This document shows positions 1 to 39,746 of a stretch of 39,746 nt of DNA, one piece after another; positions within the stretch are counted from its first letter, which is position 1, and each line of letters opens with the position of its first letter. The notes beneath the pieces were generated by a model. The model saw nothing but the letters and a program-made list of their open reading frames with translations, was not told where the DNA came from and did no database searches. Position numbers and translations under genes: made by a program. Source of the stretch: Kordiimonadaceae bacterium (GTDB lineage: Bacteria; Pseudomonadota; Alphaproteobacteria; Sphingomonadales; Emcibacteraceae); NCBI GenBank assembly GCA_018675425.1, contig JABGYD010000014.1, forward strand, positions 1-39,746, written 5' to 3'.

Positions 1-220
1 AAATTGCGCGACTACCGTCATTAAAGGTATTTTTTGCTTCCAATACTACCGATCTAACCCCATAGCGCGCCAATGATAAAGCTGCGGTTAGGCCAACTGG
101 ACCTGCACCGACAATAACTACAGGAATTTTTTCCTCAGTTTTGTGAGATGACTTAAAACTTTTAAATTGTGGATATTTAAAATAAAGGGAACTTAGGTCG
201 TCCCGACCTTCTGGGCGCAT
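1..220 (-). CDS. FAD-dependent aromatic monooxygenase, N-terminal fragment (gene runs off left edge)
   Basis: The first 73 codons of a minus-strand gene whose 3' part lies outside the window. After about 30 residues comes the dinucleotide-binding fold PVVIVGAGPVGLTAALSLAR with its GxGxxG motif, followed by an acidic residue at the end of the second strand (VVLEAK) and the conserved GSRAI turn. This arrangement is typical of class A flavoprotein hydroxylases such as MhpA- or PheA-like enzymes, which add oxygen to a phenolic ring using NAD(P)H. The start is the ATG at 218-220, preceded by a purine-rich AGGAAAAT stretch. The next gene upstream on the same strand is an extradiol dioxygenase, so the pair could hydroxylate and then cleave an aromatic ring. 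The substrate cannot be told from the fragment. Confidence 0.75.
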   Translation of the reverse strand, partial: MRPEGRDDLSSLYFKYPQFKSFKSSHKTEEKIPVVIVGAGPVGLTAALSLARYGVRSVVLEAKNTFNDGSRAI

Positions 221-411
221 TTAATATTTTCCTTTCTCTGATAGTTATTATATTATTTCAGCATCTATTCACACCCTAGCAAGTCATATAGGGAGTAATA
301 TGGTTTACTAACGCCATATAAGTCATGTCCTTGGAGACAAGAATAAGCATACCATCTCGGCCAGTTTTTAAAGGCACTAATTTTATATTTTCTATTAACT
401 CTAATTAGATA

Positions 412-1383
412 TTACTTTTTTAAGTAGCTATCATATAACCATGGACAATCGATAATTGGCGGCGCCCTTCGACCATCAGCAGCAGCCTTTAATCGCATAT
501 CACGAAACTTTGCCCGCTCCTCTTCTTCCAAATAAAATCTCTCGTGACCCCAAAAACTGGGACCATCAGTAGTCTGATGAGGCTCCCAGATTGCTGGGTC
601 GATGATGCGGCCGCCCCATCCGCTTTCGACAAAAAATCCTGAAGGTGTATTGGCGTAATAACTGGTCATGTAATCATTAGTGTGCCGTCCCAATGAATAG
701 GCAATACGTCCTTCTTCTAATTGTGCTAAATCAAACCCTTGACCGACATCATCCAAGTTTTTATATTCTACCATAAAATGATGGAATCCAAGCTTTCCTG
801 AGCCAACGATAGCAAAACTGTGATGCCTTCCATTAACATGGAAAAAATAAAGCGGTATAGGCTCAAGACCGTAGTCACTTACAGCAAAATTAAGAACATC
901 ACGATAAAAGTTCATTAATGTCGCAGCATCGCTAACATGCAATACAACATGCCCCATGCCATATGGTCCAGTTTTAAATCCATCTATGGGACGCCCTGAA
1001 ACAAATGGATCACTTGTAACCATGGGCTTCCAAACAAATTCAATTCGATTACCTGAAGGATCATTAAAGACGATTAGGTCTTTTACAAATCTACGATCAG
1101 CCAGTTCTCTTGAACCATGCTTAACAGCATAACCAGCATCTTCTAGCCGAGTTGCAAAGTAATCTAAATCAGTGTGATTTTCTAATTCCCAACCAATAAA
1201 ATCCAAAGTTTCGCCAGGCTCATCTGAGACGATAAGTCGCTGTATGTGATCGTCCATTCTGAACGCCATTGTTTTGCTCGCACGATCTACTTCCTCCATT
1301 CCAAGAAGTTTACTTGCAAAATCACTCCATTCGTCACCTCTATCTGATCGGATCCCCAAATATCCTAGTGATTTAACTGCCAT
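412..1383 (-). CDS. Type I extradiol ring-cleavage dioxygenase (BphC/HsaC-like, VOC fold)
   Basis: A 323-residue protein with two glyoxalase/bleomycin-resistance (VOC) modules, the usual size of 2,3-dihydroxybiphenyl-type dioxygenases. The C-terminal module carries the expected Fe(II) facial triad: H145 (MGHVVLHV), H201 or H202 (GFHHFMVEY) and E253 (GFFVESGWGG). It also has second-shell residues H187/H188, H234 and Y242/Y243, in the same order as in BphC. The enzyme should open a catechol ring next to the hydroxyls. The start is the ATG at 1381-1383 with AAAGG upstream. It lies 191 bp upstream of, and on the same strand as, the truncated flavin hydroxylase, which suggests an aromatic-ring pathway. 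It is transcribed divergently from the aminotransferase operon. The family is secure; the actual catechol is unknown. Confidence 0.88.
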   Translation of the reverse strand: MAVKSLGYLGIRSDRGDEWSDFASKLLGMEEVDRASKTMAFRMDDHIQRLIVSDEPGETLDFIGWELENHTDLDYFATRLEDAGYAVKHGSRELADRRFVKDLIVFNDPSGNRIEFVWKPMVTSDPFVSGRPIDGFKTGPYGMGHVVLHVSDAATLMNFYRDVLNFAVSDYGLEPIPLYFFHVNGRHHSFAIVGSGKLGFHHFMVEYKNLDDVGQGFDLAQLEEGRIAYSLGRHTNDYMTSYYANTPSGFFVESGWGGRIIDPAIWEPHQTTDGPSFWGHERFYLEEEERAKFRDMRLKAAADGRRAPPIIDCPWLYDSYLKK

Positions 1384-1584
1384 GCCTTTATTTCTTCTGT
1401 AATTATTACAAGCTCTAACGCATCAATTTTCATTAATTCCTATGAATCCAATATACATAATATCACGGTTGCTATACTTAATTACTATAATGTAGTTAAA
1501 TAAATATTGTAAAGAAGATAGGCAAGTACTTACGCCCGATCGCAATTATGACAATTAAATATTCAAAAGAGAAAAATATCGAAA
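1384..1584. promoter_or_regulatory. Divergent intergenic region, probable promoters for dioxygenase and aminotransferase operon
   Basis: This 201-bp AT-rich spacer separates the two divergent transcription units. A perfect TATAAT lies at 1486-1491 on the plus strand, inside the imperfect dyad TTACTA-taatg-TAGTTAA, which could be a regulator site. No convincing -35 element sits 17 bp upstream of it. The assignment is inference from position and composition. Confidence 0.3.
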
Positions 1585-2655
1585 ATGAATACATATATTT
1601 ATAAAGCGGGCTTATCAACTAACGAAATAAAAGAATTCTGTGGTGATCAACAGATCGCAAAATTATCTTCTAATGAAAATCCATTTGGACCCTCTCTCTT
1701 GGCAATTACCGCCGCAGGAAATGAGTTAACTAACGCAAATATTTATCCGCCCCGAAATGACAATTCGTTGAAGGCCGCTTTGGCACAGTTTCATGGAAAT
1801 GGACTAAGTTCAGATAACTTCTTTTCTGCCAACGGGGGTGTTGAAGTTATAAGTTTAATAGAAGATACTCTCATCAAAAAAAATGAGCGCGCGATTGTTA
1901 CTCCCCCTTGCTTTGGCGCTTATATTTCTTCTCTCACACAAAAGGGGGTGAAAATTGATAAAGCTCCCCTTTTAGATGGAACGTTCGACGTAGATGTGGA
2001 TGCAATTTTAAATGCAATAACTAAAACCACACGATTAGTTTATCTTTGTAATCCTAATAATCCGACAGGTACATATTTTGGCGATAGTGTACTAGATGCA
2101 ATTCTTAACGGATTACCTGATCACGTCACTCTTATCTACGATGAAGTATATTATCAATTTGCTACTCGTTTTAATCTACCTGATGCACAAAAGCATGTGC
2201 GGGATGGACGTAATATAGTTATTATACATAGTTTTTCTAAAGCCTATGGCTTAGCTGGAATGCGTATTGGTTACGGTATAGCACCAAGCGATCTAGTAAA
2301 AAAAATTGAACTAAAAAAACGTAGTTTTCATATAAATGCAGGAAGCATGAGTGCTGCTATAGCTGCACTTAAAGACGAAGATCATTTAAAAAAGACCGTA
2401 GATAATAATACCACCGAAGTTCCTAAAATCACGGCTGCTATTCATAAAATGGGTTTAACTGTATCTCCCACTCAGGCTAATTTAATAATGTTTAAATGCC
2501 CAAAAGGAAAGACAGCAGAAAAAATAACTGCTTCACTACTAAGCCATGGCGTGATGGTCAGGCCTGCCTTTTTTTTACCTGATCATGTGAGAGTATCAGT
2601 GGGTAAACCAGATGAAAACCAAAAATTTTTAATCGCGCTAGCAAAGCTAGTCTAA
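1585..2655 (+). CDS. HisC-like class I/II aminotransferase
   Basis: A 356-residue fold-type I PLP aminotransferase of the histidinol-phosphate aminotransferase type. Visible motifs are LSSNENPFGPS near the N-terminus, the NPNNPTG signature, an YDEVYYQF aspartate strand, and the PLP lysine K219 in HSFSKAYGLAGMRIGYG. Length and motif order match HisC and Cobc-like relatives. There are no other histidine genes nearby, and the downstream partners are a ThDP enzyme and an aldehyde dehydrogenase. Its likely job is therefore catabolic: converting an amino acid or amine to the 2-oxo compound used by the next enzyme. It is the first gene of a five-gene operon and ends 15 bp before the second. The ribosome site is weak (GAGAAAAATATCGAAA). 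True histidinol-phosphate transamination cannot be excluded but is unlikely from context. Confidence 0.85.
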   Translation: MNTYIYKAGLSTNEIKEFCGDQQIAKLSSNENPFGPSLLAITAAGNELTNANIYPPRNDNSLKAALAQFHGNGLSSDNFFSANGGVEVISLIEDTLIKKNERAIVTPPCFGAYISSLTQKGVKIDKAPLLDGTFDVDVDAILNAITKTTRLVYLCNPNNPTGTYFGDSVLDAILNGLPDHVTLIYDEVYYQFATRFNLPDAQKHVRDGRNIVIIHSFSKAYGLAGMRIGYGIAPSDLVKKIELKKRSFHINAGSMSAAIAALKDEDHLKKTVDNNTTEVPKITAAIHKMGLTVSPTQANLIMFKCPKGKTAEKITASLLSHGVMVRPAFFLPDHVRVSVGKPDENQKFLIALAKLV

Positions 2656-2670
2656 AAGAAAGATCCTAAA

Positions 2671-4275
2671 ATGGAAAGATTAACCGGGGGCGAAGCCACC
2701 GTCAAAACTCTAGAGTTATTAGGGGTAAAAACTGTTTTTGGCTTACCAGGCGTACAAAATGATTGGCTTTACAATGCTTTTTATGATCATCGCGAAAATT
2801 TTCGTATTATTCATACCCGACATGAGCAAGGTGCAGCTTATATGGGGTTAGGCTATGCGTTAGCAACCGGAGAACCTGCCGTTTTTAATGTTGTTCCAGG
2901 GCCCGGTCTTCTAAATGCTACTGCAGCTATGGCAACAGCTTATGCTTTAAATGCTAAGTTAATGTGTTTATCTGGACAGATCCCTACTAAAGCGATTGGT
3001 AGGGATTTAGGTGTTCTTCACGAAATCAACAATCAAGATGATATCATTAGCTCATTAACAAAATGGTCAGGCCGAGCGAACAGCCCTTCGCAAATACCAA
3101 GTATGATACGGCAAGCATGGCAGCAAATGGAGTCTGGTCGCCCGCGACCTGTTGGATTAGAAATTCCAATGGACATTTTGGCCGCAACAGAAATGGTTGA
3201 CTTTGAATCAAATATTGGTCGGCCCTATAGCCCTCCAATAGACGAAGATGTGGTGATTGATATAGCAAAGAAGCTCGGAAACGCTTCATCACCGATGATA
3301 TTTGTGGGTAGCGGAGCACAAGGAGCATCACAACATGTTCGAGCAATTGCCGAAGCATTGCAAGCCCCTGTTGTAGGATACCGTACTGGCATGGGTGTAG
3401 TCGACGCTCGTAGTTACTTATCATTACACCAACCTGCAGCGAAAGAACTTTGGATGAAAGCTGACGTAATTTTAGCTATTGGAACTAATATGAGAGTTCC
3501 TATGCAAAAGTGGATAGCAAAACATAAACCATCCCTATTACGTATTGATGTTGATCCAACATCGCATGAAAAGTTTTCCACTCCAGATATTGCACTCACC
3601 GCGAGTGCGGAGCAAGCCCTACCAATACTCCGAAATCATCTTGAAATTCATAATAAAAAACGCAGTTCCCGTGAGGAAGAGCTTGAAAATGTACGTGCCG
3701 TGTGGAAGAAAAAATGTTTGGTACTTGAGCCTCAGTTAAGTTATCTAAAAATCATCCGGGAAGAGTTAGGAGAGGACGGAATTTTTGTTGACGAGCTCAC
3801 CCAAATTGGTTTTGCTAGCCGCATTGCCTATCCCGTTTATAATCCAAGAACATATATTTCGACTGGATATATGGGAACACTCGGTTACGGTTTTCCAACA
3901 GCTCTTGGAGTTAAAGTGGCTAAGCCAGATGTTCCAGTAATATCTGTAACTGGGGATGGTGGGTTTATGTTTGGTGTTCAAGAACTAGCTAGTGCGGTCC
4001 AACATAAAATCCCCTTAATCACTTTGCTTTTCAATAATAATAAATTTGGTAATGTGCAACAAATGCAAAAAAATGATTATGGTGGGCGTGTCATAGCTTC
4101 TGATTTGCATAATCCTGATTTTGTCAAAATGACCGAATCCTTTGGTGCGCAGGGTATTAGAGCCAATTCGTTTGAAGAAGTACGTCAAGGAATACAACGT
4201 GGTAAGACAGTCGATGTACCAACAGTGATTGAAATTCCAGTTGGTGATATGCCAAGCGTCGACCAATTTCGTTAA
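2671..4275 (+). CDS. Thiamine-diphosphate-dependent 2-oxo acid decarboxylase/carboligase (acetolactate synthase-like)
   Basis: A 534-residue ThDP enzyme with the usual three domains. The PYR domain has catalytic glutamate E52 in RHEQGAAYMG, the central domain is Rossmann-like, and the C-terminal PP domain has the Mg/ThDP signature GDGGFMF starting at G428 and ending near FNNNKFG. Overall style is that of AHAS-like decarboxylases such as 2-ketoarginine decarboxylase AruI or related carboligases, but the substrate is not readable from motifs. It sits between an aminotransferase and downstream genes that end in an aldehyde dehydrogenase. The simplest role is decarboxylation of a 2-oxo acid to an aldehyde. 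It is separated by 15 bp from the gene before and 14 bp from the gene after. A true acetolactate synthase is less likely because no small subunit or ilv genes are present. Confidence 0.85.
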   Translation: MERLTGGEATVKTLELLGVKTVFGLPGVQNDWLYNAFYDHRENFRIIHTRHEQGAAYMGLGYALATGEPAVFNVVPGPGLLNATAAMATAYALNAKLMCLSGQIPTKAIGRDLGVLHEINNQDDIISSLTKWSGRANSPSQIPSMIRQAWQQMESGRPRPVGLEIPMDILAATEMVDFESNIGRPYSPPIDEDVVIDIAKKLGNASSPMIFVGSGAQGASQHVRAIAEALQAPVVGYRTGMGVVDARSYLSLHQPAAKELWMKADVILAIGTNMRVPMQKWIAKHKPSLLRIDVDPTSHEKFSTPDIALTASAEQALPILRNHLEIHNKKRSSREEELENVRAVWKKKCLVLEPQLSYLKIIREELGEDGIFVDELTQIGFASRIAYPVYNPRTYISTGYMGTLGYGFPTALGVKVAKPDVPVISVTGDGGFMFGVQELASAVQHKIPLITLLFNNNKFGNVQQMQKNDYGGRVIASDLHNPDFVKMTESFGAQGIRANSFEEVRQGIQRGKTVDVPTVIEIPVGDMPSVDQFR

Positions 4276-4289
4276 GGGAAGGGTGTAAT

Positions 4290-5150
4290 ATGAAAAATAA
4301 TTTAATTATACCTCTGGATAGCGATATTGGTAAACAATTACACGAGGCCTCTAAATCTCAACGAGCAATATTTTTTGCTGGATTGCCCGGAGCTGGAAAA
4401 TCTTTATTTTTGCAACAACTAACTATCATGGCACATAATGAAGGCCGACGTATTCATCTGATGCGCTGGGATGGTGTGCGCGTTGCTTTTGAAACACCTG
4501 AATTGCTCTTAAAATATCCAGAAATTAATGGATTTACTGATCCCGTAATTCGTAAAGCCGTTGGGGTCTGGGCACGCAAAGGTATGGCAGATTGGCACAA
4601 CACTCATTCAAATGAAAAAGATCTTTTGGTTGGTGAATTACAAATTGTAGGCAATAGGCTTGTTGAATTAGTACAGCCCCTAAATGATCCGCTTGAACCT
4701 CTACTGCGAAGCTCAAAGGTAAAGTTTTTTGTACCCGTACCGTCAAAAAATATTCGCAAACGTATTGAGGAACTTAGAACTGCATCAATTGCAAACCCCA
4801 AACATGAAAAAGAAACACGCGATGCGCCTATTAATGTGGTTCGCACAAATTGGAAAGAAGTATATCAATTGGCAGTAGAATTAGGAATTGCAAAGCCATG
4901 TTCTGGCATACCTAATTATGAACCTAAAATTTATGAGGCTACTTATTCTCATCTTTTACAGCATAGGAACTTTAAAATACTCGATATTAATACAATGTTT
5001 CCAGCAAAAAAATCTGTTTATGATTTTGATATTGAAATCCATGACTTATCTGCCAATACTTCGGAAGTAACAAAAGCATTTGATACAGTCGAGGAACAGT
5101 ATACAGCCAAGACATTAAAAAAGGCAGTGAAAGGTTGGGGTAATGTCTAA
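4290..5150 (+). CDS. P-loop NTPase / possible kinase, family not recognised
   Basis: A 286-residue soluble protein. The only motif I can name is a Walker A loop, GLPGAGKS at residues 31-38, directly after a hydrophobic strand (RAIFFA). That resembles zeta-toxin, shikimate or adenylylsulfate kinase-type small-molecule kinases. An acidic VFETPELL region follows. Mid-protein there is a segment rich in Arg and Lys (KNIRKRIEELR, then NPKHEKETRDAPINVVR) that could form an LID-like phosphate-binding region. I see no membrane segment or signal peptide. It has a strong ribosome site (GGGAAGGG) and overlaps the HAD gene by 8 bp, so the two are probably co-translated and might be a phosphorylation/dephosphorylation pair. 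Function is unknown; calling it a kinase is inference. Confidence 0.7.
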   Translation: MKNNLIIPLDSDIGKQLHEASKSQRAIFFAGLPGAGKSLFLQQLTIMAHNEGRRIHLMRWDGVRVAFETPELLLKYPEINGFTDPVIRKAVGVWARKGMADWHNTHSNEKDLLVGELQIVGNRLVELVQPLNDPLEPLLRSSKVKFFVPVPSKNIRKRIEELRTASIANPKHEKETRDAPINVVRTNWKEVYQLAVELGIAKPCSGIPNYEPKIYEATYSHLLQHRNFKILDINTMFPAKKSVYDFDIEIHDLSANTSEVTKAFDTVEEQYTAKTLKKAVKGWGNV

Positions 5151-5868
5151 TTCGACATATCAAGAAGCGGAAGCTCTCATTCTAGATTTTGGCAGCGTTA
5201 TAACACTCACAATGTTTGAGACACATCACCTTTCAGAAAAGGAGTTAGGTCTCCCGCAGGGAACACTCAACTGGATGGGGCCGTTTGATCCCGAAAGAGA
5301 TAAACTTTGGACATCCATGCAGCGTGATGAGATCACCGAACGCGAATATTGGATTACGCGTTCAAAAGAGGTAGGTAATCTCCTGGGTGAAGACTGGAAC
5401 CATATGTTTGATTTTATTTCTCGAGCAAGGGGAAATAATGTTGAAGAAATAATTCGACCTGAAATTATACAAATGATTAAACTTATAAAGTCTTCTGGGA
5501 AAAAAATTGCTATTCTGTCTAACGAGCTAGATCTTTTCTTTGGCAAAGAAAATAGAGAAAGATTAAACTTTATGAAAGAATTTGACGTAATATGGGATGG
5601 GACTTATTACGATTTTTTAAAACCTGACCCACGGGCTTATCAAGCATGTATAACAAAACTTGGATTAGTAGCTGAAAAATGTGTTTTTGTAGACGATCAA
5701 AACCGTAATGTTCTGGGTGCTAAAAAAGTAGGCCTTCAAGCTATACATTTAGATGTAAGAGAGCCGCAAGTAGCTTTTAATAAAGCACTTGAGCGATTAA
5801 GAATTAATGTTCAACTGAAGCACGTAAAACCAAGAATAAGATCTAATTATCAAGGAGAAGAAACGTGA
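5143..5868 (+). CDS. HAD-superfamily hydrolase (subfamily IA-like)
   Basis: A 241-residue haloacid-dehalogenase-fold protein. Motif I is ILDFGSVIT with nucleophile D15, motif II is the serine in IAILSNE, motif III the lysine in FLKPDPRAY, and motif IV the acidic pair in VFVDDQNRN. The second aspartate of the classic DxD phosphatase motif is replaced by G17. This occurs in some HAD-IA members such as YihX-type proteins, so phosphatase activity is possible but not certain. The start ATG lies inside the end of the P-loop gene (8-bp overlap), and the stop overlaps the next gene's GTG by 4 bp. Within the operon it could remove a phosphate put on by the preceding protein, or hydrolyse another bond in the pathway intermediate. 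Confidence 0.82.
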   Translation: MSNSTYQEAEALILDFGSVITLTMFETHHLSEKELGLPQGTLNWMGPFDPERDKLWTSMQRDEITEREYWITRSKEVGNLLGEDWNHMFDFISRARGNNVEEIIRPEIIQMIKLIKSSGKKIAILSNELDLFFGKENRERLNFMKEFDVIWDGTYYDFLKPDPRAYQACITKLGLVAEKCVFVDDQNRNVLGAKKVGLQAIHLDVREPQVAFNKALERLRINVQLKHVKPRIRSNYQGEET

Positions 5869-7358
5869 AATTGAATCAAAAAAATATAGATATTCTTCGT
5901 TCAAAACTAGTTCCAAAACAATCAAACTTCATCGGCAATAAAGACTTTACTCCTCTATCAGAGAAAGTATTAGAGGTTATCAGCCCTATTGACGGAAAAG
6001 TATTTAGCACCATCGCCGCCTCTGAAACTGAAGACGTGGATCATGCCGTAACCTTTGCTCGTAAAACATTTAATAGCGGCGTTTGGGCAAATATGCCTCC
6101 CAAAGAACGTAAAGTCATTCTTCTAAAATGGGCAGATCTAATAGAAATTAATGCTTTGCGTATTGCAGTTCTGGGTGTGCGTGATAATGGCACAGAGATA
6201 AAAATGGCTATTAAGGGTGAACCTAAAACTGCCGCTGATGTCATTAGATTTTATGCTGAAGCAATCGATAAAATTAATGGAGAAATAACACCAACATCGC
6301 ATGAAGTATTATCTCTGATACAGAAGGAACCGGTTGGCGTTGTTGGGATTATATTACCATGGAATTTCCCTTTAATGGTAGGTGCGTGGAAAATTGCTCC
6401 TGCATTGGCCGCTGGAAATAGTGTCGTATTAAAACCTTCGGAGAATGCTTCACTAAGTCTAATAGAAATTACAAAACTAGCAGCTGAAGCCGGTTTGCCC
6501 CCAGGGGTACTCAATGTAATCACTGGAGAAGGTCACGTGGGTCAAGCACTCGCTACTCACATGGAAGTTGATGTCATAGCCTTTACTGGTTCAGGCTCCG
6601 TTGGTCGCAAGCTATTGAAATATTCTGCTCGTTCGAATATGAAACGAGTTTATCTAGAGCTTGGTGGTAAAAGTCCAAATATTGTATTTGCAGATGCACC
6701 CGACTTAGATCGTGCAGCACGTGATACTGCACAGTCAATATTTCGAAACTCCGGACAAGTTTGCGTATCCGCATCACGCTTAATAATTGAAGAACCAATA
6801 TATGAAGATTTTTTAAATGCTGTGGCTCAGCATGCTAGCTCTCTAGTCGTAGGTGACCCTCTTAATTTAAAAAATACCACTGGATCTATGGCAAATATCA
6901 ACCAGCTTGAGAAAACAATTAATGCTGTAGTCAAAGCTAAGGAACAAGGTGCTAGATTAGTAACTGGCGGCAAAAGACTTCACCATGAAAGTGGAGGCTA
7001 TTACCATGAACCAACAATTTTTGCAGACGTAAAAAGTGAAATGGATATCTCTCAACAGGAAATTTTTGGTCCAGTATTGGCGGCGCGCTCCTTTGAATCT
7101 GAGGAGCAAGCTTATAATGTTGCAAACGAAACCATCTACGGATTATCAAGCGTAATTTGGACTTCTAATCTCTCACGTGCTCATAGATCTATAAAAGCTA
7201 TTCGCTCTGGCACGGCTCAAGTTAATTGCTATTCTGGTGCCGATATTACAAGCCCTCTGGGTGGACATAAGCAATCAGGAAGTGGACATGATCGATCTCT
7301 GTATGCTTTTGATAAATATATTAACCTTAAATCTTCATGGATTAACATAGGCAGCTAA
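5865..7358 (+). CDS. NAD(P)-dependent aldehyde dehydrogenase (PuuC-like)
   Basis: A 497-residue aldehyde dehydrogenase with all catalytic signatures: VVGIILPWNFPL with the catalytic asparagine, general base E265 in LELGGKSP, and the nucleophile C300 in FRNSGQVCVSASRL. The C-terminal SGSGHDRSLYAFDKYINLKSSWI pattern resembles gamma-glutamyl-aminobutyraldehyde dehydrogenase PuuC and the guanidino/aminobutyraldehyde group. The start is GTG at 5865, overlapping the upstream TGA (GTGA), with AAGGAG 8 bases before it. As last gene of the operon it would oxidise the aldehyde produced by the ThDP enzyme to a carboxylic acid. The substrate is probably an omega-substituted aliphatic aldehyde, by resemblance only. 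Confidence 0.9.
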   Translation: MKLNQKNIDILRSKLVPKQSNFIGNKDFTPLSEKVLEVISPIDGKVFSTIAASETEDVDHAVTFARKTFNSGVWANMPPKERKVILLKWADLIEINALRIAVLGVRDNGTEIKMAIKGEPKTAADVIRFYAEAIDKINGEITPTSHEVLSLIQKEPVGVVGIILPWNFPLMVGAWKIAPALAAGNSVVLKPSENASLSLIEITKLAAEAGLPPGVLNVITGEGHVGQALATHMEVDVIAFTGSGSVGRKLLKYSARSNMKRVYLELGGKSPNIVFADAPDLDRAARDTAQSIFRNSGQVCVSASRLIIEEPIYEDFLNAVAQHASSLVVGDPLNLKNTTGSMANINQLEKTINAVVKAKEQGARLVTGGKRLHHESGGYYHEPTIFADVKSEMDISQQEIFGPVLAARSFESEEQAYNVANETIYGLSSVIWTSNLSRAHRSIKAIRSGTAQVNCYSGADITSPLGGHKQSGSGHDRSLYAFDKYINLKSSWINIGS

Positions 7359-7364
7359 ACTCTG

Positions 7365-7404
7365 AATTAGCTGATCACTTAATAGACCAAAAAGTCAGCT
7401 AATT
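7365..7404. terminator. Inverted repeat between convergent genes, terminator-like
   Basis: Perfect 10-bp arms AATTAGCTGA (7365-7374) and TCAGCTAATT (7395-7404) enclose a 20-nt loop between the stop of the aldehyde dehydrogenase and the convergent SYLF gene, whose stop codon lies in the right arm. No clear U-tract follows on either strand, so termination is inferred from position. Confidence 0.45.
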
Positions 7405-7948
7405 ATTTCCATTTCCAATGTTTGCTACCTTGCAGGATCGCTTGGATCAGGACAGCATTATCAGTTATGTTATAAACAGTAATACCGCTTAGGAAGGAAC
7501 CATTGGCAATAACCTCACCACCCATATCATTAATCTTTGCAGCTGCATCAACCTGAGTATTAAAATCCCAACCTTTACTAATAAACCGGTCAAACATAGC
7601 TCGCTTATGAAAAATAATTATAGTGCTATAGCCTTTAGCCCCAAGACCAAGACCAAAACCACCAGTCGCCATTTTCATATAAATATCTTCACCTGATTTA
7701 GTGTCATGGACAACACCCTTTCCGGTTCCAGCCGAGAGGAAAACAAGGTTAGTTATTTGATTTTTAAAGACCGCATAACCTTCTGCATCAGTAATAAGTT
7801 TTCGCGTTTCTGGGTTATTGGCGTAAAGAACCATAAGTACCTCTTGACGCATTTCCTGCATCTCTCTCATGTCCATATCAGACAATTCGGCATTTGCAGT
7901 AAGAGGAAGAATGAACATAAAAAAAGAGGTTATTATTTTTTTAAACAT
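7403..7948 (-). CDS. SYLF/Ysc84-domain lipid-binding protein, exported
   Basis: A 181-residue protein with a signal peptide (MFKKIITSFFMFILPLTANA, cleavage expected after residue 20). The remainder is a SYLF/DUF500-like domain: hydrophobic AEGYAVF, the glycine-rich GTGKGVVHD and ATGGFGLGLGAKGYSTIIIF blocks, and a VIANGSFLSGITVYNITDNA C-terminal strand. SYLF domains bind membrane lipids, and bacterial versions are periplasmic with no settled function. It is a single gene on the minus strand, convergent with the catabolic operon and about 180 bp downstream of the next minus-strand gene, so probably separately transcribed. There is no lipobox cysteine, so it should be soluble periplasmic rather than a lipoprotein. 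Confidence 0.82.
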   Translation of the reverse strand: MFKKIITSFFMFILPLTANAELSDMDMREMQEMRQEVLMVLYANNPETRKLITDAEGYAVFKNQITNLVFLSAGTGKGVVHDTKSGEDIYMKMATGGFGLGLGAKGYSTIIIFHKRAMFDRFISKGWDFNTQVDAAAKINDMGGEVIANGSFLSGITVYNITDNAVLIQAILQGSKHWKWK

Positions 7949-8026
7949 TTTAAGACCCAGTTAAATATTTTTCATACTTTAACAAATCTAGAGCTATTAT
8001 CAAACTTATTGATATTTATTTTAGTG

Positions 8027-8048
8027 AAGGCTTTACTAGTAAAGCCTT
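8027..8048. repeat. 22-bp perfect palindrome
   Basis: AAGGCTTTACTAGTAAAGCC followed by TT reads identically on both strands. It lies between two minus-strand genes, 79 bp upstream of the SYLF start and 77 bp past the stop of the oxygenase gene. It could be a terminator stem for the oxygenase transcript, although no U-run follows, or a dimeric-regulator site for the SYLF gene. Confidence 0.6.
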
Positions 8049-8125
8049 TATCATCGAGCCATTTTGGGAGATTAAGTCCCTTAAAAAGGGGGCTGGCAAC
8101 CTAATAGTGTAAGTATTTTTTTTAC

Positions 8126-8662
8126 TTATCTTGGTTCCAAGTTAAATGCAATGATTGTTCGTGATACATTAGTATCGCTCGGCGTGGCCTGATGCATCAT
8201 CCAAGACGGAAATACAAAAACGTCACCCTCTTCAACCTCTGGCGTGAAAACCTCATTAATATTTTTCACGTCGTTCGGGTCAAGGAATGGCCTAAACACA
8301 GTTGTAGCCCAATGGACCTTTGGGTCAAACTCTGCATAAAAGACACAGCTATAGCCGATAGGCTGATGCCTGTGTGCTGTATGACCTACCTGGTCAATAT
8401 ATTGCTGAGCCCATATATCTTGAAGTTTTGTATGAGTTCCGTCAATTAGTGACCTAAGCTGGGGCTCTAAAAACCCGTCCCAAATAGCTTTGCGCCATGA
8501 CTGCGCTAGCCCGTAATCGGTATAAAATCCATCTCTCGGACGATATGCCGGATCCTTTTGATCCTTTATCGTGTTTAAGAGGTCCCTCTTATGCTTATTC
8601 CATCCACTGGTTCTGATTACATGAACTGCTGTTGAAAAAATTTTTTGACTAGAAGATTTCAT
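8126..8662 (-). CDS. Putative 2-oxoglutarate/Fe(II) oxygenase (PF13759-like)
   Basis: The reading frame opens at 8707, but the better start is the internal ATG at 8660-8662 because CTGGAG lies 7-8 bases ahead of it. That gives 178 residues beginning MKSSSQKIF. The C-terminal half looks like a small double-stranded beta-helix oxygenase: the iron motif region HTAHRHQPIGYSCVFY, then VEEGDVFVFPSWMMHQATP with the distal histidine, and an arginine shortly after (SRTIIAFNLEPR) to bind the 2-oxoglutarate carboxylate. This matches the 'putative 2OG-Fe(II) oxygenase' group also found in cyanophages and marine bacteria. The substrate is unknown. It stands alone, with AT-rich spacers on both sides. Confidence 0.75.
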   Translation of the reverse strand: MKSSSQKIFSTAVHVIRTSGWNKHKRDLLNTIKDQKDPAYRPRDGFYTDYGLAQSWRKAIWDGFLEPQLRSLIDGTHTKLQDIWAQQYIDQVGHTAHRHQPIGYSCVFYAEFDPKVHWATTVFRPFLDPNDVKNINEVFTPEVEEGDVFVFPSWMMHQATPSDTNVSRTIIAFNLEPR

Positions 8663-8896
8663 TTTATTCTCCAGATTTTTACACTTAATAATTAGGTATA
8701 AATACATTACGCTTGCTGCGCAAGATTACTTATTTTAACCCAGCTAAAAAATGGGTGAAATCAACCTGTTAAAAGTTAAAAGAAATAAAAAAAGATATAG
8801 AAAAATTATCATATATAAGTGTTTAGATAAACCATTCTTACCTATTAATTACCGCCTACTTTATAAAGTAAATATTCTAAAAATATTAATAAATAT

Positions 8897-9952
8897 TTAG
8901 CTAACTTGATGAGATTTTATATTGTCATATTGATTAGACAAACTTCCCTCAATTAGATCAAACATCATATCAACATGATCGGAGCTATCATTAAGACAAG
9001 GAATATAATCATATTTTTTACCTCCCGCTTCGATGAAATACTCTTTGTTTTCAATTTTGATTTCCTCAAGTGTTTCAAGGCAATCAGCTGAGAAGCCTGG
9101 ACAAACAACTGCAACATTTTTTATATTTTGTTCTGGAAGAGATTTTAACGTTTTATCGGTGTAAGGCTGAAGCCATTTTTCCTTACCAAAACGTGATTGA
9201 AAGGTTGTTTTAATTTGATCATCTTCTAAAGCCAATTTTTTCTGAATAAGACGCGTTGTTTGAATACAGAAACAGTAATAAGGGTCCCCTCGTTCGAGAT
9301 ATTTTTGAGGTATGCCGTGGTAAGAAAAAAGTAATAAATCTGGCATTCCCTTAGTCTCTATATAGTTAGAAATAGAATTTGCCACAGCATTAATATAAGA
9401 AGGCATTATGTGATAGCCGCTAATAAATTTTAATTCTGGGACCCAGCGAGAGTGTGTCAGTTCTTTGGCAAGCGCATCGAAGGTGGAACCATTTGTTGCC
9501 GCACAATATTGAGGATATAATGGCAATACCACTATATTTCTAATATTTTTTTGGGTGAAGGATTGAAGTATACTTTTAATTGATGGATTTCCGTATCTCA
9601 TAGCACAAGAAACAATAATTTTATTTTTGCCAAAGACTTGATCCGTTTTTTTTTGCAGAGCAGCGGCTTGACGCACTGTAATGTCAAGAAGAGGTGATCC
9701 ATCATCTGTCCAAACTGTTTTATAATTTTTAGCTGATGACCTTGACCTTAGAGGAACTATAACAAGATTTAAAATAAACCACCAAATTAATCGCGGTACT
9801 TCCACAACGCGGGGATCGCTTAAAAATTCTCTTAAATACCTTTTTAATGCTGAGGTTTCTGGCGCATCAGGCGTCCCTAAATTTGTTATAATCACCCCAG
9901 TTTTTGGCAAGTCACCCTCATGATTATAATTTTTTTGACCAGTAAACTTCAT
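8897..9952 (-). CDS. hemH: Ferrochelatase
   Basis: A 351-residue ferrochelatase, which inserts Fe(II) into protoporphyrin IX in the last step of haem synthesis. Diagnostic segments are GVIITNLGTPDAPE at the N-terminus, LREFLSDPRVVE, the catalytic H212 in LLLFSYHGIP, and the CLETLEEI acidic patch (E293, E296) near the metal entry site. There is a C-rich FCIQTT stretch after RGDPYYC, as in many proteobacterial enzymes. Length is normal. It is the most upstream gene of a series of small minus-strand-dominated genes and is separated by about 50 bp from the conserved 169-residue gene upstream of it. Its stop is followed by an AT-rich 190-bp gap. Confidence 0.95.
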   Translation of the reverse strand: MKFTGQKNYNHEGDLPKTGVIITNLGTPDAPETSALKRYLREFLSDPRVVEVPRLIWWFILNLVIVPLRSRSSAKNYKTVWTDDGSPLLDITVRQAAALQKKTDQVFGKNKIIVSCAMRYGNPSIKSILQSFTQKNIRNIVVLPLYPQYCAATNGSTFDALAKELTHSRWVPELKFISGYHIMPSYINAVANSISNYIETKGMPDLLLFSYHGIPQKYLERGDPYYCFCIQTTRLIQKKLALEDDQIKTTFQSRFGKEKWLQPYTDKTLKSLPEQNIKNVAVVCPGFSADCLETLEEIKIENKEYFIEAGGKKYDYIPCLNDSSDHVDMMFDLIEGSLSNQYDNIKSHQVS

Positions 9953-10001
9953 TTTTTCGTACTCTATTTTTAATTTTTTCTTATTAAATTATAATCCCAC
10001 A

Positions 10002-10511
10002 TCAAATAAATGGGTTATGTGCCCATTGAAGCAAAGCCTGACGTTGACGTGGCCTACACCAAAGATCACCTGGCTCACAGTTTGCCTTAACCTGACCAGC
10101 ATGGCGAGAGAAATTTCTCCAACGCTTAATTTGCGTTTGATCCATACCGCTATGGCGGCGCCCACGATAATATCGGCAATACCATTCGAACCATCCACGC
10201 GGATCATCCTCCATAATCCAACCTTTGTGGCGCCACACGCTTAGTGGTTGACGACTTTTTAAGGCAAAATGATTTAAAGAGGGGTCAGGCATATCGCTTA
10301 AAATAGCACTTTCAAACCAGTGGCTGGGATATTCATCCTCACAGCTATTTAAATATTTACCTTCAAACACACCCATTGACAACATTTCTTTAGGAGTAAA
10401 ATAGGGATTAAACCCATCTCCAAAATTTTTTCCCTCATCTTCAGTCAATTCATACTCATAATTCTCTTGCATAGGATTAAGTACTTTTACGGTGCAACCT
10501 ATTTCACTCAT
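10002..10511 (-). CDS. Conserved protein of unknown function
   Basis: A 169-residue soluble protein without signal peptide or membrane segment. It is notable for many aromatic and charged residues, especially in the stretch GWIMEDDPRGWFEWYCRYY followed by RGRR, and in the C-terminal CRPRQRQALLQW. I have the impression that this DPRGWF-WYCRYY pattern belongs to a widely conserved bacterial family, but I cannot name it. There are four cysteines (C6, C56, and two near the C-terminus). It is placed between ferrochelatase and a DCC-family protein on the same strand with short gaps, so the three are likely one transcript. The start ATG at 10511 follows GAGAGATTAAA. Confidence 0.8.
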   Translation of the reverse strand: MSEIGCTVKVLNPMQENYEYELTEDEGKNFGDGFNPYFTPKEMLSMGVFEGKYLNSCEDEYPSHWFESAILSDMPDPSLNHFALKSRQPLSVWRHKGWIMEDDPRGWFEWYCRYYRGRRHSGMDQTQIKRWRNFSRHAGQVKANCEPGDLWCRPRQRQALLQWAHNPFI

Positions 10512-10545
10512 TTTAATCTCTCGCTATATATTTTCATGGCGTGAA

Positions 10546-10911
10546 TTATAATTTTTTTTCTATTACACAGTGGTCTAAATTTTTAAAACGCCAATATGCA
10601 AAGATACTATAAGTTAGTTTACTCATTTGATAAATTAACGGTAGACGCACAAACCATGCAAGGTATTTCCATCGGGCTAGGTGTTGCCAAATTAAAACAA
10701 AAGTGTCAACACCCTTATAGGTTTTCCCCTCCGTATTTACTGCGTGCAGAATTTTTAGACTATCTAAATATGAAATACCGTATTTTTCTAACGTAGCAGT
10801 ATGTTCACTAATTCCACACCAATTCAAAATGGCAGGAGAGGGTATTTTTTTATAATATTCAATTTCTTTGCAACACAGCGGGCATCTATCATCGTAAAAT
10901 ATATTTATCAT
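10546..10911 (-). CDS. DCC-family thiol-disulfide oxidoreductase-like protein (DUF393)
   Basis: A 121-residue protein opening with the hallmark IFYDDRCPLCCKEIEYYK, in which the D-x-C-P-L-C motif names the family. It then has a hydrophobic stretch around TFVLIWQHLARWKYLAWFVRLPLIY. DCC proteins are predicted thioredoxin-like redox proteins. Many lie in light- or stress-related clusters, but no substrate is established. It is on the minus strand, 34 bp upstream of the conserved 169-residue gene, and probably leads the three-gene unit that ends with hemH. Confidence 0.85.
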   Translation of the reverse strand: MINIFYDDRCPLCCKEIEYYKKIPSPAILNWCGISEHTATLEKYGISYLDSLKILHAVNTEGKTYKGVDTFVLIWQHLARWKYLAWFVRLPLIYQMSKLTYSIFAYWRFKNLDHCVIEKKL

Positions 10912-10955
10912 GGTTACTTTTCAAAAACTCATTCGGCTAATGATTAAATAAAAAA

Positions 10956-10980
10956 AGCATGGCCCAAAAAGGGCCATGCT
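10956..10980 (-). terminator. Rho-independent terminator of the fasciclin gene
   Basis: A perfect 10-bp stem AGCATGGCCC / GGGCCATGCT with a 5-nt loop. On the minus strand it is followed by a run of seven or more T residues (plus-strand A-run at 10949-10956). It lies 34 bp beyond the fasciclin stop codon and shields the DUF393 gene from read-through. Confidence 0.9.
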
Positions 10981-11014
10981 AATTATGCTTATAAATAGTC
11001 AGGGATTACTATCT

Positions 11015-11503
11015 CTAAGGCATAATAACTTTGTCAATGACGTGGATAACCCCATTGCTAGTTTCGATATCTGCGGTTATGACATTAGCACCGTCTACCA
11101 TAACGCCATTTACAGCGTTAATATCGACTGTGCTGCCTTCTACAGTATTAGGGCTCAAGGTCTTGCCTGCGATATCAGCAGACATAACTTTTCCAGATAA
11201 TACATGGTAAGTCAGAATCTTGACGAGTGTGCCCTTGTTTTCTGGCTTAAGAAGATTTTCGACAGTGCCTGCAGGTAATGCTGCAAATGCCGCGTCAGTT
11301 GGAGCGAATACTGTGAAAGGACCATCACTCTTTAGGGTGTCAACAAGACCGGCAGCTTGAACTGCAGCGACAAGTGTATTGAAGGAACCTGCAGCTACAG
11401 CGGTGTCAACAATGTCACTTTTCATTTGAGCAAAAGTAGGTGAAAGCGTGCTAAAGCTGATTATGGCAAAAGTTGCAATCTTAAGAATAGTTTTACGAAT
11501 CAT
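11015..11503 (-). CDS. Secreted fasciclin (FAS1) domain protein
   Basis: The frame is open further upstream, but the ATG at 11501-11503 is chosen because AGGAG lies 7-8 bases before it and a signal peptide starts there ([20 protein letters not shown], ending SPTFAQ). The 162-residue product is a single FAS1 domain. It has the H1 motif block [19 protein letters not shown], then [19 protein letters not shown], the YHVLSGKV block and the C-terminal [13 protein letters not shown]. Such periplasmic or extracellular FAS1 proteins mediate adhesion or bind small ligands, and some are light- or stress-induced. It is monocistronic, with a strong terminator behind it. Its base composition is noticeably richer in G+C than the flanking spacers, as expected for coding sequence. 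Confidence 0.92.
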
Positions 11504-11842
11504 AATTTTTCTCCTGGTGAATAATAATAATTTGCTATCGGTGAACTGTTTACGTGACAATATATCTTCTGGATCAATATAAAGTAAAAAGAATAACTTC
11601 CCTTTTTTTTCTACTAAATTTATCTTTGTTAATAAATTAATATTAATGGATTGATTTATTATTTTTAACTTCAATAAATTTGATTTTTTTGTTAATTTTG
11701 AATTAAATCCAAAGAAATTTTTAAATGTTCTTGTTGTTCTTTATCGTATTAAACGGTATAAATATGAACATATTCATTCTAGTAAAAACCTTCTTTGATC
11801 AGATATATATGATCAAAGAAGTTATCGATTGTCGTATATAAC
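11504..11842. other. Divergent intergenic region of 339 bp
   Basis: A very AT-rich spacer between the fasciclin gene and the divergent DUF3429 operon. I see no coding potential. It must hold promoters for both sides, and its only clear structure is the inverted repeat at 11790-11821. Confidence 0.6.
11790..11821. repeat. Inverted repeat in the leader of the DUF3429 operon
   Basis: Perfect 11-bp arms CTTCTTTGATC (11790-11800) and GATCAAAGAAG (11811-11821) are separated by agatatatat and end 21 bp before the ATG of the DUF3429 gene. The position suits an RNA hairpin in the 5' leader or an operator. No T-run follows on the plus strand. Confidence 0.65.
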
Positions 11843-12274
11843 ATGAAAAAATATTACCCTGTTCTAACTTATGCAGGAACCTTACCTTTTACTTTTTGTA
11901 CCCTCTGTTTTATATTTAATATCCAAACTCTTCCATTGTTAGGTCAGGTAAATCAGATTCTAGGTACTTACAGTGTTATAATTTCTTCATTTATTGCGGG
12001 AAGTCATTGGGGCATACATTTAAACCTAAGTGATAAATGGGAAGTATATTTACCTATTTTCAGCAATATTAACGCTATTTTTATTTGGATTAGTTTTATT
12101 ATTTTTCCTTTCAAGGTAATGCTCTTAATACTAGTATTTAGCTTTTTAGCTTTGTGGTTAATAGACCAAAGACTTTTCAAAAAAGACGTTATCAGTCGAA
12201 GATATTTTCATACCCGCAGTTTGGTTACGCTTATAGTTACGATCAACCTTATTATTTCAGGAATTTATGCTTGA
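11843..12274 (+). CDS. DUF3429 family membrane protein
   Basis: A 143-residue integral membrane protein with four predicted helices (residues about 8-27, 40-58, 70-100 and 122-142). The conserved turn IISSFIAGSHWGIHL between helices marks the DUF3429 family. Biochemical function is unknown. Its stop codon overlaps the start of the next gene (TTGA), so translation of the FAD protein is probably coupled to it. DUF3429 genes commonly sit with photolyases, short-chain dehydrogenases and renalase-like flavoproteins in marine proteobacteria; the latter two are exactly its neighbours here. Confidence 0.82.
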   Translation: MKKYYPVLTYAGTLPFTFCTLCFIFNIQTLPLLGQVNQILGTYSVIISSFIAGSHWGIHLNLSDKWEVYLPIFSNINAIFIWISFIIFPFKVMLLILVFSFLALWLIDQRLFKKDVISRRYFHTRSLVTLIVTINLIISGIYA

Positions 12275-13278
12275 CAAATATTGCTATTATTGGAGCCGGA
12301 CTATCTGGATTAACGGCTGCCAAAATATTGAACGACTATGCTAATATTACAATATTTGAGAAATCAAGAGGCGTAAGTGGCAGGATGTCGACTAGACTGT
12401 CCGAGCCTTACTCTTTTGATCATGGTGCGCAGTATTTTAAAGTTAGATCAGAGGAGTTTAAAGAGTTTATCACTCCAATGATTTTTGAAGGTATCATCAA
12501 GCCTTGGGATGCACGTTTTGTAGAATTTAAAAATAGTAAAATTACACAAAGACAAAAATGGGCCCAGAGCGAACCACATTACGTTGGTGTTCCGGGTATG
12601 AATTCTATCGCAAAGGAATTAGCAAAAGACTTGTCGGTTTGTCTTAATGTGTGCGTCAAGAAGATAAAGAAAAAAAATGACAGATGGCAACTTAAAGATG
12701 ACCAAGACAAACCTCTTGGTGAATATGACTGGGTGATTTCAACTATTCCTCCAGAGCAAGCATTAAAAGTGCTGCCTGAATCAATACCTTTTATTAAAAA
12801 AATTAGTGACTTTAAAATGAAAAGCTGTTTTTCATTGATGTTGGGCTTTGAAAAAATATTACCTCTTGAATTTGACGCCGCAGTGGTTCACGGAGAAGAT
12901 ATTAGCTGGATATCCGTCGATAACTCAAAACCTGGAAGGAATGAAAAATACAGTCTTTTAGTTCATTCTACTAATCAATGGTCAGATGAACATTTTGAGG
13001 ATAATCATGAGCATTTGATTGAGCTTCTTCGTAATCAGACCAGCAAAGTTATCAATTATGATTTAAGTATTGCTAAGCACCAAGCTATACACGGTTGGCG
13101 TTTTGCTAATATTGAAAAACGAAGAGGTGAAACTCATTATCTTGATATCAATCAAAATATTGCCGTTTGTGGAGATTGGTTCATTCAAGGGCGAGTAGAA
13201 GCAGCATTTATCAGTGGGTTTGAAATGGCTAACAGCCTATTAAATTTACTTAATTTAGGAGAAAAAGGTGATAAATAA
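12271..13278 (+). CDS. Renalase-like FAD/NAD(P)-dependent oxidoreductase
   Basis: The chosen start is the TTG at 12271, which overlaps the upstream TGA by one base pair pattern (TTGA) and has CAGGAA about 9 bases before it. The frame is open further upstream but would run through the DUF3429 gene. From this start the 335-residue protein begins TNIAIIGAGLSGLTAAKIL with GxGxxG at residues 8-13. It continues with the family signature EKSRGVSGRMSTR and an FDHGAQYF block, and ends with VCGDWFIQGRVEAAFISG, the FAD-contacting C-terminal motif of COG3380/renalase-type amine oxidases. The substrate is unknown. It sits between DUF3429 and an SDR gene that overlaps it by 11 bp. Confidence 0.85.
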   Translation: MTNIAIIGAGLSGLTAAKILNDYANITIFEKSRGVSGRMSTRLSEPYSFDHGAQYFKVRSEEFKEFITPMIFEGIIKPWDARFVEFKNSKITQRQKWAQSEPHYVGVPGMNSIAKELAKDLSVCLNVCVKKIKKKNDRWQLKDDQDKPLGEYDWVISTIPPEQALKVLPESIPFIKKISDFKMKSCFSLMLGFEKILPLEFDAAVVHGEDISWISVDNSKPGRNEKYSLLVHSTNQWSDEHFEDNHEHLIELLRNQTSKVINYDLSIAKHQAIHGWRFANIEKRRGETHYLDINQNIAVCGDWFIQGRVEAAFISGFEMANSLLNLLNLGEKGDK

Positions 13279-13987
13279 TATTGCAATTATTGGGAGTTCG
13301 GGGGCCATTGGAAGTGCCTTTACAAAACAATTATCCATTATGTATCCTGGAGCAAAAATCCATGCTTTTTCACGAGGAAAGCCAAAGGTTAGTGATTTAA
13401 ATATTAAATACTATTCAATAGATTATAATGACGAAAATTCAATCAAAGAGTCTGCATTAATCACATCAAACGAAATATTACTTGATATGATAATTATAGC
13501 TACTGGCGTATTACATTATGACCAGGTTAAGCCAGAAAAAGGACTGCGAGATTTATCTGCTAAAAATTTTCAACTAATATTTGAAGCAAATACAATTCTA
13601 CCCGCCCTCATTGCAAAACATTTTATCCCAAAGCTGAATAGAGACAAGCGAGTTGTCTTTGCTGCACTTTCAGCTCGTGTAGGCAGTATCTCAGATAATC
13701 AACTCGGAGGCTGGTATGCCTATCGTGCATCAAAATCTGCGCTCAACATGATAATCAAAAATACTGCAATTGAGTTTGCTAGGCGTAACAAGCAGGCTAT
13801 TATTGTAGGGTTACATCCAGGAACAGTTGATAGTGACTTGTCGAAACCATTTCAAGGAAATGTAGCTGATGGAAAGTTATTTACGCCTGATTTATCCGCT
13901 CAGAAAATGATCTCTGTCTTAAAACACTTAACACCCATAAGTAGCGGTAAATGTTATGCTTGGGATGGTCAGGAGATAGAACCTTAG
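13268..13987 (+). CDS. Short-chain dehydrogenase/reductase (C-factor/CsgA-like)
   Basis: A 239-residue SDR. Its cofactor loop is GSSGAIG at residues 9-15, and the catalytic pair is Y152 and K156 in WYAYRASKSALN, with a serine in FAALSARVGS upstream. The LHPGTVDSDLSKPF segment is typical of the C-factor-like SDR group. The start is GTG at 13268, inside the end of the flavoprotein gene, with AGGAG 8 bases before it (the motif is within TTTAGGAGAAAAAG). It is the last gene of the DUF3429-flavoprotein-SDR operon. The substrate is unknown. Confidence 0.87.
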   Translation: MINNIAIIGSSGAIGSAFTKQLSIMYPGAKIHAFSRGKPKVSDLNIKYYSIDYNDENSIKESALITSNEILLDMIIIATGVLHYDQVKPEKGLRDLSAKNFQLIFEANTILPALIAKHFIPKLNRDKRVVFAALSARVGSISDNQLGGWYAYRASKSALNMIIKNTAIEFARRNKQAIIVGLHPGTVDSDLSKPFQGNVADGKLFTPDLSAQKMISVLKHLTPISSGKCYAWDGQEIEP

Positions 13988-14040
13988 GCAATTCATTTAT
14001 ATTATTTGCTGATTTTTTTAATGATGATCATCCTAAGGTT
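13980..14040 (+). terminator. Long-loop inverted repeat after the SDR gene, possible terminator
   Basis: AACCTTAGG (13980-13988, containing the stop codon) pairs perfectly with CCTAAGGTT (14032-14040). The right arm runs into TTTTTACTTT. The 43-nt loop is long for an intrinsic terminator, so confidence is moderate. Confidence 0.4.
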
Positions 14041-14209
14041 TTTACTTTACATACAATGAATTAATTTTCCCTATTCAATATATCCAAAGTAAAAATATAA
14101 TAATTGTCTTCTTATTATAGATAAATTATAAATTTTGGAGGATATTGAGAGACTAAAAAAAGATACGATTTTAATAATTAATAATAAAGAATTTATTTAG
14201 GGGTTCTGC

Positions 14210-15598
14210 ATGGAAAAAAACTATATGCCTTCTTTTGCGCAGGCTTTAATATGCTTTGGTGGCATTATAATGATGGTCGTTGTGGGCCTCATTTACTTTG
14301 AGATTAGCATACATGTAATTATGACTATTTGTATTGTTTGGACTTGCTGCAACATGGTCTTGCTTGGTTACGGGTTTAAAGAAATCAAATTTGCAATGTC
14401 GGAAGGAATAAAAAAAGGTCTCAGTGCTTTCTATATTTTTTTTCTAATTGGTCTGGTCATAGCTGCCTTCATTGAGAGTGGCACCATAGCCAGTATTGTT
14501 TTCTATAGCCTAGACCTCATCCATCCCGCTGTATTTTTGCCTGTTAGCGTACTTATTTGCAGTTTTATGTCTGTTGCACTCGGAACCTCTTGGGGTACAG
14601 CAGGTACTGCTGGTATTGTTTTGATAGGTATTGGATCTGCCATTGGCATTCCGCTCCCCCTTGTTGCAGGTGCTATTGTATCTGGCGCCACCTTTGGTGA
14701 TAAGTTATCGCCAGTTTCTGATACGACAAACCTCGCTGCCGCTGCAAGTGGTACTGATCTTTATAAGCATATTACTTCGATGCTTTATACAACTATACCT
14801 ACTTATGTAATAACATTGATCCTTTTTACTATTATTGGACTTAACTATTCATCAGGGGCATTATCTTCCCCTGAAATAATAAGTTTCCAACAGGCTATTG
14901 ATGAAAATTTTATAGTAAGCTTTTGGACTTTCATCCCAATAATTGTCCTTTTAGCTCTTAGTTTAAATAAAGTTTCTGCCGAACCCGCTATGATGGCTAG
15001 TGTCTTAGCGGCAATTATAATTGCAATTCTAATTCAAGACAGGCCGCTCCTTGAAATTTTTGCCAGCTTACAAGACGGTTATAGTGTTAATACCAATTAC
15101 GATGCACTTAACACTTTAGTAAATCGAGGGGGCATCCAAAGTATGATGTGGACCCTATCGCTTACGATGATAGCTCTTGCACTTGGTGGGCTTCTAGAAT
15201 TTGCTAAATATTTAGTTATATTATTAGAGGGTTTACTTGCAAAAATTAAATCTGCACTAAGTCTAACTTTTACAACTATGTGTACAGGATTCCTTGCGTG
15301 TATGAGTATGGGCGATAGTTATATTTCCATCATCGTTACCTCCCAGTTGTTTAAAGTAAAATATGCTGAGATGAAGTTAGAAAAGTATATGCTATCTAGA
15401 ACAGTTGAAGAATCCACTACAATAATATGTCCAATTATCCCCTGGACATCTGCCGGTGCTTTTTACTTTGGGGCCCTTGGTGTTCCAGTACTTGATTATC
15501 TTCCATTTGCATTTCTTAATTATCTAAATCCCATTGTTTCGCTTATCTTTACTTATTTTGGATATGCTATTTTCAAACTACAAAGAGTAGAAAAATGA
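14210..15598 (+). CDS. NhaC-family Na+/H+ antiporter
   Basis: A 462-residue inner-membrane transporter with about 11 hydrophobic helices. The core sequence SVALGTSWGTAGTAGIVLIG followed by ATFGDKLSPVSDTTNLAAAA is the NhaC antiporter signature, with conserved charged and polar residues in the half-helices. Near the C-terminus GFLACMSMGDSYISIIVTSQ and CPIIPWTSAGAF are likewise family-typical. NhaC proteins exchange Na+ for H+, and some relatives swap organic substrates (malate-lactate). Because the next genes are catabolic, this copy might move an organic ion rather than serve only in pH homeostasis; that is inference. The start ATG follows AGGGGTTCTGC. The stop overlaps the next gene by 4 bp. 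Confidence 0.88.
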   Translation: MEKNYMPSFAQALICFGGIIMMVVVGLIYFEISIHVIMTICIVWTCCNMVLLGYGFKEIKFAMSEGIKKGLSAFYIFFLIGLVIAAFIESGTIASIVFYSLDLIHPAVFLPVSVLICSFMSVALGTSWGTAGTAGIVLIGIGSAIGIPLPLVAGAIVSGATFGDKLSPVSDTTNLAAAASGTDLYKHITSMLYTTIPTYVITLILFTIIGLNYSSGALSSPEIISFQQAIDENFIVSFWTFIPIIVLLALSLNKVSAEPAMMASVLAAIIIAILIQDRPLLEIFASLQDGYSVNTNYDALNTLVNRGGIQSMMWTLSLTMIALALGGLLEFAKYLVILLEGLLAKIKSALSLTFTTMCTGFLACMSMGDSYISIIVTSQLFKVKYAEMKLEKYMLSRTVEESTTIICPIIPWTSAGAFYFGALGVPVLDYLPFAFLNYLNPIVSLIFTYFGYAIFKLQRVEK

Positions 15599-16599
15599 AC
15601 CTTAAAAAAATATTATTACTAGCTGGATTATCCATAGCATTTCTTGTTCTAATTTTAGTAACAATGAGTGTTATTTCGAATATGACTAAATCACTTAATA
15701 GTGATTATAAACTTGTAGATACCTGGAAAGGTAAAACACCAACATCCGAACAGTTTACTTATCCTACAGGAATGAAAATTTATAATGAGCAGATTTACGT
15801 AGTAGATACTAATGAACATATGATTAAAGTTTTTGATCTTGACGGAGTGTTTATCAGACAGTTTGGAAAAAGAGGTTTGGATAAGGGGGAGTTTAATCGT
15901 CCGTGGAATATCTTTTTTTCACAGGATGAATTATACGTTGCAGGCTATGAAAATCATAGAATTGATATATTTGACCCCGATGGAACTTACAAACGATCAT
16001 TCGGCTCATTTGGTAATGGGGATGGTGAATTAAATGGGCCAACGGCAATTACTCAAGATGCCAATGATAACCTCATAGTTGCAGAACTTTTTGGTCATAG
16101 AGTTTCTCGATTTAAACCGGATGGTACTTTCCTATCAACCTGGGGGGGGGGCGGTGACGGAAGTAGAGCAATAGATAGTTTTAAATATCCATTTGATATA
16201 GCTACAAGTCCAGATAAAGAATTAATTTATATACTTGATACCGCTAACGAACGCGTAAAAGTTTATGATGCTAATGGCAACTATAAATTTCGATGGGGCG
16301 GCCCATTTGCTTATAATACCCTTGTCGTCTGGTATAGTTGGTTTCCATTTGACGGTTGGTTTGCAGACCCTAAAGCTATTACAGCAGATGACTTAGGAAA
16401 TATTTATGTAGGGGATTCTGGAAATAAACGCGTTCAGGTCTTTGATGCAGATGGCAATCATATTACGTCATTTGGTGGGACGGGTGAAGATGAGTTCTCT
16501 TATATTGCGGGTATGGACTTTTCAAGTGATGGGTCGTTATATATTGTGGACGAGTCTAGAAAGGTTGTCCAAAAATGGCAATATCAACCAAACCTATAG
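15595..16599 (+). CDS. Membrane-anchored NHL-repeat beta-propeller protein
   Basis: A 334-residue protein with an N-terminal signal anchor (residues about 5-28) and five to six NHL repeats filling the rest. The repeats show as recurring KVFDLDGVFIRQFGKRG, RIDIFDPDGTYKRSFGSFG, RVSRFKPDGTFLSTWGGGG, RVKVYDANGNYKFRWGG and RVQVFDADGNHITSFGGTG blades. NHL propellers bind proteins, carbohydrates or RNA; the periplasmic location points to a ligand-binding or scaffolding role. The ATG overlaps the TGA of the antiporter gene (ATGA), so the two are translationally coupled and probably work together. It contains a run of ten G residues. No enzymatic residues were recognised. Confidence 0.85.
   Translation: MNLKKILLLAGLSIAFLVLILVTMSVISNMTKSLNSDYKLVDTWKGKTPTSEQFTYPTGMKIYNEQIYVVDTNEHMIKVFDLDGVFIRQFGKRGLDKGEFNRPWNIFFSQDELYVAGYENHRIDIFDPDGTYKRSFGSFGNGDGELNGPTAITQDANDNLIVAELFGHRVSRFKPDGTFLSTWGGGGDGSRAIDSFKYPFDIATSPDKELIYILDTANERVKVYDANGNYKFRWGGPFAYNTLVVWYSWFPFDGWFADPKAITADDLGNIYVGDSGNKRVQVFDADGNHITSFGGTGEDEFSYIAGMDFSSDGSLYIVDESRKVVQKWQYQPNL
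16142..16151 (+). repeat. G10 homopolymer tract inside the NHL gene
   Basis: Ten consecutive G residues encode the W-G-G-G part of a propeller blade (STWGGGGDG). Such tracts slip during replication, so a length change of one or two would truncate the protein. This window shows the in-frame length. Confidence 0.85.
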
Positions 16600-16772
16600 A
16601 TGGAATTTTTAGAGTTTACTGTATTATTTAGAAATTGTGTGTGCGCCATAGAAAATTTAGAGCGATTAGTAGAAATATTTTTTGGTACTTAAAAAAAAGG
16701 TTTACTTAATAGTTAATGATGAAATGATTGGTTTAAACGCATTGATCCACAAAATAGTTTAAGGAACTAAAG

Positions 16773-18734
16773 ATGGCGAAAAAGACAAGTTTATCTCACA
16801 AAGGTTCTCTCATTACTCGAAGAGATTTTGTAAATACAACTTTGCTTGGCAGTGGCGCAGCATTACTTAATATGCAGGCACCCGCATTTGCACAATCCTA
16901 TAGAGCTAGGTCTTTGAGTAGTGGCGTCGGCAGTAATTGGTATGGCTTTGGTGGTGTGGGTGATTATGCTTCTTCTCATGGTAATAATCCAGAAGTAGTA
17001 AATACTGGTCATAATATGAGAGACGGAAAATATGAAGATAATAACAGTATTGAAATAATTGACCTTGATGAAACCTATGATTTAATTATTGTTGGCGCTG
17101 GAATGGCTGGACTAGGTGCAGCATATGAACACAGTAAAACTGCAAAACTAGATCAGAAATGTCTAATGTTAGAAAATCACCCTGTATTTGGTGGAGTAGC
17201 AAAGAGAAATGAGTTTGAGGTAGAGGGCCATCTGTTAATTGGGCCCCAGGGGGCCAATGGGTTTTCGGCACCGTCAAATGAAGAAGGGCTGCGTAACCCA
17301 AATGTTACCTCTGACGTGAGGTATATGGTTGAGCTCGGTATTTCAATGGACTTTACTTATGCGGAGCTTAAAAATACTAATAAAGATATTCGGCTCGCAA
17401 AAGATAGTTACGGGTTTCAATATTGGCAGGAGAGCATTACATCTGTAGGTTATTATCTTGGTAAAAATAACCAGGGTAATGCTAAGTGGGCATTTGATCC
17501 AATCGATAAGGATTACTCAAATATGGATGGTTCTAAGCAAGATAAGTTAGACCTTTCCAATTGGCGTAATTTTAATTTTGAAACACCTGACCAACCCGAA
17601 TTTGATAAATGGTTAGACACCATAACATATAAACAATATATTGAAGACCATCTTGGTTTTAGCAAATATGTCACGCGGCACGCAGACCTTATTTTAGCTG
17701 GGTCTGTTGGGCTTGGTAGTGACACCCTCTCTGCAAATTGTGCAAGGGGTCTTGGTATGCCAATTAAGGGTGGAAAAACGGTACAGCAAAGCACCAGCGG
17801 TCCAAGCGACTGGGTACGCCATTCATTTCCGGGTGGAAATGACGGATTTTTAAGACATTTTATTAAAAAAATAATTCCAAATAGCTTTAAGGGTTCATAC
17901 AATTACAATGATATAATGAATGAAAAAATTCAATTTTCCGAGCTGGATAAAACTACTAACCTAGTGCGAATGCGTTTGCGTTCAACCGTGGTAAAAGTAG
18001 AGCATGAGGGAGAGAGCTCCAAAAAATCGACTGGGGTTATAGTAACCTATGCGCGGAATAATAAAACCTATCGTGTAAAAACTAAAAAACTTGTTATGGC
18101 AACTGCTGGATGGGTCAATAAATACGTAGTGAAGGGGTTGCCGGAAAAAATTTATTCCGCCTATGACCAATTTAACCACGCGCCATTTCTAGTTGCGAAT
18201 GTTGCCGTAAAAAACTGGCACTTTATGGAAAAGCTTGGCATTAGTAGTTGTGTATGGAGAGATGGTATTTTTGGAAACTCTTGTAACATTCGGTTGCCCA
18301 TGACAGTGGGAAATTATCAACCAGAAATCGATCCTGATAAGCCTGCACTAGTAACATTCTACGTGCCATTTTATTATCCAGGACTAGATATGGCTGAACA
18401 AGGAATGCGCGGCCGTGCAGAACTTTTTTCAACCAGTTATGCAGATTATGAAAAAAAGATACGTGCGCAAATGCAGGAGCTTTTTGGTGAAACTGGGTTC
18501 GATGCCGACAAAGATATTTCAGGCATTATTTTAAACCGTTGGGGGCATGCTTATGTGACACCTCAGCCAGGATTTTTCTTTGGTGTTGAGGGAAAGCCAG
18601 CACCTAGTGATATAATTCGGGAGGGTTTTGGGCGGATTGCTTTTGCTCATTCTGAACTTCAAGGAATGCAGCACTGGGGTCCCGCCGCGGATGAGGGCAA
18701 GCGAGCGGTAAGACAATTATCAATTTACAGTTAA
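16773..18734 (+). CDS. Tat-exported FAD-dependent amine dehydrogenase (spermidine dehydrogenase SpdH-like)
   Basis: A 653-residue flavoprotein. The N-terminus has a twin-arginine signal: TRRDFVNTTLLGSGAALLN from residue 15, with an AFA cleavage site around residue 40, so it folds in the cytoplasm and acts in the periplasm. The FAD-binding GxGxxG is at 108-113 (IIVGAGMAGLGAAYEH). The segments HSFPGGNDGFLRHFIKKIIP, APFLVANVAVKNWHF and the C-terminal FGRIAFAHSELQGMQHWGPA resemble Pseudomonas spermidine dehydrogenase, which splits spermidine to diaminopropane and 4-aminobutyraldehyde. The resemblance is by memory of the family, so the substrate stays open. The start ATG has AAGGAACT 7 bases upstream. 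Nearby TRAP transporter, decarboxylase, aldehyde dehydrogenase and aminotransferase genes support a role in amine breakdown. Confidence 0.8.
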   Translation: MAKKTSLSHKGSLITRRDFVNTTLLGSGAALLNMQAPAFAQSYRARSLSSGVGSNWYGFGGVGDYASSHGNNPEVVNTGHNMRDGKYEDNNSIEIIDLDETYDLIIVGAGMAGLGAAYEHSKTAKLDQKCLMLENHPVFGGVAKRNEFEVEGHLLIGPQGANGFSAPSNEEGLRNPNVTSDVRYMVELGISMDFTYAELKNTNKDIRLAKDSYGFQYWQESITSVGYYLGKNNQGNAKWAFDPIDKDYSNMDGSKQDKLDLSNWRNFNFETPDQPEFDKWLDTITYKQYIEDHLGFSKYVTRHADLILAGSVGLGSDTLSANCARGLGMPIKGGKTVQQSTSGPSDWVRHSFPGGNDGFLRHFIKKIIPNSFKGSYNYNDIMNEKIQFSELDKTTNLVRMRLRSTVVKVEHEGESSKKSTGVIVTYARNNKTYRVKTKKLVMATAGWVNKYVVKGLPEKIYSAYDQFNHAPFLVANVAVKNWHFMEKLGISSCVWRDGIFGNSCNIRLPMTVGNYQPEIDPDKPALVTFYVPFYYPGLDMAEQGMRGRAELFSTSYADYEKKIRAQMQELFGETGFDADKDISGIILNRWGHAYVTPQPGFFFGVEGKPAPSDIIREGFGRIAFAHSELQGMQHWGPAADEGKRAVRQLSIYS

Positions 18735-18920
18735 TTATGTATACATAAATTTAGCAGAAATATTGGACCCCTTACCCTATACTAAAACTTATATAAAATA
18801 TTCTCATTTTGAATTAATTGACAAAATTGTAGGGGAGATGTAGCCTTAAAATATAATGTTTCTCAATACAAAATATTCCAATTTTAAAATATTACTAACG
18901 GACATAAAATTTACTACAAA

Positions 18921-20090
18921 ATGATTAATAGACTTTTAAAAATAAAGCAATTTATGACGGTTACCCTAGCGATCTTACTACTTAGATTTGAAAATGTGAG
19001 TGCTCAGGAAAGCGTTCTTGTATATAGTAATACTAGCCCTCCTGATAATGCTGCAAATGTTTATGGTATTGTTCCAATGATAGAGGAACTTAAAAATACA
19101 ATCCCAATGAAACTAGTGCCAGGCTCTCAATTATTTGATTCCCGCACTGCCCTTGCATCAATTGGTGGTGGAATAGCTGATGCCGGCGAAGTCATATCAT
19201 CTTATAGCCGCAGTGACTTAAAGCATGCTGTTATTTTAAATGATTTAATGTATCTGGGCCGAAATGAACTTGTAGTAAATGCCGCTGCAACGGAGACATT
19301 ATTATTAAATTGCCCTAATTGTTTAACTGATTATGCAGAGAGTAACACCTTATTCTTATCGGGCGCAGCAGCCGGCTCTTATGGTATGCTTTGTAAAAAT
19401 GAGGTTACTAACCTTACCCAAATCAAGGGTAAAAAATTTAGAGCAGTTAGCGCAAGTCGCCGCTGGGTAAGAGCCCTTGGCGGCATTCCTGTCAGCCTTT
19501 CAATAAATGATATGGTCGAAGGATTATCCCGTGGATTGGTTGACTGCATTGTTGGTCCTATTGCATGGCTAAAATCCTATCCCATTGCAGATGATGTAAA
19601 TTATATATATGCCTATAATATTGGAGCGTTTAGTTTTGCAACAATGGTTATCAATAGGGACAAATGGGATGGGTTAGATGTTAGCCAAAAACAAGCTTTA
19701 TGGGGTGCTCAATCCGGCGTATCAGCGCGCACAGTAGTACGTTTATATGTAGCTGAAGCAATTAAGGCTAGAATGATAGCAAAAGAAAAAGGTATTCCCA
19801 TAAACAATGCAGGACCAGATATTGAAGAATTTTGGCTAGACTTCAGAAAAGATGAAACCTCAACAGTAAATAAAGTTGCTAGTGATCTTGGAGCAAAAAA
19901 TCCAAAAGAAATTTCCAATAATTTTGTGAAAAATATTGAAAAGTGGGAAAAAATAATTTCTTCTTCAGGGCTCTCTAATCTATTAAATTTAGAAGAATTA
20001 AATGAAGAAATTTTATATAAAGCTGAAGTCGAATATGAAGCATTACTTCAGAAAAATATTTTTGATAAAATAAATCCGGAAGACCTTTAA
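18921..20090 (+). CDS. TRAP transporter solute-binding protein (DctP type)
   Basis: A 389-residue periplasmic binding protein. A signal peptide of about 28 residues ends at VSAQ. Family blocks are LVPGSQLFDSRTALASIGGG, the ligand-contact region LTQIKGKKFRAVSASRRWVRALGGIPVSLSI with its conserved arginine, and MVEGLSRGLVDCIVGPIAWL. DctP proteins normally bind a carboxylate through that arginine, which suggests that the imported compound is an acid or amino acid. The protein is longer than usual (about 330), with an acidic C-terminal extension and a CPNC pair at about residues 131-134. It is the first gene of a contiguous P-Q-M set. The ribosome site is weak. Confidence 0.9.
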   Translation: MINRLLKIKQFMTVTLAILLLRFENVSAQESVLVYSNTSPPDNAANVYGIVPMIEELKNTIPMKLVPGSQLFDSRTALASIGGGIADAGEVISSYSRSDLKHAVILNDLMYLGRNELVVNAAATETLLLNCPNCLTDYAESNTLFLSGAAAGSYGMLCKNEVTNLTQIKGKKFRAVSASRRWVRALGGIPVSLSINDMVEGLSRGLVDCIVGPIAWLKSYPIADDVNYIYAYNIGAFSFATMVINRDKWDGLDVSQKQALWGAQSGVSARTVVRLYVAEAIKARMIAKEKGIPINNAGPDIEEFWLDFRKDETSTVNKVASDLGAKNPKEISNNFVKNIEKWEKIISSSGLSNLLNLEELNEEILYKAEVEYEALLQKNIFDKINPEDL

Positions 20091-20092
20091 CT

Positions 20093-20626
20093 ATGGGCCA
20101 TGAATTTTATAAAAAATGGGAAAAAATAGATCACACAATAGCATTGGCTCTATGTTCCATAGCAAGCCTATCTATTGTGGCAATGATGTTTCATATAGTA
20201 GCAGGTATTTATTCAAGACATTTTTTGGGGCAACCTTTAGGTGGGGTGACAGAAATTGTATCTGCATATGACATGGTTGCGGTATCTTTTTTATCCCTTG
20301 CATATGTTACTCATCAAAAAGCACATATCGCCGTTGATCTTTTTACTCAAAAATTATCACAATATGTCAGGCAGGTAATTGAGTTAGGAGCAACCTTATT
20401 CGTCACTATATTATCAGCTTGGATAACATACGAAACTGCAGTAGCCGCCATTCATAGTTACTCTATCAATGAAGTCTGGGAATCAGGTGATAGTTTTCTA
20501 ACTGTCTGGCCAAGCCGATTTTTTCTACCATTTGGTATTGGTGCCATGACTTTTTCATATGTCCTAGAATCGCTAAAACGATTTGATGAGCTAATAAATT
20601 CTTCTAGTTTAACAGAGAAATTATAA
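20093..20626 (+). CDS. TRAP transporter small membrane subunit (DctQ type)
   Basis: A 177-residue membrane protein with four predicted helices (about residues 18-40, 57-78, 96-116 and 140-160). The family motif is seen in VSFLSLAYVTHQKAHIAVDLFTQKL. It begins 2 bp after the binding-protein stop and directly abuts the large subunit, whose ATG follows its TAA without a gap. It pairs with DctM to form the Na+-driven import channel for the ligand bound by the DctP protein. Confidence 0.9.
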   Translation: MGHEFYKKWEKIDHTIALALCSIASLSIVAMMFHIVAGIYSRHFLGQPLGGVTEIVSAYDMVAVSFLSLAYVTHQKAHIAVDLFTQKLSQYVRQVIELGATLFVTILSAWITYETAVAAIHSYSINEVWESGDSFLTVWPSRFFLPFGIGAMTFSYVLESLKRFDELINSSSLTEKL

Positions 20627-21934
20627 ATGGCAGATATTGAAATCGGGTTTGCAGGTATCGGTCTGCTTTTAATTTTACTAGCTTTCAGGGTTCCTATTGG
20701 TTTTGCCTTGTTTGGTGTAGCTGTGATCGGCTTGAGTTTTGCCAAAGGCCCTGATATTGCTATTAGCCTAATACAAATAGAACCATTTAATTTTGCAGCT
20801 CACTGGTCATTTTCCGCTATTCCAATGTTCATACTGATGGGCTGCATAGCGCAGCACACCCGATTGGCAAGCGAACTTTTTCACGCAGCGCGAATATGGC
20901 TAATCAGTGTGCCAGGTGGTTTGGCTGTTGCAGCTAACTTTTCGTGCGCTGGGTTTGCTGCTGCTTCCGGGTCGAGCCTGGCAACAGCAGCAACTATGGG
21001 ACGCATCACCATTCCAGAAATGCTAAATGCAAAATATGATAAGGGATTGGCTTCTGGCGTAGTTGCTAGTGCAGGAACTGTTGGGAATATGATCCCGCCA
21101 TCAATTACTTTTATTATATATGGTATTTTTGCTGAAGTATCGGTGACAAAATTATTTATGGCAGGAATATTACCGGGTCTTCTTACCGTTAGCGTTTATA
21201 CCTTCATGATTATTACTCGCTGTTGGCTTAATCCATCACTTGCGCCAAGAATTGAACTAGATGTAACCTGGGCTATGCGGTTTAAATCATTAATGCCCAT
21301 CTGGCCAATATTTATTCTGTTTAGTAGTCTTCTAGCAGGGTTTGCTTTTGGAATTATAACAGCGACAGAAGGGGGAGCCTTCGGAGCCATGGTAATTCTT
21401 CTCATCACCCTATTTCAAGGACGCATGTCTATTAATGTTTTTAAAAGAAGTTTGCTTGATACGTTAGTTAGTACAACCAGTTTACTTTGGATTGCAATAG
21501 GCGCAATCATGTTTACTCGCTTTCTAGCTATCACCGGAACGACAGAGGCCATCAGCGACTTGGCAACTATTTGGGTAGGCGGTCAACTTTCAGCTATTAT
21601 TTTTGCTATGGTCATTTTTCTTATCCTTGGAATGTTCCTTGATCCGCTTGGTATTTTATTGCTGACATTACCAATTATGTTACCTATATTTCGCGGGCTT
21701 GAAATGAATTTGATCTGGATCGGCGTACTTGTCGTAAAATTTATTGAAATTAGTCTTCTAACACCGCCGGTGGGCATGAATGTTTATGCTATAAAAAATG
21801 TAGTAGGTGATACAATTAAGCTTGGAACTATCTTTAGGGGAGCCGTATGGTTCCTAGGATGTGAAGTTATTGTTGTAGCCTTATTAATTTTTGTTCCACT
21901 TATTTCTTTACTCATTCCTAATTTATCTGGTTAG
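20627..21934 (+). CDS. TRAP transporter large permease (DctM type)
   Basis: A 435-residue permease with about 12 helices. Clear DctM signatures are GFALFGVAVIGLSF near the N-terminus, the AIPMFILMG helix, CAGFAAASGSSLATAATMGRITIPEM, GTVGNMIPPSITFIIYGIFAEVSV, and the C-terminal LLTPPVGMNVYAIKNV. It carries the substrate across the inner membrane using a sodium gradient. That fits the NhaC-type antiporter encoded just upstream, which could restore the sodium gradient, although this link is inference. It ends 8 bp before the decarboxylase gene, so uptake and breakdown are probably co-transcribed. Confidence 0.93.
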   Translation: MADIEIGFAGIGLLLILLAFRVPIGFALFGVAVIGLSFAKGPDIAISLIQIEPFNFAAHWSFSAIPMFILMGCIAQHTRLASELFHAARIWLISVPGGLAVAANFSCAGFAAASGSSLATAATMGRITIPEMLNAKYDKGLASGVVASAGTVGNMIPPSITFIIYGIFAEVSVTKLFMAGILPGLLTVSVYTFMIITRCWLNPSLAPRIELDVTWAMRFKSLMPIWPIFILFSSLLAGFAFGIITATEGGAFGAMVILLITLFQGRMSINVFKRSLLDTLVSTTSLLWIAIGAIMFTRFLAITGTTEAISDLATIWVGGQLSAIIFAMVIFLILGMFLDPLGILLLTLPIMLPIFRGLEMNLIWIGVLVVKFIEISLLTPPVGMNVYAIKNVVGDTIKLGTIFRGAVWFLGCEVIVVALLIFVPLISLLIPNLSG

Positions 21935-21942
21935 AAACTATA

Positions 21943-23424
21943 ATGAAAAACAAAAAATCTCCCCGCGCAGCACTTGATATGGATGAAGAGGAATTTCGTC
22001 AAGTTGGGCATCATTTAATTGATAAGATTGCTGATTTTCTAGGTAATATAAGTCAACGGAATGTTCATAAACCTGGTGCCGCTGAAATTGCACATAAAAT
22101 TCTAGGAGTTGCTCCCCTCCCTGATACTGGCTCTTCAAATGAAAATGTTGTCGAAGAAATATCGGACTTATTACTTGAGCAATCTCTTTTCAATGGTCAT
22201 CCACGATTTTGGGGATACGTTAACGGCTCACCCAGCCCGCTGGGTGCTCTAGGTGATCTACTGGCATCTTCAATTAATGCTAATGTATGCACATGGACCG
22301 TCGCACCGGTCGCCTCAGAAATAGAAAGCCAAGCAGTAGGGTGGATTGGAGATCTATTGAATTTTCCAAATGATCCCGAATGTAATTCCGGTGGCCTATT
22401 AGTGAGTGGCGGTACAATGGCAAATATCACTGGGCTTCTGGCTGCTAAACGTGCACGTTTTGGTGCAAAAATAAGAGAGCAGGGTAACAATTATAAAGGT
22501 GCAGAAAATTCCAAATTTTATGCCACGGCTGAAACGCATGCTTGGTTAGAAAAAGCTCTTGATATTATGGGGTTTGGTGAAAGTGCTATTCATCGTATTT
22601 CAACCGATGAAAACCTTCGAATGGATGTGAACGCTTTGCAAGAAGCAATCAATAATGATCTTAAGCAAGGATTTATTCCGCTCGCCGTTATAGCTTCTGC
22701 TGGAACTGTCAGCACTGGAGCTATTGATCCACTAGAACAAATTTCTGAAATTTGCACTCAACATAAAATTTGGTTTCATATTGATGGTGCATACGGAGCA
22801 GTCTCCGCATGTGTACCATCAATATCTGAACAACTTTCAGGAATTGGATTAGCAGATTCGATTGCAATGGACGCCCACAAATGGCTTTATGTTCCTTTCG
22901 AGGCTGGCTGCATATTACTTCGCGATCGCCAACACCTAGTGGATAGTTTCTCCCACGAAACCACTTATTATCCTACGAAAAATAGTGGGGAGACCTTACC
23001 TATACCATACCGGGATCAAGGAATTCAAACCTCACGTGGCTTTCGTGCTTTAAAGGTTTGGATGTGCTTAAAACGTGCTGGTCGCGATGGTTACGCAGAA
23101 ATGATTGGAAACAACATTCGCCAAGCAGAAAGGTTATACAAGAAAGTAGCCGAGTATCCTGAACTAGAAGCGGTCAGTCATGGATTAAGTATTACTACAT
23201 TTCGCTATCGTCCAGCAGAAGTTCAGAATGATAAATTTTTAAATCAATTAAACCAAAAGATATTAAGTTCACTACAAGAGGAAGCTTGGGCTTATCCCTC
23301 TCATGCTTGGGTTAATGGAAAATATTTAATTAGGGTTTGTATAACCAACTTTAGAACTACAGACCAAGATATTGATGAATTGCCCGAAAAAGTACTATCT
23401 ATTGCTCACAAATATTTGCAATAA
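21943..23424 (+). CDS. PLP-dependent group II amino-acid decarboxylase (DDC-like)
   Basis: A 493-residue decarboxylase of the aromatic-L-amino-acid / diaminobutyrate / glutamate decarboxylase family. Visible are the substrate-channel block GHPRFWGYVNGSPSPLGALG followed by SINANVCTWTVAPVASEIE, the SGGTMANITGL phosphate loop, the PLP-ring aspartate D281 in FHIDGAYGA, and the Schiff-base lysine K313 in AMDAHKWLYVPFE. The reaction is amino acid to amine plus CO2. Specificity cannot be set from motifs; aromatic or diamino acids are both plausible, and some members are aldehyde synthases. It is the first enzyme directly behind the TRAP transporter, so its substrate may be the imported compound. Confidence 0.88.
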   Translation: MKNKKSPRAALDMDEEEFRQVGHHLIDKIADFLGNISQRNVHKPGAAEIAHKILGVAPLPDTGSSNENVVEEISDLLLEQSLFNGHPRFWGYVNGSPSPLGALGDLLASSINANVCTWTVAPVASEIESQAVGWIGDLLNFPNDPECNSGGLLVSGGTMANITGLLAAKRARFGAKIREQGNNYKGAENSKFYATAETHAWLEKALDIMGFGESAIHRISTDENLRMDVNALQEAINNDLKQGFIPLAVIASAGTVSTGAIDPLEQISEICTQHKIWFHIDGAYGAVSACVPSISEQLSGIGLADSIAMDAHKWLYVPFEAGCILLRDRQHLVDSFSHETTYYPTKNSGETLPIPYRDQGIQTSRGFRALKVWMCLKRAGRDGYAEMIGNNIRQAERLYKKVAEYPELEAVSHGLSITTFRYRPAEVQNDKFLNQLNQKILSSLQEEAWAYPSHAWVNGKYLIRVCITNFRTTDQDIDELPEKVLSIAHKYLQ

Positions 23425-23498
23425 GATATTATATTTTATTTTGCAAAATATAATAATAAGTATTATGACATCATATAAATGATTAATCAGGAACTAAA

Positions 23499-25004
23499 AT
23501 GAACAATAAAATTGATGCGGAAACTAATCCACTTATAGCTAAAAATATTAAATTCTTAAACCGTAAACAAAAATTAATGATTAATAATGAATGGGTAGAA
23601 CCATCTTCAGGTAATTTTATTGATGTTGTTGATCCAGCAACAGAAAATGTCGTTAGCCACATCGCAGCAGGTAATAAAGTAGATATTGATAAAGCCGTTA
23701 ATGCTGCTAATGAAGCCTTTAAATGTTGGTCAAAAGTTACACCGCTTACGAGACAATCTCTTCTTTTACAGCTAGCTGATTTAATGGAAAAAAATGCAGA
23801 AAGACTTTCAGAAATTGAGAGTATTGATAATGGAAAGTCTTTAATAATTGCCAGAAATGGTGATGTAGGTAGTAGCATTAATTTTGTCCGTTACATGGCT
23901 GGCTGGGCAACAAAAATAATGGGTTCAACACTTGATATTTCTGCACCCCACATGCCAGGAGCAGAGTTTCATGCATATATAAAGAAACAACCTGTAGGTG
24001 TTATTGGCGCTATAGTACCCTGGAATTTCCCACTTTCCATGGCAATCTGGAAAATTGCTCCAGCACTTGCAACCGGTTGCACCATTGTTTTAAAACCAGC
24101 TGAGCAAACATCCTTATCTGCTCTCATTCTAGCTGAACTTATTATAGAAGCAGGCTTCCCACCGGGTGCGGTAAATATTGTTACTGGTTACGGGCTAGAA
24201 GCTGGAAATTCGCTTGTTACAAATCCAGGTGTTAATAAAATAACATTTACAGGATCTGTTGAAACAGGTAAAATTGTTGGGCGTGCCGCAGTTGCAGAAA
24301 TGAAACGTTTTACATTAGAGCTTGGCGGAAAATCCCCCATAATTATTCGTAAAGATGCAAATATTGACACTGCTATTTTAGGTGCTTCAATGGCTATTTT
24401 CTTTAATCAAGGTCAAACCTGCACCGCAGGGTCTCGACTATATATTCATCAGTCAATTTTTGATAAAGTTGTGGACGGGGTCTCAAAATTTGCTGAAAAT
24501 ATCAACGTTCAGCCAGGGTATGATGCAGCCTGCGGCATGGGCCCACTTGTATCCGATGAGCAACGCAATCGAGTATTTGGATTTATAAAATCAGGAATTG
24601 AAGAGGGTGCAGAAGTAATTACCGGTGCAAAAAAATTGCCTGGTGCAGGATACTTCATTACACCAACTGTTCTTAAAACAAGCCAAAAAATGAAGGTTGT
24701 GCAGGAAGAAATATTTGGCCCCGTAGTGTGCGCTATGCCATTTGATGACGATGAAGAGGCACTAACGTTAGCCAATGATACACGCTACGGTCTCGCCGCA
24801 AGCGTATGGACCCAAGATTTGAGGTCGGCTCATGATTTAGCAGCTAACATCCATGCAGGAACGGTTTGGGTAAATTGTCATAATGTCTTTGATCCAAACT
24901 TACCGTTCGGTGGGGTTAAACAGTCTGGTATTGGGCGCGAACTCGGTAAAGCTTCAATTGATGGGTACCTAGAAGATAAAACCGTTCTTATGAAACTTAA
25001 CTAA
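23499..25004 (+). CDS. NAD-dependent aldehyde dehydrogenase (phenylacetaldehyde/aminobutyraldehyde type)
   Basis: A 501-residue aldehyde dehydrogenase with VIGAIVPWNFPLS, general base E274 in TLELGGKSP and catalytic C308 in FFNQGQTCTAGSRLYIH. The last motif is the form seen in phenylacetaldehyde dehydrogenases and close betaine-aldehyde-type relatives. It would oxidise the aldehyde formed from the decarboxylation product by the neighbouring aminotransferase, or by the periplasmic flavoprotein, to a carboxylic acid. The start ATG has AGGAACTAAA ahead, nearly the same leader as the flavoprotein gene. The 74-bp gap before it contains an AT-rich stretch that could hold an extra promoter. Confidence 0.9.
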   Translation: MNNKIDAETNPLIAKNIKFLNRKQKLMINNEWVEPSSGNFIDVVDPATENVVSHIAAGNKVDIDKAVNAANEAFKCWSKVTPLTRQSLLLQLADLMEKNAERLSEIESIDNGKSLIIARNGDVGSSINFVRYMAGWATKIMGSTLDISAPHMPGAEFHAYIKKQPVGVIGAIVPWNFPLSMAIWKIAPALATGCTIVLKPAEQTSLSALILAELIIEAGFPPGAVNIVTGYGLEAGNSLVTNPGVNKITFTGSVETGKIVGRAAVAEMKRFTLELGGKSPIIIRKDANIDTAILGASMAIFFNQGQTCTAGSRLYIHQSIFDKVVDGVSKFAENINVQPGYDAACGMGPLVSDEQRNRVFGFIKSGIEEGAEVITGAKKLPGAGYFITPTVLKTSQKMKVVQEEIFGPVVCAMPFDDDEEALTLANDTRYGLAASVWTQDLRSAHDLAANIHAGTVWVNCHNVFDPNLPFGGVKQSGIGRELGKASIDGYLEDKTVLMKLN

Positions 25005-25027
25005 AAATAAAAATGTGAGCACACAAA

Positions 25028-26392
25028 ATGAAACCTAATACAGAGCTTGATATTAATTCATATATTCACCCGCAGTCAAATTTAACAGCGCAAGAAAAAT
25101 TAGGGCCAATGATCATGACCCGTGGCGAAGGTGTTCACGTATTTGATGATCAGGAAAATAAATATCTTGATAGTGTATCAGGGCTTTGGTGTGTGACACT
25201 TGGTTATAATAATCAAGCTATTAAAGACGCAGCAACTAGACAACTGGATCAACTCCCTTTTTTTCAAACATTTGCGAACAAATCAAATAATCCTACCATA
25301 GAACTTGCAGCAAAACTTCTTGAAATTGCACCTGTTCCTATGTCAAAAGTAATGTTTCAAAACTCTGGTTCAGAAGCAGTCGACACTGCAATTAAATTAG
25401 TTTGGTATTATCAAAATGCCAGAGGTAAATCACAGAAAAAGAAAATTATTAGCCGTCATGGGTCTTATCACGGCACAACAATTGCTGCTGCTAGCTTAAC
25501 TGGTCTTCCAACCATGCACGCTCAGTTTGATCTTCCTATAGAAGGAATTTTACACACAGATAACCCAAACTATTACCGTTTTAGCGAAAAGGACGAAACA
25601 GAAATAGAGTTTGCATCCCGTTGTATCAAAAATTTAGAAAAACTAATTTTACATGAAGGCCCGGAAACTATTGGCGCTTTTTTTGCAGAACCCGTTATGG
25701 GTACTGGCGGGGTAATTGTCCCCCCAGAAACATATTTTGAAAAACTCCAAGTTATTCTTAAAAAATACGATATTTTATTAATTGCTGATGAAGTAATTTG
25801 TGGATTTGGTCGAACCGGTAATTATTGGGGTTGTGAAACATACAATATAAAGCCAGATATGATTGCCTGTGCTAAGGGTCTTTCTTCGGCCTACCTTCCA
25901 ATTTCTGCATTGTTGGTTTCAGATGAAATTTATCAAACCATGAAGAAAGGTAGTGATAAGGTTGGTATATTCGGACATGGTTACACATATAGCGGACATC
26001 CCGCATGTGCCGCAGTGGCTCTTGAAACTCTTAATCAATATTATGAACTTGATACACTTAATAATATAAGAAAGGTATCGCCTTCGTTTCAAAAAGGGTT
26101 ACGTCAATTTAAAAATCACCCCCTTGTCGGCGACGTCCGCGGAGTAGGTCTGATGGTATCAATTGAAATAGTTAAAGATAAGAAAACAAAGGAAAGTTTT
26201 GACCCCGCTTTAATGATTGGCCGTAAAATAGAAGATGCAGCCCTAAGTCACGGATTAATTCTTCGTGCACTTGGCAATAACCTTGTCTTTGCCCCGCCTT
26301 TTATAATTACACAAAGCGAAATTACAAAAATAATTGAAATCGTTGGTTTAGCTTTAGATGAAGTACACAACTGGTATGAGGGAAACAGTTAA
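25028..26392 (+). CDS. Class III omega-aminotransferase
   Basis: A 454-residue class III (fold type I) aminotransferase. Motifs are MFQNSGSEAVDTAIKL, RHGSYHGTTIAAASLTG, the DEVICGFGRTGNYWG block, and the PLP lysine K283 in ACAKGLSSAYLPISA, followed by GHGYTYSGHPACAAVAL. This pattern is that of omega-amino acid:pyruvate, GABA or putrescine/diamine aminotransferases, which remove a terminal amino group and give an aldehyde. With the decarboxylase and aldehyde dehydrogenase it would convert an amino acid through amine and aldehyde to an acid. Its stop overlaps the convergent IclR gene by 4 bp, with no room for a terminator between them. Confidence 0.9.
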   Translation: MKPNTELDINSYIHPQSNLTAQEKLGPMIMTRGEGVHVFDDQENKYLDSVSGLWCVTLGYNNQAIKDAATRQLDQLPFFQTFANKSNNPTIELAAKLLEIAPVPMSKVMFQNSGSEAVDTAIKLVWYYQNARGKSQKKKIISRHGSYHGTTIAAASLTGLPTMHAQFDLPIEGILHTDNPNYYRFSEKDETEIEFASRCIKNLEKLILHEGPETIGAFFAEPVMGTGGVIVPPETYFEKLQVILKKYDILLIADEVICGFGRTGNYWGCETYNIKPDMIACAKGLSSAYLPISALLVSDEIYQTMKKGSDKVGIFGHGYTYSGHPACAAVALETLNQYYELDTLNNIRKVSPSFQKGLRQFKNHPLVGDVRGVGLMVSIEIVKDKKTKESFDPALMIGRKIEDAALSHGLILRALGNNLVFAPPFIITQSEITKIIEIVGLALDEVHNWYEGNS

Positions 26393-27186
26393 CTTTCTTT
26401 AAGAATGTGACCAATGCCAACAGATACTCTTAAAGCCGCATCTTTTATTGCATTTATCTGCTCCTTACTCGGTTTTTTTGTTAACTCATAAATGGAAGTA
26501 ATAATACTTATAGTTCCTACTAACTGGTTTTGATGATCTAATATTGGTGCTGCAAGAGCATTAATACCCATAGTAATTTCTTCCGGTGCGATAGCCCAAC
26601 GCTGTAACCTAACCATTTCTATTTCTTTACTTAAATCATCGGCATTAATTACTGTACAAGCTGTAAATTTTTCCAGCGGTATTTTAAATAATCCTTGCCG
26701 CCAACTATCGGGGCCAAAAGCCAGTGCAATTTTCCCTTGCGCTGTGGCATGTAATGGAAAGGTTGATCCGGGACGGGTACTAATATCAATTTGCGAAGAT
26801 CCACGTACAATATCTATTACGCAAATATTTTCATTATTTACTGTGGAGAGGGTTACCGCCATTCCAAGTGCTTCTTTTAGTTGGCGCATAACAGGACGTG
26901 CAACACTAATAAGATCAATTTTCCCTTCCACATCTTTTCCAAGCCAAAAGAACTTCATGCTTAAGCCGTATTTATCATTGAAGGGGTCTTGGTCAACATA
27001 TCCAATATCTGACAACGTTCGGAGGTGCCTGTACACTCTGGGTCTTTCTAGATTAAGTGCGGTAGCAATTTCTGTTACACCAAGAGGCCTATCACATTTT
27101 GCTAAGAATTCAATAATAGAGAAGGTCAGTACAACCGATTTAATTTCGTCTGGTGATTTTTTTTTTCTTGGTCGTCCTGCAGGCAA
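26389..27186 (-). CDS. IclR-family transcriptional regulator
   Basis: A 265-residue regulator. A short basic N-terminal tail (PAGRPRKKKSPDEIK) is followed by a winged helix (residues about 20-85: LGVTEIATALNLERPRVYRHLRTLSDIGYVDQ), then a C-terminal effector domain with LHATAQGKIALAFGP and INALAAPILDHQNQLVGTISI typical of IclR. The start is TTG at 27184-27186, supported by AGGAG 8 bases upstream; no ATG is near. It is convergent with the aminotransferase and most likely controls the amino-acid/amine degradation operon, probably answering to a pathway intermediate. The regulated promoter would lie upstream of one of the plus-strand genes between 13988 and 18920. Confidence 0.9.
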   Translation of the reverse strand: MPAGRPRKKKSPDEIKSVVLTFSIIEFLAKCDRPLGVTEIATALNLERPRVYRHLRTLSDIGYVDQDPFNDKYGLSMKFFWLGKDVEGKIDLISVARPVMRQLKEALGMAVTLSTVNNENICVIDIVRGSSQIDISTRPGSTFPLHATAQGKIALAFGPDSWRQGLFKIPLEKFTACTVINADDLSKEIEMVRLQRWAIAPEEITMGINALAAPILDHQNQLVGTISIITSIYELTKKPSKEQINAIKDAALRVSVGIGHILKES

Positions 27187-27410
27187 TACAGCTCTCCTAA
27201 TAACCCAAACATCTCAATTCAAAACTAACCTAAAAACTACAAATATTCTACTATAATTATCCCAATATAATTTTTGAGGCACTCAATTTTATACTTCAGG
27301 TCTTTTATGAATTCTTAGATTACATAGCTAAGTTAAGAATATGAATTTCTAACCAATAAAAAGCTTCGCACAAGCCTAAATTTGAAGCAAAAACCTCAAA
27401 TTATAAATCT

Positions 27411-27419
27411 GGGGGGGGG
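27411..27419 (+). repeat. G9 homopolymer tract
   Basis: Nine consecutive G in an otherwise AT-rich non-coding region, at the head of a set of short dyads. It may be a length-variable tract or mark an old junction. Confidence 0.8.
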
Positions 27420-27650
27420 TGTTGACAGTCAACTGCGAACCAGTCTCTGACTGTTTTCCCTGTTAATTTAGGAAAATACAGGGAAATTCTACATATTTCA
27501 ATCTATATCCACTTAATTGAACCAATATACCGCAGAAACCACACACTTTTCTTATAAATTCCCTAAAAAATATCAGGGATTTTATAAATTATATTAGGGA
27601 ACAAATAAAAGGCAAATGGGAATGTTAATTTATAATCATCTATGGTAGTT

Positions 27651-27665
27651 TTTGATCGCTTTTGA
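27651..27665 (+). promoter_or_regulatory. Candidate operator upstream of rhaT, matching one upstream of rhaK
   Basis: TTTGATCGCTTTTGA differs from TTTGATCTATTTTGA at 34853-34867 only in the two spacer bases. The motif consists of two TTTGA-like half-sites in direct repeat, a form used by DeoR-family repressors, and a DeoR-type gene is in the locus. Assignment to that regulator is inference. Confidence 0.5.
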
Positions 27666-27670
27666 TACAA

Positions 27671-27691
27671 TATGATCATATTATGATCATA
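27671..27691. repeat. Two tandem palindromes TATGATCATA
   Basis: The 10-bp palindrome TATGATCATA occurs at 27671-27680 and again at 27682-27691, so the two lie 11 bp apart, one helical turn, on the same face of the DNA. They are 58-78 bp upstream of the first possible rhaT start and adjacent to the TTTGATC motif, so they probably form part of the promoter control region. Confidence 0.6.
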
Positions 27692-27748
27692 TTATCTTTA
27701 TTTAGATCAAAATAACTGCTATGTAAAGCTGATACTATAAATACAGGG

Positions 27749-28915
27749 ATGCCGAAAAACAGACAAATAGTATTTCTGAATAATAATAATCTTATGCCAC
27801 GTCACATGTGCCAAGCGCTTATATTACAGGGAGGAAATCAAATCTCAAATTCGTTAATTGGACTATTATTCCACTGGGCCGGAGGCTTATCTGCCGCCAG
27901 CTTTTATGTGCCGTATAAGGCCGTCAAACATTGGTCATGGGAAGTTTATTGGATCGTCGGCGGCGTTTCGAGCTGGATCATCGCCCCGTGGTTCTTCGCC
28001 TATTTTCAAACTAACGATTTATTTGACGTCCTTTCAAGCACTTCAAATGAAACATTATTCTGGTGCTACTTCTTTGGCTTCGCCTGGGGCTTCGGCGCCC
28101 TGACATTCGGGTTGACTATGCGTTATCTTGGCCTTTCGTTAGGAATGGCGGTATCGCTTGGCTTAACCACCGCTTTTGGCACTTTAATACCCCCAATATA
28201 TGATGGCAGTGTCAGCACATTAATTCAAACAACTAGCGGTCAGGTCATCCTGCTTGGTGTGGCGATCACTCTGTGCGGAATTATGGTTATTGCCGCAGCG
28301 GGACGGGCAAAAGAAAAAGAAATGTCAGACGAAGACCGCAAAGCATCAATCGCCGAATTTGATTTTAAAAAAGGTATTATGGTTGCTGTTTTCTGCGGCA
28401 TTATGAGTTCATGCTTTGCTTATGCACTTGCCGCCGCTGAAGAAATCCGTTTACTTACGCTAGCCGCAGGAACAGACCCATTACAACAAGGCCTGCCTGC
28501 GCTTTGCATTATCCTCACGGGCGGTATGACAACCAATCTCATTTGGTGTGGCTATCTGATTATCAAAAATAAAAGTGCCGGAAATTTTGTCGGAAACGTG
28601 CCCGAGCAAACTAAAAGGCTCAGCATAAATATACTCACTTGGAATTATTTATTCTGCGCCCTCGCCGGGCTGATTTGGTATTTTCAATTCTTCTTTTATA
28701 CCATGGGTGAAAGCCTGATGGGCGATTACAGCTTCTCAAGCTGGGCCTTGCATATGGCTAGTATCATTATCTTTTCAACGCTTTGGGGCTTTTATTTCAA
28801 AGAATGGAAAGGGGTCAAAACCAAGACCTTCCTGATGGTTTGTTCCGGCATTGGCATCCTTGTTCTATCAACAATAATCATTGGTTGGGGCAATAGCATT
28901 GGCAGCAACCTATAA
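27749..28915 (+). CDS. rhaT: L-rhamnose:H+ symporter RhaT
   Basis: An inner-membrane permease with 10 helices. LLFHWAGGLSAASFYVPYKAVKHWSWE aligns with the first helix of E. coli RhaT; LTMRYLGLSLGMAVSLG and the C-terminal LIWYFQFFFYTMGE are also diagnostic. It imports L-rhamnose with protons. The start is uncertain. The frame opens at ATG 27749 and has ATGs at 27794 and 27806, but homology begins only near residue 36, and the only good ribosome site (AGGGAGG, 27828-27834) lies inside the frame, 7 bases before an ATC codon at 27842. The extra N-terminal residues may therefore not be made. Codon use is richer in G+C than in the upstream genes. First gene of the rhamnose locus. Confidence 0.9.
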   Translation: MPKNRQIVFLNNNNLMPRHMCQALILQGGNQISNSLIGLLFHWAGGLSAASFYVPYKAVKHWSWEVYWIVGGVSSWIIAPWFFAYFQTNDLFDVLSSTSNETLFWCYFFGFAWGFGALTFGLTMRYLGLSLGMAVSLGLTTAFGTLIPPIYDGSVSTLIQTTSGQVILLGVAITLCGIMVIAAAGRAKEKEMSDEDRKASIAEFDFKKGIMVAVFCGIMSSCFAYALAAAEEIRLLTLAAGTDPLQQGLPALCIILTGGMTTNLIWCGYLIIKNKSAGNFVGNVPEQTKRLSINILTWNYLFCALAGLIWYFQFFFYTMGESLMGDYSFSSWALHMASIIIFSTLWGFYFKEWKGVKTKTFLMVCSGIGILVLSTIIIGWGNSIGSNL

Positions 28916-29006
28916 GCAAAAAAGATACACTATGATTAATAATGATTGAATTTGACGTAATATTCCGTTATGAGTAGCTAAACCGTAAAATGCCGAAAGT
29001 ATAAAA

Positions 29007-31199
29007 ATGACTTACAAACCTGAAGAACTCCTCCATGTTAATTACCTTTGGAAAGATAAAGAAGCCGATAAGCTAAACCCGTTAGAGAAACTCGTTTACC
29101 GTTCCAATAAACTGGGGGAAGACCAAAGGGTTACAAATACTGGCGGCGGCAATACGTCGGCAAAACTAATGGAAACTGATCCTTTAACGGGCAAACAAGT
29201 TGAAGTTCTTTGGGTTAAAGGTTCCGGCGGTGACATCCGAACCGCTAAGCAAGAAAATTTTGCATCGCTTTATACTGAAAAACTGAATGCCCTCGACGAC
29301 ACATATAAGAACCTACCTGAAACAGGATATAAATCAGCCGGTGAAGACGAAATGGTTGGCATGTTCAAGCATTGCACATTTTGCTTAAACCCGCGCGCCA
29401 CATCCATTGATACCCCGCTTCATTCGATGATTCATGATAAGCATGTGGACCATTTGCATCCAAATTCTGTCATTTCAATTGCATCATGTAAAGATCAGGA
29501 ACGCTTGACCAAAGAAGTCTGGGGCGGCTATATGGCCTATGTTCCGTGGATGCGCCCCGGCTGGGAAATGGCAAAATTATGCTCCGACGTTTACGAAGAA
29601 AACCCGGATATTAGAGGCATACTGCTAGGTCAACACGGTCATACAAACTGGGCAAGTAAAGGCAAAGACTGTTACGATACCTCCCTTTGGGTTATCGAAA
29701 AAGCGGCCCGTTATATTGAAGATCATGACAAAGGCGAAATGACCTTTGGCGGCGCTAAATATGAAGCAGTATCTGAATTAATTCGCCAAGAAATATTAAA
29801 TGAATTTATGCCGGTAGCGCGCGGCCTGATTTCCGATAAAGTAAAATTCATAGCCACCATTCAAACGGATGGAAAGATACTTCGTTTCGTAAATAGTGTA
29901 GATGCGTTCAGGCTTGCCGAGCTTGGTACATCCTGCCCTGATCATTTCCTACGAACAAAAATTAAACCGCTTTACCTCGACTGGAATCCGCAAGGCGAAA
30001 CTTCCGAAAAATTAATTAAAAAATTCAAACTTGGACTTGAAAAATACCGTCAAGATTACACAGCATATTATGAAAAATTCCGCAACGATAGCTCCCCCGC
30101 CATGCGCGACCCAAGCCCGACGGTAATCCTCATCCCCGGCATTGGAATGATTGCCTGGGGTAAAAATAAGAGTGAATCCCGTGTTACGGCTGAATTTTAT
30201 AATTGCGCCGTTGAAGTGATACGCGGTGCCGAAGCCATAAGCGAATATACCGCCTTACCCGTGCAGGAAGCCTTCGATATTGAATATTGGACCTTGGAAG
30301 AAGCCAAATTACAGCGCATGCCAACAGAAAAACCACAAGCCCGCAGTGTGGTTATCGTGGTTGGTGCGGGTGACGGCATTGGCAAAGAAACCGCCCATAG
30401 AGTGGCCCGCGAAGGCGCCCATGTTGTTTGCACAGACCTTAGAGGCGAAAGCGCCGGAACGACAGCCGCGGAACTAACCGAAATATACGGTGTTGGTGTT
30501 GGTGTTGCTGGTTCTGGCATTTCAAATTGTGGTCCGGCAATTTCCATTGAAGTAAATATCACCAACCGTGACAGTGTCGCGAATATGTTTAAAAAAGTAA
30601 TTGCCGCTTACGGCGGCATTGATCATGTTATCGTCACCGCCGGAGTGTTCCTCGCCCCCGGACAAAATGAAACAGAGAACGATGATATGTTTACCACAAG
30701 TTTCGATGTCAATGTGAGAGGCGCTTATATCGTCGCAAGTGAAGCCGCAAAAATATGGCAAAAACAAAAAACTAAAGGATCGCTTGTTTTAACAACAAGT
30801 GTTAATGCCGCCGTTTCCAAAAAAGGCTCGTTTGCCTATGATACAAGCAAAGCCGCTACCAACCATTTAGTGCGCGAACTTGCGATTGAGTTAGCCCCGA
30901 ATATTCGCGTAAACGGCCTTGCGCCCGCGACTGTGGTTAAAGGCAGCACTATGTTTCCGCGTGACCGCGTTATTTCGTCACTGACTAAATATGATATTGA
31001 ACATTCGAATAGCGAAGATACCGATACATTGACAAATAAACTGGCCAAATTTTACGCCCAAAGAAATCTCGGTAAAACAACCATAACCCCTGCTGATCAG
31101 GCCGAGGTTGCCTATCTGCTAATTTCTGAACAGTTTAGCAAAACCACCGGACAAATAATAAATGTTGATGGCGGTTTACACGAAGCTTTCTTACGTTAA
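29007..31199 (+). CDS. rhaD: Bifunctional rhamnulose-1-phosphate aldolase / L-lactaldehyde dehydrogenase (SDR) fusion
   Basis: A 730-residue two-domain enzyme. Residues 1 to about 430 form a class II aldolase (AraD/FucA-like) with NTGGGNTSAKL near the start and the zinc-site region HSMIHDKHVDHLHPNSVI. Residues about 445-730 are a short-chain dehydrogenase with GAGDGIG at 453-459 and the catalytic Y611/K615 in FAYDTSKAAT. Such fusions (RhaD of rhizobia, RhaEW of Bacillus and Chloroflexus) split L-rhamnulose-1-P into DHAP and L-lactaldehyde, and the SDR domain oxidises lactaldehyde to L-lactate. It lies 91 bp after rhaT and 33 bp before rhaI, in one plus-strand operon. Whether the gene symbol should be rhaD or rhaEW is naming only. 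Confidence 0.92.
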   Translation: MTYKPEELLHVNYLWKDKEADKLNPLEKLVYRSNKLGEDQRVTNTGGGNTSAKLMETDPLTGKQVEVLWVKGSGGDIRTAKQENFASLYTEKLNALDDTYKNLPETGYKSAGEDEMVGMFKHCTFCLNPRATSIDTPLHSMIHDKHVDHLHPNSVISIASCKDQERLTKEVWGGYMAYVPWMRPGWEMAKLCSDVYEENPDIRGILLGQHGHTNWASKGKDCYDTSLWVIEKAARYIEDHDKGEMTFGGAKYEAVSELIRQEILNEFMPVARGLISDKVKFIATIQTDGKILRFVNSVDAFRLAELGTSCPDHFLRTKIKPLYLDWNPQGETSEKLIKKFKLGLEKYRQDYTAYYEKFRNDSSPAMRDPSPTVILIPGIGMIAWGKNKSESRVTAEFYNCAVEVIRGAEAISEYTALPVQEAFDIEYWTLEEAKLQRMPTEKPQARSVVIVVGAGDGIGKETAHRVAREGAHVVCTDLRGESAGTTAAELTEIYGVGVGVAGSGISNCGPAISIEVNITNRDSVANMFKKVIAAYGGIDHVIVTAGVFLAPGQNETENDDMFTTSFDVNVRGAYIVASEAAKIWQKQKTKGSLVLTTSVNAAVSKKGSFAYDTSKAATNHLVRELAIELAPNIRVNGLAPATVVKGSTMFPRDRVISSLTKYDIEHSNSEDTDTLTNKLAKFYAQRNLGKTTITPADQAEVAYLLISEQFSKTTGQIINVDGGLHEAFLR

Positions 31200-31232
31200 T
31201 AATTATCAAAATATAATACCAAGGAAAATACG

Positions 31233-32522
31233 ATGACTTTTTTCTCAGACGATTTTATAGGAAATAGTAACCAGAAACACATTTCTGACGCTCAAAATGA
31301 ATATGATGCCCTTGGCGCGAAGCTCTCTGCTAATAATATTGATATTGATAGCATCACCGAGCAAGCAGAAAATTTTAAAGTTGCGGTACCGAGCTGGGGC
31401 GTCGGTACGGGCGGCACCCGTTTCGCGCGCTTCCCCGGCATTTCCGAGCCGAGAAATATATTTGAAAAACTGGAAGACTGTAGTGTCATCAACAAACTAG
31501 TGCGGTCTACCCCCGGCGTTTCACCGCATTTTCCGTGGGATAAAGTTGATGATTTTTCCGAGCTTTCTAAGTTTGCCAAAAATCTAGACCTACATTTTGA
31601 TGCGGTAAATTCAAATACTTTTCAGGACCAAAACGGCCAGAATTTAAGTTATAAATATGGCAGTTTAGCCAACATCAATAAAGCCGTACGCGATATGGCG
31701 GTCGAGCATAATATCGACTGCATCGAATACGGGAAAGCCATTAACAGCAAAAGCATAACTGTTTGGGTTGGTGACGGTAGCAATCATCCCGGCGCCTGTA
31801 ATTTTACCGGACAGCTAGAAAACTATCTTGATAGCACAAAACAGATTTATACCGCGCTTCCCGATGACTGGACAATGTCGATTGAACATAAAATGTTTGA
31901 GCCATCCTTTTATTCAACGGTTATTCAGGACTGGGGCACCAATGTTTTATGCGCTATGGAGCTTGGTGAAAAATGCCGGTCATTAGTTGACCTTGGTCAT
32001 CATGCGCCAAACGTCAATATTGAAATGATCGTTGCGCGCCTCATCCAGTTTAAAAAGCTAGCCGGATTTCATTTTAATGATAGCAAATATGGTGACGATG
32101 ACCTTGATAGTGGTTCAATAAACCCGTTCCAGTTATTCCTTATTTTTAATGAACTTATTGATGCCGAATATAGAAAAGCCGAAAAATTTGACCCTATTTA
32201 TATGCTTGATCAATCACATAATGTCACCGACCCAATTGAAAGCCTTATGAATTCCGCTATTGAAGTACAGCGCGCTTATGTACTGGCTCTACTCATCGAC
32301 CGCAAAGCTTTGGGCAGCTATCAGCAGGAAAATGATGTCATAATGGCTCACAACACAATAAAGGCTGCTTATAATAGCGATGTTTCGTCTATACTGGCTA
32401 TGGCACGGTTAAAATCTGGTGGTGCCATTGATCCGATTGCCACTTATAGAGAAGCCAAGTATAAACAAACCATTGAAAGTGACCGTCCGGCCTCTGGCGC
32501 TGCAGGGTCCGGCATAGTTTAG
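31233..32522 (+). CDS. rhaI: L-rhamnose isomerase, RhaI type
   Basis: A 429-residue TIM-barrel sugar isomerase of the rhizobial RhaI type, distinct from enterobacterial RhaA. Metal-binding region segments are DWTMSIEHKMFEPSFYSTVI, SLVDLGHHAPNVNIEMIVARL, LAGFHFNDSKYGDDDLDSGS and YMLDQSHNVTDPIE, which supply the Glu, His and Asp ligands in the order of the family. It interconverts L-rhamnose and L-rhamnulose. CCAAGGAAAATACG gives a good ribosome site before the ATG. It is followed after 12 bp by the lactate dehydrogenase. Together with rhaK and rhaD it makes the standard phosphorylated rhamnose route. Confidence 0.92.
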   Translation: MTFFSDDFIGNSNQKHISDAQNEYDALGAKLSANNIDIDSITEQAENFKVAVPSWGVGTGGTRFARFPGISEPRNIFEKLEDCSVINKLVRSTPGVSPHFPWDKVDDFSELSKFAKNLDLHFDAVNSNTFQDQNGQNLSYKYGSLANINKAVRDMAVEHNIDCIEYGKAINSKSITVWVGDGSNHPGACNFTGQLENYLDSTKQIYTALPDDWTMSIEHKMFEPSFYSTVIQDWGTNVLCAMELGEKCRSLVDLGHHAPNVNIEMIVARLIQFKKLAGFHFNDSKYGDDDLDSGSINPFQLFLIFNELIDAEYRKAEKFDPIYMLDQSHNVTDPIESLMNSAIEVQRAYVLALLIDRKALGSYQQENDVIMAHNTIKAAYNSDVSSILAMARLKSGGAIDPIATYREAKYKQTIESDRPASGAAGSGIV

Positions 32523-32534
32523 GGATAATCCACA

Positions 32535-33674
32535 ATGACAGTGATTACCAACATCAACGACCTTCGCACACTTGCCATGAAGCGCGTGCCGCGTTCGATA
32601 TTTGATTATACCGACCGTGGCTCATACGATGAAACCACCATCAAATCCAATAGTGCGGATTTGCGAAACATGAAACTGCGCCAACGGGTGATGATCAATG
32701 TTGATAACCGCAATCATCAATCAACTTTTGTAGGACAAGCCGCAACAATGCCCGTTGCCATTGCACCGACCGGCCTCGCTGGAATTATGCATGTCAATGG
32801 GGAAATTTTAGGGGCGCAAGCCGCAGAAGAATTCGGCGTTCCTTTTACCCTCAGCACCATGTCCATTTGTTCAATCGAACAAGTGCGCGAAGCGACAACA
32901 AAACCATTCTGGTTTCAATTATATGTCATGCGTGACCGTGGCTTTGTTGAAGAACTTATTCAACGCGCCATTGACGCAAAATGTTCCGCACTGGTTTTAA
33001 CGGCTGACTTGCAAATTCAGGGGCAGCGCCATCAGGATATAAAAAACGGCCTGACCGTTCCACCGCGCCTTACGGTCAGCAACGCCATTAATATTACTTC
33101 AAAACCATTATGGTGCCTAAAAATGCTAACAGCAAAAAGCAAGAGCTTCGGCAATTTAAGTGAATATATGCCTAACGGTAGCGGCATGGGGACACTTTCC
33201 CAGTGGATCGCCGGGCAGTTTGATGCATCCCTTAACTGGAATGATGTTGCGTGGATCAGGAAAAAATGGCCGGGCAAGCTCATCCTTAAAGGTATTCTTG
33301 ACCCTGAAGATGCGGTTCAGGCCTTAAAGTCCGGCGTTGATGCCATTATCGTATCCAACCACGGTGGCAGACAGCTTGACGGCGCACCGTCCGCCATCGA
33401 AGCATTACCGGCGATTATTGATGCCGTCGGCTCTGATGTTGAAATATTATTTGATAGCGGCATTCGCAGCGGGCAGGATGTGCTTAAAGCATTGGCCCTC
33501 GGCGCGAAGGGCACTTTCATTGGTAAGGCATTTTTATATGGCCTCGGCGCTATGGGAAAATCGGGTGTTTTAAAAGTGTTGGAGATCATCAAAAATGAAC
33601 TTGATGTCAGCATGGCCCTTACTGGCACTAAAAATGTTAGCGATATTGGCCCACAAGTGCTTTGGAAAAAATAA
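32535..33674 (+). CDS. lldD: FMN-dependent L-lactate dehydrogenase
   Basis: A 379-residue alpha-hydroxy-acid oxidase family flavoprotein. It shows the N-terminal PRSIFDYTDRGSYDE, FMN-site block VAIAPTGLAGIMH, the LVLTADLQIQGQRHQD strand, catalytic base H276 in SNHGGRQLDGAPSAIEALP, and DSGIRSGQDVLKALALGA for phosphate binding. It oxidises L-lactate to pyruvate and passes electrons to quinone. Its presence in this operon is explained by the upstream fusion enzyme, which yields L-lactate. It ends in TAATG, where the A of the TAA stop is the first base of the mutarotase ATG. Confidence 0.92.
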   Translation: MTVITNINDLRTLAMKRVPRSIFDYTDRGSYDETTIKSNSADLRNMKLRQRVMINVDNRNHQSTFVGQAATMPVAIAPTGLAGIMHVNGEILGAQAAEEFGVPFTLSTMSICSIEQVREATTKPFWFQLYVMRDRGFVEELIQRAIDAKCSALVLTADLQIQGQRHQDIKNGLTVPPRLTVSNAINITSKPLWCLKMLTAKSKSFGNLSEYMPNGSGMGTLSQWIAGQFDASLNWNDVAWIRKKWPGKLILKGILDPEDAVQALKSGVDAIIVSNHGGRQLDGAPSAIEALPAIIDAVGSDVEILFDSGIRSGQDVLKALALGAKGTFIGKAFLYGLGAMGKSGVLKVLEIIKNELDVSMALTGTKNVSDIGPQVLWKK

Positions 33675-33994
33675 TGGTAACTAAATATAGCGCCTTTAAA
33701 ATGAATCTGTTACCTGATCAAAAACAAGAATATAAAAACCGCCACGACGAAATTTGGCCCGCGCTTTCAGCTTTATTAAAAAAGGTCGGCATTTGTGATT
33801 ATCATATCTATCTAGATGATGAGACCGACATATTATTCGCTTTTTATAAAATTGAAGATGATAGCAAACTTAAAGACCTGCCCCAACAAGACATCATGAT
33901 TAAATGGTGGGAATTTATGGCCGACATTATGGAAACTATGCCGAGCAATGAACCGGTAAGTCGTGAACTGTCTTTAATGTTTTATATGGAATAA
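33674..33994 (+). CDS. rhaM: L-rhamnose mutarotase
   Basis: A 106-residue protein from the ATG at 33674, which overlaps the lldD stop by one base (TAATG). The longer frame starts with TTG at 33662 and is less likely. The RhaM pattern is clear: KYSAFKMNLLPDQKQEYKNR, then HDEIWPAL with the catalytic histidine H24 after Y20, a DYHIYLDDETDILFAFY middle, and IMIKWWEFMADIMETMPSNEP at the C-terminus. It interconverts the alpha and beta anomers of L-rhamnose so that the isomerase gets its preferred form. Length matches the family (about 104). The last gene of the plus-strand rhamnose operon; its stop lies 1 bp from the convergent regulator. Confidence 0.93.
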   Translation: MVTKYSAFKMNLLPDQKQEYKNRHDEIWPALSALLKKVGICDYHIYLDDETDILFAFYKIEDDSKLKDLPQQDIMIKWWEFMADIMETMPSNEPVSRELSLMFYME

Positions 33995-33995
33995 A

Positions 33996-34775
33996 TTAAT
34001 CGGCGATAATTATTTTAACGCCGTGCTTTTCAAGAACTTTCAGGTATTTTTCGTCGGCGTCCTTATCAGTTATTAAAATATCAATTTCACTAAGTGGACA
34101 AAAAGTCATGCCGCTTTTAATGCCGAGTTTTGAGCTATCCGCGAGAAGTATAAGCGTTTCCGCCTGCTTTTTCAATCGTTGTTCTGCCTGAATTAATAGC
34201 GGGTCGGATTCCATCACCCCTTCTTCGCTGACGCCAAGCGCGCCCATAAACATTTTGGAACCACGGTAATATGAACTGGCATCATTTTCATAGGCACTGA
34301 GCACGATGCTTTGCTTTTTATATAATTCACCGCCCGTAAGCGATATTCGATTGTTACTATTCTGGTTTAATTCATAGGCAAGCGGAAATGAATTGGTCAT
34401 AATATTCAATTGCCTATCTTTGAGCGTATACCGCATCATAAAGGTGGTGCTTCCGCCATTTATAATTATAGACTCGCCCTCTTCGCATAATTCAACGGCT
34501 TTATCGGCGATACGTTTTTTATTTGTGCTAAACTGTTCTTTATTATTGGAAAAAGTCGCGCCTTTTAATCTAGATAGCGTGGAGTTATTTTGTAATGACT
34601 GGACCCCGCCGCGAATTTTCGCTAGCATATTCTGCTTAGACAGCGTAACGATATCTCTTCTTATTGTCGCTTGTGACGCCTCGAGTCTCGCCGAAAGCTC
34701 TGTTACTCTAGCAAAATTCTGATCAGACAAAATATCAAGGATCGCCTCATGTCTTTGCTTTTCCATCATGTCCAT
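33996..34775 (-). CDS. rhaR: DeoR/GlpR-family regulator, probable rhamnose repressor
   Basis: A 259-residue regulator. The N-terminal winged helix is RHEAILDILSDQNFARVTELSARLEASQATIRRDIVTLSKQNMLAKIRGG (by position about 7-57). The C-terminal sugar-phosphate-sensing domain contains ELCEEGESIIINGGSTTFMM, LTGGELYKKQSIVLS, FMGALGVSEEGVMESDPL and LADSSKLGIKSG. In rhizobia the rhamnose locus is controlled by a DeoR-type RhaR, so this gene, divergent from rhaK and convergent with rhaM, is its likely counterpart. The candidate operators are at 27651-27665 and 34853-34867. The start at 34775 has AGGAA only 2 bases upstream; the ATG at 34769 is better spaced. Confidence 0.88.
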   Translation of the reverse strand: MDMMEKQRHEAILDILSDQNFARVTELSARLEASQATIRRDIVTLSKQNMLAKIRGGVQSLQNNSTLSRLKGATFSNNKEQFSTNKKRIADKAVELCEEGESIIINGGSTTFMMRYTLKDRQLNIMTNSFPLAYELNQNSNNRISLTGGELYKKQSIVLSAYENDASSYYRGSKMFMGALGVSEEGVMESDPLLIQAEQRLKKQAETLILLADSSKLGIKSGMTFCPLSEIDILITDKDADEKYLKVLEKHGVKIIIAD

Positions 34776-34852
34776 ATTTCCTGATTAAAACGTATTATCC
34801 AACATTATTCTATTTTGTGCTTTTCCTTATAAATTGCAACTATATAATAGAA

Positions 34853-34867
34853 TTTGATCTATTTTGA
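34853..34867 (+). promoter_or_regulatory. Candidate operator between rhaR and rhaK
   Basis: TTTGATCTATTTTGA shares 13 of 15 bases with the site upstream of rhaT and lies in the 137-bp divergent gap. TCTATTTTG at 34858-34866 is a 9-bp direct repeat of 34809-34817, so several half-sites are present. Suggested target of the DeoR-type repressor (inference). Confidence 0.5.
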
Positions 34868-34912
34868 ATTAAAATGACACTTTTTCAATAACCATAAAAA
34901 GGATAAATAGTA

Positions 34913-36313
34913 ATGAAACGCTTTGTCGTCCTAGATGTGGGCAAAACCATTAGCAAGCTTACGTTATGGCAGCAAGGCGGAAAATTAATTAAACGTTGTA
35001 CCAAGAACAACACATCCCTTCAAACAGAGCACTATCCGGCACTAGATGTAAAAAGTACCGAAGAATGGATCCTAACGACACTAAAGGAATTTTCACAGTT
35101 AGGTGATATTAATGCCATCATCCCGGTTTCTCACGGCGCCGCGGCGGCAATAATATCTGATGATAAACTTGCTCTCCCTCCAATGGACTACGAAACTAAG
35201 ATGCCATCTGATATTCAGATATCTTACCAGCAAGAAAGAGCAACTTTTTCAGAAACCGGCTCGCCATTACTGCCAGACGGTTTAAACCTTGGCATACAGC
35301 TTTATAGGTTAGAGGCGCTTTATCCAGATATATTTAAATCCCCCGCGCAAATTATGCCGCTGGCACAATATTGGGCATGGGTATTATCAGGGGTCAGTGC
35401 ATCAGAAGTAACCAGTATCGGCTGTCATTCTGATTTATGGCAACCCAACCTTAATGAACCTTCTAGTTTAGCTAAAAATAAGGGTTGGGATAAATTACTA
35501 GCGCCCGTTCATCATGCCGGTGATATTCTCGGCGTGGTAAGAGAAAGCATTGCAAAAACCACTGGCCTTAACCCTGATGTAAAAGTTTACTGCGGCCTTC
35601 ACGATTCAAATGCCGCCCTCCTCGCCGCAAGAAAATCCCTTGAAATTGCTGACAGTGAAGCGACCATTGTATCAACTGGCACTTGGTTCATTGCCATGCG
35701 GTCACCATCTGAGCCCATTGATATTTCAAAAATTAAAGAACAGAGAGACTGTTTGGTAAATATAGATATCAACGGGCTTTCAATTCCTTCTGCACGCTTT
35801 ATGGGTGGACGGGAAATAGTAACGCTCATTGAAAATGAAGACAGAATAGACCGCCCAGAAGATCAACCGGTTGTCTTAAACGCCATAAATGAAGTTTTAT
35901 CATTAAAATCGATGATTTTACCGTCTTTTTCACCGGGATTTGGGCCCTTTGCATCGGCAAGCGGAAAGTGGGTAAATAAACCCGAAAACCCGGACGCCGT
36001 CCGCGCCGCCATTGCACTTTATGCCGCCATGGTAACCAATGTTTCTCTTAATCTTATTAGTTCCCATAGTAATATTTTAATAGAAGGCCGATTTTCAAAA
36101 GCGGATGCATTTGGTAAAATATTGGCTGCACTAAGACCAAATGACAATATTTATGTGGGAAATGATAGTCACGATGTTTCCTACGGCGCATTAAGTCTCA
36201 TGGATGAGACATTACCAGTCCCGGATAAATTAACTAAACCCACGCCTGTAAAAGAAAATATAGAAGATTATCATCAATCATGGATTAGAGAAATTAGTAA
36301 AGTAACTGGTTAA
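34913..36313 (+). CDS. rhaK: L-rhamnulokinase, FGGY family
   Basis: A 466-residue sugar kinase. It starts MKRFVVLDVGKTISKLTLW, a phosphate-1-type loop with DVGKT in place of the usual DxGT. The catalytic base D231 is in VYCGLHDSNAALLAA and the adenosine-site block is STGTWFIAM (255-258 region). The C-terminal LIEGRFSKADAFGKILAAL is the equivalent of the second FGGY signature. Length and motifs match the rhizobial RhaK branch. It converts L-rhamnulose to rhamnulose-1-P, the substrate of the aldolase fusion. AAGGA lies 10 bases before the ATG. Divergent from the regulator. Confidence 0.9.
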   Translation: MKRFVVLDVGKTISKLTLWQQGGKLIKRCTKNNTSLQTEHYPALDVKSTEEWILTTLKEFSQLGDINAIIPVSHGAAAAIISDDKLALPPMDYETKMPSDIQISYQQERATFSETGSPLLPDGLNLGIQLYRLEALYPDIFKSPAQIMPLAQYWAWVLSGVSASEVTSIGCHSDLWQPNLNEPSSLAKNKGWDKLLAPVHHAGDILGVVRESIAKTTGLNPDVKVYCGLHDSNAALLAARKSLEIADSEATIVSTGTWFIAMRSPSEPIDISKIKEQRDCLVNIDINGLSIPSARFMGGREIVTLIENEDRIDRPEDQPVVLNAINEVLSLKSMILPSFSPGFGPFASASGKWVNKPENPDAVRAAIALYAAMVTNVSLNLISSHSNILIEGRFSKADAFGKILAALRPNDNIYVGNDSHDVSYGALSLMDETLPVPDKLTKPTPVKENIEDYHQSWIREISKVTG

Positions 36314-36407
36314 AATTTTACATCATAACTTCATAGTAAAAGAACATGTTTATACTGGCTTTAATAAAAAAACGAAAACCCATATTAGTTATTTTATTCA
36401 CTCTTTT

Positions 36408-36729
36408 TTATGTCGTCCATGATAACGGACACTCCGAAAAACCATTGGGATAATTAATTCTTTTTTTAACAACCTTGTCATTCCAATGAATAGAAACATG
36501 GGCGGGGAAACCGTCCGATTCTGCATTAAACTGTGTAAGTTTCCGGTTAGCGGCAATTTCAACTTTTCCATCATGACTAAAACCACTTCATAAAAATTGC
36601 CGGTTCCTCAAAATCTTCCATTGAGGTCTGGTCTTTTCTTATAATGGTGCTCGCCGTGGCATAAGCCAAGCTAAAACGTACAGCCATATGATTAGATATT
36701 TTTCTGCCTAATAATGGAAATTGCCAATA
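36408..36729 (-). pseudogene. MmgE/PrpD-family protein, C-terminal remnant with frameshift
   Basis: Two minus-strand segments in different frames read as consecutive parts of an MmgE/PrpD (2-methylcitrate dehydratase-like) C-terminus. The first, 36577-36729, encodes ISNHMAVRFSLAYATASTII then RKDQTSMEDFEEPAIF and hits a TAG. The second, 36408-36578, encodes SHDGKVEIAANRKLTQF and finishes RINYPNGFPECPLSWTT, matching the family's ...DYPKGDPENPLSWE ending. A stop at 36730-36732 closes the first segment upstream, and no N-terminal part exists in the window. The intact-looking 62-codon frame over the region is out of register with both. Recognition is by motif memory. Confidence 0.75.
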
Positions 36730-36852
36730 TTAATTGGAAAGCTAACGGGCGGTCTTATTGCCGTTTATATTGCCATAATAATATCTTTTCCCGCCCCTAA
36801 TCTTTACGAAGAAAAGGAGACGGTTTTATAACTGAAAACAATTTAAAGGGAA

Positions 36853-37656
36853 TTATTTTTTATAAATCAAAGGGTTTTGTTCTTCGTTATTCATTTCATC
36901 ACCGATTGTCAGAGCGGCAAATTGTTGATCACTTAGAATATTTTGAAGTCCGTCAAACTTGGCACCGAGCGGCATAAACGCGCAGGTCATTGCCCTGCGT
37001 GGATACGGTGTCATATTGGCACCAGCACCGTGAATGGTTAACCCGTTATGAAATGAACAGCTTCCCGCCTTCATAGCTGCGGATGCCGGCATCACATCCT
37101 TATAATCAGAGTAAAATTTAAAGATGCTATCCATATCATTGGTAATACCGGGGTTTTCAAATGTAGTGTGATGGTGTGAGCCTTTCATAAAATGAAGGCA
37201 GCCATTCTGCTCTGTTGCATCATCGAGCGCCACCCATATTGACATGGCGCCAGGGTGGAAAAATGACCAAAAGGGCGTATCAAGATGCCATGCAGTCGAG
37301 TTACCCCACGGCGGTTTTATTAATGCCTGATCATGCCAGCAACGAACTCCGTCCAGTCCGCCAAGCTCTGTTGCCATTTTACCAATCTGCGGATTTAAGA
37401 TGAGACCTTTCATGCGCGGGTTATCTTTCCAAAGATTGAGCCGTTGAATAAAAACCTTATCATAATATTTTTCATCATCATCAAGCGTGCCAACTGATCT
37501 ACGGTCGGGTAATTTATTGCCGGCACGGTTATTCACCGCTTCCGCCACAGCCCCACGCCATTCTTCTAACTCCCTCGGGGATAAAAAATCTTCGATGATG
37601 ATAAAACCATCTTCGCTATATTGTTTAATCTGATCTGATGATATTTCAGTTTTCAT
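36853..37656 (-). CDS. Phytanoyl-CoA dioxygenase (PhyH) family Fe(II)/2OG oxygenase
   Basis: A 267-residue oxygenase. The iron triad is H124 and D126 in STAWHLDTPFW plus the distal H209 in SFHNGLTIHGAGANMTPYPRRAM, where R220 or R221 would bind 2-oxoglutarate. The N-terminal YSEDGFIIIEDFLSPREL is the typical PhyH opening. Bacterial members hydroxylate many small molecules; the substrate here is unknown. It is flanked on the same strand by two pseudogenes (MmgE/PrpD and a sugar-isomerase TIM barrel), so it is the surviving member of what looks like a former small operon. Composition resembles the rhamnose genes next door rather than the AT-rich left half of the window. Confidence 0.9.
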   Translation of the reverse strand: MKTEISSDQIKQYSEDGFIIIEDFLSPRELEEWRGAVAEAVNNRAGNKLPDRRSVGTLDDDEKYYDKVFIQRLNLWKDNPRMKGLILNPQIGKMATELGGLDGVRCWHDQALIKPPWGNSTAWHLDTPFWSFFHPGAMSIWVALDDATEQNGCLHFMKGSHHHTTFENPGITNDMDSIFKFYSDYKDVMPASAAMKAGSCSFHNGLTIHGAGANMTPYPRRAMTCAFMPLGAKFDGLQNILSDQQFAALTIGDEMNNEEQNPLIYKK

Positions 37657-37888
37657 TGTTCCGTTATTCTACCTTTTATTAATTTTTCATCAAGGAGGAT
37701 TAACAAAGGAACTTGTTGTTCCATTTATCTTATCTGATATTTTGATACAATAATTATATCGTTCAAATATTTCAAATATAATCCAACAATTATACAGTTG
37801 GCCATAGTTCTTTATATCAGTCATGAACACTAGGGCAACAAGTTAATTTGATAGAGTAATATCGTCTAATAAGAATGTAAAAATTCTT

Positions 37889-38163
37889 CTATGAAGTGTC
37901 TTCATCTCCAAGTCTTTGCCAAAAGTCACGTACCATTTTCATCATTATCAAATTCTTCCCACCGATCAGAAAGTTCATAACCATCTGAACCCGTTATTGC
38001 ATAAGGTGTTGGCCCCAGTTCACATAAAAACGTTAAAGTTGCGTCTTTGGGTGCACGGTGTCGCTAACTTCTAAATCCATATTCCCACCATTCCATAAAC
38101 AGGCTCTCCACCAATACTTTAGCCGCCATATAGCCACATTACGACAGAGTTCTGCGGTCCTTG
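37889..38163 (-). pseudogene. TIM-barrel sugar isomerase/epimerase, C-terminal remnant
   Basis: Minus-strand remains in three frames. QGPQNSVVMWLYGG begins at 38163. Next comes the frame AKVLVESLFMEWWEYGFRS from 38129, interrupted by a TAG at 38064-38066, continuing [18 protein letters not shown] then [20 protein letters not shown] to a TGA at 37926-37928. Last is [15 protein letters not shown] in another frame, stopping at 37889-37891. The order and the [15 protein letters not shown] block match the C-terminus of xylose-isomerase-like TIM-barrel proteins. At least two frameshifts and one nonsense codon make it non-functional. The rest of the 37657-38202 gap shows nothing else I can support. 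Confidence 0.7.
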
Positions 38164-38202
38164 TAGATTAGTCTGAAAGAGGTGATAAAACTGGGGAGGG
38201 AG

Positions 38203-38279
38203 TGGTGGGCCTGGTAGGACTCGAACCTACGACCGAACCGTTATGAGCGGTTTGCTCTAACCAACTGAGCTACAGGCCC
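38203..38279 (-). tRNA. tRNA with CAU anticodon, probably tRNA-Ile2 (lysidine-modified)
   Basis: A full 77-nt cloverleaf with encoded CCA. The acceptor stem GGGCCTG pairs with CAGGCCC, the D-arm has AGCTCAGTTGGTTAGAGC, and the anticodon stem AACCG/CGGTT encloses CTCATAA with anticodon CAT (plus-strand 38243-38245). The T-arm has GGTTCGAGTCC. The GGGCC-type acceptor and CTCATAA loop fit alphaproteobacterial tRNA-Ile(CAU), read as AUA after TilS modification, better than elongator tRNA-Met. Its 3' end faces the pseudogene and rhamnose region. Confidence 0.93.
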
Positions 38280-38358
38280 TCCAAAAATTCTATTCGTTTA
38301 ACTAGCAGATAATAAAAACAATGAATAGAGGGGAAATTTGATAAAGTGATGTTTTTTA

Positions 38359-38385
38359 TTAAGCCCGCCATTAAAGCGGGCTTAA
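38359..38385 (-). terminator. Probable terminator hairpin downstream of rpoD
   Basis: Perfect arms TTAAGCCCGC (38359-38368) and GCGGGCTTAA (38376-38385) with a 7-nt loop, 6 bp past the rpoD stop on the minus strand. The base run beyond it on the minus strand is A-rich rather than U-rich, so it may stop transcription weakly or need Rho. Confidence 0.55.
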
Positions 38386-38390
38386 AGTAT

Positions 38391-39746
38391 TTAATTATCC
38401 AAAAAACTACGAAGTTTTCTAGATCGGCTTGGATGCTTAAGCTTACGAAGTGCCTTTGCCTCGATTTGCCTTATGCGTTCCCGCGTCACAGAGAACTGCT
38501 GACCCACCTCCTCAAGTGTATGGTCAGTGTTCATGCCTATACCAAAACGCATCCTTAATACGCGCTCCTCGCGTGGAGTAAGTGATGCAAGAACTCTTGT
38601 TGTTGTATCTCGCAAGTTAGTTTGGATCGCACTATCCACCGGAAGTATCGCATTCTTATCTTCAATAAAATCTCCCAAGTGGCTATCTTCTTCATCACCG
38701 ATGGGAGTTTCAAGAGATATTGGCTCCTTAGCAATTTTCATTACTTTACGCACTTTTTCAAGCGGCATAGAAAGCCGAGCAGCAAGCTCCTCTGGTGTCG
38801 CTTCACGGCCTATTTCATGCATCATCTGACGTCCGGTCCGTACCAGTTTATTGATAGTTTCAATCATATGAACTGGTATACGAATTGTTCTCGCTTGATC
38901 AGCGATGGAACGTGTAATCGCTTGTCTGATCCACCATGTCGCATATGTTGAAAACTTATAACCCCGGCGATACTCAAATTTGTCAACGGCCTTCATAAGT
39001 CCAATATTACCCTCCTGAATAAGGTCAAGAAATTGAAGCCCACGATTAGTATATTTTTTAGCTATTGAGATCACTAAACGAAGATTGGCCTCAACCATCT
39101 CCTTCTTTGCGATACGAGCTTCCTTTTCACCTTTTTGAACCTTATTAACAATAACACGAAATTCTGAAATATTAAGCCCCACATCTTTTGCTATTTCCGC
39201 TACTTGTCCGCGTATATTTTGGGTAACTTCAATTTCAGATGTAGTAAATTTTTTCCATCCCTTACCTTTATCCTCGGACATAGTCTCGATCCAGTTTGGC
39301 TCAAGCTCACGGCCCGAATAATTTTCAAGATAAGATTTGCGGCTCACCTTATAACGTTCGGCCAGACGTAACATTTTTCCTTCAAGTCCCATAAGGCGCT
39401 TACTAGAATGATAAAGTTGCTCTAAGAGAGACTCAATACGATTATTGTTGAGCCTTAGGCTATTAACAAGAATGATAAGCTCACTACTTAATTTTTGATA
39501 GCGCCGTTCCTGAGCAGTCGAGAGTTCAGCATTTCCAATGTTCGATTCGTGTCGTAAGTCCTGAAGTTTTTTAAATTTTTTATGAATTTTTTTTATTTCT
39601 GCAAATATTTTAATAACCCGTGGATGGAGTGCCTCCTCCATGTTTGCCAGCGACACCGTGACGCCTTCTTCATCTTCATCTTCATCTTCATCTTCATCTT
39701 CATCTTCATCTTCATCTTCATCTTCATCTTCATCTTCATCTTCATC
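38391..39746 (-). CDS. rpoD: RNA polymerase primary sigma factor RpoD, C-terminal part (gene runs off right edge)
   Basis: About 452 codons of the housekeeping sigma factor. An apparent GTG start at 39656 is not the true start: the frame continues upstream without a stop through an Asp-Glu repeat to the window edge. Region 2 is [20 protein letters not shown] followed by [20 protein letters not shown] and [17 protein letters not shown]. Region 3 starts at [20 protein letters not shown], and region 4 is [20 protein letters not shown] to [17 protein letters not shown], ending [11 protein letters not shown]. The [20 protein letters not shown] form and 'IEDKNAILP' linker are alphaproteobacterial. 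It directs transcription of most genes in growing cells. The region-1 acidic domain is unusually long because of the repeat. Confidence 0.97.
39669..39746 (-). repeat. 13 perfect TTCATC hexamers in rpoD (Asp-Glu coding microsatellite)
   Basis: From 39669 to the last base of the window the plus strand is TTCATC repeated 13 times without error. On the minus strand this is in-frame GATGAA, encoding (Asp-Glu)13 and continuing beyond the window. It lies in the acidic non-conserved part of RpoD ahead of region 1.2. Confidence 0.97.

Follow-up and report, generated by a model that had tools for sequence, protein, structure and literature searches.

In the genome of a Kordiimonadaceae bacterium, a cluster of rhamnose genes carries a similar 15-bp sequence before rhaT and again before rhaK, and an earlier note took these sequences for direct-repeat sites of the DeoR-type regulator encoded between them. 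The locus raises the question of whether the likeness of two short sequences marks the operators of one regulon. We addressed it in the window, that is, the whole stretch of 39,746 nucleotides that was analysed (contig JABGYD010000014.1), and in the genome to which it belongs (G000; 2,202,078 bases in 94 contigs). Sequence comparison makes it highly probable that the 15-mers are parts of predicted operators of RhaR, whose repression would join three promoters into a single local rhamnose regulon. The general principle of a regulon governed by a DeoR-family RhaR is already published, and this case adds detail to it: a weak likeness between two sites becomes a well-defined regulon of three promoters that can be tested.

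Rhamnose genes and their proposed regulator

Five genes of the locus follow one another on the forward strand. The first, rhaT (27749..28915), encodes an L-rhamnose/H+ symporter (NF010024, 499.7 bits against a cut-off of 468; PF06379); in a comparison of starts its homology begins only near 27842, and the ATC that follows GGGAGG (27829-27834) is a possible alternative start. Of 385 genomes of the class, 3 encode RhaT-like proteins, the window's own among them. Next come rhaEW (29007..31199), for a bifunctional rhamnulose-1-phosphate aldolase/lactaldehyde dehydrogenase (NF006189, 1003 bits, and TIGR02632, 921 bits, both above their cut-offs), and rhaI (31233..32522), for L-rhamnose isomerase (TIGR02629, 657 bits against 646.75). 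An lldD-like L-lactate dehydrogenase gene (32535..33674; NF008398, 440 bits against 376; PF01070) lies 12 bases after rhaI, and rhaM (33662..33994), for L-rhamnose mutarotase (TIGR02625, 111.5 bits against 99.6), completes the series. The genes from rhaEW to rhaM are close together or overlap, an arrangement consistent with one operon.

Between rhaM and rhaK, on the reverse strand, lies rhaR (33996..34775), encoding a DeoR-family regulator and proposed repressor whose HTH_DeoR (PF08220, 56.3 bits) and DeoRC (PF00455, 138.4 bits) domains both score above cut-off. Because its best NCBIfam match, UlaR (NF010034), reaches 218.3 bits against a cut-off of 244, the protein receives no equivalog name. 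From the divergent region, rhaK (34913..36313) runs forward and encodes an FGGY-family kinase (PF21546, PF00370) with homologues in the rha loci of relatives; it met no NCBIfam cut-off and is designated rhamnulokinase by context. In rhamnose catabolism, RhaI converts rhamnose to rhamnulose, RhaK phosphorylates this to rhamnulose-1-phosphate, RhaEW yields dihydroxyacetone phosphate (DHAP) and lactaldehyde and oxidizes the latter to lactate, and LldD produces pyruvate. By established pathway knowledge and family assignment, the genes of the window would form this route from rhamnose to pyruvate.

The shared 15-mer

The window holds exactly two copies of the pattern TTTGATCNNTTTTGA, one at 27651-27665 and the other at 34853-34867. 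These two 15-mers lie on the forward strand and differ only in the central pair (GC against TA), just as the earlier note described them. Taken alone, this 13/15 resemblance is at chance level. When the 562-bp iclR-rhaT and 137-bp rhaR-rhaK intergenic regions were compared after dinucleotide shuffling, 15-mer pairs matching at 13 or more positions arose in 152 of 400 shuffles on the same strand and in 252 of 400 on either strand; with the DNA upstream of rhaT limited to 150 bp, the counts were 61 and 113 of 400, respectively. Matches in the window at up to three mismatches numbered 33 against 36.4 expected. The genome scan for further copies, which had been suggested as a check, gave three exact copies of the 15-mer (none for the reversed-pattern control); matches at up to one mismatch stand at background (14 against 12 in the control).

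An IUPAC search of the genome with WTTGATCNNWWTTGA returned five places, two of them the 15-mers above (control 0), and TGATYRNWWWTGATWNA at up to one mismatch was discarded as a finder of further regulon members, being too noisy (62 against 20 in the control). Since shuffled DNA matches equally well and the mismatch searches stay at background, we rejected the 15-mer alone as a measure of the finding. It is a fragment of a longer array, in which a unit of about 10 bp is repeated three times.

Three arrays of half-sites

Both 15-mers run on into a third half-site at the 10-bp pitch that already separates their two halves. The predicted operator at the rhaT promoter, O1 (27651..27675, forward), contains the first 15-mer, reads TTTGATCGCT.TTTGATACAA.TATGATCATA and ends in the half-site TATGA; it is one of three genome-wide matches to TGAT repeated three times at 10 bp (control 0). 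The second 15-mer belongs to O3 (34853..34877, forward; TTTGATCTAT.TTTGAATTAA.AATGACACTT, third half-site AATGA) in the divergent rhaR-rhaK region, 35 bases from the ATG of rhaK and 77 from that of rhaR. A further predicted operator, O2, absent from the earlier note, lies at the rhaEW promoter (28931..28955, forward; TATGATTAAT.AATGATTGAA.TTTGACGTAA, third half-site TTTGA), 51 bases upstream of the rhaEW ATG. O3 is the weakest of the three predicted sites and may start one half-site earlier, at 34843. A promoter-like pair (TTGATA, 17, GATCAT) falls within O1 and another, facing rhaR, overlaps O3; such hexamer pairs number 41 in the region against 23.3 expected, and the overlap is weak evidence.

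Across the 2.20 Mb of the genome, WWTGAN5WWTGAN5WWTGA is matched at four places (control 1), and O1, O2 and O3 account for three of them. When the three intergenic regions were shuffled 5000 times, the pattern arose in the individual regions in 4, 0 and 1 cases, and no shuffle had it in more than one region. The pattern was defined after O1 and O3 had been seen, and O2 alone was discovered independently of it; a test by models from other genomes therefore weighs more. The third exact genomic copy of the 15-mer (C27:10473-10487, minus strand), 52 bases upstream of an open reading frame with many CxxCH motifs by eye, is without a third half-site. The fourth match to the triple pattern (C43:11558-11582) has no rha gene nearby; the next listed forward open reading frame starts about 510 bases on and continues past the end of the locus, and no Rfam family reached gathering score there. 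Away from any rha gene, this place was not counted as a regulon target.

O1 is also part of a mirrored extension (27650..27712) with arms at 27650-27680 and 27682-27712. Each arm has TTTGATC at its outer end, and two copies of the palindrome TATGATCATA lie in the middle (27671 and 27682). The 31-nt arms are 74% complementary, with 23 of 31 positions paired, a number reached in none of 200 shuffles (maximum 21). The inverted arrangement may be a double operator or the site of a second regulator. As an unlikely elaboration, O1 could comprise up to six half-sites in a mirrored array of 63 bp and hold two RhaR oligomers face to face or one larger assembly; control would then be tighter or more cooperative at rhaT than at the enzyme operon, an incoming transporter gene having been wired into the acquired regulon by a double-sized operator. 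An FNR- or CRP-like reading of O1, weighed on the consensus sequences only, was set aside.

Conservation of the predicted operator in related loci

An alignment-based search of named genomes with RhaR confirmed at least 570 relatives, of which the best 80 were retained, and all counts for named loci cover those 80; a single-sequence scan of genome contigs confirmed no relatives. Together with 18 unnamed loci, 98 RhaR loci were available. Among the best 80 of at least 570, rhaEW is present in 79 and either rhaEW or rhaK in all 80, and 15 of the 18 unnamed loci carry rhaEW or rhaK. The upstream counts cover only rha matches that reached the N-terminus and had at least 200 bp upstream, and each divergent rhaEW/rhaR region entered them once per gene.

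The pair TGATN6TGAT lies within 300 bp before rhaEW in seven of eight Kordiimonadaceae/Alteromonadales loci (L068-L077, among the best 80; background tiles 14/523), in four of six loci of the window's own order (5/322), in 53 of the 70 loci L078-L147, likewise among the best 80 (26/3877), and in only two of eight class-level loci (L053-L060; 5/450). The strict WWTGA triple is found there in 2/8 (background 4/523), 0/6 (0/322), 23/70 (0/3877) and 0/8 (0/450) of these sets, respectively. Loci L055-L060, whose RhaR proteins are 39-42% identical, lack the pair before rhaEW, so the RhaR family is not bound to one motif. Before rhaR, the pair was counted in 7/10 (L068-L077), 1/7 (own order), 52/70 (L078-L147) and 2/8 (L053-L060); before rhaK, in 2/9, 2/6, 0/64 and 0/9. 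In those relatives rhaK is frequently located downstream of rhaR or rhaM. From these counts the operator of rhaEW emerges as the conserved core; for O3 they favour an operator on the rhaR side that rhaK shares over one belonging to rhaK itself.

In 78 divergent rhaEW/rhaR intergenic regions, TGAT-TGAT pairs on one strand numbered 110 at a spacing of 10 and 65 at a spacing of 20, against shuffle means of 0.7 and 0.4 (30 shuffles of single bases within 40-base blocks, all 78 regions, kinship among relatives uncorrected). Expectation-maximisation, seeded with words of the sequences, on the 68 regions left after removal of near-duplicates and any with N, the window excluded, yielded the motif TGATYGTTTwTGATTGA. 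Scanned across the window, this motif placed O2 first (19.2 bits, the next place scoring 12.3), O1 ninth (8.4) and O3 outside the top 15. Three tied models of three 10-bp half-sites were then trained on 27, 60 and 19 sequences, again without the window, and ranked by best register within 12 bases on either strand. Among the distinct places of the window, O2 came first and O1 second in all three, and O3 ranked 3, 3 and 17, the last with the own-order model. The best register of O3 was one half-site upstream in every model (the given register ranked 7, 11 and 42), which leaves its exact extent uncertain. Arrays of this kind are rare in the genome and have counterparts before the rha genes of relatives that encode a homologous RhaR.

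Alternative explanations

Might the likeness be a product of composition alone? A 13/15 match between two promoters would then be what an AT-rich genome yields and the sites would be meaningless; the same-strand shuffles, the window matches at up to three mismatches and the third exact copy at an unrelated gene all fit such an account. What it leaves unexplained is that three of the four genome-wide triple-repeat matches sit in rha promoters, that 5000 shuffles never put a triple in two or more regions, and that models built from other genomes set O2 and O1 at the top of the whole window, with O3 third in two of three. We consider chance scarcely credible as the explanation.

A different division of the sites would give RhaR only O2, with O3 weak, and assign O1 wholly or partly to another regulator, for example the IclR-type protein encoded divergently upstream (26389-27186), so that the control of rhaT would be separate or dual. 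The 63-bp inverted layout of O1, which sets it apart from O2 and O3 with their simple arrays, points this way, as do the intergenic region that rhaT and iclR have in common and the ninth rank of O1 in the first motif scan. Moreover, rhaT is not a usual neighbour of rhaR: at an 80-bit cut, none of the 98 RhaR loci (the named ones being the best 80 of at least 570) yielded a RhaT. Yet O1 stood second among distinct places in all three half-site models, its first half-site fits TGATYG, and different inverted repeats (27552-27587) lie closer to the iclR side. A separate regulator at O1 is improbable, and assignment of all three arrays to RhaR is preferred.

Origin of the rhamnose cassette

Phylogenetic trees were built from 52 RhaR and 43 RhaEW rows, a hand-picked subset of the 98 loci from which the partial RhaEW of L047 was left out as too short. 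The window's RhaR groups with the Kordiimonadaceae MAG NORP235, Alteromonadales and Marinimicrobium (11 rows, 100/100), and its RhaEW falls in the same grouping (9 rows, 100/100). The rhamnose pathway is present in three of 12 genus-mates (G001, G002 and G008), whose proteins fall elsewhere than those of the window (RhaR of all three, RhaEW of two). In the RhaR tree the window's protein sits at the end of a long branch (0.81), and a warning from the program about long-branch attraction leaves its precise position uncertain. The grouping apart from the genus-mates' proteins suggests that the rhamnose cassette was probably acquired horizontally, its regulator and operators passing together between lineages.

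Proposed regulation

We propose that the RhaR operator is an array of WWTGAT-like half-sites of about 10 bp, one per helical turn, so that several heads of one RhaR oligomer would fit one face of the DNA, as a DeoR-type oligomer would be expected to do. Without rhamnose, RhaR would occupy O1 (rhaT), O2 (rhaEW-rhaI-lldD-rhaM) and O3 (rhaK and probably rhaR too) and block RNA polymerase. L-rhamnulose or its 1-phosphate would bind the C-terminal domain of RhaR, which would then leave the DNA, and rhamnose uptake and catabolism would be switched on together. We infer the binding and repression by RhaR, its oligomeric state and inducer, the promoter positions, the operon extent and autoregulation. 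The earlier view of direct-repeat sites for the DeoR-type regulator gains from the comparative evidence and the rarity of the triple, although the 15-mer match on which it was founded is weak; the same evidence upholds a single rhamnose regulon, which would span at least three promoters rather than two.

As to the inducer, rhamnulose-1-phosphate is reportedly the effector in B. subtilis. In the available part of the Chloroflexus study, L-rhamnulose, but not L-rhamnose, released its DeoR-type RhaR from DNA in vitro (PMC3870299), and, in the portion available for R. leguminosarum, full induction was reported to be independent of rhaK (PMC9025865).

Comparison with known rhamnose regulators

The proposed operator of DeoR-type RhaR proteins, in which successive WWTGA half-sites are a helical turn apart, would extend from the window to the Kordiimonadaceae MAG, Alteromonadales and many Rhodobacterales and Rhizobiales. 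As far as the accessible text of Rodionova et al. (2013; PMC3870299) goes, DeoR-type RhaR motifs consist of two imperfect direct repeats with a periodicity of 10-11 bp, and an electrophoretic mobility shift assay (EMSA) supported binding of the Chloroflexus RhaR to a 38-bp fragment carrying TCGAAA four times in tandem. The window resembles this class in having a DeoR-type protein encoded among the rha genes, direct-repeat operators of that periodicity (here O1, O2 and O3) and a predicted local regulon, which in the class covers one to several operons. Unlike the Chloroflexus TCGAAA, its half-site is WWTGAT-like (TTTGAT/TGATTG); the Rhizobiales logo of that paper (Figure 3D) may resemble it closely. 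The nearest named relatives among the best 80 of at least 570, in Kordiimonadaceae and Alteromonadales, belong to lineages that the accessible text of PMC3870299 does not name.

R. leguminosarum and S. meliloti, as described in the available part of PMC9025865, likewise have a DeoR-type RhaR, negative there and proposed to be negative here, a rhaD(EW)-rhaI operon and a second operon with rhaK and a mutarotase gene. In those bacteria rhaR is the first gene of an ABC transporter operon, rhaRSTPQUK, whereas in the window rhaR has its strand to itself, rhaT stands in place of the ABC transporter and lldD comes next after rhaI. Closest to the window are the L068-L077 loci of Alteromonadales, Marinimicrobium and the Kordiimonadaceae MAG NORP235 (among the best 80), with RhaR 49-57% and RhaEW 65-75% identical and, as at the window's rhaEW, a TGAT pair at 10 bp before rhaEW in seven of eight; they differ in gene order, and RhaT was not found in them at 80 bits. 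In contrast to E. coli, where RhaS and RhaR are AraC-type activators, the regulator of the window locus is of the DeoR type.

Origin of the rha cassette and the start of rhaT

Window RhaR, the DeoR-family regulator, and RhaEW, the bifunctional aldolase/dehydrogenase, group with proteins of Kordiimonadaceae and Alteromonadales rather than with those of genus-mates; the rha cassette (27749-36313) was apparently acquired horizontally. In a comparison of starts with relatives, rhaT lacks ATG, GTG and TTG at the position expected from homology (27829-27850). The rhaT ATG of two relatives (loci L153 and L154) aligns with CAA at 27839-27841, and an ATC at 27842 follows GGGAGG (27829-27834) by 7 bases. 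Three readings would fit: initiation at the rare codon ATC, translation from an ATG further upstream that lengthens the N-terminus, or an error in the sequence. In the iclR-rhaT region, inverted repeats TTATAAATTCCCT/AGGGATTTTATAA at 27552-27608 are perhaps IclR sites, and the AT-rich intergenic sequence also contains a run of nine G residues (27411-27419).

Transporters, operators and regulon content in related loci

Between rhaK and rhaEW, genus-mates encode a protein of 551-566 aa that appears permease-like by eye (L046, 4388-6043; L048, 13439-15139). The L046 copy matched nothing in Pfam (1e-8) or NCBIfam (1e-30), and the protein is possibly an uncharacterised rhamnose transporter. In the rhaR-rhaEW intergenic regions of the class-level loci L055 and L057-L060, inspection by eye revealed repeated TTTTGCATCGCAAAA/TTGCGACGCAAAATGA-like palindromes in place of the TGAT pairs, which would mean either that the related RhaR there recognises a different operator or that a different regulator acts on these regions.

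High-scoring predicted RhaR-type sites also occur in two gammaproteobacterial loci. In L074, one (2820-2836) is flanked on one side by a GH88 gene, assigned to NCBIfam BglB, and on the other by a gene for a GDSL/PaeY-like esterase, and another (17594-17610) adjoins a cysteine-rich-domain gene; the L072 site (4369-4385) lies upstream of a gene for a KdgK-like kinase, whose match falls below the cut-off, and the gene after it encodes a DctP protein. The RhaR regulon of these gammaproteobacteria may include pectin-related genes.
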